64,000 bases of DNA from Thermococcus stetteri (GTDB taxonomy: Archaea; Methanobacteriota_B; Thermococci; Thermococcales; Thermococcaceae), in contig NZ_JAGGKB010000001.1 of assembly GCF_017873335.1 (NCBI RefSeq), positions 186,001 to 250,000 of the forward strand. Reading direction: 5' to 3'. How positions within the stretch are numbered: the stretch's first letter is position 1; every line of letters begins with the position of its first letter. Under the pieces are notes generated by a model. It searched no databases and had not been told where the DNA came from. It saw nothing but the letters and a program-made list of their open reading frames with translations. Both the position numbers and the translations under genes were made by a program. Positions 1 to 64,000 of the stretch are shown one piece after another.

Positions 1-570
1 GACCTCCTGAAGGCAGCCCTGCGTTCGAGGCCGAACTACATCATCGTCGGTGAGATCCGTGGTGCCGAGGGTGCCATAGCATTCCAGGCAATGCAGACCG
101 GCCACCCGGTTATGTCCACATTCCACGCCGGCGACATAAAGAAGATGATCCAGCGTTTCACCGGCCATCCAATCAACGTGCCGATAACATTCATTGACAA
201 CCTGAACATAGCAGTCTTCCAGCAGGCTGTCTACCTCAAAGGGAAGTTCCTCAGGAGGACTGTCAGCGTCGTTGAGATCGAGGGCTACTACGAGGAGCTT
301 GGCGGTGTAGCGACTAGGAACGTCTTTGAGTGGGATCCCGTCTCAGACAGGCACATATTCCGTGGATTCAACAACTCATACATTCTGGAGAGGAAGATAG
401 CGGAAATAGCGGGTTATGAGGATCCAAAGGACATTTACAACGAGCTGTTCCTGCGGGCAAGGATACTCCAGAGAATGGTCGAGCTCGGAATAACGAACTA
501 CTGGGACGTCTACCGCGAGATCAAGGCCTTCTACATGAAGGGCATTGAGGGTCTCAGCTTCAGGATTTGA
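1..570 (+). CDS. arlI: Archaellum motor ATPase ArlI (FlaI), C-terminal part
   Basis: The frame is open from the first base, so the gene begins before the window; 189 residues remain. ArlI is the hexameric ATPase that powers archaellum assembly and rotation on the cytoplasmic side of the membrane. Visible are the Walker B region of the type II/IV secretion ATPases (PNYIIVGEIRG, about residues 11-21 of the fragment) and the His box (TGHPVMSTFHA). The stop is 10 bases before arlJ, as in the usual archaellum operon order arlI-arlJ. The downstream partner makes the assignment as ArlI, rather than a pilus ATPase, secure. Confidence 0.93.
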   Translation, partial: DLLKAALRSRPNYIIVGEIRGAEGAIAFQAMQTGHPVMSTFHAGDIKKMIQRFTGHPINVPITFIDNLNIAVFQQAVYLKGKFLRRTVSVVEIEGYYEELGGVATRNVFEWDPVSDRHIFRGFNNSYILERKIAEIAGYEDPKDIYNELFLRARILQRMVELGITNYWDVYREIKAFYMKGIEGLSFRI

Positions 571-580
571 GGTGGTGCCA

Positions 581-2972
<2,392 letters not shown>

Positions 2973-3012
2973 CCTTTTAAGTGGCATTTCCCGCATTTAC
3001 TCTGGTGGTAAA

Positions 3013-3642
3013 ATGGTTAAGCTCATAGCTTTTGACCTCGAGGGAACGCTCGTTAAGTCGGTGTCCGGCTGGGTCGAACTCCACAAAAAGTTTGGAACGT
3101 GGGAGAAAGGAAAAGAGTACGCCGAGGCGTTTTTCAACGGGGAGATAGACTACGCCACGTGGGCGAGGCTCGACGCTTCCCTCTGGAGGGGGCACAGAAA
3201 AGAGGAAATACTGGAGTGGGCGAACTCCGTCGAGTACATGGACGGCGCAAAGGAGCTCATTAAGTTCCTCAAGGATAACGGCTTCAAGATAGCCATCCTC
3301 AGCAGTGGGCTTATGTGTCTCGCTAAGAGAGTGGGAAAAGAGCTTGGTGTGGACTACATCTACGCCAACGAGCTCGTCTTTGACGAAGATGGCAGGATAA
3401 CCGGTGATGTGAACCCCATCGTTGATTTCCAGGGCAAGGGCACCATACTCAGAAAGCTCAAGGAGGAGTTGAAGCCAGAGCTGACTGTGGCAGTTGGAGA
3501 CGGCTATAACGACATCAGCATGTTCATGGAGGCCGACGTGGCCATAGCGATAAACCCCCATGAGGGGGTTGAGGGCGACCACAACGTCGAGAGCCTCTAC
3601 GAGGTCAGGGAGATAATCGAAGAGCTGATACGGGGTCAGTGA
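3013..3642 (+). CDS. HAD-family phosphatase, phosphoserine phosphatase-like
   Basis: 209 residues with all four HAD motifs: FDLEGTLV (nucleophile Asp; the second acid is Glu, as in the ThrH/SerB-like branch), LSSG, the Lys region near GKGTILRKL, and VAVGDGYNDISM. It probably hydrolyses a small phosphomonoester such as phosphoserine, but the substrate cannot be read from the sequence. The ATG at 3013 follows a GGTGGT site. The end of the gene is shared with an opposite-strand C/D-box RNA whose D box lies over the last codons. Confidence 0.85.
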   Translation: MVKLIAFDLEGTLVKSVSGWVELHKKFGTWEKGKEYAEAFFNGEIDYATWARLDASLWRGHRKEEILEWANSVEYMDGAKELIKFLKDNGFKIAILSSGLMCLAKRVGKELGVDYIYANELVFDEDGRITGDVNPIVDFQGKGTILRKLKEELKPELTVAVGDGYNDISMFMEADVAIAINPHEGVEGDHNVESLYEVREIIEELIRGQ

Positions 3643-3688
3643 AGGGCGTGCTCATCACAGTCAGCAAAGCAAAAGCTCTTCATCCCCC
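3632..3688 (-). ncRNA. C/D-box guide sRNA (2'-O-methylation guide)
   Basis: Read on the minus strand the order is canonical: C box core GATGA (3680-3684), a guide of about 14 nt, D' box CTGA (3661-3664), a 3-nt spacer, C' box TGATGA (3652-3657), a 12-nt guide GCACGCCCTTCA, and D box CTGA (3636-3639). The D'/C' and D spacing is that of archaeal C/D sRNAs, which direct fibrillarin to methylate rRNA or tRNA at the fifth base from the D or D' box. It overlaps the last codons of the HAD gene on the other strand and follows an H/ACA-like RNA. Targets not determined. Confidence 0.85.
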
Positions 3689-3689
3689 G

Positions 3690-3750
3690 ATGTAGGCCTG
3701 GCAGGAACCCCCGGTTCACGTTTCCCCGGGGAGGGCGGGATACCAGGCCG
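3690..3750 (-). ncRNA. H/ACA-box pseudouridylation guide RNA candidate
   Basis: On the minus strand: lower stem GGCCTGG (3743-3749) pairs with CCAGGCC (3695-3701). An internal pocket is formed by 3732-3742 and 3702-3708. The upper stem CCCCGG/CCGGGG (3726-3731 with 3709-3714) is capped by an 11-nt loop that contains GTGA, as in an archaeal K-loop. ACA (3691-3693) follows the lower stem by one base. The distance from the upper stem to ACA is 15 nt, within the 14-16 nt expected for archaeal H/ACA guides. A TATA box lies about 28 bp upstream. Confidence 0.65.
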
Positions 3751-3770
3751 GAAACTGTTTGGGAACTCCC

Positions 3771-3785
3771 CTTAAAACTTTAAAG
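3771..3785 (-). promoter_or_regulatory. TATA promoter for the H/ACA and C/D RNA pair
   Basis: CTTTAAAG (3778-3785, with a second AT-rich half TTTTAAG beside it) is a strong archaeal TATA element about 28 bp before the predicted 5' end of the H/ACA RNA. It overlaps the stop codon of the prepilin peptidase gene. Confidence 0.55.
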
Positions 3786-5003
3786 GCCCAGTACCTTTAG
3801 CTCCAACCACCAGAAGATATCCCCCCAAAAGTAGCTTATGAGGAAGCCCAGGAATATGGCAGGTGCAAAGGGCATCGCCTTCTTTCTCAGGAACCTGTTC
3901 TCGAGCTTTCCCTCTTCAACGAGTTTTTTCAGCTCTTCACTCTGTTCCTTAGTAAGGCCCTCCGCAGTGGGAGAGGCTATTATCCTCCCCTCTTGCTTTT
4001 TGAGAAAACCAGTGTCCCCTTTCAGGAGGGCATCTTTAATCTTGTCCCAGAAAGACGTCCTGTCCCTCACTAATTGACCCTCCAGCTCATAGATAGTCTC
4101 ACCAAGGATGTCCCACTCCCGAAGCTCCTCTACGGGCACCTCTTCCATGAGCACTTCCACCCTGAGAAACTTCACGAGTGCAAGGAACACTTTGAAACTG
4201 TATAGGACAACGAGCAGTCTGAAGAATGCAAGAAGTGTTGGAATTGGGTTGATATATATAAGGTATCCCAAGACTGCAAGACTCACAGGAATGCCAACCT
4301 TCTCAAATTTTCCGAGGAGAACTATGATCACTACAGCGAATAGCCAGCCGATGGCTGGTCCCATACGATATCCAGTGAGGGTTTCCACGAGTAGCTTAAA
4401 GCCTAGACTAGCCAGGAGCAGTACCGATAGCTTTACAGTGATCAAACTCTTCTCGACGAATATCTCTTTTAGTGCACCAGTTTTTTTCCTCACAACAACC
4501 ACTGCTAGGGTGTAAACTATGATAAACGGGAACACCGCAAGGAGGCTGTTGAAGAGTATAGCAACTGGGTATAGAGGGAGTCTGGAATAATAGGGAGCCA
4601 CTACTGTGGCCATCTTTGGCGGATAAGGGAGCAACGCCGAAAACCCCGCCAGAATAAGGGCATCTCCACTGGCCCATGCACCCATATAGAACAGAACTAA
4701 CCCCAACATTAACCCCACAAAAAACGCTAGGAAACCGGACAGAGCAACAAGAAGATCCCCCGTGCTCAGCCCCTTATACAAATAGTAAAGGATGCCAACC
4801 TCTACGGCAGGGATGGGCAACTTTTCGAGCCAAGAGGGAATGTCCAGCTTGATGTCCTTCTCTTCCCATCCCAGGAGTTTCCCTAAGAGCACAAGAGAGA
4901 GCGAGACATGGTTGTCAAAGATGAACCCAGTCTTCAAATCCGTATAAGAAGTCACTAATCCCATAACTGATCCAAAAATTAGGGGGAACACGTCTATGTT
5001 CAC
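3780..5003 (-). CDS. Prepilin peptidase, A24 aspartyl protease family, long form
   Basis: A 407-residue polytopic membrane protein. The two catalytic aspartates of the type IV prepilin/preflagellin peptidase family appear in SYTDLKTGFI near residue 20 and in the ASGD motif near residue 112, a GxGD variant. The first 170 residues match the compact family; extra membrane segments and a soluble region (about 280-380) make it much longer than FlaK (about 230). It starts with GTG 16 bases after the class III pilin gene, so the pilin is the likely substrate. Start choice: GTG at 5003 follows GGGGTGA. Confidence 0.8.
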   Translation of the reverse strand: MNIDVFPLIFGSVMGLVTSYTDLKTGFIFDNHVSLSLVLLGKLLGWEEKDIKLDIPSWLEKLPIPAVEVGILYYLYKGLSTGDLLVALSGFLAFFVGLMLGLVLFYMGAWASGDALILAGFSALLPYPPKMATVVAPYYSRLPLYPVAILFNSLLAVFPFIIVYTLAVVVVRKKTGALKEIFVEKSLITVKLSVLLLASLGFKLLVETLTGYRMGPAIGWLFAVVIIVLLGKFEKVGIPVSLAVLGYLIYINPIPTLLAFFRLLVVLYSFKVFLALVKFLRVEVLMEEVPVEELREWDILGETIYELEGQLVRDRTSFWDKIKDALLKGDTGFLKKQEGRIIASPTAEGLTKEQSEELKKLVEEGKLENRFLRKKAMPFAPAIFLGFLISYFWGDIFWWLELKVLGL

Positions 5004-5019
5004 GGTTTCACCCCACTAT

Positions 5020-5187
5020 TCAGAGGTTTTCCAGAATCTTCCGCCTAACATGAGTTGCGTAGTTGTCCAAGTTTGTCTTGGTCTCCTTGAGTGCGGGTAG
5101 CACTACTTGTATGACTATTGCAACGAGGATTAAAACCACAGCGACCATAAGTAGGTACTCGAGGGCTCCCTGTGCTCTGCGGATCAT
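5020..5187 (-). CDS. Class III signal peptide (type IV pilin-like) protein
   Basis: A 55-residue protein. It begins MIRRAQGALEYLLM and continues into a 20-residue hydrophobic segment, the layout of class III (Q-x-x-x-E-x-x-x-L-like) prepilins. The conserved Gln is at position 6, Glu at 10 and Leu at 13, and cleavage is expected just before the Gln. After the helix only about 25 residues remain, so it is a minimal pilin. It is co-directional with, and 16 bases before, the A24 peptidase, which makes a pilin-peptidase operon. The ATG at 5187 follows AGGTGTTG. Confidence 0.82.
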   Translation of the reverse strand: MIRRAQGALEYLLMVAVVLILVAIVIQVVLPALKETKTNLDNYATHVRRKILENL

Positions 5188-5262
5188 TTTCAACACCTGT
5201 TTTAGTTTCGGATTCCAAAGCTTTAAAAGTTTCTATTGTGGTTGAAGTTCCGGTAGAGAAAG

Positions 5263-5601
5263 ATGAAGGTCTACAGACTTTTTGTTAAGGATGAATACCT
5301 CGAGTTCATACGCTCGGGCGAGAAGAGAATTGAAGTTAGAGTAGCGTACCCGCAGTTTAGGAACCTCAAACCCGGTGACAAGATAATCTTCAATGACTCG
5401 ATCCCTGCGGTCGTAACCGGAGTAAAAAGATACGAGACTTTCAGACAAGCACTCAGAGAGGAGCCAATAAAGAAAATCTTCCCCGACGAACCGAGCTTCG
5501 AACGAGCCGTAAAGAGGTTCCACAATCTCTACCCTAAATGGAAGGAGAACCGCTATGGTGTAATCGCCATTAAATTCAAGCTCCTCGGTGAGGGGAGATG
5601 A
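5263..5601 (+). CDS. ASCH domain protein
   Basis: 112 residues. It reads as an ASCH domain (a PUA-like beta barrel predicted to bind RNA or modified nucleosides): [20 protein letters not shown], then LKPGDKIIF, with the typical basic residues after the Glu-Lys-Arg turn. A TATA element CTTTAAAAG lies near 5220, about 40 bp before the start. The stop overlaps the next ASCH gene by ATGA, so the two are translationally coupled. Biochemical role unknown; some ASCH proteins deaminate or hydrolyse modified cytidines. Confidence 0.8.
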
Positions 5602-6167
5602 AGCACCTCGAATTCGATGGGAAGTATGCGGAAGACATACTCCGGGGGAAGAAACGGGCAACTGTCAGGCTCGGCAGAAGGCCTAATCTCAAGGAGGGCG
5701 ACACCGTCCTTATCCACGCCGGGGGCTACGCTCTCGGAAAGGCCGTAATAGAGAGAGTCGAGAGCAAGACCGTCGGAGAGCTCACCGATGAAGACGCATT
5801 TCTTGACGGATTTTCCAGTAGGGAAGAGCTGATAAAAGCACTCAAAGGACACTATAAGTACGTAAACGATGAGTCACCCGCTCACGTTATAGTCTTCAGA
5901 CTTGTCGAAAAGTTCGACAAACCCGTTATGAGTTCTGATTACGCTTACGAGGGCAACCTACCAGTTGAAATCGCGGAGAAGGCCCTCAAGTACCTAGACC
6001 TTCCAGAAGAGGACAAGAAACTGATAGAGCTGTTCCTGAAAACGGGAAGTCTGAGAAAAGCTGCCTACAGACTCGGCGGACTGAACAAGAGGTACCTGAT
6101 CCGAGAAGCCCTGAGGAGAGCTTATGAAGAGCTGAAAAAGAGGGGCATCATGGGGCCGAAACTTTAA
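5598..6167 (+). CDS. ASCH domain protein with C-terminal helical extension
   Basis: 189 residues. The first 110 form a second ASCH domain ([32 protein letters not shown], and a closing [11 protein letters not shown] strand). The last 70 residues form a helical, basic extension with a helix-turn-helix-like pattern ([19 protein letters not shown]). The start codon overlaps the stop of the preceding ASCH gene, so both proteins are made together. The two ASCH genes are diverged from each other, not a recent duplication. Function unknown; RNA-related by family. Confidence 0.8.
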
Positions 6168-6429
6168 TGTTCTCTAGGACAGCCACCCTCTCTTCCCCAT
6201 CTACCTCAGTCTTACTTGCTGAAAGCTTCACCGGCATGAGCTTGAAGGTGTTGCCGTTTATAAGCTTCCTCAGGAGCTTCTCAAACTCCTCTAGTTCCTC
6301 TTCACTGGCGAAGTCAACCTTTGCTATAAAGTCGTACTCTCCGTAGAGCCACTGCCCCTCCACGGGGATGCTTTCCAAGACCTCATCCCTCACGCCCCAC
6401 ACCAGGAGTATCGCCTCGATCTCAATCAC
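6148..6429 (-). CDS. Stand-alone Lrp/AsnC ligand-binding (RAM) domain protein
   Basis: 93 residues with the beta-alpha-beta-beta-alpha-beta pattern of the RAM domain of Lrp/AsnC regulators (IEIEAILLVWGVRDEVLE, then GEYDFIAKVDF, then EEFEKLLRKL), but with no helix-turn-helix. Such single-domain proteins can bind amino acids or pair with full Lrp regulators. It starts with GTG at 6429; no better start exists downstream. Its 3' end overlaps the convergent ASCH gene by 20 bases. Confidence 0.65.
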   Translation of the reverse strand: MIEIEAILLVWGVRDEVLESIPVEGQWLYGEYDFIAKVDFASEEELEEFEKLLRKLINGNTFKLMPVKLSASKTEVDGEERVAVLENIKVSAP

Positions 6430-6576
6430 CTACGTATGATACGCCCAGAAGATTATATCTTTTTCCAAAGATTTTCTGAATTTATGTCCAGCTAGTCAAT
6501 CATTTTCGGTCTTGAGTTGTCATACTGTCAGGAAGCCCTTTTAAGACGTGAAAACAAGGATTACCCGGTGATGCTG

Positions 6577-7281
6577 ATGAGGGCAGTTTTCTTTGACTTC
6601 GTTGGTACGCTCATAACGAAGGCAGGCGAAAACGTGACGCACCTCAATATAATCAAGGAAGTGTTGAAAAAAACCGGTAGGGATGACCTGAACGCTGAAG
6701 AAGTATGGAGAGCCTATGAGGAGGAGAGCTCTGCACTCTTCTCAGAACTTGCCGGGAAGGAAGCAGTGAAGATAAGGGAAGTTGACACAGAGGCTCTGAG
6801 AAGAGTTGCTGAGAGGTACGGCTTTACAGTACCAGAGGACTTCTGGGAGATAAGCATAAGGATGCACGAGAAGTACGGCCAGCTCTTCCCTGATGCAGTA
6901 GAGGCAATAAAGGCCCTGAAGGGCATGGGTCTGCACGTCGGCATAATCACTGATTCAGATAACGACTACATCACTGCTCATCTAAAGGCCCTCGGGATAT
7001 ACGACCTGTTCGACAGCATAACGACGAGCGAAGAAGCCGGCTACTTCAAGCCCCATCCGAGGCCCTTCCAGCTTGCCCTCGAAAAGGCGGGTGTTGAACC
7101 AGACGAGGCCCTCTACGTTGGCGACAATCCGAAGAAAGACTGTACGGGAGCAAAAAACGTCGGAATGACCAGTGTTCTCCTAGACCCAAGCGGAGAAAAG
7201 AGAGAGCTGTGGGAAAACTGCGACTTCGTCGTCTCGAGCCTCTCCGAAGTCGTTGAGATAGTAAAGGGGCTGAGGAGCTAG
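6577..7281 (+). CDS. HAD superfamily hydrolase, subfamily IA
   Basis: 234 residues. Motif I is FFDFVGTL (the second acidic residue is replaced by Val, so a classic general acid is absent), motif II is ITDSDN, motif III Lys lies in YFKPHPRPF, and motif IV is YVGDNPKKDCTGAK. These match the archaeal HAD-IA group annotated as TIGR02253. The substrate is unknown. The start at 6577 (or 6571) follows GGTGATG; a TATA-like CCTTTTAAG lies about 35 bp upstream. A C/D sRNA on the opposite strand begins right after its stop. Confidence 0.82.
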   Translation: MRAVFFDFVGTLITKAGENVTHLNIIKEVLKKTGRDDLNAEEVWRAYEEESSALFSELAGKEAVKIREVDTEALRRVAERYGFTVPEDFWEISIRMHEKYGQLFPDAVEAIKALKGMGLHVGIITDSDNDYITAHLKALGIYDLFDSITTSEEAGYFKPHPRPFQLALEKAGVEPDEALYVGDNPKKDCTGAKNVGMTSVLLDPSGEKRELWENCDFVVSSLSEVVEIVKGLRS

Positions 7282-7344
7282 GGGTCAGCAACGGCAGGGT
7301 TCCTCATCGGTTATTACCTCGCCTAGCGAAATTCTCATCATTCC
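7282..7344 (-). ncRNA. C/D-box guide sRNA with a 23S rRNA-like guide
   Basis: Minus strand: C box ATGATGA (7335-7341), guide GAATTTCGCTAG, degenerate D' box GCGA, 9-nt spacer, C' box CCGATGA (7304-7310), guide GGAACCCTGCCGTTG, D box CTGA (7285-7288). The first guide is complementary to UAGCGAAAUUC, which from memory is part of a nearly universal 23S rRNA segment (GGUAGCGAAAUUCC). The rule of five would then place a methyl group on the C of UAGC. The RNA begins about 10 bases after the archaetidylinositol phosphate synthase stop on the same strand. Confidence 0.82.
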
Positions 7345-7353
7345 CCTCTCTTT

Positions 7354-7923
7354 TCACTCCTTGAGCCTCTGATAAGCCGCCCACATCCTCTGGAAGACCG
7401 TTATCCACGCAAGTAAGCCGACGAGGTAAACACCCCACTTTACGTACTCATCCCCAACCAATGAGAACGCTATCAGGATCAACAGTCTCTCGGCTCTCTC
7501 GGCTATCCCAACCGCTAGCGTTCCAGAACCAGCAAGCTCGGCCCGACAGCGCTCGTAGCTGACGAGGTAGGCACCCATGAAAGTCAGGAACGTCCAGCGC
7601 CAGTCCGCGAGGTTCCCAAGGGCTATACCGAAGAGGACTGCACCGTCGCTTATCCTGTCGAAGGTTGAATCCAAGAACGCTCCAAATCTGCTCGTCTTTC
7701 CCGTCATCCTGGCCAGCGTTCCATCAAGGGCATCCACAGCAGAGCCAACCAGGAGGACGAGCGCAGCGAGCCTCGGGCACTGGAGGTAGAAAAGGTACGC
7801 ACCAAAAAGGCTTATCAACAGCCCAGTAAACGTTATCGTGTTCGGTGTGACACCAGCCTTTGCGAGGGGCCTTACAATGGCCTCGAGGTAGCCCCTGACG
7901 TTCTCCCTGTACTTGTTGAGCAT
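7354..7923 (-). CDS. CDP-alcohol phosphatidyltransferase, probable archaetidylinositol phosphate synthase
   Basis: 189 residues with the whole family signature D-x2-D-G-x2-A-R-x8-G-x3-D-x3-D, seen as DALDGTLAR followed by FGAFLDSTFDR. About five hydrophobic membrane segments surround it. The enzyme joins CDP-archaeol with an alcohol phosphate; in Thermococcales the likely partner is myo-inositol 1-phosphate, giving archaetidylinositol phosphate at the cytoplasmic membrane. The inositol preference is inferred from length and family, not from a residue. It lies 9 bases after aTrm56 and is the last gene of the lipoprotein-Trm56 operon. Confidence 0.85.
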   Translation of the reverse strand: MLNKYRENVRGYLEAIVRPLAKAGVTPNTITFTGLLISLFGAYLFYLQCPRLAALVLLVGSAVDALDGTLARMTGKTSRFGAFLDSTFDRISDGAVLFGIALGNLADWRWTFLTFMGAYLVSYERCRAELAGSGTLAVGIAERAERLLILIAFSLVGDEYVKWGVYLVGLLAWITVFQRMWAAYQRLKE

Positions 7924-7932
7924 AATCCCACC

Positions 7933-8460
7933 TCACTCGAGCTGGAGGACTTTCTTGCCACGCTCCTGAGGAACTATCTTGAGCTTTGCGTTTTGAAACT
8001 CCTTCCTGAGGCCCGCACCCTCGAGCAGTCTGTCGAGGAACACCGCCAGGGCAGCGACCTCGCTGTGGGGCTGGTTGCCAACTGCCACGTTGTAATCCGC
8101 TATTTCGTAGACCTCCCTCGGCACCTTTTCGGCACCGACAACGATCAGAATGTCTTTTCCAGACTTCAACTCCTCCTTTATGAGTGGAACGGCGTTGTCA
8201 ATATGGATTCCATACATGGTGAGATGAACAACAACACCCTCCCACTCCCGAAGGAGTTTCTTCCAGCTAGGATTGAACTCTATTTCAAAGGGACCACCCC
8301 ACCTTCTTACGACGTCTTCCACGCTCTCCTTGACATGCTCATCCTCTTCCGCGGCTATTATGATTTTGTCAGCTCCGAAGGCTCTCGCGGTTAGGGCCAC
8401 GTGAGTTGTTATCCTCTTGTCCCTCTCCGGCCTGTGGCCGAGCCTTAACACGACTATCAT
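7933..8460 (-). CDS. tRNA (cytidine(56)-2'-O)-methyltransferase aTrm56
   Basis: 175 residues, SPOUT superfamily, close to the known archaeal aTrm56 length. It 2'-O-methylates C56 in the T loop of tRNAs. Seen: the opening [19 protein letters not shown] that is typical of the family, and the SAM-binding trefoil-knot region [28 protein letters not shown] (two stretches, about 105-130). Its start overlaps the stop of the lipoprotein gene by ATGA. Confidence 0.93.
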
Positions 8461-10082
8461 CCCACTTCACCGGTGAATATTTTCCAGTAGTACCTGAAAT
8501 CCTCTTTCCAGGGGACGTTTTTGTAAAAATCGTACATTGCTTTTATGGTTTTCTGAATCCTCTCAGTGCTCCATGTGCCTAAAACATTGTTCAGGCTCTC
8601 GTCGTCTGGCGCCGATGATAGTATGAAGAGGCCGTATATCCTCTCTTCAGGGCTCAACCCAGTGAAAACGAGATCAAGCTTAGAGCGGAGGTTGGGCTGT
8701 ACCCGCTTGACCAGAACGTCCATAATCCTAGGTTCAGCGTTTGAAGTAAAGTCATCAGTTATGTCAATATGACCATGGGTACCTTTTTTGGATGGGACTT
8801 GGGCAACAACACTGTATCCATCCCTCGTTATCAATTGATAAATTCTCGGGAAGTAAGGGCTCGCAAGATACTCATCAAGTGTCCCCACAAAACCATGTTT
8901 TACGTCTATGATATACCACCCATCCTCCGTGTAAAACTCCGATAGAGGCATTATCGTGCAGTCACTTCCATTAAAGAGGGAGACAACCCTGGAGGGGATG
9001 TTAATCGAACGGAGAAGTGCCGTCATTAAGAGCTGTTCTTCGGGAACACTCAATGAACCTTTCCCGATCATCTCCTCCGGGCTAAGGGTTGAGGTGTTTG
9101 ATGTTAGGTTGTATCTTAAGCTCAACCATGCCATCAGTTTGGATGAAGCGCCGTACTCTGAAACGGAGCCGTTAACAATAGGTAGAGCCACCTTCGATAG
9201 TGAGACGGGATCAAAGGATGAGCTTGAATTAAAACTAAGCTCCCAATATCCATCAACGAGTCTTTCTTCATGTATAAGGGAGTAGTACTGCCCGTACGCG
9301 GCCTTCAATTTGTCAGGGGTAGCCGACCACGGCTGCCATATCGTTACGATCTTAAAACTAGCCACATCAGTTTTATGGGAGCGCTCAGCATTTCTCATCC
9401 CAATCTGGTAATCCACTACAACGGATATAAGACCCGATCTGAATGCGTACGGAGCCAAAAACCGGTACCTCAAAACAAGACTGTCTCCAGGAGGAACAGC
9501 TTGAGGCAACTTAGGTGACTCAACAAGGGCAATCCCGTTGAGAAGAACGAAACTAACGTTATTCACTGTTACAGGATCGCGATAATTGTTCGTTATCCTA
9601 ACCTGAACGTCAAACTCATTCCCACCCACTACCTCCTGTGGGCTGTCCACTTTAATTTTGATGCCTTCTCCAGCAATGTTTTTAGAAGTCACCATGATTC
9701 TGAACTGGTAATAAAAACCCTTCCATGTCCTTTTTAGCTCATCTTTAAGCTCTAAAGACGCTTGGAGGGGGTAGACCCCAGACTTCTGGGGAGCCAGAAC
9801 TACCCATACCAGTTGCACAACCTGCCCAACTTTCAAGATTTGAGGAAATTGAGGCTCCTGAAGAATTTGAAACTCCTCGTTATTTAATATGAGCGTGGCT
9901 CCAATCAGACCAACCTTCCCAGTATTGTTAACGGTCACTATTATATGAAAAGTGCCGCCAGGTGGGACAGAAGTACTGTCAACGTAGAAAGAGACCTGAG
10001 CAGGAGGCTTGAAGAGGCATCCCGACACCAGCACCAGTAAAGCCACTGCGATGGAGGTGGAGATAAGGTTTCTTCCACTCAT
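8457..10082 (-). CDS. Lipoprotein with CARDB-like repeats and an inactive-looking transglutaminase fold
   Basis: 541 residues. The lipoprotein signal peptide ends LVLVSGC (Cys at about 22), so it is a lipid-anchored surface protein. Residues about 30-240 hold two beta-sandwich repeats of the NEW3/CARDB type ([18 protein letters not shown], then [16 protein letters not shown]). Residues about 320-430 look like a transglutaminase-like fold ([20 protein letters not shown], then [10 protein letters not shown]), but the segment where the catalytic Cys is expected has no Cys, so it may only bind. It heads an operon with aTrm56, without functional logic. Confidence 0.7.
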
Positions 10083-10120
10083 ATCAAATTCTTTAAATGC
10101 CCTAAGTTAATAAACTTTAG

Positions 10121-10909
<789 letters not shown>

Positions 10910-10924
10910 AGGGGGTTGGGAAAT

Positions 10925-11497
10925 ATGCCAAAACCAAAAAGAGGTCTCTTCGTCGGTCGCTTTCAGCCCGTCCACAACGGGCATATAAAGGCACTGGAAT
11001 TCGTTTTTTCGCAGGTCGATGAAGTGATAATCGGAGTTGGGAGTGCTCAGGCAAGCCATACGCTCAAAAACCCGTTCACGACGAGCGAAAGGATGGAGAT
11101 GCTGATAAGGGCTCTTGAAGAGGCAGGTTTGACGGATAAGAGGTACTATCTCGTCCCGCTTCCTGACATAAACTTCAACGCCATCTGGGCGACCTACGTG
11201 GTGAGCATGGTGCCGAGGTTTGACGTCGTCTTTACAGGGAATTCTCTCGTCGCCCAGCTCTTCAGAGAAAAGGGCTACGAGGTCATCGTCCAGCCGATGT
11301 TCAGGAAGGACATCCTCTCAGCGACCGAGATAAGGAGGCGGATGATTGAAGGGGAGCCCTGGGAGGAGCTGGTTCCCAAGAGCGTCGCCGAGTTCATAAG
11401 GGAGATCAAGGGAGTCGAGAGGATCAAGATGCTTGCGACGAACCTAGAAAGCTCGGAGAAGGAGCTTCAGGCGCCGATAAGGATTCCAGAATTTTAA
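10925..11497 (+). CDS. nadM: Nicotinamide-nucleotide adenylyltransferase
   Basis: 190 residues, archaeal NMNAT length. It makes NAD from NMN and ATP. The nucleotidyltransferase motifs are clear: GRFQPVHNGHIKALEF (the HxGH motif) and, near residue 124, ILSATEIRRRM (the ISSTxxR-type motif). Preferred start ATG at 10925 after GGGGGTTGGG. It follows the SAM hydroxide adenosyltransferase gene closely. Its last codon region overlaps the convergent membrane-protein gene by 4 bases. Confidence 0.95.
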   Translation: MPKPKRGLFVGRFQPVHNGHIKALEFVFSQVDEVIIGVGSAQASHTLKNPFTTSERMEMLIRALEEAGLTDKRYYLVPLPDINFNAIWATYVVSMVPRFDVVFTGNSLVAQLFREKGYEVIVQPMFRKDILSATEIRRRMIEGEPWEELVPKSVAEFIREIKGVERIKMLATNLESSEKELQAPIRIPEF

Positions 11498-11832
11498 AGT
11501 TGCTCGGGCGTCTCTTCTTTTTCTTCCCGATAGACCTTCCCAATGTAGCTCATTATGTCGTGGATTATGAAAAAGCTCATGGCCGCGTCCACCGCATATA
11601 GCAACGCTCCAGACATCAGGTAGAAAAGCGCCATCAGGAACTCAAGGCCAGCAAAGACGAGTGCAATTTTAACAGCGGTTCTGTTTTCTTTACCTGTCCC
11701 GTATGCCAGTGCCAGAGCAAACAGTGAGAACGCCAGATAAACCTCGGAGCCCGTTCGATAGTAATACGCCATAAACATTAGCCCGTAGATTGTCAGGAGA
11801 AGTGTTGAGACCATGAGGGGCTTAAGCCTCAT
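11494..11832 (-). CDS. Small hypothetical membrane protein
   Basis: 112 residues with about four hydrophobic helices (near 5-22, 28-45, 52-70 and 74-95) and a charged C-terminal tail (YREEKEETPEQL). No family is recognised. Its start overlaps the stop of the Cas4-like nuclease gene by ATGA, so both are in one operon. The tight coupling suggests a shared transcript, but a functional tie between a nuclease and this protein is only conjecture. Confidence 0.65.
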   Translation of the reverse strand: MRLKPLMVSTLLLTIYGLMFMAYYYRTGSEVYLAFSLFALALAYGTGKENRTAVKIALVFAGLEFLMALFYLMSGALLYAVDAAMSFFIIHDIMSYIGKVYREEKEETPEQL

Positions 11833-12476
11833 TCCGAGTCCTCCCAGTCCCTATCCGGATAACAGATGTACCTGTATGGGCAGAACCTGCAGGCGTAGCT
11901 CTTCCAACCCTCGGGAAGACGGTCGTTTTCGTAGGCCTTTTTGACCCTGTAGAAGTGGCGTAGTGTCTCCTTGAACAGGGATTTGTCGTAGGGCACCTCA
12001 AAAACCCTGAAGTTGGGGCCTTTTATCACGGGAAAAGACGAGATGTCCAGCTTGTTGATGATTTTCATCGGCTCCTCGTGAAGCTTTATGTAATAGAGGT
12101 AGCCGTACTCAGCCTCTGACCACCGGAGGTAGACGTTGAGCTGGGCCAGGTGGTAGTCGTAGGGCACCTTGGGAAGGCTTGTTTTTCCCTTTATCTCGAT
12201 GGGGAACTCTTTGAACGCATCTATCCGCCCGTGTATCTCGAAGCCGAGCTTGCTGGAGCGCAGGACAAGGTGTTTTTCAAGTTCAACGCCAAAGAGCTCT
12301 TGCAGTATCTGTCCGAGTATCTGGTGGGTGTTGGTCCCCTGGTTGAGCCTGACCCTCACGAACTCCGGCCACTTGGGGGGATATCCCTTGAGCCTGAAGT
12401 ATATCCTTCTCGGGCATGTAAGGGCCTCGCTGGCGTAGAACTCAATGAGACCGTCGTTCTCTCCGTTGCCGCTCAT
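11829..12476 (-). CDS. Cas4/Dna2-like PD-(D/E)XK nuclease, stand-alone
   Basis: 215 residues. Cas4-like order: an N-terminal Cys in ALTCPRRIYFRLKG, a His in NTHQILGQ, Asp in GRIDAF, the E-x-K of FPIEIKGK, the Gln motif HLAQLNVYL, and three more Cys in CRFCPYRYIC. The four Cys are expected to hold an iron-sulfur cluster. Enzymes of this group are exonucleases that open or trim DNA ends. No CRISPR array or other cas gene is in the window, so a role in DNA repair is as likely as CRISPR adaptation. Start 12476 follows GGAGGTGA. A C/D sRNA lies just upstream on the same strand. Confidence 0.82.
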   Translation of the reverse strand: MSGNGENDGLIEFYASEALTCPRRIYFRLKGYPPKWPEFVRVRLNQGTNTHQILGQILQELFGVELEKHLVLRSSKLGFEIHGRIDAFKEFPIEIKGKTSLPKVPYDYHLAQLNVYLRWSEAEYGYLYYIKLHEEPMKIINKLDISSFPVIKGPNFRVFEVPYDKSLFKETLRHFYRVKKAYENDRLPEGWKSYACRFCPYRYICYPDRDWEDSE

Positions 12477-12531
12477 TGCTTCACCTCCGTAAGCGGGACG
12501 GATCATCGGCCCGCAAACCTCCCCGCCCCTG

Positions 12532-12586
12532 CGTCAGCTAATACCGACGTCATCACAGTTCAGACTGGGCAAGGGTCGTCATCCGC
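12532..12586 (-). ncRNA. C/D-box guide sRNA with its own promoter
   Basis: Minus strand: C box GGATGAC (12578-12584), guide CGACCCTTGCCCAGT, D' box CTGA (12560-12563), 4-nt spacer, C' box TGATGA (12550-12555), guide CGTCGGTATTAG, D box CTGA (12534-12537). All four boxes and the 12-nt D guide have canonical spacing. A TATA box lies about 28 bp before the C box. It lies about 55 bases upstream of the Cas4-like gene on the same strand and could be part of that leader before processing. Confidence 0.85.
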
Positions 12587-12606
12587 AAAGAAAAGTTGAG
12601 AGGAAG

Positions 12607-12618
12607 AATTTAAAGGTT
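12607..12618 (-). promoter_or_regulatory. TATA element for the C/D sRNA
   Basis: Minus-strand CCTTTAAATTC is centred near 12612, about 25-28 bp upstream of the expected sRNA 5' end. Confidence 0.5.
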
Positions 12619-12628
12619 CTGGTTTGGG

Positions 12629-12973
12629 TCAGAGAACAACTCGTCTTTTCCTCTTTATCGAATAGCTCAACCCATAGGACGGCCAGAGACTCGGGGGGCT
12701 TTCGTAGTGGTGCAGATTCCTCAAAACCTTCTCGGCATTCTTCTTGCTCTTGGCCTTGACCCTCAGCCTGCTTTCCTCAAGTTCAATCTCCGCGTCGGGC
12801 AGGTGCACCACAAGCTTTGAACCCATAACTTCAGGCCTGGCCCTCATTAAAAGCCGGCGGTAGTTTTCGTAGGCTTCCCTGCTGAGGGTCTGTTCCAAAA
12901 CAGTTTCTTCCTTCTTCTTACCAAAAAGGCCGAAGAACCGACTATTCGGGGGTTCATCCTCCATACCCTTCAT
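12629..12973 (-). CDS. Hypothetical basic protein
   Basis: About 114 residues, no family recognised. It has a short N-terminal stretch rich in Gly, Lys and Phe (RFFGLFGKKKEET), a central helical part, then a beta-like core (SKLVVHLPDAEIELEESRLRVKAKSKKNAEKVL) and a basic tail (SIKRKRRVVL) that could touch nucleic acid. Starts at 12973 (2 bases after GGAGGT) and 12964 (11 bases after) are both possible. Codon use resembles the neighbours, so it is likely real. Confidence 0.6.
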   Translation of the reverse strand: MKGMEDEPPNSRFFGLFGKKKEETVLEQTLSREAYENYRRLLMRARPEVMGSKLVVHLPDAEIELEESRLRVKAKSKKNAEKVLRNLHHYESPPSLWPSYGLSYSIKRKRRVVL

Positions 12974-13093
12974 CGACCTCCGGTTCAAACGTTGTCTATT
13001 TTTACTTCTCGCTGTCCCATCTTTTAAGCCTTTCCCATCGTTTTTTGACGAAACGACAGAACTCTTTTAAAGAGCTGGTCCGTGTTTACTCCG

Positions 13094-13930
13094 ATGAAGA
13101 CACAAGTCATCAAGCCCAGGATACGTGAAATACTCTCAAGGGAGCTTCCTCCGGAACTCGTTCCGCTACTCCCCAAGCACTGGGTTCAGATAGGGGACGT
13201 TCTGATTCTTCCCCTCAGGTCCGAGCTTGAGCCTTACAAGGAGAGGATAGCTGAGGTCTATGCTCAAGTTATCGGGGCAAAGGCTGTTCTGAGGAAAGGG
13301 CACATTCACGGCGAGACCAGGAAGCCCGACTACGAGCTCTTGTATGGAAACGACACGGTAACGGTTCACGTCGAGAACGGCGTCAAGTACAAGCTGGACG
13401 CTGCGAGGGTAATGTTCTCCCCGGCCAACGTGAAGGAAAGGGTTAGGATGGCGGAGGTAGCCAAGCCTGGCGAGCTTGTGGTTGATATGTTCGCCGGCAT
13501 CGGGCACCTAAGCCTGCCGATGGCCGTCCACAAGGGTGCGAGGGTTATTGCCATTGAGAAGGACCCCTACACCTTCCGCTTTTTGGTTGAAAACATCTGG
13601 CTCAACGGCGTCCAGGACTTGATGACGCCCCACAACATGGACAACCGCGACTTTCCGGCTGAAAACATCGCCGACAGGATTCTCATGGGCTACGTTGTCA
13701 CGACCCACGAGTTCATCCCAAAGGCTTTAAGCATAGCGAAGGACGAGGCGATAATCCACTACCACAACACGGTTCCAGAGAAGCTAAGGCCTGAGGAGCC
13801 TTTTGCAACCTTCAAGAGGATCGCAAGAGAGCACGGCTACGAGGCTGAGAAGCTGAAGGAGCTGGTGATAAAGCGCTACGCTCCCGGAGTCTGGCACGTT
13901 GTGGTCGATATCAGGGTTTACAAGAGGTAG
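13094..13930 (+). CDS. taw2: tRNA(Phe) 4-demethylwyosine aminocarboxypropyltransferase Taw2 (TYW2 homologue)
   Basis: 278 residues. It transfers the aminocarboxypropyl group of SAM to demethylwyosine at position 37 of tRNA-Phe. The protein closely resembles, from memory, the P. horikoshii TYW2 enzyme: KPRIREILS at the start, GHIHGETRKPDYELLYG, FSPANVKERVRMA, the SAM loop VVDMFAGIGHLSLP, and HYHNTVPEKL. ATG at 13094 matches the start of that protein; a TATA element CTTTTAAAG near 13063 lies about 30 bp before it, so the mRNA may be leaderless. Confidence 0.92.
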   Translation: MKTQVIKPRIREILSRELPPELVPLLPKHWVQIGDVLILPLRSELEPYKERIAEVYAQVIGAKAVLRKGHIHGETRKPDYELLYGNDTVTVHVENGVKYKLDAARVMFSPANVKERVRMAEVAKPGELVVDMFAGIGHLSLPMAVHKGARVIAIEKDPYTFRFLVENIWLNGVQDLMTPHNMDNRDFPAENIADRILMGYVVTTHEFIPKALSIAKDEAIIHYHNTVPEKLRPEEPFATFKRIAREHGYEAEKLKELVIKRYAPGVWHVVVDIRVYKR

Positions 13931-14086
13931 CTACTCCCTCTCTCCCCAGAGCGGCTCCCAGTCGTCGCAGATGAAGTTCATGTGGACGGTTTTCATATGC
14001 TTCCTGCATATCCCGTGGTTTGGCAGGCAGGAATCTATCGGGCCGAACCAGCGGCAGTTCTTGCAGGCTTTAAGGTTCGGATCCAT
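13931..14086 (-). CDS. Cys-rich mini protein, probable zinc binder
   Basis: A 51-residue open frame with five Cys and four His: CKNC near residue 8, then C20, H24, C27, H30, H35 and C40 (KACKNCRWFGPIDSC, HGICRKH, NFICDDWEPLWG). The spacing suggests one or two metal sites. No family is recognised with certainty. It lies 35 bases after the tungsten oxidoreductase on the same strand, and its stop is directly at the end of taw2. Its composition and strongly patterned Cys argue that it is a gene and not chance. Confidence 0.65.
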   Translation of the reverse strand: MDPNLKACKNCRWFGPIDSCLPNHGICRKHMKTVHMNFICDDWEPLWGERE

Positions 14087-14121
14087 TGGGAATCACCCGG
14101 AAAGAAAAGGAATGAGAGGGC

Positions 14122-16023
14122 TTAAATTCCAGCCCCGATGTCCTCCGCGATGTCCGGAAGGTCGAGGGCAATGAGCTTGGCCTTGGTCGGGATTCCGTCC
14201 CTGCTCCAGCCGCGGGCCTGGTAGTACTCGTCGAGCATCCTGTCGAGCTCCCACGGCGGTACATGCATACCCTTGCTGACGCCCTCCGGAATCGGTTCCC
14301 ACATGATTCTGTACGGGAGCGTGTCGTCCTTCCTGCTGAAGCCCTCGCGGACGTTAAAGGCCCTAGCGATGTTCATTATCCTCTCGCCGATGACCATCAG
14401 CTCGGCCTCGCCAATGTTCATGCCGGTGATGGCCTCGACGAGCGGCGGGAAGCCCTCGAGGAAGTACATGTGCCTTGAGAACTTGCACGTTCCGGTGGCG
14501 TCGTAGACCGCCATGAGGTTCTCGTGGAACGCTATTTCGAATCCCTTGTTCTCGCCCCTGGTCCTGTCAACGCCGTCGAACTTCCACCACCTGCCGACGA
14601 GCTCGGTTCCGTAGGCGCCGCTGGTGAGGTGGTCGGCACCGCGGACGTTCACGGCGAAGGCGAGCGCCATTCCCTTTATACCGCGGACGTCGTAGGCAGG
14701 CGGCTCCATGCCCTTGACGTGCATGGCGAACTTCTCGCTGCCCTTTCCGAGCCTCTCGCTGGCCCTCTTGACACCGTCGGCGAGGAGCTTTCCGAGGTTG
14801 CCCTCGCGGTAGGCCATCTTCCTGAGGGCCTCGACCGCTGCCTCTCCGTTGCCGAAGGTGAGCTCTATGCCGTCGGCCTCTTCCTTGGTGAGGAGACCGC
14901 GCTCGTAAGCCTCCATGGCCCAGGCGATGGTAACACCCGCTGAAATCGTGTCGAGACCGTACTGGTCGGCGAGGTAGTTGAGGTAGGCAACGGTCTCGAA
15001 GTCGTCTATCTCAAGGACTCCACCGAAGGAGTAGAGGGTCTCGTACTCCGGGCCGTCGACCATGAAGGTGCCCCACTTCTTGCTCTCGACCTTCACGTAC
15101 TGGCTGCACGGCTTGTTACAGAGCGGGCACGGCTTCCTGCCGACGCGGTACTTGGGAGCCCAGAAGTAGGGGTCTATGCCGATGTGCTCCCTTCCCTCCT
15201 CCTTGGCCTTCTCGTAGGCCTTCTTGAAGAAGCCCATCTGCCAGTTTCTGGTCGGGAAGGTTCCCCTCTCGCGGTTCATCCAGTCGAGGAACTCACCGCT
15301 TCCGTACCCCATGTCGGCCTTCGTAGCCGGGTGGTCCTTGAAGATGAACGCCCACTTCTTTATCAGCTCGCGGAGCTTCTCGGGGTCGGCTATCGGGATC
15401 TTCTTGCTGCCCTTGACGAGGATTCCCTTGAGCTTCTTGCTTCCGAGGACTGCACCGGGGCCACCCCTGGCTGCCTGCCTCTCGTCGGTCTCTATTATCG
15501 AGATGAGGCTGAGCCTCTCACCGGCAGGGCCGATGAAAGCGGTTGCGTAGCCTGGGTACTCCTCCTTGGCCTTGCTCCTTGCCTCGCCGGTGGTAAGGCC
15601 CCAGTAGGCGTCGGCTGGGACTATCTTTACCTCGTCATCGTTGATAACGAGGAGAACAGGCTCTTCGCTCTGGCCTTCGATTATGAGCATGTCGTAGCCG
15701 GCCCTCTTGAGCTGGACGCCGAGCTCGGCACCGGCCATTGACCTGCCGTAGCCTCCAGTCAGCGGGCTCTTGAAGTTGAAGGCCGTCTTTGAGCCCGTCC
15801 CTATACCGGTGTCAACGAAGAGACCGGGGGTTATTATCATCTTGTTCTCGGGCCCGAGCGGGTCGGCACCCTTCGGAACCTCATCGTAGAGAACCCTCGT
15901 TCCAAAACCGACGCCACCGAGGTACTTCCTCGGGAACTCCTCGGGAAGGGGCTCGACCTTAACTTCCTTGGTAGTCAGGTTAACCCTCAGAATCCTGCCC
16001 CAGTATCCACCTTTTGCCTCCAT
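14122..16023 (-). CDS. Tungsten-containing aldehyde:ferredoxin oxidoreductase family protein
   Basis: 633 residues, slightly longer than AOR (605) and FOR (619) of Pyrococcus. The family oxidises aldehydes to acids and passes electrons to ferredoxin with a tungsten bis-pterin and a [4Fe-4S] cluster. Seen: WGRILRVNLTTKEV at the start, SPLTGGYGRS, the cluster motif CPLCNKPC near residue 292, and the two pterin-binding motifs DQYGLD and DATGTC, the latter with the fourth cluster Cys. It is not AOR, FOR or GAPOR proper; WOR4/WOR5-like is most likely, and the substrate is unknown. Start 16023 follows AGGTGATTTT. Confidence 0.9.
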   Translation of the reverse strand: MEAKGGYWGRILRVNLTTKEVKVEPLPEEFPRKYLGGVGFGTRVLYDEVPKGADPLGPENKMIITPGLFVDTGIGTGSKTAFNFKSPLTGGYGRSMAGAELGVQLKRAGYDMLIIEGQSEEPVLLVINDDEVKIVPADAYWGLTTGEARSKAKEEYPGYATAFIGPAGERLSLISIIETDERQAARGGPGAVLGSKKLKGILVKGSKKIPIADPEKLRELIKKWAFIFKDHPATKADMGYGSGEFLDWMNRERGTFPTRNWQMGFFKKAYEKAKEEGREHIGIDPYFWAPKYRVGRKPCPLCNKPCSQYVKVESKKWGTFMVDGPEYETLYSFGGVLEIDDFETVAYLNYLADQYGLDTISAGVTIAWAMEAYERGLLTKEEADGIELTFGNGEAAVEALRKMAYREGNLGKLLADGVKRASERLGKGSEKFAMHVKGMEPPAYDVRGIKGMALAFAVNVRGADHLTSGAYGTELVGRWWKFDGVDRTRGENKGFEIAFHENLMAVYDATGTCKFSRHMYFLEGFPPLVEAITGMNIGEAELMVIGERIMNIARAFNVREGFSRKDDTLPYRIMWEPIPEGVSKGMHVPPWELDRMLDEYYQARGWSRDGIPTKAKLIALDLPDIAEDIGAGI

Positions 16024-16231
16024 ACTAAAATCACCTCGAAGGATTTTCGAACGGGAAAATATAAGCTCATCGAAAATAGGCTTACTTTACAAGGATTTTA
16101 ATAGTAACCGATATCGCCAACCCGCTGTGCACAGAGTTGAGGAGCATGCCATAAACTCGGGATTCGCGGGAATACAAGGTGACCAGAATTGTTAATTTGC
16201 CTCCGAGTTTTAAGAGACCGCAGAAACGTTC

Positions 16232-16319
16232 TGGTGCGGGGGCGGGGATTTGAACCCCGGAACCCCTACGGGACGGGACCCTCAATCCCGCGCCTTTGAC
16301 CAGGCTCGGCAACCCCCGC
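16232..16319 (-). tRNA. tRNA-Leu (GAG)
   Basis: A full cloverleaf on the minus strand. Acceptor stem GCGGGGG/CCCCCGC, discriminator A and an encoded CCA (16232-16234). The anticodon loop TTGAGGG sits on the stem CGGGA/TCCCG. A long variable arm, as in class II tRNAs, is present. T arm with GGTTCAAATCC. No intron. A TATA box TTTATAAA is at 16347-16354, about 30 bp upstream. Confidence 0.95.
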
Positions 16320-16346
16320 GTTGCCAAATATAGGGCATTCCAGTGA

Positions 16347-16354
16347 TTTATAAA
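16347..16354 (-). promoter_or_regulatory. TATA box of tRNA-Leu
   Basis: TTTATAAA, about 28-35 bp before the tRNA-Leu 5' end; a consensus archaeal TATA box. Confidence 0.6.
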
Positions 16355-16391
16355 CTTTACGGTATTTTCCGGCACTCTATAAACCGAAAAA

Positions 16392-16399
16392 TTTATAAA
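16392..16399 (+). promoter_or_regulatory. TATA box of tRNA-Lys
   Basis: TTTATAAA, 30-37 bp before the tRNA-Lys 5' end. It is divergent to the tRNA-Leu promoter, about 40 bp away. Confidence 0.6.
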
Positions 16400-16428
16400 G
16401 CCAATCCATCTCTATGGTTTCGGGTCGT

Positions 16429-16506
16429 GGGCCGGTAGCTTAGCCTGGTTAGAGCGGCGGACTCTTAATCCGCAGGTCGGGGGTTCGAATCCCCCCCGGC
16501 CCGCCA
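16429..16506 (+). tRNA. tRNA-Lys (CTT)
   Basis: Cloverleaf on the plus strand: acceptor GGGCCGG/CCGGCCC, anticodon stem GCGGA/TCCGC with loop CTCTTAA (anticodon CTT), T arm GGGGGTTCGAATCCCCC, discriminator G and an encoded CCA (16504-16506). No intron. Confidence 0.95.
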
Positions 16507-16576
16507 AAGCGCGTTTCTCCTCGGCGCGTTCTGAGTAGGAGCGCGTTGAATTACAAGATGTTAAGGAGTAAGGAAA

Positions 16577-17788
16577 ATGAGTTTTAGAGAACTTGGTCTA
16601 TCCAGTGCTTCAATCGAAGCAGTTGAAGGAAAGGGTTTTTCAACCCCAACAGACATCCAGAGGGAGGTCATACCCCTTCTGCTCTCCGCCGAGAGCGACA
16701 TCGTTGGCCAGTCAAAGACCGGAAGCGGGAAAACGGCAGCTTTTGGACTTCCGATTCTTGATTCAATAGAGGAGTCTGTAAAGGAAGTTCAGGCATTAAT
16801 ACTAACTCCCACAAGGGAGCTTGCCATACAGGTCACCGAAGAGCTCAGGTCACTTAGAGGTAAGAGGCGGATTTATGTTTACTCCGTTTACGGCGGACAG
16901 CCGATCGGACCTCAAATAAGAGCACTCGAAAGAGGTGTTCATATAGTAGTTGGAACTCCCGGAAGAGTTCTCGATCACATAAACAGGGGTACTCTAAACC
17001 TCGACGGCCTTAGATTTTTCGTTCTCGATGAGGCTGACAGGATGCTCGACATGGGCTTCCAGGAGGACATCGAGGCAATCTTTAGGGCAACCCCTAAGGA
17101 GAAGAGGGTCCTGATGTTCTCAGCTACGATGCCGATGGACGTTCTCCTGCTGGCGAAGAAGTACATGAGGAACCCAGAGGTTGTTATCGTCAGTAGGGAC
17201 GAGCTTGTCCCTGGAGAAGTTGAGCAGGAGTACATCGAAGCAGTTCCCCACAGGAGGTTTCAAATCCTCACGAAGATAATCTCGGGGGACTTCTATGGAA
17301 TAGTGTTCTGCCAGACAAAGGCTGAGACAAGGGAGCTCTCCAGCAGACTAAGGGCAGAGGGCTTCAGGGCAGAGGCCCTCAACGGCGATATGAGCCAGCC
17401 GGCGAGGGAGAGAACCTTCAACCGCTTCAAGGAACGAAAGACTAAGATACTAGTGGCAACCGATGTGGCGGCTAGAGGACTTGACGTTCCAGAGATAACC
17501 CACGTCATCAACTATTCAATTCCAATGAATCCAGAGCAGTACATCCACAGGATTGGAAGGACAGGGAGAATGGGTAAGAAAGGAAAGGCCATAACTTTCA
17601 TCGCCCCCGGAGAACTGAGGCGCTTCAGGTACATCACAAAGCAGGCCGGCGTCGAGGTGAGGAAATCCGAACTCAGCGAGGGCATTCCCAGGGAGTACCG
17701 CGAGAGACTGAGACAAGAAGAACTGGAGAGCGAATACAGGGGAAGGTGGGGTTCGATGAGGCCCCATCAGAGGAGAAGGCGCTACTGA
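16577..17788 (+). CDS. DEAD-box ATP-dependent RNA helicase
   Basis: 403 residues, a compact helicase with two RecA domains and a short basic tail. Motifs in order: Q motif (TPTDIQREVIP), Walker A KTGSGKT, PTRELA, GGQPIGPQIRAL, TPGRVLDHI, DEADRMLDMGF, SAT, then in domain 2 IVFCQTKAET, ATDVAARGLDVP and HRIGRTGRMGKKG. It unwinds short RNA duplexes and may act in ribosome assembly or RNA decay. The tail ends RPHQRRRRY, an RNA-binding type tail. It starts 70 bases after tRNA-Lys, with GGAGTAAGG before the ATG. Confidence 0.95.
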   Translation: MSFRELGLSSASIEAVEGKGFSTPTDIQREVIPLLLSAESDIVGQSKTGSGKTAAFGLPILDSIEESVKEVQALILTPTRELAIQVTEELRSLRGKRRIYVYSVYGGQPIGPQIRALERGVHIVVGTPGRVLDHINRGTLNLDGLRFFVLDEADRMLDMGFQEDIEAIFRATPKEKRVLMFSATMPMDVLLLAKKYMRNPEVVIVSRDELVPGEVEQEYIEAVPHRRFQILTKIISGDFYGIVFCQTKAETRELSSRLRAEGFRAEALNGDMSQPARERTFNRFKERKTKILVATDVAARGLDVPEITHVINYSIPMNPEQYIHRIGRTGRMGKKGKAITFIAPGELRRFRYITKQAGVEVRKSELSEGIPREYRERLRQEELESEYRGRWGSMRPHQRRRRY

Positions 17789-17878
17789 GCCTTTTCCGTG
17801 CTGTTCTCTTCTTATCATACCTAATTGAACTCTCAGTTTCTATAAAGCCAACCCTGAAAAGCTCTAGAAGAAGAGTTT

Positions 17879-17965
17879 TGGCGCCGGGGCAGGGATTTGA
17901 ACCCTGGCGGGCTAACGCCCACGGACTCTCCAGGCCCGCGCCTTCCCAGGCTAGGCTACCCCGGC
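17879..17965 (-). tRNA. tRNA-Ser (GGA)
   Basis: Class II tRNA on the minus strand: acceptor GCCGGGG/CCCCGGC, anticodon loop CTGGAGA on the stem CGGGC/GTCCG, long variable arm, T loop GGTTCAAATCC, discriminator G, and an encoded CCA (17879-17881). No intron. It lies directly behind rpsJ on the same strand. Confidence 0.95.
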
Positions 17966-17981
17966 GCATAAATGAGAGGAA

Positions 17982-18290
17982 TCAGGAGATGAGCTCGATC
18001 TCGATTGTGACATCCTCGGGAACGCGGATGCGCATGATCTGGCGCATGGCCCTTTCGTCGGCCTCGATGTCGACGAGCCTCTTGTGAACGCGGAGCTCGA
18101 ACCTATCGAAGGTAGCTGAACCCTCTCCGTCTGGGCTCTTCCTGGTGGTGATCCTTATCCTCTTGGTCGGGAGCGGTATCGGGCCGCTCATCCTGACACC
18201 TGTCCTTTCTGCTATCTGCTTGATCTGGTCGGTAACCTCGTTGAGGGCCTTTATGTTAGTGCTCGCCAGCTTAATCCTCGCCTTCTGCAT
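17982..18290 (-). CDS. rpsJ: 30S ribosomal protein uS10
   Basis: 102 residues, the archaeal uS10 length. It binds the 3' domain of 16S rRNA in the small-subunit head. The family core is clear: [39 protein letters not shown], and the closing [14 protein letters not shown] strand. It follows tuf by about 58 bases on the same strand, the usual archaeal tuf-rpsJ order, and tRNA-Ser follows it. Confidence 0.97.
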
Positions 18291-18348
18291 TTCCGTCCCT
18301 CCTAAAAGTTCAGGAAGATATCAAAGGAAGGAAAGATTGAGAAGGCCT

Positions 18349-19635
18349 TCAGTCGGCCTTCTGGATGGATATGACCATACCGGCGGCAACGGTCTGGCCC
18401 ATGTCACGGATGGCGAACCTGCCCATCTGCGGGATCTCCTTGACCGGCTCGATGACCATGGCCTTGGTCGGCCTGAGGATGACGATGGCTGAGTCACCGG
18501 TCTTGATGAACTGCGGGTTCTCCTCGACGACGTTACCGGTCCTCGGGTCGAGCTTAGCAAGGAGCTGCTCGAACCTGACGGCGACCTGGGTGGTGTGGGC
18601 GTGGAGCACCGGGGTGTAGCCGACGGTGATAGCGGTCGGGTGGTTGAGGACGATGATCTGGGCCTTGAAGGTGTCCTTCGGCCTGACGACGGTCGGCGGG
18701 TTGGTGGTGTGTCCGGCAACGTCACCGCGCTTTATGTCGTTCTTACCGACGCCACGGACGTTGAAACCGATGTTGTCACCTGGGTAGGCTTCCTGGAGCG
18801 GCTCGTGGTGCATCTCGATGCTCTTGACTTCACCCTGAATCGGCTTGTGGAAGATGGTGCTGGCGGGCTCGAAGATGACGACGTCACCGACGCGGAGGAC
18901 ACCGGTCTCGACACGGCCGACCGGAACGGTACCGACACCCTTGATGGAGTAGACGTCCTGGATTGGGATGCGGAGCGGCTTGTCAACCGGCTTCGGCGGC
19001 TCTGGGATCTGGTCGAGGGCCTCGATGAGGGTCGGGCCGTTGTACCAGGGCATCTTGTCGCTCTTCTTAACGACGTTGTCGCCCTCCCAAGCGCTGATCG
19101 GGATGATCGGGAAGTCCTTGTAGCCGAGCATCTGGAGGAGCTTCTTAACCTGGTTGGCGACCTGCTCGAACTTCTTCTGGTCGTAGTTGACCATGTCCAT
19201 CTTGTTGGTGGCGACTATGATGTGGTTGATACCGAGGGTCCTGGCAAGGAAGGCGTGCTCCTTGGTCTGCGGCATGACACCGTCGGTGGCGGCGACGACG
19301 AGGACTGCAGCGTCGGCCTGGCTGGCACCGGTGATCATGTTCTTAACGAAGTCCCTGTGGCCCGGAGCGTCGATGATGGTGATGTACCTGTGCGGGGTCT
19401 CGAACTTGGTGTGGGCGACGTCGATGGTGATACCCCTCTCGCGCTCCTCCTTGAGCCTGTCCATGACCCAAGCGAACTTGAAGGACTTACCCTTCTCACC
19501 CATCTCCTCGAACTTCTTGATGATGTTCTCCGGTATGTTCGCTGTGTCAAAGAGCAGCCTACCGATGGTGGTGCTCTTTCCGTGGTCGACGTGTCCTATA
19601 AACACAATGTTAACGTGCGGCTTCTCCTTAGCCAT
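18349..19635 (-). CDS. tuf: Translation elongation factor EF-1alpha
   Basis: 428 residues. It delivers aminoacyl-tRNA to the ribosome as a GTPase. G1 GHVDHGKST, the effector region [11 protein letters not shown]3 DAPGHRDF, and NKMD are all intact, followed by the two beta-barrel domains ([25 protein letters not shown]). ATG at 19635 lies 9 bases after GGAGGTG; a TTG six bases upstream is in frame but lacks a site. The promoter TATA is at about 19683-19692 with a palindrome in the leader. Codon use is strongly biased, as expected for a very highly expressed gene. Confidence 0.97.
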
Positions 19636-19659
19636 TTTCAAACACCTCCATATTTTGGT

Positions 19660-19676
19660 CTAGTCTCGTTGACTAG
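19660..19676 (-). promoter_or_regulatory. Palindrome in the tuf leader/promoter
   Basis: CTAGTC-TCGTT-GACTAG has perfect 6-bp arms and lies between the tuf TATA-like AGATTTAAAAAGCC (about 19680-19692) and the tuf start. It sits where transcription should begin, so it can be an operator or a 5' leader hairpin. A second hairpin GGCGGG-AAA-CCCGCC lies farther upstream near 19716. Confidence 0.35.
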
Positions 19677-19879
19677 GATGGCTTTTTAAATCTTTCGAAC
19701 CTCGGCCCCCTCGGGCGGGAAACCCGCCGTTTTCGGGAGGGCCTCATGAGTTCTGGGTTTAACTCAAAAACGGGGTTTAAAAAGTTAACTAATGGGTGAT
19801 TTAGACTTGTATGTGATAAAACCGACCCCCATGAAAGGTCAAAGAGAAAACAAGAAGAAAGAGAACAGGGAACCCCGCA

Positions 19880-22078
19880 TCACTGCTGCGGACAGACGTC
19901 CTTCTCTGTCGGCGGGTTCGGGTCGAGGCCCTTCCTCTGGCGTATCTGCCTGATGATCTGCTGGGCAAGCTCGTTCGGGACGCGCTTGAAGCCGGCGTGT
20001 TCCGTTGTCCAGAGGGCCTTACCGCTGGTGGCTCCACGGATCGCTCCAGCGAATCCGAACATCTCGGCAACCGGGGCCTCGCCGATGATGATCATGACCT
20101 CTCCTTCCTGCCTCATGTCGATGAGCTGGCCGCGCCTCTGGTTGAGCTCCCTGCTCACGGCACCCATGTACTCGTAGGGTATATTGATGATAACCTTCTG
20201 GTAGGGCTCGTAGAGGACGGGGTTGGCCTTCATCATAGCGCAGTGGATGGCAGTCCTGATGGCCGGGTAGATCTGGGCTGGACCGCGGTGGACGTTGTCC
20301 TCGTGAATCTTAGCATCGTGGAGCCTGACGATGACCTTCATGACGGGCTCCTTGGCAAGCGGTCCCTCGTCCATGGCCTGGTGGAAACCGTCGACGAGGA
20401 GGTCCATGACCTCGTTAAGGTACTGGATACCCTTGGTGTTGTCGAAGAACATGTTGCCGTTGTAGACGTCGACGATGCCCTTCGCAATCTCGTAGTCCAT
20501 TCCAAGCTCGGCGAGCTTCTTGGCGACGGCCTTCGGGTCCTTGGGTCTGCCCTCAGGAATCTCGCCTTCCCTGATGGCCTGGTAAATTTCATCCGGCATC
20601 GGCTCGACGGTGATGTAGAACCTGTTGTGCTTGTTCGGGGACTTTCCTTCGACGATCGGACTCTGCTTGGTGACGCTCTCGCGGTAGACGACGATCGGCG
20701 GTGAGACATCAACGTCAAGCTTCCACTCGGTCTTGAGCCTGTAGAGCTTGACCTCAAGGTGGAGCTCACCCATGCCGCTGAGGAGGTGCTGGCCGGTCTC
20801 TTCATCGATCTTGACGTGGAGCGTCGGGTCCTCCTTGGCGAGCTGTCTCAGAGCTTCAACGAGCTTCGGAAGGTCCTTGACGTTCTTGGCTTCGATGGCA
20901 ACGGTAACGACGGGCTCGCTGGCGTAGTGAAGCGCCTCAAAGGGCTCAATCTGCTGGACAGAGACGGTCTCACCGGCCATCGCATCGCGGAGACCCGTGA
21001 CGGCCACGATGTTTCCAGCGGGGACGGCCTCCATGTTGATCCTCTCGGGACCCATGTAGATACCGACCTGCTGGATCCTGGCCTTCCTCTTGCTGTTGAT
21101 GAGGTAGACCTCCTGTCCGGTCTTGACGGTACCGCTCCAGACACGGCCGGTGGCGACCTCACCGGCGTGCTTGTCGAGGATGATCTTGGTAACGACCATG
21201 GTCATCGGTCCCTTTGGATCACAGTTCATCATTGCCTGACCGACCTCGCTGTTTATGTCGCCCCTCCAGAGGTGCGGGATCCTGTACTTCTGGGCCTCAA
21301 GCGGGTTCGGGAGGTGCCTGACGACCATATCGAGGACGACGACGTGGAGCGGGGCCTTCTTCCTGAGGGTCTTCAGGTCGCCGGCGTTCGTGAGGTCGAT
21401 GATGTCCTTGAAGGAAACGCCGGTCTTCTTCATGTAGGGGACGCTGAGGGCCCAGTTGTAGTAAGCGCTACCGAAGGCGACGCTACCGTCTTCCACCTTG
21501 ACGAGCCACTTGTCCCTGAACTCGGGGGGAGCGTACCTTCTGATGAGCCTGTTCACGTCAGTGATAACCTTGACAAAGCGCTCCTGCATCTGCTGGGGGG
21601 TGAGCTTGAGCTCCTTGATAAGCCTGTCGACCTTGTTGATGAAGAGAACCGGCTTGACGTACTCCCTGAGGGCCTGCCTGAGGACGGTCTCGGTCTGCGG
21701 CATGACTCCCTCAACGGCGTCAACGACGATGATCGCACCGTCAATTGCACGCATGGCCCTCGTAACGTCACCGCCGAAGTCGACGTGACCCGGGGTGTCG
21801 ATGAGGTTGATGAGGTAGTCGTTGCCCTCGTAGTTGTGGACCATCGAAACGTTGGCCGCGTTGATGGTAATTCCTCTCGCCTGCTCCTGCTCGTCGAAGT
21901 CGAGGACGAGCTGCTTTCCGGCAAGCTCCTCGCTGATCATTCCGGCACCGGCGAGCAGGTTGTCGCTGAGAGTTGTTTTACCGTGGTCAATGTGAGCGGC
22001 AATACCCATGTTCCTGATTCTCTCAGGCTGGGTCATCAACTCCTTAATCTTCGCAATCATCTCTTCCCTTCTTCCCAT
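19880..22078 (-). CDS. fusA: Translation elongation factor EF-2
   Basis: 732 residues, the GTPase that drives translocation. G1 AHIDHGKTT, effector region [13 protein letters not shown]3 [16 protein letters not shown], domain IV with the diphthamide loop ([17 protein letters not shown]; a His near residue 600 is the modification site), and a C-terminal YLDGLR-like end. The stop is 245 bases before the tuf start on the same strand. Its own promoter is seen as GCTTTATAACC near 22135, with GGTGGTG before the ATG. Confidence 0.97.
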
Positions 22079-22230
22079 AATACACCACCTACTCTCTTGA
22101 ATGAGCTTGTCGGCTTAACTTAAAAGGTGCGGTTATAAAGCTTTTCCCAGTCGAGAATTTAGATTGGTGTGGCGATTTTGAAGTACTTAAGGGTTTTGGA
22201 TTGACCACTGAGATGGTCAAGGGATTATTA

Positions 22231-23304
22231 TTAGAAAAATCTGCCTATGAAGTGTTTAACTTCGTCCCGTGCTTCTTCTCTTGCATAGATGCACCATCTC
22301 CAGTACACGTCCTTCATCTCCACGAGGGATCTCACCAAGGGCGAAACCTCGCTGAGCCTCTTCGTCTCGCCCCCTATTCTCACGAAGGCGTTCCGTTCTT
22401 CGTACTTCGGCTTTGGCGGATAGTCAAGGAGTGCAGAATGTCCAAACTCATCTTGTAGCGCTTCTTCTAACTCTGAAACTGCCTTCTCATCAAGCTCCTT
22501 ATTCGAGCAGTAAGCCCTCTTGTAGAGCCTTCTGTCGTCTATGGCTCTTATGAGCTCCCTGACCTCTCTTTTTTCACTGCTCCTGAGTCTCGAAACCAAG
22601 TCTATCTCGTCCATGAGACGTATCTCTTCAAGAGGTGTTTCCTCAAGCTCAACGGCCTTTCTCAACATGGCCTCCGCTATTTTCGCCGTATGGTGGAAGT
22701 AAACGGTCGGGTACATCATGGCCCTCGAGAGCAGAAGGTTCTGCGCCGCCATAATCCCTTTTTCCTCTACCACGAGCATTTTTCCATCAAAATTCAAGTT
22801 CCTCACAAGCCGTTCGAGGTCAACGACGCCGTAGGCCGCTCCGGTGTAGTAAGCGTCCCTAACGAGGTAATCCATTCTGTCCGCGTCTATGTCGCCGCTG
22901 ACGATTGGATGCTTTAGGAGCTTCTTAAACTCCTGGGTCGAATAGTTCTCCCGGATTACGTCTCCAACGCTCCCATTTTCTATAACCCAGAGTGTGTTTT
23001 CCTCATGCCTTGGGTAGAGGCCTTCTAGCGTGTGTGAGAACGGGTAGTGTCCAATATCGTGGAGGAGCGCGGCGTACAAAGCCCCCTCCTCTATTTCAGG
23101 GTTGTGGGTGCGAATTTTCTTCGCGAGGTGGAACGTTCCAAGGGAGTGTTCGAAGCGGGTGTGCCTCGCTGATGGATAGGCCAAAAAAGCAAAGCCGAGT
23201 TGAGTTATTCTTCTCAGCCTCTGGAACTCAGGAGTGTCAACCAGCCTTCTGGTGAACTCATCGAGCTCGATGTAGCCGTGGATCGGATCGTGAACGAGCT
23301 TCAT
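22231..23304 (-). CDS. HD-domain phosphohydrolase
   Basis: About 357 residues. The HD metal site is plain: ARHTRFEHSLGTFHLAKK (His), then LLHDIGHYPFSHTLEG (His-Asp), and a third Asp in SGDIDADRMDYLVRDAYYTG. This matches the dNTPase-like HD family (YedL/SAMHD1-type architecture), which hydrolyses nucleotides, though the actual substrate is unknown. The ATG at 23304 follows GGAGGTCATAGG; an in-frame start 42 bases upstream has no site. It follows the M20 peptidase gene by 38 bases and likely shares its transcript. Confidence 0.88.
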   Translation of the reverse strand: MKLVHDPIHGYIELDEFTRRLVDTPEFQRLRRITQLGFAFLAYPSARHTRFEHSLGTFHLAKKIRTHNPEIEEGALYAALLHDIGHYPFSHTLEGLYPRHEENTLWVIENGSVGDVIRENYSTQEFKKLLKHPIVSGDIDADRMDYLVRDAYYTGAAYGVVDLERLVRNLNFDGKMLVVEEKGIMAAQNLLLSRAMMYPTVYFHHTAKIAEAMLRKAVELEETPLEEIRLMDEIDLVSRLRSSEKREVRELIRAIDDRRLYKRAYCSNKELDEKAVSELEEALQDEFGHSALLDYPPKPKYEERNAFVRIGGETKRLSEVSPLVRSLVEMKDVYWRWCIYAREEARDEVKHFIGRFF

Positions 23305-23342
23305 CCTATGACCTCCTGTAAAACCTGTAAAATAAGAGAAGG

Positions 23343-24422
23343 TCATCCCAGCTCTCTCTCAACCTTCTCTATCCCTTCAGCGTAGACGTCGTTGAGCACC
23401 TTCAGGAACTCGCTCGCGGTAACAACGTCCCTCACGTCTATCCTCTCGTGCTTTGTGTGGGAGATGTCGAGGTTGCCGGGGCCGAAGACTATGGTTCTTG
23501 TCCCGTTGTACATGAAGTTGATGGCATCGGTCCAGCTCCTCATGCCTCCGAACTCATCGAGGCCGACCCTGTCCATCGCTGCTTTGGCCAGCTGGACTAT
23601 CTCCTCATCTGGATCGAGCTCGTAGCCGTCCCATATCTCTGTGTACTCGTACTTCAGCGTGTACTCGTCGAGGATCGGATCCATGAGGTCGAGGACGTCT
23701 TCAACTTCCTGATCAGGCAAGAGCCTCGCCTCAAGGCGGCCCTTGCAGAGGGCGGGGATTAGGTAGACTGGGTTCTCACAGAGGAGCTCCTGAATGCCTA
23801 TGTGCGGGTCGAAGTACTTCCCCCTCTGCTTGAATGGTTCAAGCTCTTTCAGCTCGTTGAGCATCTTGTAGGTTTCCTCTATCGCGTTGACGCCGCTCTC
23901 TGGACAGGCGCCGTGGGCTTCCTTGCCGTCAACCTCGAAGTAGGCCTCTATGTTTCCAGCGTGGGCTATGTGGACTTCAAGGTCGGTAGGCTCAAGGACG
24001 ACCGCCATCTTCGGCCTATAGCGTTCCATGAAGAGAGCACTTCCGCGTCCGCCGAGCTCCTCGTCGCTGACGAAAACGACTCCTACGTTCAGATCCTTAC
24101 CTTCTCTCTTCAGGCTCTCCATCATGAGGAGTATCGCGGCCGCTCCGCCCTTGATGTCGCTCGCGCCGGTTCCGTAGATGATGTTACCTCTGACGAAGGG
24201 CTCCGCCCTTATCGGGATAGTGTCAACGTGAACCTCGTAGAATAGGTCTGCATCTGGGTTGACAACGAGGTCGATTATCTCGCCGTCGCTCTCGATGTGG
24301 ACGTCGTAGTCGAGCTTGTGAAGGAACTCCATGATGTGAAGCATTATCCTGTCTTCCTGGCCAGATGGTGACGGTATCTTCAGGAGCTGAAGGAGTATCT
24401 CCTTCGCGCGTTCGGTCTTCAT
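23343..24422 (-). CDS. M20 family metallopeptidase (ArgE/DapE/LysK-like)
   Basis: 359 residues. Two-zinc M20 ligands: EVHVDT (His, Asp), GASDIKGG (bridging Asp), SDEELGGRG (catalytic Glu pair), LEPTDLE (Glu) and SHTKHERID (His). The dimerisation domain is inserted in the middle. The family hydrolyses acylated amino acids; a role as [LysW]-lysine/ornithine hydrolase is possible, but no lysW neighbour is present. ATG at 24422 after GGTGAGCC; an in-frame GTG at 24431 overlaps that site. Confidence 0.85.
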   Translation of the reverse strand: MKTERAKEILLQLLKIPSPSGQEDRIMLHIMEFLHKLDYDVHIESDGEIIDLVVNPDADLFYEVHVDTIPIRAEPFVRGNIIYGTGASDIKGGAAAILLMMESLKREGKDLNVGVVFVSDEELGGRGSALFMERYRPKMAVVLEPTDLEVHIAHAGNIEAYFEVDGKEAHGACPESGVNAIEETYKMLNELKELEPFKQRGKYFDPHIGIQELLCENPVYLIPALCKGRLEARLLPDQEVEDVLDLMDPILDEYTLKYEYTEIWDGYELDPDEEIVQLAKAAMDRVGLDEFGGMRSWTDAINFMYNGTRTIVFGPGNLDISHTKHERIDVRDVVTASEFLKVLNDVYAEGIEKVERELG

Positions 24423-24469
24423 TTGGCTCACCTAACCAGTGTTGCCTAAGGCCCTTATAAAGGTCTCCC

Positions 24470-24494
24470 GGGTTTGAGGATTTTCATCAAACCC
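24470..24494. repeat. Inverted repeat between divergent genes
   Basis: GGGTTTGA and TCAAACCC, 8-bp perfect arms with a 9-base loop, lie between the divergent M20 peptidase and transglutaminase-like genes. A TATA-like CCTTATAAAGG, itself palindromic, lies close by at about 24453-24463. Possible operator or terminator-like hairpin. Confidence 0.4.
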
Positions 24495-24541
24495 ACCTCG
24501 TAAGTACATCGGAAGCGTCCTCTAATATGAGGGGGGTAAGC

Positions 24542-26209
24542 ATGACACTTAACCTGAAGGTGGTGCTCTCTGCAGTCCTCGCCGGTCTGCTGGTCTTCTC
24601 GCTGGCAGGCTACGTGGGGGCCTTTGGAAAAGGCGGTTCCGGAAAGCTGGAGTACAAGGTCTACAGCAAGGACCAGATAATGAGCGGCACCTACAAGGTC
24701 TACGGAAACCCAAAGCTCGGCTTCTGGGTGGCGAAGGTCGTTCTAAGGAACACGGGAAAAGGCGACATCACCGACATCAGGATAACCTATTCGATAGACC
24801 GCTATGCGCCTCAGAGCGAGAAGAGCTATCCCGTCCTCGTGCCGAACGGGACGATCGTTGACCTCTACTACCCAATCCTCTCGAGCGAGGTGACCAAGCT
24901 CACGGCCTCAACACCGGTCAACCTCCACATAACCATTCGCTACAAGGTCAACGGCGAGGAGAGGGAGGAGACCATCACAAAGAGCCTCAGCATTCTTGGA
25001 GTGAACGACTTCGTCTTCTCGTCCCTCTCACCCGAGGAGAGCACTGGGAGCTTCTACGACACCTTTGACAACGCCCCGCTTCTCGCGGCATGGGTGACTC
25101 CAAGCGACCCGGTCGTAAGGGAGTTTGCGGACATGGGAAACAAGCTCGCCGGCGGCGCTGGAGCGAGTCTGAGCGATGAGGAGGCCGTGAAGAGCCTCAG
25201 CGGAATGTGGGAGCTTGCCCTCAGAAACGGGTTCTCGTACAAAACCGAGGGCTCCGGCTACTGGACTGGAAAGTTCTCGGAGCACATAATGTTTCCAAGG
25301 GACGTCATAAGGGACAAAAGCGGCACCTGCATCGACCTAGCGCTCTGGTTTGCGTCCCTTGCGATGAGCCAGGGACTCAGGGCCTATATCGTCCTCATGC
25401 CCGGCCACGCCTTTCCGCTCGTTCAATTACCAGGTGGTTCGATAATCCCGGTTGAGGCAACGACCATAAACTACGGCGTTTCGTTCCAGGAAGCCGTTCA
25501 GTACGGCGTTCAGTCGTGGCAGAAAGCCATGAGCGGGCCGCACTTCATACTCGATATAGCCGAGCTCCACAGTCAGGGCATAGTCCCGCCGGAGCTCCCA
25601 GAGCTTCCGGCTGACATACTGAGTAAATGGGGCATAACCCTCGGCGGAGGAAACTACGGAGGGACTGGCGGCAACACGGGCGGAAACTATGGAGGAGGAA
25701 CCGGAGGAAACACCGGCGGCAACGGCGGCACCAATGGTGGAAACAACGGTGGGAACAACAATAACAACGGCGGGAATACAGGAGGAGGCTGGGCAGCCTA
25801 CAGCGGCCCCTACTTCTCGTTCAGCTATCCAGCTGACTGGGACGCTCCCGAGGACTACGGCGGCTACGTCTACATGATGAGCCCGGACGGCGAGTTCGAG
25901 TTCATGGTAATCTATGAGCAGGGTGCGAGTGTCCAGGACATGGTTCAGGCCTTTGAGAACAGCCTGACGGATGCCGGTGTAACAATAAACGCGAGGCAGG
26001 AGACGCAGTCGAGCATAGCGGGCGTTACCGCCTACACGGTGATATACTCGCTTTCCTCTGACTACGGGGACTACGCTGCCCTGGCAAGGTACTTCACGGC
26101 CGGCGGAATTGGCTTCGCTGTCATCTACGACATAGACAAGAGCAGTGCAAACTACGATTATTACAACCAGCTTGGAGAATACATCGTGAGCACCTTCCAG
26201 CTGGGGTGA
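24542..26209 (+). CDS. Secreted transglutaminase-like protein with Gly/Asn-rich linker
   Basis: About 555 residues. Signal peptide (hydrophobic VVLSAVLAGLLVFSLAGYVGA). Residues about 35-150 are a beta-sandwich. The transglutaminase core follows: catalytic Cys at about 263 (SGTCIDLALWFASLA) and His at about 289 (MPGHAFPLVQL). Then comes a low-complexity linker of Gly and Asn (about residues 367-417; bases 25640-25795) and a final alpha-beta domain with PYFSFSYPADW. It probably acts on or sits in the cell surface. ATG at 24542 follows GGGGGTAAGC. The downstream gene is 5 bases away. Confidence 0.78.
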   Translation: MTLNLKVVLSAVLAGLLVFSLAGYVGAFGKGGSGKLEYKVYSKDQIMSGTYKVYGNPKLGFWVAKVVLRNTGKGDITDIRITYSIDRYAPQSEKSYPVLVPNGTIVDLYYPILSSEVTKLTASTPVNLHITIRYKVNGEEREETITKSLSILGVNDFVFSSLSPEESTGSFYDTFDNAPLLAAWVTPSDPVVREFADMGNKLAGGAGASLSDEEAVKSLSGMWELALRNGFSYKTEGSGYWTGKFSEHIMFPRDVIRDKSGTCIDLALWFASLAMSQGLRAYIVLMPGHAFPLVQLPGGSIIPVEATTINYGVSFQEAVQYGVQSWQKAMSGPHFILDIAELHSQGIVPPELPELPADILSKWGITLGGGNYGGTGGNTGGNYGGGTGGNTGGNGGTNGGNNGGNNNNNGGNTGGGWAAYSGPYFSFSYPADWDAPEDYGGYVYMMSPDGEFEFMVIYEQGASVQDMVQAFENSLTDAGVTINARQETQSSIAGVTAYTVIYSLSSDYGDYAALARYFTAGGIGFAVIYDIDKSSANYDYYNQLGEYIVSTFQLG

Positions 26210-26214
26210 GGAAG

Positions 26215-26829
26215 ATGAGGAAGGTAGCCTTTGCCATTTTGTTCTTCCTTTTGGCCCTACCATTCGTGGCGGGTGAGATAAAGATCGAGGAGTACAAGAT
26301 AGACGGCATGATGAAGGTGAGCATTGACGATTCAGGAAACGCCCACGTGACTGAAACCTGGAAGTTCACACCGAACCTCTACCTTCAGATGAAGCAGGCA
26401 TATCCAACGACCTACATGCTGAAGAGGGAGTTCGAGAATAAGAGGGCCGACGTGGAGTACAAGGATATGAAGATAGAGTGGGACGACTCCAACAACCAGA
26501 TCAAGGCTACCTACACGGTCTTAGGGGCTGCCGTGAACAAAGGCTCGCACTGGGAGTACAAGCCCGAGGAAGGCGATCTAACTCTCTCCAGCACAAACGG
26601 GAACGTAGTGGTCTTAACTGCAGTTCAGCCCATCTTCGGCGGCGAGGGAAGATTAGTTGAGACGATAACGGTGGAGCTCCCGAAGGACTCTAAGAACGTC
26701 CGCTTCGAGGACGGCGTCATCAAGTACGAGCTTTCCGAGAAGTCGAGCGGCGGGAAGACAGTCTACCTCATTCTGGCGGCAGTATCGCTGGTAGGCCTCG
26801 TTGCCGTCAACCTGCCGCTGAGGAGGTAG
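26215..26829 (+). CDS. Membrane-anchored surface protein, unknown function
   Basis: 204 residues. N-terminal signal peptide (KVAFAILFFLLALPFVAG), a beta-rich outer domain of about 155 residues with repeated conserved aromatic residues, and one C-terminal membrane anchor (TVYLILAAVSLVGLVAVNL) ending in Arg-Arg. It resembles the predicted DUF2207-like or DUF4897-like surface proteins only weakly. It starts 5 bases after the transglutaminase-like gene and is likely its partner. The GGTGAGGAAG before the ATG supports the start. Confidence 0.7.
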   Translation: MRKVAFAILFFLLALPFVAGEIKIEEYKIDGMMKVSIDDSGNAHVTETWKFTPNLYLQMKQAYPTTYMLKREFENKRADVEYKDMKIEWDDSNNQIKATYTVLGAAVNKGSHWEYKPEEGDLTLSSTNGNVVVLTAVQPIFGGEGRLVETITVELPKDSKNVRFEDGVIKYELSEKSSGGKTVYLILAAVSLVGLVAVNLPLRR

Positions 26830-26872
26830 CGTGGACTTCAATCTCTTTATTTTTCAGATCGGAGGGAGGGGG

Positions 26873-27037
26873 ATGCTGGAGAAAATAAACAATGAACTCG
26901 TTGAGTTCATAGCGGAGAGAACAGGGATCAGCAGAGAAACCGTAATCCAGGTTCTAAAAGCAGAGGAAGCCTTTTTTGAGCTTGAAGTTAAGAGGGCGTT
27001 GAAGAAAAAGGGATCCAAGAGGAGTAGTGCCCTATAA
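26873..27037 (+). CDS. Small conserved-looking helical protein
   Basis: 54 residues, two amphipathic helices (LEKINNELVEFIAERTG, then SRETVIQVLKAEEAFFELEVKRALKK) and a basic tail. GGAGGGAGGGGG lies directly before the ATG. It resembles a short helix-turn-helix-like or DUF2240-like Thermococcales orphan; no function is known. It follows the surface protein on the same strand by 43 bases. Confidence 0.6.
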   Translation: MLEKINNELVEFIAERTGISRETVIQVLKAEEAFFELEVKRALKKKGSKRSSAL

Positions 27038-27154
27038 AAAACGTTTGCCCCGGCCACCATTATCTTTGGTATTTTTAGAACCCTTTTTTGTTCGTTTTCA
27101 AAATATGGAAACGTTAAAATATTCGGAGCGCTAAATCTCTTCAGGAGAGGTAGT

Positions 27155-29449
27155 ATGAAACTTAAAGACCTCCTCAGGCTGCTCTCGAGTGAGGCAAACC
27201 TCCAGATACTCTCCCTTCTCAGCACCAAGGCGATGAACCCAAGAGAGCTGGCTAGACTCCTAAACCGCGATGAGAGTGACGTTTCCAGAAGGCTAAAAGT
27301 TCTTGAGAAGGCGGGTCTCGTGGAGGGGAAGTGGACGCGGGTTGATGGCAAAAACGTCAGGGTCTACTCCCTCAAGGTTGAGGAGCTGAAAATTCGCTTC
27401 AACCCAGGGGAGATCCGTCTTGAGGGCAGAGTGGAGGAGTACTCAATCCCAGTGGGGTTTGAAGATCAAAGACCAGGTGTCAGCGTATTCGTGGGCAGAG
27501 AAAAGGAAATTGAGGAACTAAGAAGGAGAAAAGAACCGGTACTGGTCGTATACGGTATAGCCGGCATCGGAAAGACAGCCCTCGTGGCAAAGGCGTTTCC
27601 CCGGGCTCTTTGGTATCACGTGTCTGGGGAAGAGGAGGTGGAGTACTTCTTCTGGAGGGCCGGCATGCTCCTCCAGTCCATTGGATATGGGGAGCTTTTG
27701 GAGTACCTCCGCTCAGGAGGCCGGGAGGAAAAGACACTCCTAGACCTTCTGAAGAAGGGGATTGAGAAAACAGGCCCCACGATAGTAATTGACGACCTCC
27801 ACCGCTGCAATGATGAGAACCTCTTTAGAGTCCTGCGGCTCCTCGGCAGGGAGTTAAAGCGTGGAAGGATTGTCATTACTTCAAGAGTAAAGCCGCCGGT
27901 GGGGGTCGAGGGCGTCTTCTACCTCAAGCTCAGCGGGCTCAGACCCGAGGAAGCATACAACCTCGCCCTCCTAAAAAGAGGTTCCATCTCTCCTGAGGAG
28001 TTTGCCGAGCTCTACAGGATAACAAGGGGGCACCCCCTCGCCCTGAACCTGATCTTTGAGAGCGCCCCCAGGGGGAAGTCATGGAGCAGGGAGAACTTCT
28101 TTGAGTTCCTCTTTGAGGAGGTTTACAGCTCCCTCACAGAATCAGAGAAAACCCTCCTGGGGATTATGGCACTCTTCAGCAAGCCCCTTGAGTACGAAGC
28201 CCTAAAGTGGATGTACCCAAATAAGGGGCTTTTTCCTGCACTTCATTCGCTCCTCACAAGGGGGCTTATCGAGCGTATTGGTGATGGCTATACCGTCCAC
28301 GAGATTATAAGGAGCTTCGTCCGTGAGGTCTCCAATGTTTCACCGGAGGAGTACTACCACTCCTACGCTGACTATCTTCTTGAAAAGGACTCTCCAGAGG
28401 CGTTTTTGAAGGCCTTTAAGTACACCATAAAGGCCGGAGACCAAACCCGTTTAAGGGAGCTGACGGAGCTAAGGCTTAGAAAGTTCAGGGAAGTGGTTGT
28501 GGAGTTCCCCAAAACATACATGAAGATACTCCAAGAGGCGGGGGATAATCCATACATAGAAGCAGAGAAAGCAGAGATCGAGTTCCAGAGGGGGTTTTTT
28601 GAGAAAGCCGAAGAGATATGGATCCGTGTCATGGACAGGATTGAAGGAATCCAGCGGGCCAACGTCCTTACTTTCCTCGTTGACCTGTACCTTGAGAAGG
28701 AAGAGATCGAGAAGGCAGAGAAGTACCTTAAAGAGAGTAGAGAGCTTGCCAAAGAGCTTGATAATCCTCTTGTCTGGCTCTGGTACCAGATAGAGGAAAC
28801 CAAGTACCTCTATTACTCCGGCCGCGTTGAGGAGGCCCTCGAAAGCGCCTTCAAAGAGCTTGAATTCGCCCGGAGAGCGAAGGCTAACCCCGACACCGAG
28901 GCCCTCGTTTTTCTCCACATAGGGGATATACTCCTCACACTCAACAAGCCAGAGGAAGCCCTTGAGTATTACACGAAGGCTAAAGAAGTCTCGGAAGCTT
29001 ACGGCATCAGCTTCAGGGCCAACATAGCGTATTTTGAGATGGCAAAGGCGTACTACAGATTAAAACGATTCAGAGAAGCCTCAGAGTTCGCGAGAAAGGC
29101 CGTGAACTACTTCATCAGGATAAGGAACTACAGAAGGGCCGTTGACTCAATGGCTTATTTAGCGGTCTCACTTATTGGTCTCGGCGCTCTAGAGGAGGCA
29201 GAGGAGATATCACAGGAGATGGTGAAGATAGGACAGGCAACTGGCTATCCACTCTCCTGGGCAGGCTACATCTTCCTTGGGGCCCTCAAGAACCTAAAGG
29301 GGGAAGACGGGAGAGGCTACTTCAGGCTTGGAAGGGAGCATCTGAGGGAAAAGCCCTGGCTCTATGAGGCCATCCTGAACTCCCTCGGCAGGGTCCTCGA
29401 TATTGAACAGTTCCAAGAAACTTTTAAACCTGAGAACCAAGACGAATAG
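27155..29449 (+). CDS. STAND-type ATPase regulator (winged helix, NB-ARC-like ATPase, TPR)
   Basis: 764 residues. Residues 1-80 form an ArsR-like winged helix (EANLQILSLLSTKAMNPREL, DESDVSRRLKVLEKAGLV). A STAND NTPase follows: VFVGREKEIEEL, Walker A GIAGIGKTAL at about 134, Walker B PTIVIDDLHRC at about 208, ITSR sensor near 248, and GHPLALNL. The last 400 residues are TPR-like helical pairs. The layout is that of MalT-like ATP-driven regulators that bind an inducer and then DNA. Target genes unknown; the upstream surface-protein genes are candidates. Preceded by a promoter with GTTAAAATATTCGG near 27115. Confidence 0.88.
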   Translation: MKLKDLLRLLSSEANLQILSLLSTKAMNPRELARLLNRDESDVSRRLKVLEKAGLVEGKWTRVDGKNVRVYSLKVEELKIRFNPGEIRLEGRVEEYSIPVGFEDQRPGVSVFVGREKEIEELRRRKEPVLVVYGIAGIGKTALVAKAFPRALWYHVSGEEEVEYFFWRAGMLLQSIGYGELLEYLRSGGREEKTLLDLLKKGIEKTGPTIVIDDLHRCNDENLFRVLRLLGRELKRGRIVITSRVKPPVGVEGVFYLKLSGLRPEEAYNLALLKRGSISPEEFAELYRITRGHPLALNLIFESAPRGKSWSRENFFEFLFEEVYSSLTESEKTLLGIMALFSKPLEYEALKWMYPNKGLFPALHSLLTRGLIERIGDGYTVHEIIRSFVREVSNVSPEEYYHSYADYLLEKDSPEAFLKAFKYTIKAGDQTRLRELTELRLRKFREVVVEFPKTYMKILQEAGDNPYIEAEKAEIEFQRGFFEKAEEIWIRVMDRIEGIQRANVLTFLVDLYLEKEEIEKAEKYLKESRELAKELDNPLVWLWYQIEETKYLYYSGRVEEALESAFKELEFARRAKANPDTEALVFLHIGDILLTLNKPEEALEYYTKAKEVSEAYGISFRANIAYFEMAKAYYRLKRFREASEFARKAVNYFIRIRNYRRAVDSMAYLAVSLIGLGALEEAEEISQEMVKIGQATGYPLSWAGYIFLGALKNLKGEDGRGYFRLGREHLREKPWLYEAILNSLGRVLDIEQFQETFKPENQDE

Positions 29450-29524
29450 GGCGATGAAGAGATTCATCCCTCCTGACGGGGACTCGCTCCCCCCGAGATG
29501 AAGACGCGGTCCCCCCTCGAGCCC
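29450..29524 (+). ncRNA. C/D-box-like sRNA candidate
   Basis: Directly after the STAND gene stop: C box core GATGA (29453-29457), guide, D' CTGA (29473-29476), a hairpin GGGGACTCGCTCCCC, C' GATGA, a 12-nt guide, and a variant D box TCGA. GGGC at the 5' end can pair with GCCC after the D box, giving the usual terminal stem. A TATA-like CTTTTAAAC at about 29421 is 28 bp upstream of the predicted start. The D box and long D'-C' spacer are atypical, so it may instead be part of the metallo-beta-lactamase mRNA leader. Confidence 0.5.
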
Positions 29525-29542
29525 CTTTCTGGAGGTGGAACA

Positions 29543-30265
29543 ATGGGCGCGAACTATACAGGAGGGCTTCCTAACAAGATTATTCCAATTGAAGTCCCGC
29601 CACACGTTCTCATGGTTCGTGGGATAGGGTGGGATTCCAACGTCTACTTAGTCAGAGACGGAGAGGAAGCCCTTGTCATTGACACCGGGACTGGAGTAAA
29701 CTGGCACGCCTACACCAAAATCTGGGAGGGGGAGGGCTACCTTACTGGTGTAGAGCACGTAACGATTTTCAACACGCACGAGCACTTCGATCACGTCGGT
29801 GGGAACACGGTACTGAGGCGCTGGCTGGAGGAGCGCGGGATTAAGGTCTCTTTCGCCGCACATAGAATAACCGCAGATGTGCTCGAACGCGGGGATGACG
29901 GCATAATTCTTTCCTACTTCTACGGCAGACGGTTCGAACCCCATCCAGTAGGCCTTAAGCTAGATGATGGAGACACTCTGAAGGTCGGCTCTCTTGAGCT
30001 TTTGGTCCTACACACTCCTGGCCACACTGCTGGGAGCTCCTGCCTTTACCTCGATGATGGAAGGCATAGGATAATGTTCACTGGCGACACTGTCTTTAAG
30101 GGTGCTGTCGGCAGGACGGATCTCCCGACTGGGGAGGGCTGGGCGCTCAGGGAGAGCCTGGAGAGGCTGGCTGAGTTCGACGTTGACTTTGGCTTTCCCG
30201 GGCACGGCGGCTACATAAAGGACTGGAAGGAGAACCTGAACGAGGTTATGAGGTGGCTTTTATGA
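29543..30265 (+). CDS. Metallo-beta-lactamase fold hydrolase
   Basis: 240 residues with the full metal set: NTHEHFDHVGG (HxHxDH), HTPGHTAGSSCL (His), GDTVF (Asp) and FPGHGGYI (His). The family includes glyoxalase II and related thioesterases; the substrate cannot be told here. Start at 29543 follows GGAGGTGGAAC; a start 45 bases upstream lacks a ribosome site and overlaps the sRNA-like region. Its stop overlaps the UPF0248 gene by ATGA. Confidence 0.88.
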   Translation: MGANYTGGLPNKIIPIEVPPHVLMVRGIGWDSNVYLVRDGEEALVIDTGTGVNWHAYTKIWEGEGYLTGVEHVTIFNTHEHFDHVGGNTVLRRWLEERGIKVSFAAHRITADVLERGDDGIILSYFYGRRFEPHPVGLKLDDGDTLKVGSLELLVLHTPGHTAGSSCLYLDDGRHRIMFTGDTVFKGAVGRTDLPTGEGWALRESLERLAEFDVDFGFPGHGGYIKDWKENLNEVMRWLL

Positions 30266-30507
30266 GGAAGGGCTCGGTGAAGGAAGTTCTGGCGAAGATA
30301 AAGTACGACCCGCGGGAGAGGGAAGAAGACTACTACGTCGTCGTAGAGCACAGGGGAGCTTATGGGGGAGAGAAGAAGATACCCGTCGAGCTTATTGAGC
30401 TCGGACATGGGTACTTCTTTGTTGGAGAAGCCCAGATACCCTATCACAGAATTCTGCGCGTCGTTAGAAAAGATGGAAAAGTCCTCTGGGAGACGAGGAA
30501 GCTATAG
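30262..30507 (+). CDS. UPF0248 (DUF504) family protein
   Basis: 81 residues. The family core is visible: VLAKIKYDPREREEDYYVVVEHRG, then the HRILRVVRKDGKVLWETR end. Members are small archaeal proteins of unknown function, often near RNA-processing genes. The start overlaps the metallo-beta-lactamase stop, so the two are translationally coupled. The last 6 bases overlap the convergent VIT-DUF835 gene. Confidence 0.85.
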   Translation: MRKGSVKEVLAKIKYDPREREEDYYVVVEHRGAYGGEKKIPVELIELGHGYFFVGEAQIPYHRILRVVRKDGKVLWETRKL

Positions 30508-31479
30508 TATAACTTCAAACTCAGACGTGAGCAGGCCCCACTCCTTTTTCTCAAAGGCATCTGGATTGGCGCTTATTATGAGGAATCCATTGTTCACTAT
30601 TGCCGCATCTTTTATGTAGAAAAGAAAATCCAGAGCATCCCTAAAGCCGAGTTCCACAACCAAGTACCCAACGTTTTGGATGAAGATTACTCCCTGCTTC
30701 CCCTTCTCTTTGGCAGACTTAAGGAACTTAAGGAGCTCGCCTTTGAGTTCGGGGACGAACTTTGGAGGTACTACCTTCTCAGGGTATTCCTCTGAGATTT
30801 TCGATACCCAAATCACGTTGTCTATCTCAGTGAGCTCCCTGAATTTGTCTGGGTGCTCCCTTATTACCGCGATCACTTCCCTGTTGTCCGTCAGCATGTC
30901 CGGGAGTATGTATTTTGCTTTCTCGTCGTCGGTTACCAGATACGCCCCGAACTTCAGCCTGTCGGGAAAAATCTGCCTGAGCTCAAAGTAAAGAACTATA
31001 TCGTACACCTTCTTTATTTCCTCGTAGTGGTTTTGTTCTATCTCTGAAAGCTCAAATGCTATTCTCCTGACTTCCTCGTTTTCGGCAACACCCGCTAAGA
31101 TTTCATAAGTTCTCTTTGCGAAGAGTTCGCTCTCCATGCAGTACTCCAGCGCCCTGATGTAGTCTTCAACCTTTTCAAACTCTGGGTAAAAAGGATAGAC
31201 CTCAACGGGAGGGATATCCACCTTAACGGGCTCCTCTCCGGGAAAGAGCCGCTCAAACGTCCTCCTGAGTAGAAGCTCATGGCCCTTGCTCTCCCTGCTC
31301 ATCTTCTTGAACAGCGCCCGCACGCTCTTTCTCTTTGCCTTCTCGGCAAGTTCGGCATAGTATCTTGCCTCATCCTCTCCATTGAATATTGCATAGCTCA
31401 GAAGCTCCTTTGGACCGAGTTTCTTTAATCTTTCAATTATCTCATTCATGATAGCCTGGGGGTTAGGTTGGGAAGTCAT
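30502..31479 (-). CDS. Ferritin-like (rubrerythrin/VIT) domain fused to DUF835
   Basis: 325 residues. Residues about 20-170 form a four-helix bundle with repeated Glu/His positions (GEDEARYYAELAEK, ESKGHELLL, CMESELFAKRTYE, EIEQNHYEEIKK), the di-iron pattern of rubrerythrin-like proteins. Residues about 190-325 are a DUF835 domain (VIAVIREHPDKF, VIFIQNVGYLV, FLIISANPDAFEKKE). DUF835 is often joined to sensors, so this may be an iron or peroxide sensor. ATG at 31479 is favoured over GTG at 31488. The upstream 18-bp palindrome may control it. Confidence 0.8.
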   Translation of the reverse strand: MTSQPNPQAIMNEIIERLKKLGPKELLSYAIFNGEDEARYYAELAEKAKRKSVRALFKKMSRESKGHELLLRRTFERLFPGEEPVKVDIPPVEVYPFYPEFEKVEDYIRALEYCMESELFAKRTYEILAGVAENEEVRRIAFELSEIEQNHYEEIKKVYDIVLYFELRQIFPDRLKFGAYLVTDDEKAKYILPDMLTDNREVIAVIREHPDKFRELTEIDNVIWVSKISEEYPEKVVPPKFVPELKGELLKFLKSAKEKGKQGVIFIQNVGYLVVELGFRDALDFLFYIKDAAIVNNGFLIISANPDAFEKKEWGLLTSEFEVIL

Positions 31480-31514
31480 TTTGATCACACCTACTTTTTA
31501 ATACCCAAAAGCTA

Positions 31515-31532
31515 ACAGAAAAGCTTTTCTGT
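31515..31532. promoter_or_regulatory. Perfect 18-bp palindrome, candidate operator
   Basis: ACAGAAAAGCTTTTCTGT is perfectly self-complementary and lies between the divergent VIT-DUF835 and tatD genes, about 35 bp before each start region, where a regulator could act on both. Confidence 0.45.
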
Positions 31533-31561
31533 GGAGGGTGATTCTGGGAACAGGATGAGAG

Positions 31562-32320
31562 ATGATAGATGCGCACTGCCACATTGAGATGTTCAAGAAG
31601 GACGCGCCGAAGATCGCTGAAGAGAGCAGAAAACGCCTCAGGGCGGTCGTTGATTCTATCACAGAGTACCGTAAGTTCCACGTCTGGAAGAGCTGGGAGC
31701 TCTTGAAGCCCCACTTCGGGTTCATCTTCCCAACCCTCGGCTATGCACCAAACGAAGCTAGGAGGGGCAACTGGGATAAGGTGAGAAAAGTAGATGCCTT
31801 CATAAGAGAGAACGCTGACGAGATAGTCGCCATTGGAGAGATAGGCCTCGACTTCTACTACGCTAAAACCGAGGAAGAAAGGAAGAACCAGCGGGAAATC
31901 TTCCACCACTTCCTAAACCTCGCCGTCGAGCTTGGCAAACCCGTTGTCCTGCACGCGAGGGACGCCGAAAAGGAGGTTTTCGAGGCGATCCAGAGGGCCG
32001 GTGTTAGGGCTTACTTCCACTCCTACAGCGGGCCGTCAGATCTCGCCCTTGAGATAGTTGAGAACGGCCACATCATCGGGATAAACACGGGAATAGACTT
32101 CATCCCAGAGGTGAGAAAGGCCGCCGAAGTACTCCCTCTTGAGAGCATCGTCGTTGAAACGGACGCTCCGTACATGAGTCCCTACAAGGGCGAGAAGAAC
32201 TACCCGTGGAACGTGGAGTACGCGGTAAGGAGAATAGCGGAGATAAAGGGGCTGGAGTTTAAGGAAGTAGAAAAGATAACAGAGAGAAACGCGATTCGGT
32301 TCTTCGACTTAAAGCTCTGA
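31562..32320 (+). CDS. TatD family metal-dependent hydrolase
   Basis: 252 residues. Metal ligands: DAHCHIEM (H-x-H), EIGLDFYY (Glu), HARDAEKE (His), FHSYSG (His) and ETDAPYMSPY (Asp). TatD proteins are nucleases for DNA ends or D-Tyr-tRNA deacylase relatives; a role in repair or RNA quality control is typical. ATG at 31562 follows GGATGAGAG. A second small gene follows 10 bases later on the same strand. Confidence 0.9.
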   Translation: MIDAHCHIEMFKKDAPKIAEESRKRLRAVVDSITEYRKFHVWKSWELLKPHFGFIFPTLGYAPNEARRGNWDKVRKVDAFIRENADEIVAIGEIGLDFYYAKTEEERKNQREIFHHFLNLAVELGKPVVLHARDAEKEVFEAIQRAGVRAYFHSYSGPSDLALEIVENGHIIGINTGIDFIPEVRKAAEVLPLESIVVETDAPYMSPYKGEKNYPWNVEYAVRRIAEIKGLEFKEVEKITERNAIRFFDLKL

Positions 32321-32330
32321 GGTGATGGCA

Positions 32331-32630
32331 ATGGTTGAAATCCCGGAGATTGAGGAGCTTAAGGAACTTTTGAAAGAACTCGGTGAGGAGGGACTCATAA
32401 AAAGGCTTGAGTCCTTCGTGAGGATGAACGAGGGGCTTGAGAGCAAGCGCGGAGAGGATTTCATCAAGGTCTCCATCCTGGGCTTTGCCGAGGGACTCCT
32501 GGTGGTTCTGAAGGAGAAGTACGAAGATCCGAGAGTGAGGGAGCTCTACGAGAAGATAAGGGCGAAGAGGGCCGAGCTGGACGAGCAGTTCAGGAAGCCG
32601 AGGATACCCTACCTTGAAGAAGAGCCATAA
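32331..32630 (+). CDS. Small acidic helical protein, unknown function
   Basis: 99 residues, almost all helical and rich in Glu and Lys (EIEELKELLKELGEEGLI, RELYEKIRAKRAELDE). No family is recognised. The start ATG at 32331 follows GAGGTGATGG; earlier in-frame GTG/ATG codons overlap that site. It trails tatD by 10 bases in one operon. Confidence 0.65.
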   Translation: MVEIPEIEELKELLKELGEEGLIKRLESFVRMNEGLESKRGEDFIKVSILGFAEGLLVVLKEKYEDPRVRELYEKIRAKRAELDEQFRKPRIPYLEEEP

Positions 32631-32739
32631 GCCCGCGAAAAGCGATACAGCTGGGGGCACATCTGGTTAAAAAGTGCCTGTTAGATACTTTACAACATTT
32701 TAAAGCCTAACCAAAAGGCTATTATAGTCTGAGTGCGTT

Positions 32740-32840
32740 ATCTATTTTATACACGATGATGAGAACAAGGGGAGCCCAAACGTCGCTTGTCTGCGGTTCC
32801 TCCGGAACCCATGCTCCCGGCGTTCGGACTCTTCTTATTG
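32740..32840 (+). other. Structured leader or RNA upstream of the broken surface-protein gene
   Basis: After a TATA-like TATTTTATA (about 32740) comes a region able to fold: outer GGGGAGC (32769-32775) with GCTCCC (near 32811), and an inner perfect hairpin GGTTCC-TCC-GGAACC. ATGATGA just upstream looks like a C box, but no CTGA follows in place, so a C/D RNA is not supported. It may be a 5' leader structure of the gene at 32854. The rest of 32631-32739 shows nothing further apart from AT-rich DNA. Confidence 0.35.
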
Positions 32841-32853
32841 AGGGGCGATATGT

Positions 32854-34004
32854 ATGAAGAAGATAGTTACCTTGCTAGTTTATCTTCTTTTGACCTCTTA
32901 CCTAAACGTGGGATTCCTGGGCTTTGCACCAGTGAGCGCGGGAGGAAACGTTGTTTTTTCCGATGACTTCAATGACAACAGCCTTGACACAACGAAGTGG
33001 ACGGAGGACGTTGTTGGGTATGGAAACTCCTACACCGAGGCCAACGGGGAAGCCCAGTTCGTAACGTACAGTCATCAGGGCTGGAATTCCAGCCACGCGG
33101 TTCTGAGGAGCAAGGCCATCCATCTAGACAGCTGGAGCTCGATAACCCTCTCTGGGAGGTGGAAGTTCACCGACCCCGGAACGGCTGAGATGCTGGTGAG
33201 GATTGAAGACTTGAACTCAAACAACTTCGTGGGGGTCCACTACATAAGCTGGCCGAGCGAGCAGATATCCTACAGATACTACGCTGACCTCCTCCCCGCC
33301 CTGAAGGGCGAGGGTTCCAACGAATCAACCCCTCGCCAATGACGGGAAGGTTTGAGGGGTTCCATTCAGACCCAAACCAAAACGGGTCTTCGACCCCTCA
33401 GGCCGGGCCTTCGGCCAATTACCCCTACCCCCCGCAAGAGCGGGAAGGCTCGGGGTTATGGTTCTCAACCGATCTCTACAGGGTGACGTTCAGGGCAGGG
33501 GAAGACCTTGAGGGAGTACTGGCCGTTCGCCAGGAAGCGGGCGAGGTTGAGAACTACACCACCTACGCCCTCTTCAACGTGACCCACCCGGCAAACTGGT
33601 CGCTGGAGAACGTTACCATATCCTTCAGAGTCTCAAAGGAATGGCTCGATGGAAAGAATGGAACCCTCGTGCTCCTCAGGTATTCCGGCAGAAAGTGGGA
33701 GAAGTACGAGCCGATCTATGAGTACAGCGACAGGGAGTACTCCTACTACAGGGCGAGGGTTCAGGGATTGTCACTCTTCGCCGTAGCGGAGAAGATCGAG
33801 GTTCCCACTCCACCCTCGCCTGGAACCAACGAAACGACCGAAACAAAACCAACGACGGAAACAACAACCACTCCCAACCCAACGGAGACTCCGTCGAGCT
33901 CTCCATCGCCGCCGAACACTGAAAGCGGGAGCAACCTGCCCTACTACGCGCTCGGGATAGCGGTGCTGATACTCGTAGGGGCCTACATCTACAGGAAGCG
34001 GTGA
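32854..34004 (+). pseudogene. Surface protein gene (LamG-like and PGF-type domains), interrupted
   Basis: Two halves in different frames. 32854-33342 gives a signal peptide and the first part of a concanavalin-like domain (FSDDFNDNSLDTTKWTED, then VGVHYISWPSEQISYRYYAD). 33339-34004 gives a domain with STDLYRVTFRAGEDLEGV, a Thr/Pro-rich linker (TTTTPNPTETPSSSPSPP) and a C-terminal membrane anchor. The join holds about 185 bases of hairpin-rich DNA. Removing 33288-33472 restores one frame (YYAD-LYRV), so the gene was probably whole before an insertion. If nothing else was lost, the intact protein would be about 320 residues. Confidence 0.7.
33288..33472 (-). mobile_element. Non-autonomous IS200/IS605 (TnpB)-type relic, right-end/omegaRNA-like
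   Basis: On the minus strand this about 185-base segment is full of hairpins (CCCGC-TCTT-GCGGG, GGCC-GAA-GGCC, GGGTC-GAA-GACCC) and ends with CCTCGCCC-TTCA-GGGCGGGG-AGGAGG. From memory that last hairpin closes the right end of tnpB elements in Thermococcus and Pyrococcus, where it belongs to the omegaRNA scaffold. No tnpB or tnpA reading frame is present, so it is a MITE-like remnant inserted in the surface-protein gene. Exact ends are inferred from frame restoration, not from known termini. Confidence 0.55.
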
Positions 34005-34035
34005 GCATTCCTTTTGCTTTTTGACTTCTTTTTCC

Positions 34036-34923
34036 CTAAAGCACTCCGGCCGTCGTAAGGGCTTTCCTGATACCTTCCAGCGCTTTTTCATCGAGCGGGA
34101 GTGATGGAAGCCTTGGCTTTCCAACATTTAGGCCCCTCATCCCCATCGCGGCCTTTATAGCGCTTACCTGGTTGTACTTCTTGACCACGACCTCGTTTAT
34201 CAGGTTGAGGCGAAGCTGGAGTTCCCTCGCCTTTTGGTGGTTGCCCGCTTTGAAGGCCTCCCACAGCTCGGCGCATATCTCCGGTGCAACATTTGCAACG
34301 GCCACAACAGCACCGTGGGCACCGATAACCCAAGAGGAGTACATCACGTCGGCCGTTCCCGCGAGAATCGTGAACCTGTCGCCGAGCCTTCTGACGAGCT
34401 CGGTTATCCTTCCCATGTTTGCGCTGGAGTCCTTGATCCCGACGATGTTGGAGTGCTCCTCTGCAAGGCGCTCGATAACGTCTACCGGTATGTTCAGGCC
34501 CGTGAACTTGGGGACGTTGTAGATGAGGATTCTTCCATCTAACTTCCCGGCGAGCATCAAGTAGTGGGCGAAAAGCTCCTCCGGAGACGGCTTGAAGTAG
34601 TAGGGTGGCCCGATGAGAAGGGCGTTAGCTCCGAGGTCTAGGAGAGCCCTTCCGAGCCTCAGGGTTTCTCTCGTTGAGTTCTCGGTGGCTCCAGCGATTA
34701 CCGGGACTTTCGATGGGGCCTCATCGAGGACTATCTCAACCACCCTCAGCTTTTCCTCAAAGCTCAGGTAGGGGAACTCGCCGTTGCTTCCGAGGGAGAC
34801 AAGGCCGTTCAGGCCGGCGTTGATGAAGTGGTGGACTAGCTCCCTTAAAACCGGCTCGTTGATGTTTTCGTCCTCGTCAAAGGGCGTTACGTGGGGGACG
34901 AAGACTCCTTCCAGCATAGGCAT
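34036..34923 (-). CDS. DapA/NanA family aldolase
   Basis: 295 residues, TIM-barrel length. Substrate-binding GSNGEFPYLS, the Tyr of LIYNVPKFTG, and the Schiff-base Lys in IVGIKDSSA are all present. The family covers dihydrodipicolinate synthase and 2-keto-3-deoxy-acid aldolases. Thermococcales make lysine by the alpha-aminoadipate route, so an aldolase for a keto-deoxy sugar acid is more likely than DapA. ATG at 34923 (next ATG 34917) lies about 27 bp after GTTTAAC, which suggests a leaderless mRNA. Confidence 0.85.
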   Translation of the reverse strand: MPMLEGVFVPHVTPFDEDENINEPVLRELVHHFINAGLNGLVSLGSNGEFPYLSFEEKLRVVEIVLDEAPSKVPVIAGATENSTRETLRLGRALLDLGANALLIGPPYYFKPSPEELFAHYLMLAGKLDGRILIYNVPKFTGLNIPVDVIERLAEEHSNIVGIKDSSANMGRITELVRRLGDRFTILAGTADVMYSSWVIGAHGAVVAVANVAPEICAELWEAFKAGNHQKARELQLRLNLINEVVVKKYNQVSAIKAAMGMRGLNVGKPRLPSLPLDEKALEGIRKALTTAGVL

Positions 34924-35078
34924 CGGGCTGAGTAGAAGCAGAAAGTTAAACGCCTTTCGGAATTGCGTACTCATCCGAACTATGGGAACAAAACCACTAA
35001 GTTTCGGGTACCTCAGGGCTTCTTTTCGGGGGCCTGCGTGGCAGGTGCCCTAAGAGTTCAGGATGTTGTTAGGAGGAT

Positions 35079-35165
35079 ATGGCCATAGGGGAGGTCTTGC
35101 GAACGCGAGTGATGATTCACGGAACTGAAACTTTGAGAGAGGCCCTTACGGAAAGGCTTAAATAG
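35079..35165 (+). CDS. Possible 28-residue peptide or gene remnant
   Basis: ATG with AGGAGG two bases before it opens a frame of 28 residues (MAIGEVLRTRVMIHGTET and on to ALTERLK). No family is recognised. It lies 22 bases upstream of the ATPase gene. The TATA element of that gene overlaps its end, so it may be a relic or a leader peptide. Weak support. Confidence 0.25.
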   Translation: MAIGEVLRTRVMIHGTETLREALTERLK

Positions 35166-35187
35166 TTCACACTAAATTATGATAATC

Positions 35188-36552
35188 ATGAGTGAACAAT
35201 TTGTCAACAGGGTCGAGGAACTCAAAGCCCTTAGGGAAGCTTATGAGAGTGGCCGTAAAGAGCTGATAATCGTTTACGGGAGGAGAAGGGTTGGAAAGAC
35301 CGCACTCGTTAAGAAGTCGGTGGAAGGTATTTCCCACATCTACTTCTTCGCGGAGGAGACCCTTGAGAGTGAAAACCTTAGGACGTTCAAGAGATTAGTG
35401 GCAAAGGCCCTTGGAAACCCGCTGATTGAGAAGGCCGAGCTCTCGTGGGAGGAGCTTTTCGAGCTTCTCGACGGTTCTGGAGTTGTCGTGATAATAGACG
35501 AGTTCCCGAACCTTCTGAAGGCCAACAGGGGGCTGGTTTCAAAGTTCCAGAAGATATGGGACTCTGCCGAGAAGCTCAAGCTCGTCCTGACTGGCTCTGC
35601 CATCAGCGTGATGGAGAGCCACGTCCTCGGTTACAGAAGCCCCCTCTACGGCAGAAGGACGCTGTCCATAATGCTTAAGCCCCTGAACTTTCTCCACCTC
35701 CGGGAGTTCTTCCCGGAGAAAAGCTGGGAGGAGCTCGTGAGGATATACGGGATAACCGACGGGATTCCGGCCTACATCAAGGAAGTCCAGTTCCGGCTGA
35801 ATGCTGGGGAGAGCCTCGAGGAGGTCTTCCAGCCCAACAAGCCGCTCTTCGACGAGGCGGAGTTCCTACTCAGGAGCGAGCTTAGGGAACCAGCGAGGTA
35901 CTTCGCGATACTCAAGGCGATAGCCTTTGGGAAGACGAAGTTCGGGGAGATAGTGAGCTTCACTGGACTTCCGGGCTCAACCGTCTCAAAGTACCTCAGC
36001 AACCTGCAGACCCTCCACATAGTCGAGGAGAGGCACCCAATAGGCGAGCCAGAGCGGAAGAGGAACGCGCGCTATTACTTAAGCGACCTCTACTTCAACT
36101 TCTGGTTCCGCTTCGTTTACCCTAACCGTTCCCAGCTCCTTGACTTTGGATACATTGAGAACTTTGAGGAGGAGTACAACCACTATCTCGGTTTCGTCTT
36201 TGAAAAGGCCTGCACTGACTTCCTCAGGGAGATGAACAAAGCTGGAAAACTTCCTTTCCGCTTTACTAAAATTGGCCGCTGGTGGCGTAAGGGTGAGGAA
36301 ATTGACCTAGTGGCCTTGAATGAGAGCGAGAGGAAGGCGTTGTTCGTTGAGGTGAAGTGGAAAGAGCTGGGGGAGAAGGAAGCGAGGAGGATTCTGAAAG
36401 ATCTTGAGGGGAAGGCAGAGCTGGTCGGACTTAATGGATGGGAGAAGGGCTACGGACTGATCGCTAAAAACGTCGAGGGAAAAGAGAAGCTTAGGGAAGA
36501 GGACCTTTCGGCCTGGGATTTGGGCGACTTTGAGATAGCCAAAAGGAGGTAA
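35188..36552 (+). CDS. Archaeal ATPase (ATPase_2) with DUF234 nuclease-like C terminus
   Basis: 454 residues. N-terminal VNRVEELKALREAYE, then Walker A GRRRVGKTALVKK, Walker B VVVIIDEFPNLL, and sensor LTGSAIS. A winged-helix part lies near residue 265 (FGEIVSFTGLPGSTVSKYLSNL), and the C-terminal DUF234 part has E-x-D plus E-V-K-W (EEIDLVALNE, LFVEVKWK), like a PD-(D/E)XK nuclease core. Such genes are abundant in Thermococcales, function unclear, sometimes linked to mobile DNA. CTTAAATAG at 35157-35165 is 25 bp before the ATG at 35188, so the mRNA is likely leaderless. Confidence 0.88.
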   Translation: MSEQFVNRVEELKALREAYESGRKELIIVYGRRRVGKTALVKKSVEGISHIYFFAEETLESENLRTFKRLVAKALGNPLIEKAELSWEELFELLDGSGVVVIIDEFPNLLKANRGLVSKFQKIWDSAEKLKLVLTGSAISVMESHVLGYRSPLYGRRTLSIMLKPLNFLHLREFFPEKSWEELVRIYGITDGIPAYIKEVQFRLNAGESLEEVFQPNKPLFDEAEFLLRSELREPARYFAILKAIAFGKTKFGEIVSFTGLPGSTVSKYLSNLQTLHIVEERHPIGEPERKRNARYYLSDLYFNFWFRFVYPNRSQLLDFGYIENFEEEYNHYLGFVFEKACTDFLREMNKAGKLPFRFTKIGRWWRKGEEIDLVALNESERKALFVEVKWKELGEKEARRILKDLEGKAELVGLNGWEKGYGLIAKNVEGKEKLREEDLSAWDLGDFEIAKRR

Positions 36553-36563
36553 ACACCCTTGCC

Positions 36564-38090
36564 TCAGTAAAACTCCCCGAAAAGCTCAACCTCCTGGACG
36601 TAGCTCCTCCTCAGCTTCAGGGCAGTATATGCTTTTTCCAGCTCCCTGCCGAGGTAGAAGGCATGCCTCGGGCTTATCCCGAAGCGTTCAAGGATCGTGT
36701 CGATTATCTCGTTCGGTTCGTCACCCACTATCGTGAGAACCGGCTCTGTACCTCTGTGAGCGTTCACCCATATCCTCCCATCTTCCAGCCAGATGCGGAA
36801 ATAGATAGGCTCAAGTTCAATAGGCCTCTCTCTGGCCTCCACGACCTCATCGGCCGGCTTGAAGCGCCACTCTGCTTCCCTCTTCTCCTTGAGGATTAAC
36901 AGGTTGAAGCCGAGATCCTTGGGGAGGTCAAAGAGGTTCATGTCTACGGCTCTCCTGAGCTCCCTCACCGAACCCTTTGCCTTCGCGCTGACTTCCGTTG
37001 TCAGGAGGAGTTTTATGGAAAGCTCTTTTGCTATTCCAGCGAGCAGGGCGTTCATACCGACGCTGTCAGCGTCGTAAAGCTCGACCACGTTGCCCACACC
37101 CGCCAGGAGGACATCGTTAGGGTTCCTCTCGCGGTAGAGCTGGAAGGCAGTTACCGAGCGCGCTAAGTGGGGTACGTGCTCGAGGATAAGGTCAGGGATT
37201 ATCGTTTTGTATCCAAGGTCGAGAGCTTTCTCCTTGAGCTTTTCAAGGAACTCGACCCTCTCGGCAGGCTTGGTGGGGAAGTAGCTCTCCTTCTGGTTGG
37301 TGGGTATTAGGACGATGGGCTTTTCCGTTACAAGGGCCTCAAGGTTGCCAGAATCGACACTCAGAAAGAGGTCGGCGTAGTCAAGCGCCCCCTCGATTTC
37401 GGACGTGTTGAGAGAGTCGAAGCTGATTGGTACTTCAAAACCGGCCTCCCCCAGCCTCTCGCGTATCTCGGGAATTTCTTCGATAAAGTCGAGGTTCGTC
37501 TCACCGGCAACCATGCCGATGTCGATTATGTCAGCTCCCTCGCGGAGGTAGTAGAGGGCCTTCTCAACGGTTTTCTCAACGCCGAGTTTCGGAGCATCCA
37601 CTACCTCCGCCAGAATCCTCGCGGGAAAGTCCCTCCCTGCTGGAAGGTTGCCGATGAGGACGTTCCAGGGCTTCTTTAGAGCTTCCTCGATGTAGCGCCT
37701 GCTTTTCGTTTTGTTCCTGATGTCCTCCACCCTTTTGAGAGCATCGAAGGAGAAGAGCTCATCCGCCGGAACTTCCTTGCTGAGCTTGAAACCATCCTCA
37801 AGGGCCCTCAAGACCTGCGGAAGATCCATAGCACTCCTTGGCCCCTTGAAGGTTGGAATCCCGAGCTCGTCCTCAATAAGTTGGGCAGATCCCCTTACAA
37901 GGCCTGGAATGAGAATAAGGTCATAGTCCTCGCTTTTTATTCCAGCTTTTTTCAGGTACCTAACGATCAGCTCCGGGGTGAGGAAAGCGGCGACGCTCAC
38001 CGGGGCTACAAAAATATCACACCCTCTCCCGTACTTCCGAACGAGCGGCTCTGCCAGCTTTCCGGTGACGAGGAGGATTCTCTTATGCAT
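36564..38090 (-). CDS. Dihydropteroate synthase-like protein (TIGR00284 family)
   Basis: 508 residues. An N-terminal part (KRILLVTGKLAEPLVRKYG) precedes a TIM barrel with the pterin-binding pattern: GADIIDIGMVAGETN and FDSLNTSEIEGALDYAD. A C-terminal domain of about 130 residues is specific to this archaeal family. It probably acts on a pterin-like substrate, and a folate/methanopterin step is likely, but the actual reaction is not settled. The ATG at 38090 lies about 30 bases after the tandem C/D RNAs on the same strand. Confidence 0.85.
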   Translation of the reverse strand: MHKRILLVTGKLAEPLVRKYGRGCDIFVAPVSVAAFLTPELIVRYLKKAGIKSEDYDLILIPGLVRGSAQLIEDELGIPTFKGPRSAMDLPQVLRALEDGFKLSKEVPADELFSFDALKRVEDIRNKTKSRRYIEEALKKPWNVLIGNLPAGRDFPARILAEVVDAPKLGVEKTVEKALYYLREGADIIDIGMVAGETNLDFIEEIPEIRERLGEAGFEVPISFDSLNTSEIEGALDYADLFLSVDSGNLEALVTEKPIVLIPTNQKESYFPTKPAERVEFLEKLKEKALDLGYKTIIPDLILEHVPHLARSVTAFQLYRERNPNDVLLAGVGNVVELYDADSVGMNALLAGIAKELSIKLLLTTEVSAKAKGSVRELRRAVDMNLFDLPKDLGFNLLILKEKREAEWRFKPADEVVEARERPIELEPIYFRIWLEDGRIWVNAHRGTEPVLTIVGDEPNEIIDTILERFGISPRHAFYLGRELEKAYTALKLRRSYVQEVELFGEFY

Positions 38091-38122
38091 GGAAGAAAGT
38101 TGGGGCTTGTGGTTAAAAGCCC

Positions 38123-38175
38123 TCCGCCGGTAGGTGGCTCATCACAGCTCAGGCGGGAGTAGCTCTTCATCGGGC
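38123..38175 (-). ncRNA. C/D-box guide sRNA, downstream member of a tandem pair
   Basis: Minus strand: C box CCGATGA (38167-38173), guide AGAGCTACTCCCGC, D' CTGA (38149-38152), 4-nt spacer, C' TGATGA (38139-38144), guide GCCACCTACCGG, variant D box CGGA (38123-38126). The D' guide complements GCGGGAGUA, which from memory occurs in the conserved 23S rRNA stretch GGCGGGAGUAACUAU. The sRNA is in the leader region of the dihydropteroate-synthase-like gene. Confidence 0.75.
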
Positions 38176-38176
38176 C

Positions 38177-38232
38177 TCGGTACCCTCCCCCAAGCCTCAC
38201 CGGTCGGGGAGTGCCCACCTTCCTCATCGGCC
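38177..38232 (-). ncRNA. C/D-box-like sRNA, upstream member of a tandem pair
   Basis: Minus strand: C box CCGATGA (38224-38230), a guide of about 16 nt, D' CCGA (38204-38207), a very short spacer, C' CGGTGAG, guide of about 16 nt, D CCGA (38177-38180). The D box ends 3 bases before the C box of the next sRNA. D' and C' are degenerate and close, so this member is less certain. Confidence 0.5.
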
Positions 38233-38276
38233 CGATAGTGTTTTAGACCTTTCCGCTAAAAGGTTTCGGTGGTGGC

Positions 38277-38990
38277 ATGATAAAGGTTGGAACCTGCGGC
38301 TTCTGCGAGGCGAGAAACAAGTACTTCAGGGACTTCGACGCGGTGGAGGTTCAGCAGACATTCTACAGAATCCTTCAGGAGAAGACGCTGGAGCGCTGGA
38401 GGAAAGAAGCCCCCGAAGGCTTCACATTCTCGATAAAGGCCTTTCAGGGAGTAACTCACCCAGCGAACAGCCCAACCTGGAGGAGGAGCAACGTGAAACC
38501 AGGAAAAGATGTCGGTCTGCTCAGGCCAACGAGCGACGTTCTCCATTTCTGGAGGGTAACGCTGAAGGAGGCCGAAACCCTCGATGCGAGGTTCATCCTC
38601 ATCCAGCTCCCGAAGAGCTTCAGGGAGAGCGAGGAGAGCTTTGCCAACGCGGAGAGGTTCTTTGAGATGATAGACAGGAAGGAGTTCGATATAGCCGTTG
38701 AGCTGAGGGGCTGGAGCGAGAAGGGAATTAAGCGCTTTGTGAGGGAGTTCGATGTCATAGACGTTACCGATCCACTCGTCAGGATACTTCTCCACACCGG
38801 TGAGACGAGCTACTACCGTCTGCACGGCCGCTATGAAAACGGGAGAATAATCTACAGCCACTCGTACAGCGACGAAGAGCTCCAAAAGGCCAAGGAGAGG
38901 GTAATTGGCTGGGACAGAGGTGAGAGCTTTGTCTTCTTCAACAACTCGGACATGTGCAGGGACGCGAAGAGGTTCAAGGCACTCCTCTAG
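38277..38990 (+). CDS. DUF72 family protein
   Basis: 237 residues. The DUF72 TIM-barrel-like core is clear: KVGTCGFCEARNKYFRDFD, then FTFSIKAFQGVTHP, FILIQLPKSFRES, VELRGWSEKGI, and the YYRLHGRYENG...YSDEEL end. The family is linked to nuclease-like activity by fold only; no catalytic role is shown. The ATG is preceded by GGTGGTGGC. The last codon lies at the D box of the opposite C/D sRNA. Confidence 0.85.
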   Translation: MIKVGTCGFCEARNKYFRDFDAVEVQQTFYRILQEKTLERWRKEAPEGFTFSIKAFQGVTHPANSPTWRRSNVKPGKDVGLLRPTSDVLHFWRVTLKEAETLDARFILIQLPKSFRESEESFANAERFFEMIDRKEFDIAVELRGWSEKGIKRFVREFDVIDVTDPLVRILLHTGETSYYRLHGRYENGRIIYSHSYSDEELQKAKERVIGWDRGESFVFFNNSDMCRDAKRFKALL

Positions 38991-39050
38991 CTCAGGCACG
39001 GGTCCAGGTCATCACGGTTCAGCCGGGGAGACCTGGAATTCATCATCGCC
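38990..39050 (-). ncRNA. C/D-box guide sRNA, textbook form
   Basis: Minus strand: C box ATGATGA (39040-39046), a 17-nt guide ATTCCAGGTCTCCCCGG, D' CTGA (39019-39022), 4-nt spacer, C' GTGATGA (39009-39015), guide CCTGGACCCGTGC, D CTGA (38992-38995). All four boxes are perfect. It begins a few bases after the PHP-gene stop on the same strand, so it may be cut from that mRNA. Its targets are not assigned. Confidence 0.9.
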
Positions 39051-39051
39051 G

Positions 39052-39708
39052 TCAAAGGAACTCCTCAAAGAGTAGGTCTTCCTTTCTTCCCCCAGCCTTC
39101 TTAAAGGCCTTTTCGCTCCATCCCACGTTTCCGACTCCCTCTGGGAAGTGGGCGTCGCTTGCGAAAGTGAGCTTTACCCCCCTCTTTATGCACTCCCGTA
39201 TGAAGTCCAGCTCGGGAACGCGGTAGCGGGAGCTTATCTCAAAGGCCTTACCGTTTGCCTCGGCGAGATCAAGGACTTCTCTCAGCTCCTCTACCGATGG
39301 GAAGCCAATATGGGGGAAGTTAGCCCCGAAGTGGCCTATCACATCAACGTTTTCGTCAGTTAGGGCAAGTTTTACAAGTTCAAGGTACTCCTCTGGAGTG
39401 TCAAGCCACTCGTGGACGCTCGCTATGACATAGTCAAGCTTTTCAGCGGCGAAATCAGGAACGTCGACCCCGTTGGGAGTTATGTTCCCCTCTACTCCAG
39501 CAAGAACAGTTATCTCGGACTCTTCCCCCCACCGCCTTATCTCCCTGACGTAGCGGTTGAAGGTTTTACCAATCACGTAGTGGCTGTGATCTGTTATTCC
39601 AAGGAGTTTGAGGCCCTTTTCCTCTGCCGAAGCTATGTTGTCCGCTATCGAGCCGATCCCGTCCGAGTAAACGGTGTGCGTGTGGGTGTCATGGGGGAAC
39701 TCGAGCAT
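39052..39708 (-). CDS. PHP-domain phosphoesterase
   Basis: 218 residues. PHP metal motifs: DTHTHTVYSDG at the start (H-x-H), GITDHSH, AGVEGNITPNG, SVHEWLD, HFGANFP and FASDAHFPEGVG. PHP proteins hydrolyse phosphate esters such as histidinol phosphate or nucleotides; this lone domain has no neighbour that gives its substrate. Its stop is followed within 10 bases by a C/D sRNA on the same strand. Confidence 0.88.
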   Translation of the reverse strand: MLEFPHDTHTHTVYSDGIGSIADNIASAEEKGLKLLGITDHSHYVIGKTFNRYVREIRRWGEESEITVLAGVEGNITPNGVDVPDFAAEKLDYVIASVHEWLDTPEEYLELVKLALTDENVDVIGHFGANFPHIGFPSVEELREVLDLAEANGKAFEISSRYRVPELDFIRECIKRGVKLTFASDAHFPEGVGNVGWSEKAFKKAGGRKEDLLFEEFL

Positions 39709-39830
39709 GTTCGGTATAACCCTCTAGGGTCTTTTAAAAGCTTCTGGACAAAATATCCAACGTAAAGGCCCAACTTGAACTTTGACAAACCTTTAAATAG
39801 GCCGGAGGCGAATTTAAGGCGGTGGTGCTC

Positions 39831-40265
39831 ATGGTCGAACGCTCAAAGGTTAGGGTTCTCATCGCCAAGCCAGGCTTGGATGGTCACGACAGGGGTGCAA
39901 AGGTCATAGCCAGAGCCCTCAGGGATGCCGGCTTTGAGGTCATCTACACCGGCATCAGGCAGACTCCGGAGCAGATAGTCGAGAGTGTTATCCAGGAAGA
40001 CGTTGACGTCCTCGGCATAAGCATCCTCTCTGGGGCCCACATGGTCCTGATACCGAAGATACTCAAGCTCCTCGAGGAGAGGGGCATAAAACCGAACGAA
40101 GACGTTCTCGTTCTCGCTGGAGGTATAATCCCGCCCGACGACGCCGAACAGCTTGAGAAGATGGGTGTCGCCAAGGTCTTCGGCCCGGGAAGCCCGATAA
40201 GCGAGATAATCAAGTTCATAGACGAGAACCTTCCGAAGCTCAAGAAGTTCAGGGAGAACGCATAA
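39831..40265 (+). CDS. mcmA2: Methylmalonyl-CoA mutase, small (cobalamin-binding) subunit
   Basis: 144 residues. B12-binding signature D-x-H-x-x-G: [13 protein letters not shown]; then SILSGAHM and [20 protein letters not shown]. It carries adenosylcobalamin for the conversion of methylmalonyl-CoA and succinyl-CoA. The catalytic large subunit is not in the window; in this order the small subunit, MeaB and epimerase travel together. Start 39831 follows GGTGGTG; TATA element CTTTAAATAGG lies near 39790. Confidence 0.93.
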
Positions 40266-40305
40266 CTTTTTATCTTTTCTGGATGATTAATCCAGCGTGG
40301 TGAAG

Positions 40306-41265
40306 ATGATAGACGGACTTATCGAGCGAATGCTCAAGGGAGACAAGAGGGCCGCCGCGAGGCTCATAACCCTCGTCGAGAACGACGAGGAAAAGGCCCG
40401 GGAAATCGTCTCGAGGATTTATCCCTACACCGGAAAAGCCTACATCGTCGGAATAACCGGGCCGCCGGGGGCTGGAAAGTCGACACTCCTCGACAAGCTG
40501 ATCAGGGTTGCGAGGGAAGAGGGCAAGATCGTTGGCGTTATAGCGATAGACCCGACTTCTCCCTTTACCGGGGGCGCTCTCCTCGGAGACAGGATAAGGA
40601 TGCAGAGGCACTCCACAGACCCGGGCGTCTTCATCAGGAGCATGGCGACGAGGGGCTCTCTCGGCGGGCTCGCCAAGGCCACCAACGACGCGATAAAGGT
40701 CCTCGACGCCTACGGCTGTGACGTGATCTTCGTTGAGACCGTCGGAGTTGGCCAGATCGAGGTTGACATAGTAAAGACTGCCGACACGGTTGTCCTCGTC
40801 ACGGTTCCTGGCCTCGGAGACGACATCCAGGCGATAAAGGCCGGCCTCATGGAGATTGCTGATGTTTTCGTCATAAACAAGGCAGACAAAGAGGGGGCCG
40901 ATGCAACCTACTTCGAGCTGAACCTTATGCTAGACCTCGAAAAGGAGCGCTGGGAGAAGCGCGGCTGGCGGCCGCCAATAGTCGAGACCGTCGCCACCAC
41001 GATGAGGGGCATCCGCGACCTCTGGAAGGCAATAAACGAGCACAGGGCTTTTCTGGAGCGGAGCGGTGAGCTTGAGAGGAAGAGGAAGTTCAGGGCCGAG
41101 GAAGAGATAAAGACCATCGTATCGGACAGGATAGTGAGAACCGTTGGTAAAAAGCTCTCCGAGGATGAAATCTCTGCCTTAATTGAGAGGGTCGTTAAGA
41201 GGGAGCTTGACCCATACTCTGCCGCGGATCAGGTTATTGAAAAGGCACTGGGGGTGAAAGTATGA
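40306..41265 (+). CDS. meaB: Methylmalonyl-CoA mutase-associated GTPase MeaB
   Basis: 319 residues. G1 [12 protein letters not shown], Mg region [17 protein letters not shown]3 [11 protein letters not shown], and NKAD. MeaB guards and repairs the mutase by gating cofactor loading. The ATG at 40306 follows GTGGTGAAG; the stop overlaps the epimerase start by ATGA. It was formerly annotated ArgK (arginine transport kinase), which is wrong for this context. Confidence 0.95.
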
Positions 41266-41660
41266 TAAAGAAGATAGACCACGTTGGGATTGCCGTTAAG
41301 AACCTTGAGGAGGCCATAAAGGTCTGGGAGGGTCTCGGCCTCAAGGTTGACGAGATCGAGGAAGTTCCGGACCAGAAGGTTAGGACGGCCATAATCCACG
41401 TCGGGGAGAGCAGGATCGAGCTTCTCGAAGCGACTTCGGAGGACTCCCCGATAGCCAAGTTCATAGCAAAGCGCGGTGAGGGGATACACCACATAGCTCT
41501 CGGCGTTGACAACATCGAGGAGCACCTCGAAAAGCTGAAGGAAGCCGGCTACCGCCTCATAGACGAGAAGCCGAGGATCGGCGCTGGCGGGGCTAAGATA
41601 GCCTTCGTCCACCCGAAGTCCGTCACCGGTGTCCTTCTGGAGCTCTGCCAGAGGGAGTGA
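41262..41660 (+). CDS. mce: Methylmalonyl-CoA epimerase
   Basis: 132 residues, vicinal oxygen chelate fold. Metal ligands appear as [11 protein letters not shown] (His), [10 protein letters not shown] (His) and LLELCQRE (Glu), with the [20 protein letters not shown] stretch between. It interconverts the R and S forms of methylmalonyl-CoA for the mutase. Coupled to meaB by an ATGA overlap. Confidence 0.95.
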
Positions 41661-41723
41661 GCTTCCTTTTAATTTCTCTAATTTCCGACGGTTTTACCTG
41701 GGGTGGGGAACTGGAAAACAAAA

Positions 41724-41990
41724 CTAAAGCCGCCTTCCTATTATCGGCACCTTCCCCTTCTTCTCTCCACCGATTTTCTCCGCTGTTGCCTCGTCCAGCA
41801 CGGTTAGAATTCTCTCAAATCCAAGCTCTCCCGCGCGACCGCTTGCCCTTCCGGGCCTGCCCGATAGGGGCTTCAGGACGTAGTAGGAGTCGCCAATTTT
41901 TCCGGCTTCAGCAAGCTCGTGTACTCCAGCGAAGACGTCTTTGAAGCTTGAGAACCACATGTCGTAGGAGCTTTGAAACCTGCCGGCCAC
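41724..41990 (-). CDS. Hypothetical 88-residue protein in frame after the GNAT stop
   Basis: 88 residues starting with GTG (MAGRFQSSYDMWFSSFKDV and on), with a Gly/Arg-rich turn (LSGRPGRASGRAG) and an Ile-Leu rich helix after it. No family is recognised. Its frame runs open right up to the TGA of the acetyltransferase, 8 codons earlier, and no good ribosome site precedes the GTG. It may be a readthrough extension, the tail of a decayed gene, or a real small gene. Confidence 0.45.
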   Translation of the reverse strand: MAGRFQSSYDMWFSSFKDVFAGVHELAEAGKIGDSYYVLKPLSGRPGRASGRAGELGFERILTVLDEATAEKIGGEKKGKVPIIGRRL

Positions 41991-42014
41991 TAGTTCAAGG
42001 CCCTTTACAGCCTC

Positions 42015-42533
42015 TCAGGGAAAGAAGCTGAGGGGATGGACATGATCTCTGGTGAATTCGGTAGTGGAGACCTCCACAAGCCAGTTCTCGTAGAGGACTT
42101 CGCTGAAACCAATCTTCTTGTAAAAGCCGATTGCTTCCTCGTCCGGCTGGGTCGTTAGTAGTTCGGCTTCTCTCTTAAAGCGCTCTTCGATGTGCCCGAT
42201 AAGCGCCCTACCAATTCCTCTTCCCCTGAAGTCTGGGTGAACCTCTATGACGTCCAGGTGGGCTATCCTTCTCATCTCTCCATTTATCGGCTCCTCGGAA
42301 AGAAAGACTTCCGCCTCACCGACGGTTCTCCCGTTAACCTCCGCCACTATTGGATACTGCCCCTCGAGAAGGAGGGCGTTGATGTGGACGGCGCACGTTT
42401 CTACGCTCATCCAGGGGCCGCCGCGGAGGTAGCGCTCACGAACGGAAAGGCCCGAAAGCTTCTCCCCTGCAGTGGGGACATCCACTATTCCCCTAACATC
42501 GTCCAGGGTTGCCACCCTTATTTCAGGGCTCAA
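42015..42533 (-). CDS. GNAT family N-acetyltransferase
   Basis: 172 residues. The acetyl-CoA loop RGRGIGRALI (Q/R-x-x-G-x-G/A) with the beta strand AHLDVIEVHPDF before it and the end motif EEAIGFYKKIGFSEV are clear. The acceptor is unknown. It begins with TTG after a perfect GGAGGTG site, which decides the start. It follows pxpC by 12 bases, so it is probably the last enzyme gene of the 5-oxoprolinase operon. Confidence 0.85.
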   Translation of the reverse strand: MSPEIRVATLDDVRGIVDVPTAGEKLSGLSVRERYLRGGPWMSVETCAVHINALLLEGQYPIVAEVNGRTVGEAEVFLSEEPINGEMRRIAHLDVIEVHPDFRGRGIGRALIGHIEERFKREAELLTTQPDEEAIGFYKKIGFSEVLYENWLVEVSTTEFTRDHVHPLSFFP

Positions 42534-42545
42534 TTTGACACCTCC

Positions 42546-43541
42546 TCAAGCCTTTCCAGCGAACAGGAGAAACTCTTTTCCGAGCGCCCTCACCGAGTAA
42601 GCCCTTAGTTTCCCATCCAGGAACTCCCGTATTGCTTCAAGGGTTTTATCACGCCTTTTTAGTATTTCCCGTGCCTCTTCTGGAGTCACTTCCCTAAACC
42701 TGACCCCAGTTCCGGGCCTGCTCTGGGCCAGAACTGGAAGGTCAGCCGCTATTACAGCCGCTATCTTGGCATAGCCGCCAGTAGTCTGAGCATCACGCAT
42801 CATGACTATCGGCTTTCCGTTCCCCGGAACCTGTACGCTTCCGGGGACTAAAGGACTGGTAACGATGTCAGGGCCTTTTTCGGAGTGCTCTACAGCCGGT
42901 CCGTCTAGCCGGTAGCCCATCCTGTCGCTCTCGGGCGTTATCGTGTAAGTCGACTCCAGAAAAGTCCCGATGCCGTTTTCAGTGAAGTGCTCCAAGTCCG
43001 GGCCGAGAAGAACCCGGATCTCCACTTCACCGCTCGAGTAGTCAGGCCTCAGCTTCGGTGGCAGGAATCGACCTTCCCTGCCCGTTAAAATCGCATATCC
43101 GAGGTCTAGCTTATCACCAGCTTTCAGAGGCCTTCCGAGGCCTGCCCGCGGATAGACCGAACAGCTCCCCAGGAGCTTCTCACATTTTATGCCGCCCGCG
43201 AAGGCTATGTAGCCATAGATACCGCTTTTCAAAGTCCCAATTTCAAGGATATCCCCCCTCTTCGCCCAGTAGCTCGTCCAGGGTTCAATGGGTATTCCGT
43301 TGAGCCTTACATCAACGTCCCCAGCCACCGCAAAAACCACCGAGGCATTAAACATTATCTTTGGCCCCGCTAGAAGAAACTCAAGGAGCGGCGCATCACC
43401 GGGATTCCCGACGAGGTAGTTTGCAATTTTAGCAGAGAAGTCGTCCATGAAGCCAGAAACTGGAACGCCGAGCTTTCTATAGCCTTCTCTTCCCCCGTCC
43501 TGCACCGTCAGAAGGGACGGAACGCTGAGGAGCTCAATCAT
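42546..43541 (-). CDS. pxpC: 5-oxoprolinase subunit PxpC (biotin-dependent carboxylase-like)
   Basis: 331 residues. The KipA/PxpC fold is shown by SLLTVQDGGREGYRKLGVP, then GYIAFAGGI, the VLLGPD strand, and RDAQTTGGYAKIAAV. With PxpA and PxpB it opens 5-oxoproline to glutamate using ATP. The start at 43541 overlaps the pxpB stop by ATGA. Confidence 0.92.
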   Translation of the reverse strand: MIELLSVPSLLTVQDGGREGYRKLGVPVSGFMDDFSAKIANYLVGNPGDAPLLEFLLAGPKIMFNASVVFAVAGDVDVRLNGIPIEPWTSYWAKRGDILEIGTLKSGIYGYIAFAGGIKCEKLLGSCSVYPRAGLGRPLKAGDKLDLGYAILTGREGRFLPPKLRPDYSSGEVEIRVLLGPDLEHFTENGIGTFLESTYTITPESDRMGYRLDGPAVEHSEKGPDIVTSPLVPGSVQVPGNGKPIVMMRDAQTTGGYAKIAAVIAADLPVLAQSRPGTGVRFREVTPEEAREILKRRDKTLEAIREFLDGKLRAYSVRALGKEFLLFAGKA

Positions 43542-44224
43542 ACCTCTGTCCCCCACTCACCTTGATGCAACTCAACGAACTCCTCTTCGCTTATTGGTAC
43601 AAACTTCACCTCATCCCCTGGCTGGAGCAGGGTAGGTGGTTCTCTGCTTGGATCGAAAAGCCTCAGCGGAGTCCTCCCAATGAGCCTCCAGCCGCCGGGG
43701 CTTTCGAGCGGATAAATGCCAGTCTGCCTCCCAGCTATCCCAACCGAGCCGGCTGGGACCTTTAAACGTGGTTTTTCCAGCCTCGGAGCCGCTATCCTCT
43801 CATCCACAGGGCTTAAGTAGGCAAATCCCGGCAGGAAGCCGAGGAAGTGGACGCGATATGTCTTTCCGGAGTGTATCTCGATGACATCCTCAACGCTCAG
43901 CCCATTGTATTCCGCTACGAACTCGATGTCAGGCCCGTATTCACCGCCGTAGAGGACGGGTATCTCGATTTTCCGACCCTTGAAGGCTCCAGCGCTTACA
44001 CCAAGCAGTGGCTCGACTGCTTTTTTGACCTCCTCGAAAGTGACTTTCAGCGGGTCAAAGATCACCGCCAGAGAAGAATAAGCCGGGACGACGTCCACCA
44101 GCCACTCAAAGTCTTTCTCCTCGATTGCCCTCGCAACGGCGTGGACTATCGCGTTCACTTCGTCGTCTGTGACCTCGCCGAAGGAAATGAGAAGGGCGGA
44201 GTCGCCGAGGGACTTTAACTCCAT
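43538..44224 (-). CDS. pxpB: 5-oxoprolinase subunit PxpB
   Basis: 228 residues, KipI-like. Conserved: LGDSALLISFGE, VPAYSSLAVIFDP, then HFLGFLPGFAYLSPVD and RLKVPAGSVGIAGRQTGIYP, then SPGGWRLIGRTP. ATG at 44224 after GGGTGAGAGC. It sits between pxpA and pxpC with tight spacing, a full single operon. Confidence 0.92.
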   Translation of the reverse strand: MELKSLGDSALLISFGEVTDDEVNAIVHAVARAIEEKDFEWLVDVVPAYSSLAVIFDPLKVTFEEVKKAVEPLLGVSAGAFKGRKIEIPVLYGGEYGPDIEFVAEYNGLSVEDVIEIHSGKTYRVHFLGFLPGFAYLSPVDERIAAPRLEKPRLKVPAGSVGIAGRQTGIYPLESPGGWRLIGRTPLRLFDPSREPPTLLQPGDEVKFVPISEEEFVELHQGEWGTEV

Positions 44225-44228
44225 GCTC

Positions 44229-44996
44229 TCACCCGACAACTCCCCTCATCGGAACGACCTTAACCCCTTCCTCCTCCAGCACCTTCCTGATGTGCGCGGC
44301 TATCTCCACGGCCTTCGGGTTGTCCCCGTGAAGGCAGATGGTATCCACCCTCAGGTCGACCCACTCGCCGTTGATTGCCCTAACGCCGCCGTCCTTGACC
44401 ATCGAAATTACGCGCTCGGCTATTTCTTCTTTGTCTTCTATCACCGCTCCGGGCTTCGAGCGCGGGACGAGGGTTCCGTCTGGGTTGTAGGCCCTGTCGG
44501 CAAAGACCTCATGGGCAACCTTAACGCCCATCTCCTCCGCTATCTCAACCGGCCTTGAACCTGAGAGTGTTACGAAGATGAGGTTTTTGTCGAAGTCGGC
44601 TATACCCTCGATAACTCCCCTCGCGAGCTCCTCTTCCTTCACCAGGGCGTTGTAGAGCGCTCCGTGTGGCTTGACGTGCTGGAGCTCAAGGCCTTCCGCT
44701 CTGACAAAAGCGTAGAGCGCCCCCACCTGGTAGAGGATGTAGTTCCTCGCCTCGTCATAGGTCAGCTTCATGTACCTCCTGCCGAAGCCGAGCAGGTCTG
44801 GATAGCCCGGGTGAGCGCCAATGGCTACACCTTTCTCCTTCGCCAGCTTTACAGTCTTCCTCATCACGAGAGGGTCTCCCGCGTGCCAGCCTGTCGCGAC
44901 GTTCGCTGAGGTGATGTAGTTCATAACTTCCTCGTCGAGGCCGAGCTTGTACCTCCCAAAGCTCTCGCCGAGGTCGGCGTTGAGGTCAACCTTCAT
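44229..44996 (-). CDS. pxpA: 5-oxoprolinase subunit PxpA (LamB/YcsF family)
   Basis: 255 residues. The family opening [13 protein letters not shown] is present, then [53 protein letters not shown] and [11 protein letters not shown]. The ATG at 44996 after GGTGGGAAC gives the normal length; open frame upstream of it is unrelated. First gene of the pxpA-pxpB-pxpC operon. Confidence 0.95.
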
Positions 44997-45054
44997 GTTC
45001 CCACCGAATCCGTTTCGACGCAAATCTAAAAAAGCCTTTCTCTGAGGTTCCACC

Positions 45055-45567
45055 ATGAGTGAGAGAAGAGAGAAAAAGGCCGTCATTGATTCGGCTTTCT
45101 TCATCCAGGGCGCAGACGTGGAAGGCCTGACCACTCCAGGTGTCGTTGAAGAAGTCAAAGACCCTGAATCGAGGCTTTTCCTCGAGGGTCTCATCAGCGC
45201 GGGCAAGGTCAAAGTAGTTCTCCCGTCAAGGGAAAGCATCAAGAAGGTAAAAGAAGCCGCGAGAAAAACCGGCGAGCTTGGAGAGCTAAGCGAGGCCGAC
45301 ATCGAAGTCCTCGCGCTGGCCTACGAGGTTGATGGAGTTCTCCTCACCGATGACTACAACCTTCAGAACATCGCAAAAACTCTGGGAATCGAATTTAGAA
45401 CCCTAAAGCGCGGGATAAAGAGGGTCGTCCGCTGGAACTACGTCTGCATCGGCTGCGGGAAGAAGTTCGAGGAGATGCCGCCGGGAGGAGTATGCCCGGA
45501 CTGCGGGAGCCCTGTGAGGTTAATACCGAAGAGAAAGCGGAAGAAAAGGTCTCAGAGACGCAGGTAG
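45055..45567 (+). CDS. nob1: Ribosome assembly endonuclease Nob1
   Basis: 170 residues. PIN domain: [10 protein letters not shown] (first Asp), [14 protein letters not shown], and [12 protein letters not shown] (acidic pair). A zinc ribbon follows ([15 protein letters not shown]), then a very basic tail. Nob1 makes the final cut at the 3' end of 16S rRNA. Its 3' end overlaps by 16 bases with the convergent Fap7-like kinase, whose eukaryotic partner also works in small-subunit maturation. Confidence 0.92.
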
Positions 45568-46085
45568 GGTAGGACTTCGTCGTAGGCCTCGCTCCAGTCC
45601 ACTATCCCCACCCTTCTCCTGACTCCTTTCCTCATGAGGTCGAGTATCTCTTCAACGACCTCTTCGGGCGTTTTTCCAGTAGTGTCCACCTCGATCACGT
45701 TCTCGTTCTCTTCAAGTGCCTCGACGAGGATAACATCAACGAGCTCGGCCTCAACGTTCTCCCCGAGCTTCTCCCTGCTGTAGCCCCTCTCCTTCAGTCT
45801 CTCGGCTATCAGCTTCGGGTTTGCCCTGAGGACTATCACAAGGTCTGCGTTTAGGAAGTGGCTCAGGTGTCCGTCCGCGACGACGTTTTTCCCCCTAAAG
45901 TCCCTCTCGAAGTTGTAGGCCAGCTCATCAATCTCTACCTCAATCTCTTCCCCCTTCATTTCGCCTATGCCCTTTTCGAGGGCGTAGTCCCTCAAGTTAA
46001 CGTACTCATATCCGAGCTTTTCGGCTAAAAGCCTCGACACGGTTGTCTTGCCAACCCCGGGAGTTCCCGTTACGGCTATTATCAT
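45552..46085 (-). CDS. Adenylate kinase-like Fap7/AK6 family ATPase
   Basis: 177 residues. Walker [15 protein letters not shown] at the start, short NMP region [40 protein letters not shown], then [12 protein letters not shown]. The length and the D-x-H-S motif fit AK6 (Fap7), which binds uS11 and helps Nob1 cut in small-subunit maturation. Convergent overlap with nob1 by 16 bases. Confidence 0.9.
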
Positions 46086-46142
46086 GCAACCACCATCCCG
46101 GGTAGCCTCAAAGTTTTTTAAACTCCACTATCATCTTCCCCC

Positions 46143-47223
46143 ATGTTCGAGTTTACTGAAGACTTCAGGCTCAGGAAGATAACCAAGTACGAACTTGATG
46201 GAGTTGATGAGAGGGAAGACCTCGTCGTTATACCCCCCCTCAAGCAAGGCCGGGCCGTGCGGGAGCTACTGCCTCTTCTGCTACCTCCGCCAGAACCCTC
46301 CCGAGATGATATACCGAGTTTCTTTCCACGACACCCTGAACGACCTAGAGCTTGAGAAGAGGATAGCCTACGTCAGCGAGCACTATCCTGAGCTGTGGAA
46401 GCGGGTTACAGATACAGCCGGAAACGTCGGCTTCGACGAGAAAAGGATAGAGAGCCTCTACAATGCCGGCCTCGACGAGATCCAGATCTCCGTCCACACG
46501 ACGAAGAAGGAGAAGAGAGTCGCCCTGATGAGGACGCCGCTGGCGGCAGGGCTTATAGACCTCCTGCCGGTGGCAAGTGAGCACTTCAGGGTCATAGCGG
46601 ACATAATCCTCACTCCCGGATACAATGTGGATAACATAGGCGAGATAATCGAAGACCTTGACTCGATGGGCGTTGCCGAGGTCAGGCTCTTTCCCGTTGG
46701 CGTTACAAGGTATAACCGAAACGTTAGGCCGCTCACGAGGGAAGAGCTTCTCTTCGTGAAGGAGACGGCCCTTGAAAAGGACGAAGAGCTTGAGATAAAG
46801 GTGGTTATCCCTCCGATATTCAAGGCGCTCCTTGGAGAGTTCAGGCTTGATGTTAAGCCCTTCGAAATCGAGCCCGAGCTTCCGGTTTACATCTTCACGG
46901 GCGAGCTGGCGTATCCCGAGCTGAGAAGGCTCTTCCCGCGGATTCCGGTGGTGGCCCTCAAAAACGAGTTCTTCGGCGGCAACATAGGAACGGCCGGCCT
47001 CTTAACTGGCAGGGACGTGCTGAGGGAAGCGAGCAGGCTCCCCGAGGTAGATCTCGGAGTTCTGCTCCTGCCCGAGCTCATGTTCTACGGCGATAAAACA
47101 CTGGACGGTTATACGAGGGACGAGCTAATCGGGAAGATAATAGCCGAGAAGGGCTACATCGTTGAGACAGCCCTCGAGCCGGTGGAAGTGCCGAGAATTC
47201 TGGAAAAAGTCGGCGCGGTTTGA
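46143..47223 (+). CDS. Radical SAM protein (DUF512-like), frameshifted at a C7 run
   Basis: The start ([17 protein letters not shown]) is in one frame. From 46240 the second frame carries the rest. The change falls in seven Cs (46233-46239); six Cs would join ...[19 protein letters not shown]... in one frame. The radical SAM cluster motif CGSYCLFC (C-x3-C-x2-C) lies just after the break, and downstream parts ([50 protein letters not shown]) match the DUF512 radical SAM family. It may be a sequencing error or a true mutation. If intact, about 359 residues. Function unknown. Confidence 0.8.
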
Positions 47224-47248
47224 ACCGTTTGAATCACGCCCCGGACGG

Positions 47249-47306
47249 GCTCGGCGCTCATAGGGTACGTCATCGCCCCTGCTCAGCCCGTCTTGGATTC
47301 TTCACT
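47249..47306 (-). ncRNA. C/D-box guide sRNA, downstream member of a pair
   Basis: Minus strand: C box variant TGAAGA (47299-47304), guide ATCCAAGACGGG, D' CTGA (47283-47286), spacer of 7 nt, C' CGATGAC (47269-47275), guide GTACCCTATGAGCG, D CCGA (47251-47254). The D' guide complements CCCGUCUUG, which from memory is in a conserved large-subunit rRNA segment (CCCGUCUUGAAACACGG). The C and D boxes each carry a change, so it is a little less certain than its neighbour. Confidence 0.68.
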
Positions 47307-47321
47307 GCCCGCCCGGGACGG

Positions 47322-47378
47322 CGTCAGGGCCAGTCCTCGTCATCACGAAAGTTCGGTGCAATTCGCTGTCATCATCCG
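47322..47378 (-). ncRNA. C/D-box guide sRNA, upstream member of a pair
   Basis: Minus strand: C box ATGATGA (47369-47375), 12-nt guide CAGCGAATTGCA, D' CCGA (47353-47356), 7-nt spacer, C' TGATGA (47340-47345), guide CGAGGACTGGCC, D CTGA (47324-47327). It begins 10 bases after the stop of the ribbon-helix-helix/coiled-coil gene, on the same strand as the HEPN-MNT module. Confidence 0.85.
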
Positions 47379-47385
47379 CATGGGA

Positions 47386-47781
47386 TCATCTCATGTAGTA
47401 GGATATAAGCTTTCTCAGCTCCGGGTCCCGCCTCAGCGGGAGCTTGAGGAAGCGCCTAAGCTGGTTGTTCTCGGCTATGAGGCTTGATACTTCCCTGGCT
47501 AAAATCCGGTTGTCCTCGCTCAGCCCGTAGGCCTTAAAGCGGAGCGGCGCGTACTCGCTCTCCATCTTCCAGACGCTCTCCTCAAGCTCCCTCACTTTAA
47601 CCTCGAGTTCCTCAAGCTCCCCCGAGCTCTCCCTGAACTCTCCGGTTAGAGCAATCTCGATGACCCTCTCTGGAGAAACACCGTAGCGCTCGCTCAGCCT
47701 CTCTATCTCACTCCGTATTTCGTCGGAAAGCTTGACCTTCACCTTCCCAAGGCCCTTTTCAGGTTTGATGATGAGCTTCAT
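47386..47781 (-). CDS. Ribbon-helix-helix-like protein with coiled coil
   Basis: 131 residues. The first 45 resemble an RHH DNA-binding unit (GKVKVKLSDEIRSEIERLSERYGVSPERVIEIAL), followed by a coiled coil (ELEELEVKVRELEESVWKMESE) and a second helical segment (LAREVSSLIAENNQLRRFL). It overlaps the end of the HEPN gene by 4 bases, so it is a third gene of the toxin-antitoxin cluster. No known name; it could be a second regulator or a cofactor. Confidence 0.65.
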   Translation of the reverse strand: MKLIIKPEKGLGKVKVKLSDEIRSEIERLSERYGVSPERVIEIALTGEFRESSGELEELEVKVRELEESVWKMESEYAPLRFKAYGLSEDNRILAREVSSLIAENNQLRRFLKLPLRRDPELRKLISYYMR

Positions 47782-48215
47782 GGTCCCACCTCGATAAGGG
47801 ATTTTATGACCCCGATAAACTCTTCGGCGATTTTCAGGGCCTCCTCAACTTCCTTGGGCTCAGGAGTATACGAAACATCGTACTGGTCTTCATGCCTGAG
47901 CTCTCTCATCCTGTCGAGGAGCTCCACCCAGTGCTCCTCGAGCTTTCCTGTTTTAACGTAGAACTCCTCGAGATACCTTGCAACGCAGTAGTGGCTTTTC
48001 TCCCTCCAGCCATCGCGGAAAAGCACTGCTCTGGCAACATGGAACATGGCAAGGTACGATGCCATGAGGGAAGTCCTGTACGAGCCGAACTTCTCGTTTT
48101 TCCTGGCTTCCTTCAGCCACTCTTCGGCCCGTTTAATGCTCAGCAACGCCTTCTCTTTGGATGGAGGCACTCTTCTCAGCAGGCCCCGCTCTAAGCAGAG
48201 GTTGAAGTCTGTCAA
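47778..48215 (-). CDS. HEPN domain protein, probable toxin RNase
   Basis: About 146 residues. HEPN helices: LSIKRAEEWLKEARKN, SYRTSLMASYLAMFHVARAVLF, and the catalytic region MRELRHEDQYDVSYTP (the R-H-x-x-x-Y variant of R-x4-6-H). HEPN toxins cut RNA and are held by an MNT partner. It overlaps the MNT gene by about 83 bases. TTG at 48215 follows GGGGTGA; GTG at 48224 is possible. Toxin activity is inferred from the pairing. Confidence 0.8.
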   Translation of the reverse strand: MTDFNLCLERGLLRRVPPSKEKALLSIKRAEEWLKEARKNEKFGSYRTSLMASYLAMFHVARAVLFRDGWREKSHYCVARYLEEFYVKTGKLEEHWVELLDRMRELRHEDQYDVSYTPEPKEVEEALKIAEEFIGVIKSLIEVGP

Positions 48216-48741
48216 GCCGCTCACCCCATATGACCATCGAACCGTAGACGAGGGAGTAGTAAAAGATTGGATCTTCCTTCTGAAGCCTGGAAATCCTTGA
48301 TGGCGTTAAAACAATCAAATCTGCATCTCTCCCCGTTAGCTCAGATATTCTTTTTTTTAGCCTCGCGGACTTTATTAGTTCCTCCCGCTTTGCGAACACC
48401 CAGACGTCAATGTCGCTGTCTTCCCGGTTTTCTCCAGAGGCAAAGCTCCCGTAAATACCAAGTGCCAATATCCAGTCCTCTTTAAGTCCTTTGAGCTTCT
48501 CCGAGAGCACTATGAAATTTAAAAACCTCTTAAGCTCCCGCGTTTTTGGAGAGTCAATGATATGGAACTTTCTCCCTTTTTTAACGGCAATTCCGTGTTT
48601 TAAGAGAAGGTGGAGAGTCTTTGAAACCAGCCCTTTGCTGACTCCGAGTTTTCTCGAGACTTCCTCTACCCCAACGGCATTTTTCTGCAGAACTTCTTCA
48701 AGGATTTTCACGCGTTCTGGTGTCGAGAGGAGCTCATGCAT
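48133..48741 (-). CDS. MNT nucleotidyltransferase with N-terminal winged helix, antitoxin
   Basis: 202 residues. The first 70 form a winged helix (RVKILEEVLQKNAVGVEEVS, GVSKGLVSKTLHLLLKHGI). Then comes the minimal nucleotidyltransferase core with GSFASGE and DSDIDVWVF (metal Asp pair) and DADLIVLT. In known pairs MNT antitoxins AMPylate the HEPN toxin to silence it. The winged helix suggests self-regulation through the upstream palindromes. ATG at 48741 after GAGGTATTATT; long overlap with HEPN supports coupling. Confidence 0.85.
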   Translation of the reverse strand: MHELLSTPERVKILEEVLQKNAVGVEEVSRKLGVSKGLVSKTLHLLLKHGIAVKKGRKFHIIDSPKTRELKRFLNFIVLSEKLKGLKEDWILALGIYGSFASGENREDSDIDVWVFAKREELIKSARLKKRISELTGRDADLIVLTPSRISRLQKEDPIFYYSLVYGSMVIWGERLDRLQPLLRAGPAEKSASIQREGVAEH

Positions 48742-48754
48742 AATAATACCTCTC

Positions 48755-48815
48755 GTTCATGATTTATGAACTTTTCGTTCACGTCTCATGAACGATTCGT
48801 TCACGTTTTGTGAAC
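48755..48815. promoter_or_regulatory. Triple operator: three 17-bp palindromes at 22-bp spacing
   Basis: GTTCA-N7-TGAAC occurs three times: 48755-48771, 48777-48793 and 48799-48815, with 5-base spacers, so the sites repeat every 22 bp, two helix turns. The first overlaps the TATA-like CATAAATC (minus strand) about 25 bp before the MNT start; the third covers the stop of the upstream coiled-coil gene. Confidence 0.75.
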
Positions 48816-49118
48816 TTTCCTCTCCTCAAGCTCTTTTCTCAGCCTCTCGTTCTCCTCTTTAAGCTCCTCCTTGAGGGCGATGAGCTTGTCCTTATCAACA
48901 ACGGCCTTCTCGTAGTACTCTTTGATCTCCCCGAACTTTCTTTCAATCTCATCGAACTTCTCCTGGAGCTTTTCAAGCTTTTCGCGGAGGTAATCCTCCC
49001 TCTCCGCTCGCAGGGTCTCCTCTGTCTTCGCGAGGTTCTCTCGAAGGAGTCCCTCAACATCTTGCCCTTTTAGGGCCTTGAACTTCTCTTTGGATAAAAC
49101 TACAACAATCTCGTTCAT
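48801..49118 (-). CDS. Coiled-coil protein, unknown function
   Basis: 105 residues, after about 25 residues a long heptad-like coiled coil (YLREKLEKLQEKFDEIERKF and EELKEENERLRKELEE). The start overlaps the stop of the glycosylase gene by 4 bases. Its last codons form part of the triple operator of the MNT-HEPN genes. No family is recognised. Confidence 0.65.
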   Translation of the reverse strand: MNEIVVVLSKEKFKALKGQDVEGLLRENLAKTEETLRAEREDYLREKLEKLQEKFDEIERKFGEIKEYYEKAVVDKDKLIALKEELKEENERLRKELEERKVHKT

Positions 49119-49954
49119 TTTCTTCTCCTCTCCAGCTCAGTCTTCCTGTCGTAGCAGGTTATGTAAAAGGCCAGCAGGCCCTTCCACTTCCCGTACGGCT
49201 CGAGGACTTCTCTAACATCTTTCTCCTTAATCTCCTTCACACTCTTCCCGAATATCTTCGCTATCCCCCGCCTCAGCCCGAGGTCTCCAGCTGGATACGT
49301 GTTCTTCCTAAGCCCATAGGCGAGGAAGAGCTCCGCCGTCCACTTCCCTATCCCGCGGAAGCCCGTTAGGTACTTTATGGCCTCTTTCTCGTCCATTTCC
49401 CAGAGGTCGAGCTTCAGCTCGCCCTTCAGGTAGAGCTCCGTGAGGGACTTAATGTAACCTGCCCTATAGCCGAGCTTCGCCCTTTTAAGCTCGTCGAGGG
49501 TTAGAGAGGCTACCTTCTCGGCCGTGGGAAAGACGTAGACGTCCCCAACTTTTTCGCCGGCAATCTCCACAAGGTTCTTTATCGTCCTCTGGGCGAACTC
49601 GAAGTTCACCTGCTGTTGCGCTATCACCTCAACTAGAGCTTGGTATGGTGAGGGAGCCGCTGGGACGGTAAGGCCTCTGAACTCCTCGATAAGAAATGAA
49701 AACGGCAAGTCGCTGATCTCCGAGTAGAAGGAATCGAGGTCTGTATCGAGGCCGAGAATGAAGGAGAGCTTTTTCTTGGCTTCTTTTCTCTCGCGCCTGC
49801 TCCATGTCTCTGAAAAGAGGAAATCTCCATCGTAGGTGACAACCCCCCTCTCGCCGCTGGAAAGACGGAGGGCCTGATGGAAGGTATCCCCCTCGAGCTT
49901 CCAGGTGCCGTTCTTTATCATTTCGTGGGCGGTCTTTTTGATATCAACAGCCAT
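49115..49954 (-). CDS. HhH-GPD DNA glycosylase (AlkA-like)
   Basis: 279 residues. The helix-hairpin-helix is LTGFRGIGKWTAELFLAYGL with the catalytic Asp in YPAGDLGLRRG. Upstream is the typical VEVIAQQQVNFEFAQRTI. It removes alkylated bases and starts base-excision repair. Starts: ATG 49954 overlaps the preceding gene by 37 bases and matches, from memory, Pyrococcus homologues; ATG 49921 would form an ATGA overlap. Confidence 0.9.
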   Translation of the reverse strand: MAVDIKKTAHEMIKNGTWKLEGDTFHQALRLSSGERGVVTYDGDFLFSETWSRRERKEAKKKLSFILGLDTDLDSFYSEISDLPFSFLIEEFRGLTVPAAPSPYQALVEVIAQQQVNFEFAQRTIKNLVEIAGEKVGDVYVFPTAEKVASLTLDELKRAKLGYRAGYIKSLTELYLKGELKLDLWEMDEKEAIKYLTGFRGIGKWTAELFLAYGLRKNTYPAGDLGLRRGIAKIFGKSVKEIKEKDVREVLEPYGKWKGLLAFYITCYDRKTELERRRK

Positions 49955-50232
49955 CGATCGAGCTTTACAGGGTTCCTCTTTATATCCCTTAGGGTCATTA
50001 CCCAAAGCCTTCGTCCATCAGCAGAGCGCTTTATCTCAAGTTCTCCAATCTCTTCGAGGAATATCATTGCATCTTTGATGTGATTGGGGTTTACGCCAAA
50101 TTCACTGCGAAGGAACTCCCAGTAGGGTTCTCTCGTTGAGAAGCGTGCCGCCTCTCTGACGAGTGCCCAGGCAACTTCCCTCCTCTCGTTCCCCCTTGCG
50201 ACTTTGAACTTCTTCACAAGATCCTTCAGCAT
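49918..50232 (-). CDS. Winged-helix-like small protein
   Basis: 104 residues. The pattern REVAWALVREAARFSTRE, then FGVNPNHIKDAMIFLEEIGELEIKRSADGRRLWVM looks like a winged helix with a beta-hairpin wing. No named family. First gene of the minus-strand group ending with the MNT-HEPN genes; it overlaps the glycosylase gene. A CCGTATATAGG element lies upstream near 50255. Confidence 0.65.
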   Translation of the reverse strand: MLKDLVKKFKVARGNERREVAWALVREAARFSTREPYWEFLRSEFGVNPNHIKDAMIFLEEIGELEIKRSADGRRLWVMTLRDIKRNPVKLDRWLLISKRPPTK

Positions 50233-50326
50233 GGATAAGAATAGCCTAAACCCGTATATAGGCGTTTCCTTCCTTACCCTTCAGTTCAGACAAAAGCTTT
50301 AAACCATAAAGTTATATTGGGTATTG

Positions 50327-51670
50327 ATGATGTCTATGGATCGAAGAATCTTGATTGCAATAATCCTGTTCGCACTCCTGCTGGCGCCCTCCGTGAGCGC
50401 GGAGAAGAGGGTGGTCTACGTAGGGACTATCGAGGGCACAATAACCCAGTACACTGCCGATCAGTTTGAGAGCTATATAAACACCGCCGAGGAAAACCAT
50501 GCCGAGGCCCTTATCATCGAGTTGAATACCCCCGGCGGTCAGGGAGACGCGATGATGCGCATAGTCTCCCTTATCCAGAACTCCACAGTGCCAGTTATAA
50601 TCTACGTCTACCCAAGGGGCGCCATAGCGGCTTCGGCTGGCACGTACATAGCGATGGCCTCCCACCTGATAGCAATGGCCCCCGGAACCAGCATCGGGGC
50701 GTGCGAGCCAATCATGGGCTACTCAGCCAACGGGAGCATAGTAAGGGCACCCGAGAAAATCAGAAACTTCTACGCCGCCTACATGCGCTCCCTCGCCAAA
50801 GCGAGCGGGAGAAACGAGACGGCCGCAGTTAAGTTCGTCCTCGAGGATCTGAGCCTTACTCCGGAGGAAGCCTTGAAGGCCCACGTTATTGAAGTCATGG
50901 CAAACGACGTTCCAGACCTTCTCAACAAGGCCAACGGGATGAAGACAAAAGTCCCGGTGGCTGAGAAAGGGTATGTGATATTCAACTTCACCAACGTGGA
51001 AGTGAAAAGACTTAACCCTTCCTTAAGCTACCAGATAGTCACCTTCCTTGCGAATCCGGGAATAGCGTACATCCTCTTAACGGTTGGAATGCTTGGGTTG
51101 GTCTTTGGCTTTCTTACACCCGGCTGGCACGTTCCCGAGACCCTTGGGGCGATACTGCTCGTCCTCGGAGTTATTGGTATGGGGTACTTCGGCTACGATG
51201 CCGCTGGCCTCGTTCTCATGATACTAGGAGTGATATTCTTCATAGCGGAGGCACTGACTCCAACGTTTGGCCTCTTCACGATAGCCGGTCTGGTCAGCTT
51301 CATACTGGGAGGTTTGATAATGTTTGGGAAAGGCGGTGGAATATACCTAGTTAACAGTGAAACATTCTCCAGTCTAAGAACGATTATACTCGTAACCGGA
51401 ATCCTACTGGCATTGTTCTTCCTCTTTGGAATGGCCGCAGTGATTAGGGCACACCGCAGAAAGCCAGAGACCGGCAGGGAGGAGATGATAGGTGCCATTG
51501 GCAAAGTTGTTGAAGACCTCGACCCCGAGGGCCTCATAAAGGTTCGTGGGGAACTATGGAAAGCCGTCTCTGCCGATGGAAGCACTATAAAGGTCGGGGA
51601 GAAGGTAAGGGTCGTTAGGATGGACGGTCTGACGCTTATAGTTGAAAAGGTGGACAGAAAGGAGGTATGA
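50327..51670 (+). CDS. NfeD-family membrane serine protease (PH1510-like)
   Basis: 447 residues. Signal peptide (ILIAIILFALLLAPSVSA), a ClpP-like protease domain with NTPGGQG and the nucleophile Ser in AAASAGTYIAMA-type context (IAASAGTY), a catalytic-type Lys near AYMRSLAK, several membrane segments, and a C-terminal OB fold of the NfeD type (VVEDLDPEGLIKVRGELWKA). The P. horikoshii relative cleaves the C terminus of its stomatin partner, which is the next gene. TATA CTTTAAAC about 27 bp before 50327 suggests a leaderless mRNA; ATG 50330 and 50336 are also possible. Confidence 0.92.
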   Translation: MMSMDRRILIAIILFALLLAPSVSAEKRVVYVGTIEGTITQYTADQFESYINTAEENHAEALIIELNTPGGQGDAMMRIVSLIQNSTVPVIIYVYPRGAIAASAGTYIAMASHLIAMAPGTSIGACEPIMGYSANGSIVRAPEKIRNFYAAYMRSLAKASGRNETAAVKFVLEDLSLTPEEALKAHVIEVMANDVPDLLNKANGMKTKVPVAEKGYVIFNFTNVEVKRLNPSLSYQIVTFLANPGIAYILLTVGMLGLVFGFLTPGWHVPETLGAILLVLGVIGMGYFGYDAAGLVLMILGVIFFIAEALTPTFGLFTIAGLVSFILGGLIMFGKGGGIYLVNSETFSSLRTIILVTGILLALFFLFGMAAVIRAHRRKPETGREEMIGAIGKVVEDLDPEGLIKVRGELWKAVSADGSTIKVGEKVRVVRMDGLTLIVEKVDRKEV

Positions 51671-51676
51671 TGTCCG

Positions 51677-52477
51677 ATGGCGGGTGTTAGCACCGTGGTT
51701 TTGGCCATAGTATTGCTCTTTGTTTTGATTTTTCTGGCAAGCGCCATAAAGATAGTGAAGGAGTACGAGAGGGCAGTGATATTCAGGCTCGGTAGGGTCG
51801 TCGGTGCCAGAGGCCCGGGACTGTTCTTCATAATCCCAATATTCGAAAAGGCAGTGATAGTCGACCTCCGTACGAGGGTTCTCGACGTCCCGGTCCAGGA
51901 GACCATAACCAAGGACAACGTCCCGGTCAAGGTCAACGCCGTCGTTTACTTCCGCGTCGTCGATCCAGTTAAGGCGGTTACTCAGGTCGCCAACTACATA
52001 ATGGCCACCAGCCAGATAGCCCAGACGACGCTGAGGAGCGTCATCGGACAGGCTCACCTCGACGAGCTCCTCAGCGAGAGGGAGAAGCTCAACATGGAGC
52101 TCCAGAAGATCATCGACGAGGCCACCGACCCGTGGGGAATAAAGGTCTCGACGGTTGAGATAAAGGACGTCGAGCTCCCGGCCGGAATGCAGAGGGCGAT
52201 GGCAAAGCAGGCGGAGGCCGAGCGTGAGAGGAGGGCAAGGATTACTCTGGCAGAGGCAGAGAGGCAGGCCGCTGAGAAGCTGAGAGAAGCCGCTGAGATC
52301 ATCAGCGAGCACCCGATGGCCCTCCAGCTCAGGACTCTCCAGACGATCAGCGACGTCGCCAGCGACAAGAGCAACGTTATAGTACTGCCCCTCCCGATGG
52401 AGATGCTCAAGCTCTTCAAGAGCTTTGCCGATGCGGGGGAAGCCTTTAAGAAAAAGGTCGAAAAGGAGGCAGAATGA
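51677..52477 (+). CDS. Stomatin-like SPFH/band 7 protein
   Basis: 266 residues. One N-terminal membrane helix ([19 protein letters not shown]), the SPFH domain ([37 protein letters not shown]), a coiled coil ([20 protein letters not shown]) and a hydrophobic C-terminal segment ([12 protein letters not shown]) that fits the cleavage region of the partner protease. Likely forms oligomers in the membrane. It starts 6 bases after the NfeD protease gene. Confidence 0.93.
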
Positions 52478-52593
52478 CACCTTTCCTTTTGCTTTTCATT
52501 TCTACCGCAAAAGCTAAAAGGGAATTGTTCCATAATGGCCCAGTAGAAACTAGCTTAAAATCTAATGTATGATTTTGATCGGGGGTGCCGGCT

Positions 52594-53373
52594 TTGGAAG
52601 GTAGATCGATAGTTTTTGCCTCTGGAAAGGGTGGAACGGGTAAAACCACCACAGTTGCTAACTTGGGTGTAGCACTGGCGCAGTTCGGTAAGGAGGTTAT
52701 CCTCCTGGACGCTGATCTGACGATGGCAAACTTGAGCCTTGTCCTTGGAATGGAGGACATACCAGTAACACTGCACGATGTCCTTGCTGGTGAAGCAGAC
52801 CTTAGGGACGCAATATATGAGGGCCCGGCCGGTGTTAAGGTAATACCCGGTGGCCTCAGCCTCGAGAAGGTAAAGAAGGCCAAGCCCGAAAGGCTCAGGG
52901 AGCTTATGAGGGAGATAAGCCAGCTGGCCGACTTCGTGCTCATTGACGCTCCCGCGGGCCTTGAAATGACATCAGTTACAGCTCTCCTCATAGGCAAGGA
53001 GCTCATAGTCGTAACCAACCCTGAAATATCGGCGATTACGGATTCGCTTAAGACAAAACTGATAGCTGAGAAGCTTGGAACCCTTCCCCTCGGTGTCATC
53101 CTCAACAGAGTAACTAACGAAAAGACCGAGCTTACCAAGGACGAAATAGAGGCCATACTTGAGGTCCCTGTGCTGGCAATAATCCCAGAAGACCCGGAGG
53201 TTAAGCGTGCGAGTGCCTATGGTGTCCCACTCGTCATCAAGAACCCAACCAGCCCCGCTGCAATAGCCATCAAGCAGCTTGCTGCGAAGCTAGCGGGAAT
53301 TAAGTGGCAGCCACCCGAGCCTGAAAGCCCGATAAAGAGGGTCTTCAAGGCAATATTCGGGGGGAAGAGGTAA
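52594..53373 (+). CDS. minD: MinD-like ATPase (ParA family)
   Basis: 259 residues. Deviant Walker A SGKGGTGKTTTVANLG, Switch DADLTMANLSLVLG, and IDAPAGLEMTS. A cell-division or positioning ATPase that binds membrane as a dimer. TTG at 52594 after GGGGGTGCCGGC gives the MEGRSIVFASGKGG-type start that I recall from Thermococcus; a GTG at 52585 overlaps the ribosome site. Coupled by TAATG to a small membrane protein. Confidence 0.9.
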   Translation: MEGRSIVFASGKGGTGKTTTVANLGVALAQFGKEVILLDADLTMANLSLVLGMEDIPVTLHDVLAGEADLRDAIYEGPAGVKVIPGGLSLEKVKKAKPERLRELMREISQLADFVLIDAPAGLEMTSVTALLIGKELIVVTNPEISAITDSLKTKLIAEKLGTLPLGVILNRVTNEKTELTKDEIEAILEVPVLAIIPEDPEVKRASAYGVPLVIKNPTSPAAIAIKQLAAKLAGIKWQPPEPESPIKRVFKAIFGGKR

Positions 53374-53621
53374 TGAGCCAGGTTTTGCTTTATGTTTTAG
53401 TTGTCATCCTCCTAATCCTAGTGATAATCCTCACAATGCTGTACCTTTCAGCAAAGAAGAACCCCTACTACGTGGTCTATGACGAAGAGACGAAGACAGC
53501 ACTCACGCGCCGTGTCCTCAACCTCAAGGAGGAGCTGGAGGGCGAACTTGAGCAATTCGACGTCGAGGACTGGGAGAAGGCTCTTGAAGAGTCAATAGAC
53601 GAGGAAGTCAGGAACCTCTGA
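53373..53621 (+). CDS. Small single-pass membrane protein downstream of minD
   Basis: 82 residues. One strong N-terminal helix (VLLYVLVVILLILVIILTML), then a charged soluble part with YYVVYDEETKTALTRRVLNL and an acidic end. Its ATG is inside the minD stop (TAATG), so it is coupled and may act with MinD. No family known. Confidence 0.75.
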   Translation: MSQVLLYVLVVILLILVIILTMLYLSAKKNPYYVVYDEETKTALTRRVLNLKEELEGELEQFDVEDWEKALEESIDEEVRNL

Positions 53622-53708
53622 GCTTTTCTTCCCCTTATGTTATTAAACATTTTTGAGGCGTTAAATTTTAAAATCCTTTTCTAGAATCCCCTAATTGGGT
53701 GGGGCGCC

Positions 53709-53960
53709 ATGGTGGCCAAATTGGGATACAGAAACAAGCTTGTCGAAGTTAAAAACGGAATGGTGTATCTGTTCGATGGAAAGCTCTGGAGCGCCCCACT
53801 CGAGAGGGTCGTCGAGTACTACCTGCAGGGTCAGGGAGTTATTCCTGGACCCATTAGTGAGATCGCCAGCGATCTTTATCGGGTTCTTCTTGGAGAAAAC
53901 ATCATGAGGGAGATGACCGCTGACTCGGGTGACAAGTACGGCGAGACAACTGCTGGTTGA
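53709..53960 (+). CDS. Conserved-looking small protein, unknown function
   Basis: 83 residues: KLGYRNKLVEVKNGMVYLFDG, then KLWSAPLERVVEYYLQGQG, and a helical end. It follows a promoter region with GTTAAATTTTAAAATCC near 53663. No family recognised. Codon use is like the neighbours. Confidence 0.65.
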   Translation: MVAKLGYRNKLVEVKNGMVYLFDGKLWSAPLERVVEYYLQGQGVIPGPISEIASDLYRVLLGENIMREMTADSGDKYGETTAG

Positions 53961-54072
53961 TATACAGGAATAAGCCCCTTTTCGCGTTTTTTGATTGGGC
54001 TTTTTCTATGGGAATATTCAAAAATTTTAAGAACTGTTTTTCTTTAACATACCAATCCCAGGGGGTGGTAGA

Positions 54073-55584
54073 GTGAAAGCTGAGATCCGCATACTTGATA
54101 TGCTCAGCGGGAGATATACGGTTCTAATAAACGAGGAGGATGCCAAAGAAGCCAAGCTTCACCCAGACGACCTCGTCAAGCTGGAAACCGGAAAGAAAGC
54201 AGTCTTTGGAAGCGTTGCCCTCAGCAACCTCGTGGGAAAGGGGGAGGTTGGTATAAGCAGGGACATACTCGACCTACACAACCTCTCCGAAGGTGAAGTC
54301 GTAAACGTCATTCCAGCGGGAACCCCCGAGAGCGTCCGCTACATCAAGAAGAAGATGCATGGCGAGAAGCTGAGAAAGGTCGAGATAGAGGCAATAGTCC
54401 GGGACATCGTTGACAGGAAGCTCAGGGACATCGAAATAAGTTCTTTCGTCACCTCTCTTGAGATAAACGGCCTCGATATGGACGAGATAGCGGCATTAAC
54501 AATAGCTATGGCAGAAACTGGTGACATGCTCGACATAGACAGAAAGCCCATAATGGACGTCCACAGCATAGGTGGCGTCCCCGGAAACAAGACCAACATC
54601 CTCGTTGTCCCAATAGTTGCCGCCGCTGGGCTCACAATTCCAAAGACGAGCTCCAGGGCAATAACCAGTGCCGCTGGAACCGCCGACGTTGTGGAGGTCT
54701 TCGCAAACGTCAGCTTCTCCCTCGATGAGATAAAGCGTATCGTTGAGAAGGTGGGAGCCTGTCTGGTCTGGGGCGGTGCACTCAACCTCGCACCCGCTGA
54801 CGACATAACGATCAAATCCGAGCGCGCCCTCAGCATCGACCCCACAGGGTTAATGCTCGCCAGCATAATGTCGAAGAAGTACGCAATGGGCAGCCAGTAC
54901 GTTCTGATTGACATCCCAACCGGAAAGGGCATCAAAGTGGAGACCGTAGAGGAAGCGAGGAGCCTCGCAAGGGACTTCATAGAGCTCGGAAAGAGGCTCG
55001 GCCAGTACGTCGAGGTTGCGATAACCTACGGCGGCCAGCCGATAGGCCACACCGTCGGCCCTGCCCTTGAAGCAAGGGAGGCCCTCTCAGCCCTGATGAC
55101 GGGGAAGGGCCCGGGAAGCCTTATAGAGAAGGCCACAGGGCTGGCGGGAATACTCCTGGAAATGGGCGGAGTCGCGCCAGCTGGGACAGGAAAGAAGCTG
55201 GCAAGGGAGATCCTAGAGAGCGGCAAGGCCTGGGAAAAGATGAAGGAGATTATCGAGGCCCAGGGCGGCGACCCGAACATCAAGCCTGAGGAGATACCAA
55301 TCGGCGACAAGACCTACACCTTCACCGCCGCCACGAGCGGTTACGTTACCGCTATAGACAACAGGGCGATAACCGCCATAGCGAGGACCGCAGGAGCCCC
55401 AGAGGACAAGGGAGCCGGAATAGAGCTCTACGTCAAGGTCGGAGAGAAGGTCAAGGAAGGAGACCCGCTCTTCACGATACACGCCGAGCACGAGGCAAGG
55501 CTCGACCAGGCCATAGTTCTCGCCAGGAGAACCGAGCCGATAAGAATAGAAGGAATGGTCCTCCAGCGAATCGGCAACATCTGA
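54073..55584 (+). CDS. deoA: AMP phosphorylase
   Basis: 503 residues, the archaeal length (bacterial thymidine phosphorylases are near 440). The N-terminal domain of about 85 residues marks AMP phosphorylase. Motifs: [49 protein letters not shown], and [20 protein letters not shown]. With ribose-1,5-bisphosphate isomerase and type III RubisCO it feeds AMP ribose into central metabolism; those partners are not in the window. GTG start after GGGGGTGG. Confidence 0.95.
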
Positions 55585-56097
55585 TCACTTTTTGCATTCC
55601 TCTATCTTTTTCAGGAACTCCTCTCTGGTAAGGCACGGTTCGTTCCTCTTCAGCCTGACCGTTGCCACCTTGTAGTTGCCCTTTCCTGCGAAGCGGCAGA
55701 CTTTCTCTGGTTCGTCTATTAGCCTCGCAACTGCGAGTGTCTCTCCGTTGCATTCCACGTAGTCTATTACCGTGTCCCGGAAACCTGTAAAGATTATCAC
55801 GCACTTCCTGTTTGGATTCAGTGGGGCAAGGTCCTCGTCAATGGGTGGGAGTTCTTTGACGACGCAGTTTTCAGGGTATTTTCCGGCCTTCACAAGCTTA
55901 ATAATCTCGGGGACTTCTCCAGTTCTCTCAAACTTCTCAAGCTCTTCCCTCGGCACTTCAACGGGCTTCATTGAGTAGCAGAGAACTCTCTCATCGTGGT
56001 ACATGAAGTATGTCCCGTCTTTCAGGAACATGAAGGCTATCCTCTCCCTGAGTTTGTCAAAGATATACCCTGATTTGCTCTTCTTGACTGAGTACAT
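55585..56097 (-). CDS. Hypothetical protein
   Basis: 170 residues, no family recognised. Several scattered Cys (VLCYSMKP, ENCVVKELPP, RKCVIIF, VECNGETLA, KVCRFAGKG, EPCLTREE, EECKK) and a beta-rich middle. Start ATG 56097 after GGTGAAGAA; an upstream GTG at 56115 has no site. It is convergent with deoA, stop to stop. Confidence 0.65.
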   Translation of the reverse strand: MYSVKKSKSGYIFDKLRERIAFMFLKDGTYFMYHDERVLCYSMKPVEVPREELEKFERTGEVPEIIKLVKAGKYPENCVVKELPPIDEDLAPLNPNRKCVIIFTGFRDTVIDYVECNGETLAVARLIDEPEKVCRFAGKGNYKVATVRLKRNEPCLTREEFLKKIEECKK

Positions 56098-56158
56098 TTT
56101 CTTCACCGTGGGCACTTTCTATGGCCACTTATAGCATTTTCTGGCCAAAATATGTCCC

Positions 56159-56632
56159 TCAACCAGTTGTTTCCTTCACCTTCTCCACGACCCGTATGTC
56201 CTCTATCCTTGTGAAGGGGTACTGTCCTCTCTCATCCTTCTCGACGGCCTTCACCATGTCCCATATCGTAAGCAGGGCGACGCTAACACCCGTGAGGGCC
56301 TCCATCTCGACGCCAGTCTTGTAGTAGGCCCTGACCTCGCAGGTGGCCTCGATGTAGTCCTCCCCAAACTCAAAGGTTATGTCCACGCCAGTCAGCGGTA
56401 TCGGGTGGCAGAGCGGAATCAGCTCGGGGGTCTTTTTCACGGCCAGGATACCCGCTATCTGGGCCGTTGCTATAACGTTGCCCTTCTTTGTCTTCCCGGC
56501 TTTGATAAGCTCGATTGTCTCAGGTTTCAGCCTTATCCTGCCCTTAGCAACGGCCTTTCTGAAAACGACGTCCTTATGGCCAACTTCCACCATCTTAACG
56601 CCCTTTTCGTCAACGTGGGTTAAATCCCTCAT
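56159..56632 (-). CDS. moaC: Cyclic pyranopterin monophosphate synthase MoaC
   Basis: 157 residues. Molybdopterin/tungstopterin cofactor step from the radical SAM product to cPMP. Core: [38 protein letters not shown], then [27 protein letters not shown] with the catalytic Lys. The tungsten enzyme at 14122 needs this cofactor. ATG at 56632; TATA GTTTTAAAC near 56663 makes the leader only about 8 bases. Confidence 0.95.
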
Positions 56633-56729
56633 GCCAATCCCCAAAGGAGTGGGAGGGCAAAGTTTAAAACCCTGACCCTCAGCTACACTTAGGAGCGGCA
56701 AAATTTTTACCACCAAATGGGGTGTTACC

Positions 56730-57659
56730 ATGCCCTCGCAGGCCATAGTGGTTGAGAACCTCATGAAATCATACGGGGACTTCAAAGCCGTGGATGGACT
56801 CACCTTTGACGTCAAAGAGGGGGAAGTTTTTGGTTTTCTGGGTCCGAATGGCGCAGGAAAGACCACGACAATTCTCAGCATGCTCGGCATCATAATCCCG
56901 GACGGGGGAAGGATAGAGATACTCGGGATGGACATGTCGAGAGAGCCGATAAGAATCAAAGAGCGCATAGGCTACCTCCCCGAAAACGCCACTATCTACG
57001 GTGAGCTTACCGCATGGAAGAATCTTGAGTTCTTCGCCAACTTCTACAGGATGAGCACTTCGGAGAAAGAAAAGAGGATAACAGAGCTCCTCAAGCGGGT
57101 CGGCCTCTGGGATGTCCGCTACCGAAAGGCCAAGACCTTCTCAAAGGGAATGAAGCAACGCCTCCTCCTGGCCCAGACCCTCATCAACGATCCGGACCTG
57201 TTGATACTCGACGAACCAACGAGCGGGCTTGATCCAGAAGGGGCGCATTTGGTCAAGGAGGTCATCCGGGAGGCGAAGGACAAAGGAAAGACGGTATTCT
57301 TCTCGAGCCATATTCTCAGTGAAGTGGAGGAGCTGAGCGACCGCGTCGGCATAATCGTCCGCGGAAGGCTCAAGGCCGTTGGGCCAATAGGGGAGATAAA
57401 GCGCCAGTTCATGGAACTTGAGGGCTACGAGATAAAGGTCGAGACAAAGGAGCCGATACCGGAGGTTCAGCATGAGCTTATTACCCGTGTCGAGCGCCTT
57501 GCTCCGAACAGGATCATCATCTTCGCCCGCTCGGACATAAGGGAGTGGCTCTCCAAATACCTCACCTCAAGGGGGGTCACCATTCTCAGCCTCGAGGTCG
57601 AGGAGCCCAGCCTCGAGGACGTTTTCATGAGGACTATCTACGGGAGGGATGAGGAATGA
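56730..57659 (+). CDS. ABC transporter ATP-binding protein
   Basis: 309 residues. Walker [12 protein letters not shown] loop [11 protein letters not shown], signature [15 protein letters not shown], Walker [18 protein letters not shown], and switch SSHILSE. The C-terminal 80 residues form a domain like that of NosF/CcmA-type exporters. It starts the operon with the exported NEW3 protein and the permease. Confidence 0.93.
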
Positions 57660-59782
57660 GGAAAGCCCTTCTCCTTTTGCTGTCCGCGTTACTCCTTCTG
57701 CCCCTGGTCAGCGCTCAACCCTACGTAACGGTCTTTGAAGGCCGTCTGGCTCCGGGACAGATGATAACCGTTGGAGATTACAGTGTCACGATAGTCACGT
57801 CCGCCGTTGGAAACCCATACCTTATGCTGAAGAAAGGGAGCGAGATACTGGAGCTCAAACCCTTCGAGTTCGGAGGCAAGGTGGAGCGCGATGGCATCAG
57901 GGTAGTTATGGGGAGCTACACTCCACAGGGCGGTTTCCTCGTGATCTCCGTCAAGCCGAAGTTAGTTGCCTCCCTCAAACCCAAGGTGGGGGAGAAAGCC
58001 TCGTTCAACGGCACAACGGTTGAAGTTACTTCAGTTGATGCCAAAACGGTCGGGGTCTCCGTAAACGGAGTCCTCAGAACACTCAAAGCTAACGAGAGCA
58101 CAGTGGTTGACCTATTTGCCCTCGAATACGATGGAAAGGAAATCAGAGTTTACGTTGCCGAACCCGCCTCCAAGACGGTAAACGTGGATTACACGGTCTT
58201 CTATCCATACAAAGAGGTTAAGACATCCGGCCCAGTTGACCTGCCGATCACAGTAACCAGCTCCAGCAACGTCGAGCTTAACCTGAAGCTTGGAATCCTC
58301 TCCCTACCCTCTGGCTGGAAGGCGAGCTTCCTCTACGGCGGCGTTGAGGTTAGGGAAATAACGGTTCCACCCAGGGGGACGGTCGGCTTAACCCTCCACA
58401 TTGAGCCGAGTGGGAGCGGTGTAATAGAGTTCACCGTTGGAAGCGTTACAGGTAGCCTTAAGGTCGAGAGCACTGGGGTAGAGGCATCCCTCCCGTACCT
58501 AAGCGTGGAAGCCGAGGCGGGGACAAGCGTGAGTGTGCCGGTTACCTTCACTGGAAGGGGTGAGGTAGAGTTCACACCTGGAAACGTCTCTCCGGTGTGG
58601 GACGTGTATTTAACGGACGGAAGGTACAGGCTGAGGAGCTTCGAGGTTGACGGAAGCTTCACTGCGGAGCTGGTGGTTGAGATACCGAGAAACGCGACCA
58701 TCGGGAACCACAGGGTTGAGTTCGAGGTTAACGGCCGGAGCTACGCTCTGGACGTCTATGTGTATAAGACCTACCTTGGCGAGCCTGCGAAGCTCACCGT
58801 AGTCCTCACGGACGAGAGCGGCAACCCGCTCAGGGGGTGGGTCTCCGTCGGCGGCGAGAACGTCACCGTGTCTCCAGCTGGGTCAGCGACTTTCGAGCTC
58901 AAGCCCGGGGAGTACACCGTGCTTGCCGGTGCAGAGGGCTCTTCCCCAGCTAAGGAAGATGTCAAGCTCTCCGATGGGGAGGAGAAAACACTAACCATAA
59001 AGCTCAAGCGTGCAGAATACTACTTCAAGGCCACCCTTGAGAGGGATGCCCTGGTCATAAGGGCCGGAAGCGGAGAGAGCGTCGCAATAACCGTTAAGAA
59101 TCTTGGCTCCAGGGACGACGAATACAGGGTCGCCGTTGAAGGTCTTCCCGAGGGCTGGAACTACATCCTCAGCCAAGACCCCAAAGGCACAGTCCCGATC
59201 GCGAGCATAAAAGTCCCAAGCGGGAAAAGCGGGAGCACCTATCTGGTCATTCTCCCGCCCTTCAACGCCGAGTCTGGAGACTTCAACATCACCGTGACCG
59301 TTTCAGGCTCTGGATCGAAGGTTGAGCTCCCCCTAAAGGTACATGTTGAGAACCAGGCATCCCTCCGGGTAAACGTGGACAACCCAACCCTGAGTGTCAG
59401 GGCGGGCGGAAGCACCGCAACAACTATCTGGCTAGATGCGATGGGAACCGTCACCAACGTTAAGTTCACAGTCCAAGCCCCCAGCGGCTGGGACGTTGAA
59501 GTCGTTCCATCAACAATTCCCCGCATTGGAATGGAAGGCAAAAACGGTGTTTACTGGTCCACTGGGCCAACCCAGGCAGAGCTCAGAATCCGCGTTCCAA
59601 AATCTGCACCCGCTGGTACGTACACCATCACCGTGACCGCCGCGGGCGATCAGGCGAAAGCGGAGACTGTGGTAACCGTTAGGGTTACGCAGGGCTCAGG
59701 GGGCACGTGGATCGGGGTCCTCCTCCTGGTGGCTGCATTCGGCGTGGTGATATGGCTCATGAGGAGGGTCGGCAGGAGATGA
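57656..59782 (+). CDS. Exported multi-domain surface protein with NEW3-type repeats
   Basis: 708 residues. Signal peptide (LLLLLSALLLLPLVSA), several beta-sandwich repeats, each with a GSGESVAITVKNLGS- or SGGSTATTIWLDA-like opening typical of NEW3/CARDB domains, and a final membrane helix (WIGVLLLVAAFGVVIWLM) with a basic end. Overlaps the ATPase stop (ATGA) and the permease start (ATGA), so it belongs to the ABC transporter complex as an outer subunit. Confidence 0.85.
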   Translation: MRKALLLLLSALLLLPLVSAQPYVTVFEGRLAPGQMITVGDYSVTIVTSAVGNPYLMLKKGSEILELKPFEFGGKVERDGIRVVMGSYTPQGGFLVISVKPKLVASLKPKVGEKASFNGTTVEVTSVDAKTVGVSVNGVLRTLKANESTVVDLFALEYDGKEIRVYVAEPASKTVNVDYTVFYPYKEVKTSGPVDLPITVTSSSNVELNLKLGILSLPSGWKASFLYGGVEVREITVPPRGTVGLTLHIEPSGSGVIEFTVGSVTGSLKVESTGVEASLPYLSVEAEAGTSVSVPVTFTGRGEVEFTPGNVSPVWDVYLTDGRYRLRSFEVDGSFTAELVVEIPRNATIGNHRVEFEVNGRSYALDVYVYKTYLGEPAKLTVVLTDESGNPLRGWVSVGGENVTVSPAGSATFELKPGEYTVLAGAEGSSPAKEDVKLSDGEEKTLTIKLKRAEYYFKATLERDALVIRAGSGESVAITVKNLGSRDDEYRVAVEGLPEGWNYILSQDPKGTVPIASIKVPSGKSGSTYLVILPPFNAESGDFNITVTVSGSGSKVELPLKVHVENQASLRVNVDNPTLSVRAGGSTATTIWLDAMGTVTNVKFTVQAPSGWDVEVVPSTIPRIGMEGKNGVYWSTGPTQAELRIRVPKSAPAGTYTITVTAAGDQAKAETVVTVRVTQGSGGTWIGVLLLVAAFGVVIWLMRRVGRR

Positions 59783-60705
59783 ATCCGGTCTGGAACATAG
59801 CCCTTAAGGAGCTCTACGTCTCGGTGAAGAGCAGGAGGTTCATCGTAATCGTTGCTCTCTACTTTATCATTTTCGGACTGGCCGTCTACGCCATCAAGGA
59901 CTATCTCGTGCAGATGGGTGTTCCAAGCGTTGACTCCAATGAGCTCAGCCTCTGGGGAGTGAGTGCCGAAATTTACACAACTCCTCTCGCGATGCTCTTC
60001 ACTGTCAACATGATGATAATAACCGTTCTTGGGGCCGTTCTAGGTGCGGCCCTTGGAGCGGACGCCATAAACCGGGAGGTCGAGAACGGCACAATACGGG
60101 TACTGCTCGGACACCCGGTTTACCGTGACGAAGTCATAAATGGCAAGTTCCTCGGCATGGGCTCTCTGATCACGGCAACTTATCTCGTCTCCTACGTCGT
60201 CATGGTCGCCGTCATGCTCCTCCTTGGAATCCCCCTCGACGGTGAATCACTCCTCAGGGGTTTTCTAGCGATCCTCATCACAGTGCTCTACACGCTCGTC
60301 TTCCTGTCCCTCGGAATCCTTCTCTCAACGCTCTCAAAGAAGCCGGAAACCTCAATGCTCGCCGGAGTTGGGCTCGCAATATTCCTGACGGTGTTCTATG
60401 GCATAGTGGTAAGCATAGTGGCACCAAAGCTTACCGGTCCCGAACCACCTCTGGGCACGAGTGCATACCAGATATGGGCGGAAGATCTCCACGTCTGGAT
60501 GAACAGACTCCACTCCATAAACCCCGCTCACCACTACGTTCAGCTCGTCAGCTACATCTTCGCTGGCGACGAGTTCTTCAACTACTACCTCCCGCTGGGC
60601 GACTCCTTCACCTACGGCTTCAACAGCCTCGCCGCTCTGCTTGTAATGCTGCTCCTGCCGTTTGCCTTAGCCTACGCCAGGTTCCTTACAAGTGACCTAA
60701 ACTGA
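59779..60705 (+). CDS. ABC-2 type transporter permease
   Basis: 308 residues, about six membrane helices (VIVALYFIIFGLAVYAI; MIITVLGAVLGAALGADAIN; ITATYLVSYVVMVAVMLL; FLAILITVLYTLVFLSLGIL; AGVGLAIFLTVFYGIVVSIV; LAALLVMLLLPFALAYA). The NosY-like motif DAINREVENGTIRVLLGHPVYR is intact. With the ATPase it forms an exporter of unknown substrate. The start overlaps the stop of the NEW3 protein by ATGA. Confidence 0.9.
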   Translation: MNPVWNIALKELYVSVKSRRFIVIVALYFIIFGLAVYAIKDYLVQMGVPSVDSNELSLWGVSAEIYTTPLAMLFTVNMMIITVLGAVLGAALGADAINREVENGTIRVLLGHPVYRDEVINGKFLGMGSLITATYLVSYVVMVAVMLLLGIPLDGESLLRGFLAILITVLYTLVFLSLGILLSTLSKKPETSMLAGVGLAIFLTVFYGIVVSIVAPKLTGPEPPLGTSAYQIWAEDLHVWMNRLHSINPAHHYVQLVSYIFAGDEFFNYYLPLGDSFTYGFNSLAALLVMLLLPFALAYARFLTSDLN

Positions 60706-60763
60706 TCCCCTCGTTTTTCTGTTTAAAAAACGAAACGGAAGTAGAGAAGGTAGAAAAGTGGGG

Positions 60764-63646
60764 TCATCCCTTGGCGACTCCCATCGGCCTCATTCTGGCA
60801 ACGAGGTTTGCTATTCCGGCCTCATGGACGACCTGGACGACGTTGTCTACGCTCTTGTATGCGCCGGGAGCTTCCTCTGCAACGACACGGAGAGAAGCGG
60901 CCCTCACGTATATGCCCTTCTGGAGGAGCTCGTTCCTGAGCCTGTCTCCGCGGTACTGCCTCGTTGCAGCCTTTCTGCTGAGAAGCCTCCCAGCACCGTG
61001 GCAGGAGCTTCCGAAGGTCTCCTTCATCGAGCCTTCTGCACCCGCTAAGACGTAGCTTGCCGTACCCATCGAGCCCGGGATGAGGACAGGCTGGCCGACA
61101 TCCCTGTATGCCCTCGGGACATCGGGGTGTCCTGCTGGGAAAGCCCTCGTTGCGCCCTTCCTGTGGACGACGACCTTAACCTTCTTTCCATCAACCTCGT
61201 GCTCCTCAAGCTTCGCTATGTTGTGCGCTACATCATAAACGATCTCCATCTCCATGTCTTCTGCCTTTCTCTTGAAGACCTCTTCAAAGCTCTCCCTGAC
61301 CCAGTGGGTTATCATCTGCCTGTTGGCCCAGGCGAAGTTGGCCGCTGCCTTCATAGCGCTGAAGTACCTCTGCCCCTCCTCGCTCTGGAATGGAACGCTA
61401 ACAAGCTCCCTGTCCGGCCATGGGATTCCATACTTCCTGTTGGCCTTCTCCATTATCCTCAGGTAGTCGCTCGCGACCTGGTGGCCAAGCCCCCTGCTTC
61501 CGGTGTGAACCATCACGACAACCTGTCCCTCAAAGAGGCCGTAGGCCTTGGCTATCTCCTCGTCATATACCTTGTCAACGTACTGAACCTCAAGGAAGTG
61601 GTTCCCCGAGCCGAGTGATCCGAGCTGGGGAGCCCCCCTCTGCTTCGCCTTCTGGCTTACGGCGTCCGGGTCTGCCCCTTCCATCCTTCCGCCTTCCTCG
61701 AGGTACTCTAGGTCCTCCTTCCAGCCGTAGCCGTTCTCAACCGCCCACTCCGCACCTTCGGCGAGGACGTCGTCAAGCTGCGTCCAGTGGAGTCTCACCC
61801 TTCCCTTGCTTCCCAGTCCAGAGGGTACGTTCCTAAAGAGCGTGTCCACGAGCTCCTTGATGCGAGGTCTTACTTCCTTCTCGGTGAGGTTGGTCCTGAT
61901 TAAGCGGACGCCGCAGTTGTGGACGACAACGCCGTTGGCTATGAAGTTGTGGGCCTCGTGATAGACTCCGATGTCGTAGAATTTGTCGTATGAAGGCCTG
62001 ACCTTCTCGACCTTTGCAACCCTCTCCGCAACAAAGCCGCCCTCGTAGCCCCTCTCCTTCGCGAACTCCTCGAAGGTCGGGAAGTCCTTCAGAACCCTTG
62101 GTTCTCTGTAACCCTCGTAGATGCTCCTCTCAACGAAGCGCCTGTTTACAACGTCCTTGACGGCTTCGTAGGCCTTCTTTACGCTCCCGGTTCTCTCGTA
62201 GATTTCCCTTGCTTTTTCAATGGCCATTCTGCGCTCTTCTCTAACGCGCTCCTTGAGCTTGAGATAGGCGGCCGCGATGAGACCCTTGGCCTTCTTTTCG
62301 AGGTCGTACTCGTAATTTATCCTCTCCACGAAGGCCTTAACGCTCTCCTCGCCCACTATCGAGAGCCTGTAGGTCACGCCCTTCCTTGACTTGACCTCGT
62401 AAAGGGTTGTCTTTATGCCGAACTCCTCCAGTAGCTTTGCAACGTCGCCGAGGAACTCGGCAAGGTTTTCGGAGAGGCTTTCATCCTTCGACTGGGTGAG
62501 GTTTATTGGGAGCGGTGTGTTGCCCTTGAACTCGACTATGCTTCCGTCCGCCGCGAAGAGTCCGGCCAGGAAGTTCCTCTTGACCCAGAGGGGGGCTTCC
62601 ATTATCCACCCGGGAACGTGGTAGGTTATCTCTGTCTTCTTGCCCCTCGGCATGCCGAGTTTCTCTAGGAAGAGTGCGAAGCTCCTCGATGTAACCCTTA
62701 GCTCCGCGGAGATGCTCCTACCCTCGTAGTGCCCGCTGGTTGTTTCGATGCTGTAACCCCTCTCGCGGACGTAGAGGTTCGCACTTATTCCGAGCCTCTC
62801 AAGGTCCTTCTTGAGCTCCCTAAGGGTTTCTTCCTTCCCGTAGAAGGCCAGTGTAAGTCTGCCGGACATTTCGCCGAGGTGGCCATCGCCGAAGGCAAAG
62901 CCCAGTATCCTAGCTATCGTTCCCACCCTGGGGTCATCCCAGCGGAGCGGGATCAGGTTTCTCTCGCGGAGGAAGTTCAGCACCTGGAGGTCCTCGTCCT
63001 TGAACGCATCCTCGTTGAGGACGATGCCCTTTCTTTCCTCGTATTCTACACCCTCGAAGGGGTAAACTATTACCAGCTCGCCTTCCTTTACGTCCCCCAT
63101 GTAGACGTATCCCTGGGGCGTTAGAACCGGGTGGTCCTCGCTGCCCTCTATTACCCTACCGCTCTCCGTCGTTATCCTCACGGCGAGTTCGTTCCCCTCG
63201 ACTTCCCTCTCGGCAACGAAGGCAACCCTTGAGGTGTCGTTGTGACCCTCGTCGAGGTTGTAGACCTTCACACCCTGGAGCTTGAACTTCTCGGGCAGCT
63301 CTTCAACTTTAATCCAGTATCCGTGCTCCGTCAGGACTTTTGAGCCTGGAGCAAGGCAATTGATGTCGTAGCCGACCCCTCCGGGGCTTATTACGCCCTC
63401 CTTTGCGTCAAAGGCGGCCACTCCACCGATTGGGAAGCCGTAGCCCTGGTGTCCGTCCGGCATTACTATGGAGTACTTGTAGATACCCGGGAGCATGGCG
63501 ACGTTGGCGGCCTGCTCAAGCGTTCTATCCTGTTTCATCTTCTCGATGAGCTGGTCGTCAGCGTAGACTCTTCCTGGAACGCGCATCCTCTTGTCGAACT
63601 TCGGTATCTCCCAGCGTATCTTGTCTATCCTCTTCAGCGGCACCAT
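60764..63646 (-). CDS. rtcB: RNA 3'-phosphate ligase RtcB with intein
   Basis: Precursor of 960 residues; the mature ligase is 479. RtcB joins 2',3'-cyclic phosphate and 5'-OH ends, the archaeal tRNA-intron ligase step. Extein motifs: [26 protein letters not shown], then [43 protein letters not shown] and [11 protein letters not shown] (the His that is guanylylated). ATG at 63646 follows GGGGTGAG. The intein sits just before the metal-binding Cys. Confidence 0.95.
61916..63358 (-). other. Intein in RtcB, 481 residues, LAGLIDADG endonuclease type
   Basis: Residues 97-577 of the precursor. Block [14 protein letters not shown]; block [14 protein letters not shown]; endonuclease motifs [13 protein letters not shown] and [12 protein letters not shown]; block [17 protein letters not shown]; end VVVHN followed by the extein Cys. 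All splice residues (Cys1, His-Asn, +1 Cys) are present, so splicing should work. The two LAGLIDADG-like helices keep their acids (GDGH, ADGS), so homing activity may remain. Confidence 0.92.
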
Positions 63647-63698
63647 CTCTCTCACCCCTTCTTAGGTCTCCCTAAAGTTATTTTAAGGTTTCGAGGGA

Positions 63699-64000
63699 TT
63701 AGCTAAAGCTCGTGAAGCCTATCTCGTAGAGCTCGCGGAGCATGCGAAGGACTTTCCTGGCAGTGTGTTTGAACTTGTAGTCTTCAATGGCCCCCCATTC
63801 TCCCGACGACTGCTTCAAGTTTCTTTGTAGCTTTATCCTCTCCAAAAAGCATCTTGAAGAGATCTTCAGTTTTAAGCTGATATTCACTGCCTTTCAACCC
63901 TCCATCCTTAGCTAACTTCAAAACTATCAGCAGAGGTTTCTCCAGCTTCTTCCTGTTGCCGTGGAACTTGGGCAGAATTTTCATGAGCAGGGCAAGGTCA
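63699..64000 (-). CDS. McrB-like AAA ATPase, C-terminal end, partial and frameshifted
   Basis: The gene enters from beyond the window; the open frame includes DLALLMKILPKFHGNRKKL before a possible ATG at 63984, a stretch I associate with McrB-type restriction ATPases. The frame changes at six Cs (63791-63796; G6 on the coding strand): with one base less it reads ...VVGRMG-AIEDYKFKHTARK... to the stop. So it is a sequencing slip or a real frameshift. The final helix is RKVLRMLRELYEIGFTSFS. Confidence 0.6.

Follow-up and report, generated by a model that had tools for sequence, protein, structure and literature searches.

Structure of the locus

The window, a 64,000-nucleotide stretch of the Thermococcus stetteri genome, contains two fragments of a giant surface-protein gene, between which lies a minus-strand segment composed of the right end and the last 45 tnpB codons of a tnpB element (Table 1). 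The parent element is of a ~1.47-kb type that is present in the same genome. A 361-base query covering the finding gave 34 matches in this genome, which comprises 2.03 Mb in 7 contigs. Eight of them are tnpB-linked places that span the whole remnant at 91-95% identity, others show 81-86%, and the long matches are the 3′ ends of OrfB_IS605 (tnpB) genes. The similarity to an IS605-type end that had been proposed for this segment is very strong.

Table 1. Features at the split gene (window positions) and tnpB-less elements elsewhere in the genome
Feature	Position	Strand	Evidence
5′ fragment of giant surface-protein gene, 143 aa	32854..33283	+	82.5% identity over 143 aa to the N-terminus of the 4,692-aa gene of relative G018 (L099)
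Would-be ~16-nt guide, host sequence CGTAGTATCTGTAGGA, inside the 5′ gene fragment	33268..33283	-	Analogy with ISDra2 reRNA
tnpB-element remnant: omegaRNA scaffold and right end (180 bp)	33284..33463	-	Copies, 11-copy alignment, Rfam
Right-end palindrome CCTCGCCC-TTCA-GGGCGGGG	33294..33313	-	Also in tnpB-linked copies
Last 45 tnpB codons and stop, overlapping the omegaRNA	33325..33462	-	Translation TITPSLPALAGG...SLARG* matches tnpB C-termini
3′ fragment of the same giant gene, ~180 aa; PGF-pre-PGF domain and C-terminal membrane segment	33464..34004	+	60.7% identity over 183 aa to the G018 C-terminus; TIGR04213
Ten tnpB-less elements, 393-417 bp	L060-L066, L033-L035 (contigs C1, C2, C3, C4, C6, C7)		

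Alignment with 11 tnpB-linked copies corrected the borders of the segment, which had been placed at 33288-33472 (185 bp). At the right border, 33284, identity to these copies stops at ...GGAGGTCAG / GGAGGAGGTCAG; on the other side the first bases private to the relic are 33464 and 33466, and each base from 33463 down to 33284 is common to at least one tnpB-linked copy. The right end is identical in kind to those of the IS200/IS605 (IS1341-type) tnpB-linked elements of the same genome, and the predicted end hairpin was found within it. Since the left end and the adjacent target motif (TKAC) of such a tnpB-only element are both missing, the window copy is a fragment and not an element. Nor does it hold a tnpB gene beyond the codons listed in Table 1, and the expectation that no protein is coded thus nearly holds.

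In G018, the closest relative, the syntenic gene is a single uninterrupted frame (L099 2631-16709) without the segment, and the sequence flanking both fragments is collinear with it. The same N-terminus is found in several other relatives on frames of about 4,000-4,700 aa. The G018 protein has Ig-like and PGF-pre-PGF domains, which are usual in archaeal surface proteins. Only the first 143 and the last ~180 residues are retained in the window, ~13.1 kb of the gene (L099 ~3070-16184) being missing relative to syntenic relatives, and the end of the N-terminus homology coincides exactly with the right end of the element (33283/33284, codon 144). The middle of the gene was not found in a search of all contigs of the genome; as the same query finds it in four relatives (G001, G002, G018 and G056), its translocation to another site was rejected.

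The presumed halves of one gene are indeed homologous to one protein and lie in different frames, but rather than adjoining each other they correspond to opposite ends of a 4,692-aa gene. Removal of the segment had been thought to restore the reading frame, which it does only with the approximate 185-bp coordinates. Because 180 is a multiple of three, excision of the exact segment leaves the fragments out of frame, and a stop codon is soon met when 33283 is joined to 33464; moreover, as the fragments were never adjacent, a restored frame is meaningless. The restoration is a coordinate accident, and the exact boundaries rule it out as evidence for a simple insertion. Within the remnant, the ATGA at window 33339-33342 combines the TGA that stops the 5′ frame with the ATG of the 3′ frame; coupled translation of both fragments through this overlap is conceivable, and the overlap is probably due to chance.

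Predicted RNA of the remnant

Folding of the segment's minus strand gives -102 kcal/mol (z = -4.65), a stability that none of 200 shuffles reached. This agrees with the original description of the segment as hairpin-rich, and its DNA is of non-host origin. All 53 of the 53 consensus scaffold pairs defined by the alignment with tnpB-linked copies are kept. The conserved scaffold fold of a TnpB omegaRNA is thus present at the tnpB 3′ end, and the remnant matches the full length of sot0042 (RF02656, a haloarchaeal sense-overlapping transcript; positions 1-174 of 174, 45.4 bits, E = 2.9e-10) and also HgcC (RF00062; 42.9 bits, E = 3e-8), both below the Rfam gathering scores of 88 and 50 bits, respectively; tnpB-linked copy L050 likewise falls under the two curated thresholds. 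By sequence comparison the core idea, a TnpB-element relic with an intact omegaRNA-like right end, is well supported. Given that every base occurs in at least one tnpB-linked copy and that all scaffold pairs are kept, the remnant is probably recent. A Moco (molybdenum/tungsten) riboswitch was rejected at 27 bits (gathering score 36); tnpB-linked copy L050 gives an equally weak score, which therefore reflects the omegaRNA fold.

The last ~16 nt of the ISDra2 reRNA are derived from flanking DNA (PMC8612924). As in this reRNA (PMC8612924) and the haloarchaeal sotRNA (RF02656), the structured RNA of the remnant overlaps the tnpB 3′ end and the right end and stops at the element boundary, so that the flank would supply a guide, predicted to start at 33283 instead of 33287 as previously proposed. 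In contrast to these systems, tnpB is gone but for 45 codons, the left end and target motif are absent, and the RNA is a predicted one. A genome search found no target of this guide elsewhere with a preceding TKAC within 3 mismatches.

The remnant also carries the same 3′ sequence, GCCCTTCAGGGCGGGGAGGAGGTCAG, as HgcC; it differs in scoring under the 50 bits of that family, whose model is confined to the 3′ portion of the RNA. Three HgcC RNAs of T. kodakarensis have their starts within transposase genes (PMC4247193). The family seems to correspond to the 3′ portion of TnpB omegaRNAs, and no paper linking HgcC to TnpB, sotRNA or IS1341 was found in the open-access literature searched.

Origin of the remnant

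It is very probable that a tnpB element was inserted into the giant gene and that an adjacent deletion then left an inert transposon scar in a pseudogene. A ~1.47-kb IS200/IS605 (IS1341-type) element would have entered the gene in minus orientation, at a point after codon ~143, and a deletion of ~14 kb would subsequently have removed everything from the tnpB 3′ end up to and including the left end, together with ~13.1 kb of the gene, leaving 180 bp (45 tnpB codons, omegaRNA scaffold and right end) between two pseudogene end fragments. This explanation is supported by the near-identical tnpB-linked copies, the lack of any base private to the relic, the complete set of scaffold pairs, the exact right end, the collinear G018 flanks and the absence of the gene middle from the genome. 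Instead of the simple insertion initially suggested, the element remnant sits at the junction of a ~13-kb deletion. The order of the events, a single deletion and its mechanism are what we infer; insertion and deletion could also have comprised several events, the ancestral allele of this species being unseen. Also against the explanation, G018 has TTGC and not TKAC at the expected position of the target motif, which, being one synonymous change from TTAC, is suggestive only as a pointer to the target site; and the assembly, a draft in 7 contigs, carries a small chance of misassembly.

In all likelihood the remnant is inert, and any transcript of it would need read-through antisense to the pseudogene. 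That it is instead a working lone omegaRNA gene, whose minus-strand transcript would be taken up in trans by TnpBs from other loci and would direct cleavage of incoming intact alleles of the giant gene, is possible but unlikely. Three intact 436-aa tnpB genes (L049, L050 and L051) could provide the protein, and T. kodakarensis expresses two HgcC RNAs that have no accompanying transposase gene (PMC4247193). The unbroken scaffold pairing would fit such a gene too, but the recent age of the event by itself accounts for the intact fold. That the deletion halts where the omegaRNA model has its 5′ limit may be due to chance or may hint at selection, and a single case does not discriminate between the two. 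The part of tnpB in which the T. kodakarensis HgcC transcripts begin is lost here, and inspection by eye of 120 upstream bases of the minus strand revealed no TATA-like box; for these two reasons a functional lone guide source is improbable.

An assembly artefact would account for both the 13-kb gap and the junction, and three of the contigs in this draft (C4, C5 and C6) end within or beside tnpB elements. However, at the left junction unique host sequence abuts the interior of the element, an arrangement that a repeat-driven misjoin would not create, and the missing 13 kb is found on no contig, which makes an artefact very improbable. The least probable proposal, that the right end alone moved as a unit into a short (~320-aa) gene, a reading to which the original frame argument points, could appeal to the short paralogues of about 290-340 aa with the same N-terminal domain in relatives, but it is already contradicted by the 83% identity of the window N-part to the giant gene versus 45-60% to the short paralogues, by a C-part that matched only the end of the giant gene in the loci searched, by the lack of a left end and target motif, and by the unrestored frame after exact excision.

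The preferred origin, insertion followed by deletion, makes the remnant itself a known kind of deletion derivative, the anatomy of which is corrected here. In Haloquadratum, deletion derivatives include a core deletion from 1,500 bp to 52 bp by direct repeats (PMC3119063). Like the PATEs and core-deleted IS605-type elements described there (PMC3119063), the window copy is tnpB-less and born by deletion; unlike PATEs it has lost its left end together with 13 kb of the flanking gene, and it is thus the scar of an adjacent deletion and not a two-ended element.

The element family in this genome

Three classes of elements with the same ends were found in this genome: tnpB elements of 1,454-1,480 bp, the ten tnpB-less elements of Table 1 and eleven elements of 46-50 bp. 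Apart from the window copy, 29 elements have a left end, which follows TKAC in 28 cases and TGAT in one. In the 46-50-bp elements (L036-L046), each lying directly after TKAC, the left-end leader runs straight into the right-end palindrome. They look like the outcome of deletion between the similar end palindromes (CCTCGCCCTTCAG occurs in both), or else they are self-moving mini-elements, and they closely parallel the 52-bp terminal-only versions in Haloquadratum (PMC3119063). The 48-bp micro-element had no exact match in the named genome collection. Because the sole Y1 transposase (tnpA) gene found (C4:58431-58781; L047, G000:C4:55000-60500) is interrupted by an in-frame TGA and lies next to a broken tnpB, the family may have lost the ability to move on its own in this genome.

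Across the genome there are 31 HgcC-like places, none of them above the gathering score, and those with better scores fall at ends of the element family. Exact copies of the 31-base right end GCCTCGCCCTTCAGGGCGGGGAGGAGGTCAG are present in genomes of Archaeoglobi, Desulfurococcales, Nitrososphaerales and Nezhaarchaeota as well as Thermococcales (L106-L129), a distribution pointing to horizontal spread of the element.

The ~400-bp elements keep both ends, and the copies examined have no long frame in common. A further shared feature is a box, AAACCCYTTTAAAC, which is kept in the divergent L035 and slightly changed in several other genomes, and which reads like an archaeal BRE/TATA. Their 3′ half gives a weak match to sot0042 and a clearer one to HgcC. 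An alignment of 19 copies from several genomes supports a fold in which the order of helices is similar to that of the tnpB-linked RNA. Both bases vary in 9 of its 36 pairs, against a mean of 3.0 in 500 shuffles, none of which reached that number; the count is to be read with the caveat that the structure comes from this very alignment and that related copies inflate such counts. Sequence similar to the omegaRNA half (query L064:603-830) was detected in 37 of 61 genomes of the genus at E <= 0.001, the weakest of these matches spanning only the shared right end.

Both ends in the absence of a transposase gene, the arrangement that defines PATEs, are present in the ~400-bp and the 46-50-bp elements but not in the window copy. 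Judged from their sequences, the ~400-bp elements look like PATEs with a retained, transcribed putative omegaRNA. We tentatively propose, as an idea with a modest chance of being correct, that these solo two-ended elements, with a promoter of their own, yield only omegaRNA that related TnpBs would load in trans; the pool would be maintained and defended by the shared nucleases, the orphan HgcC RNAs would be such omegaRNAs, and the window remnant would be a degenerate relative.

Taken alone, the remnant is a clean example of a tnpB element decaying to its omegaRNA end with a large loss from the host gene alongside. In context, it ties the HgcC RNA family of hyperthermophilic archaea to the ends of TnpB elements. 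The part worth following is the wider set of solo omegaRNA elements more than the remnant, as these tnpB-less, apparently self-transcribed elements provide a set for testing the use of guide RNAs in trans by TnpB.
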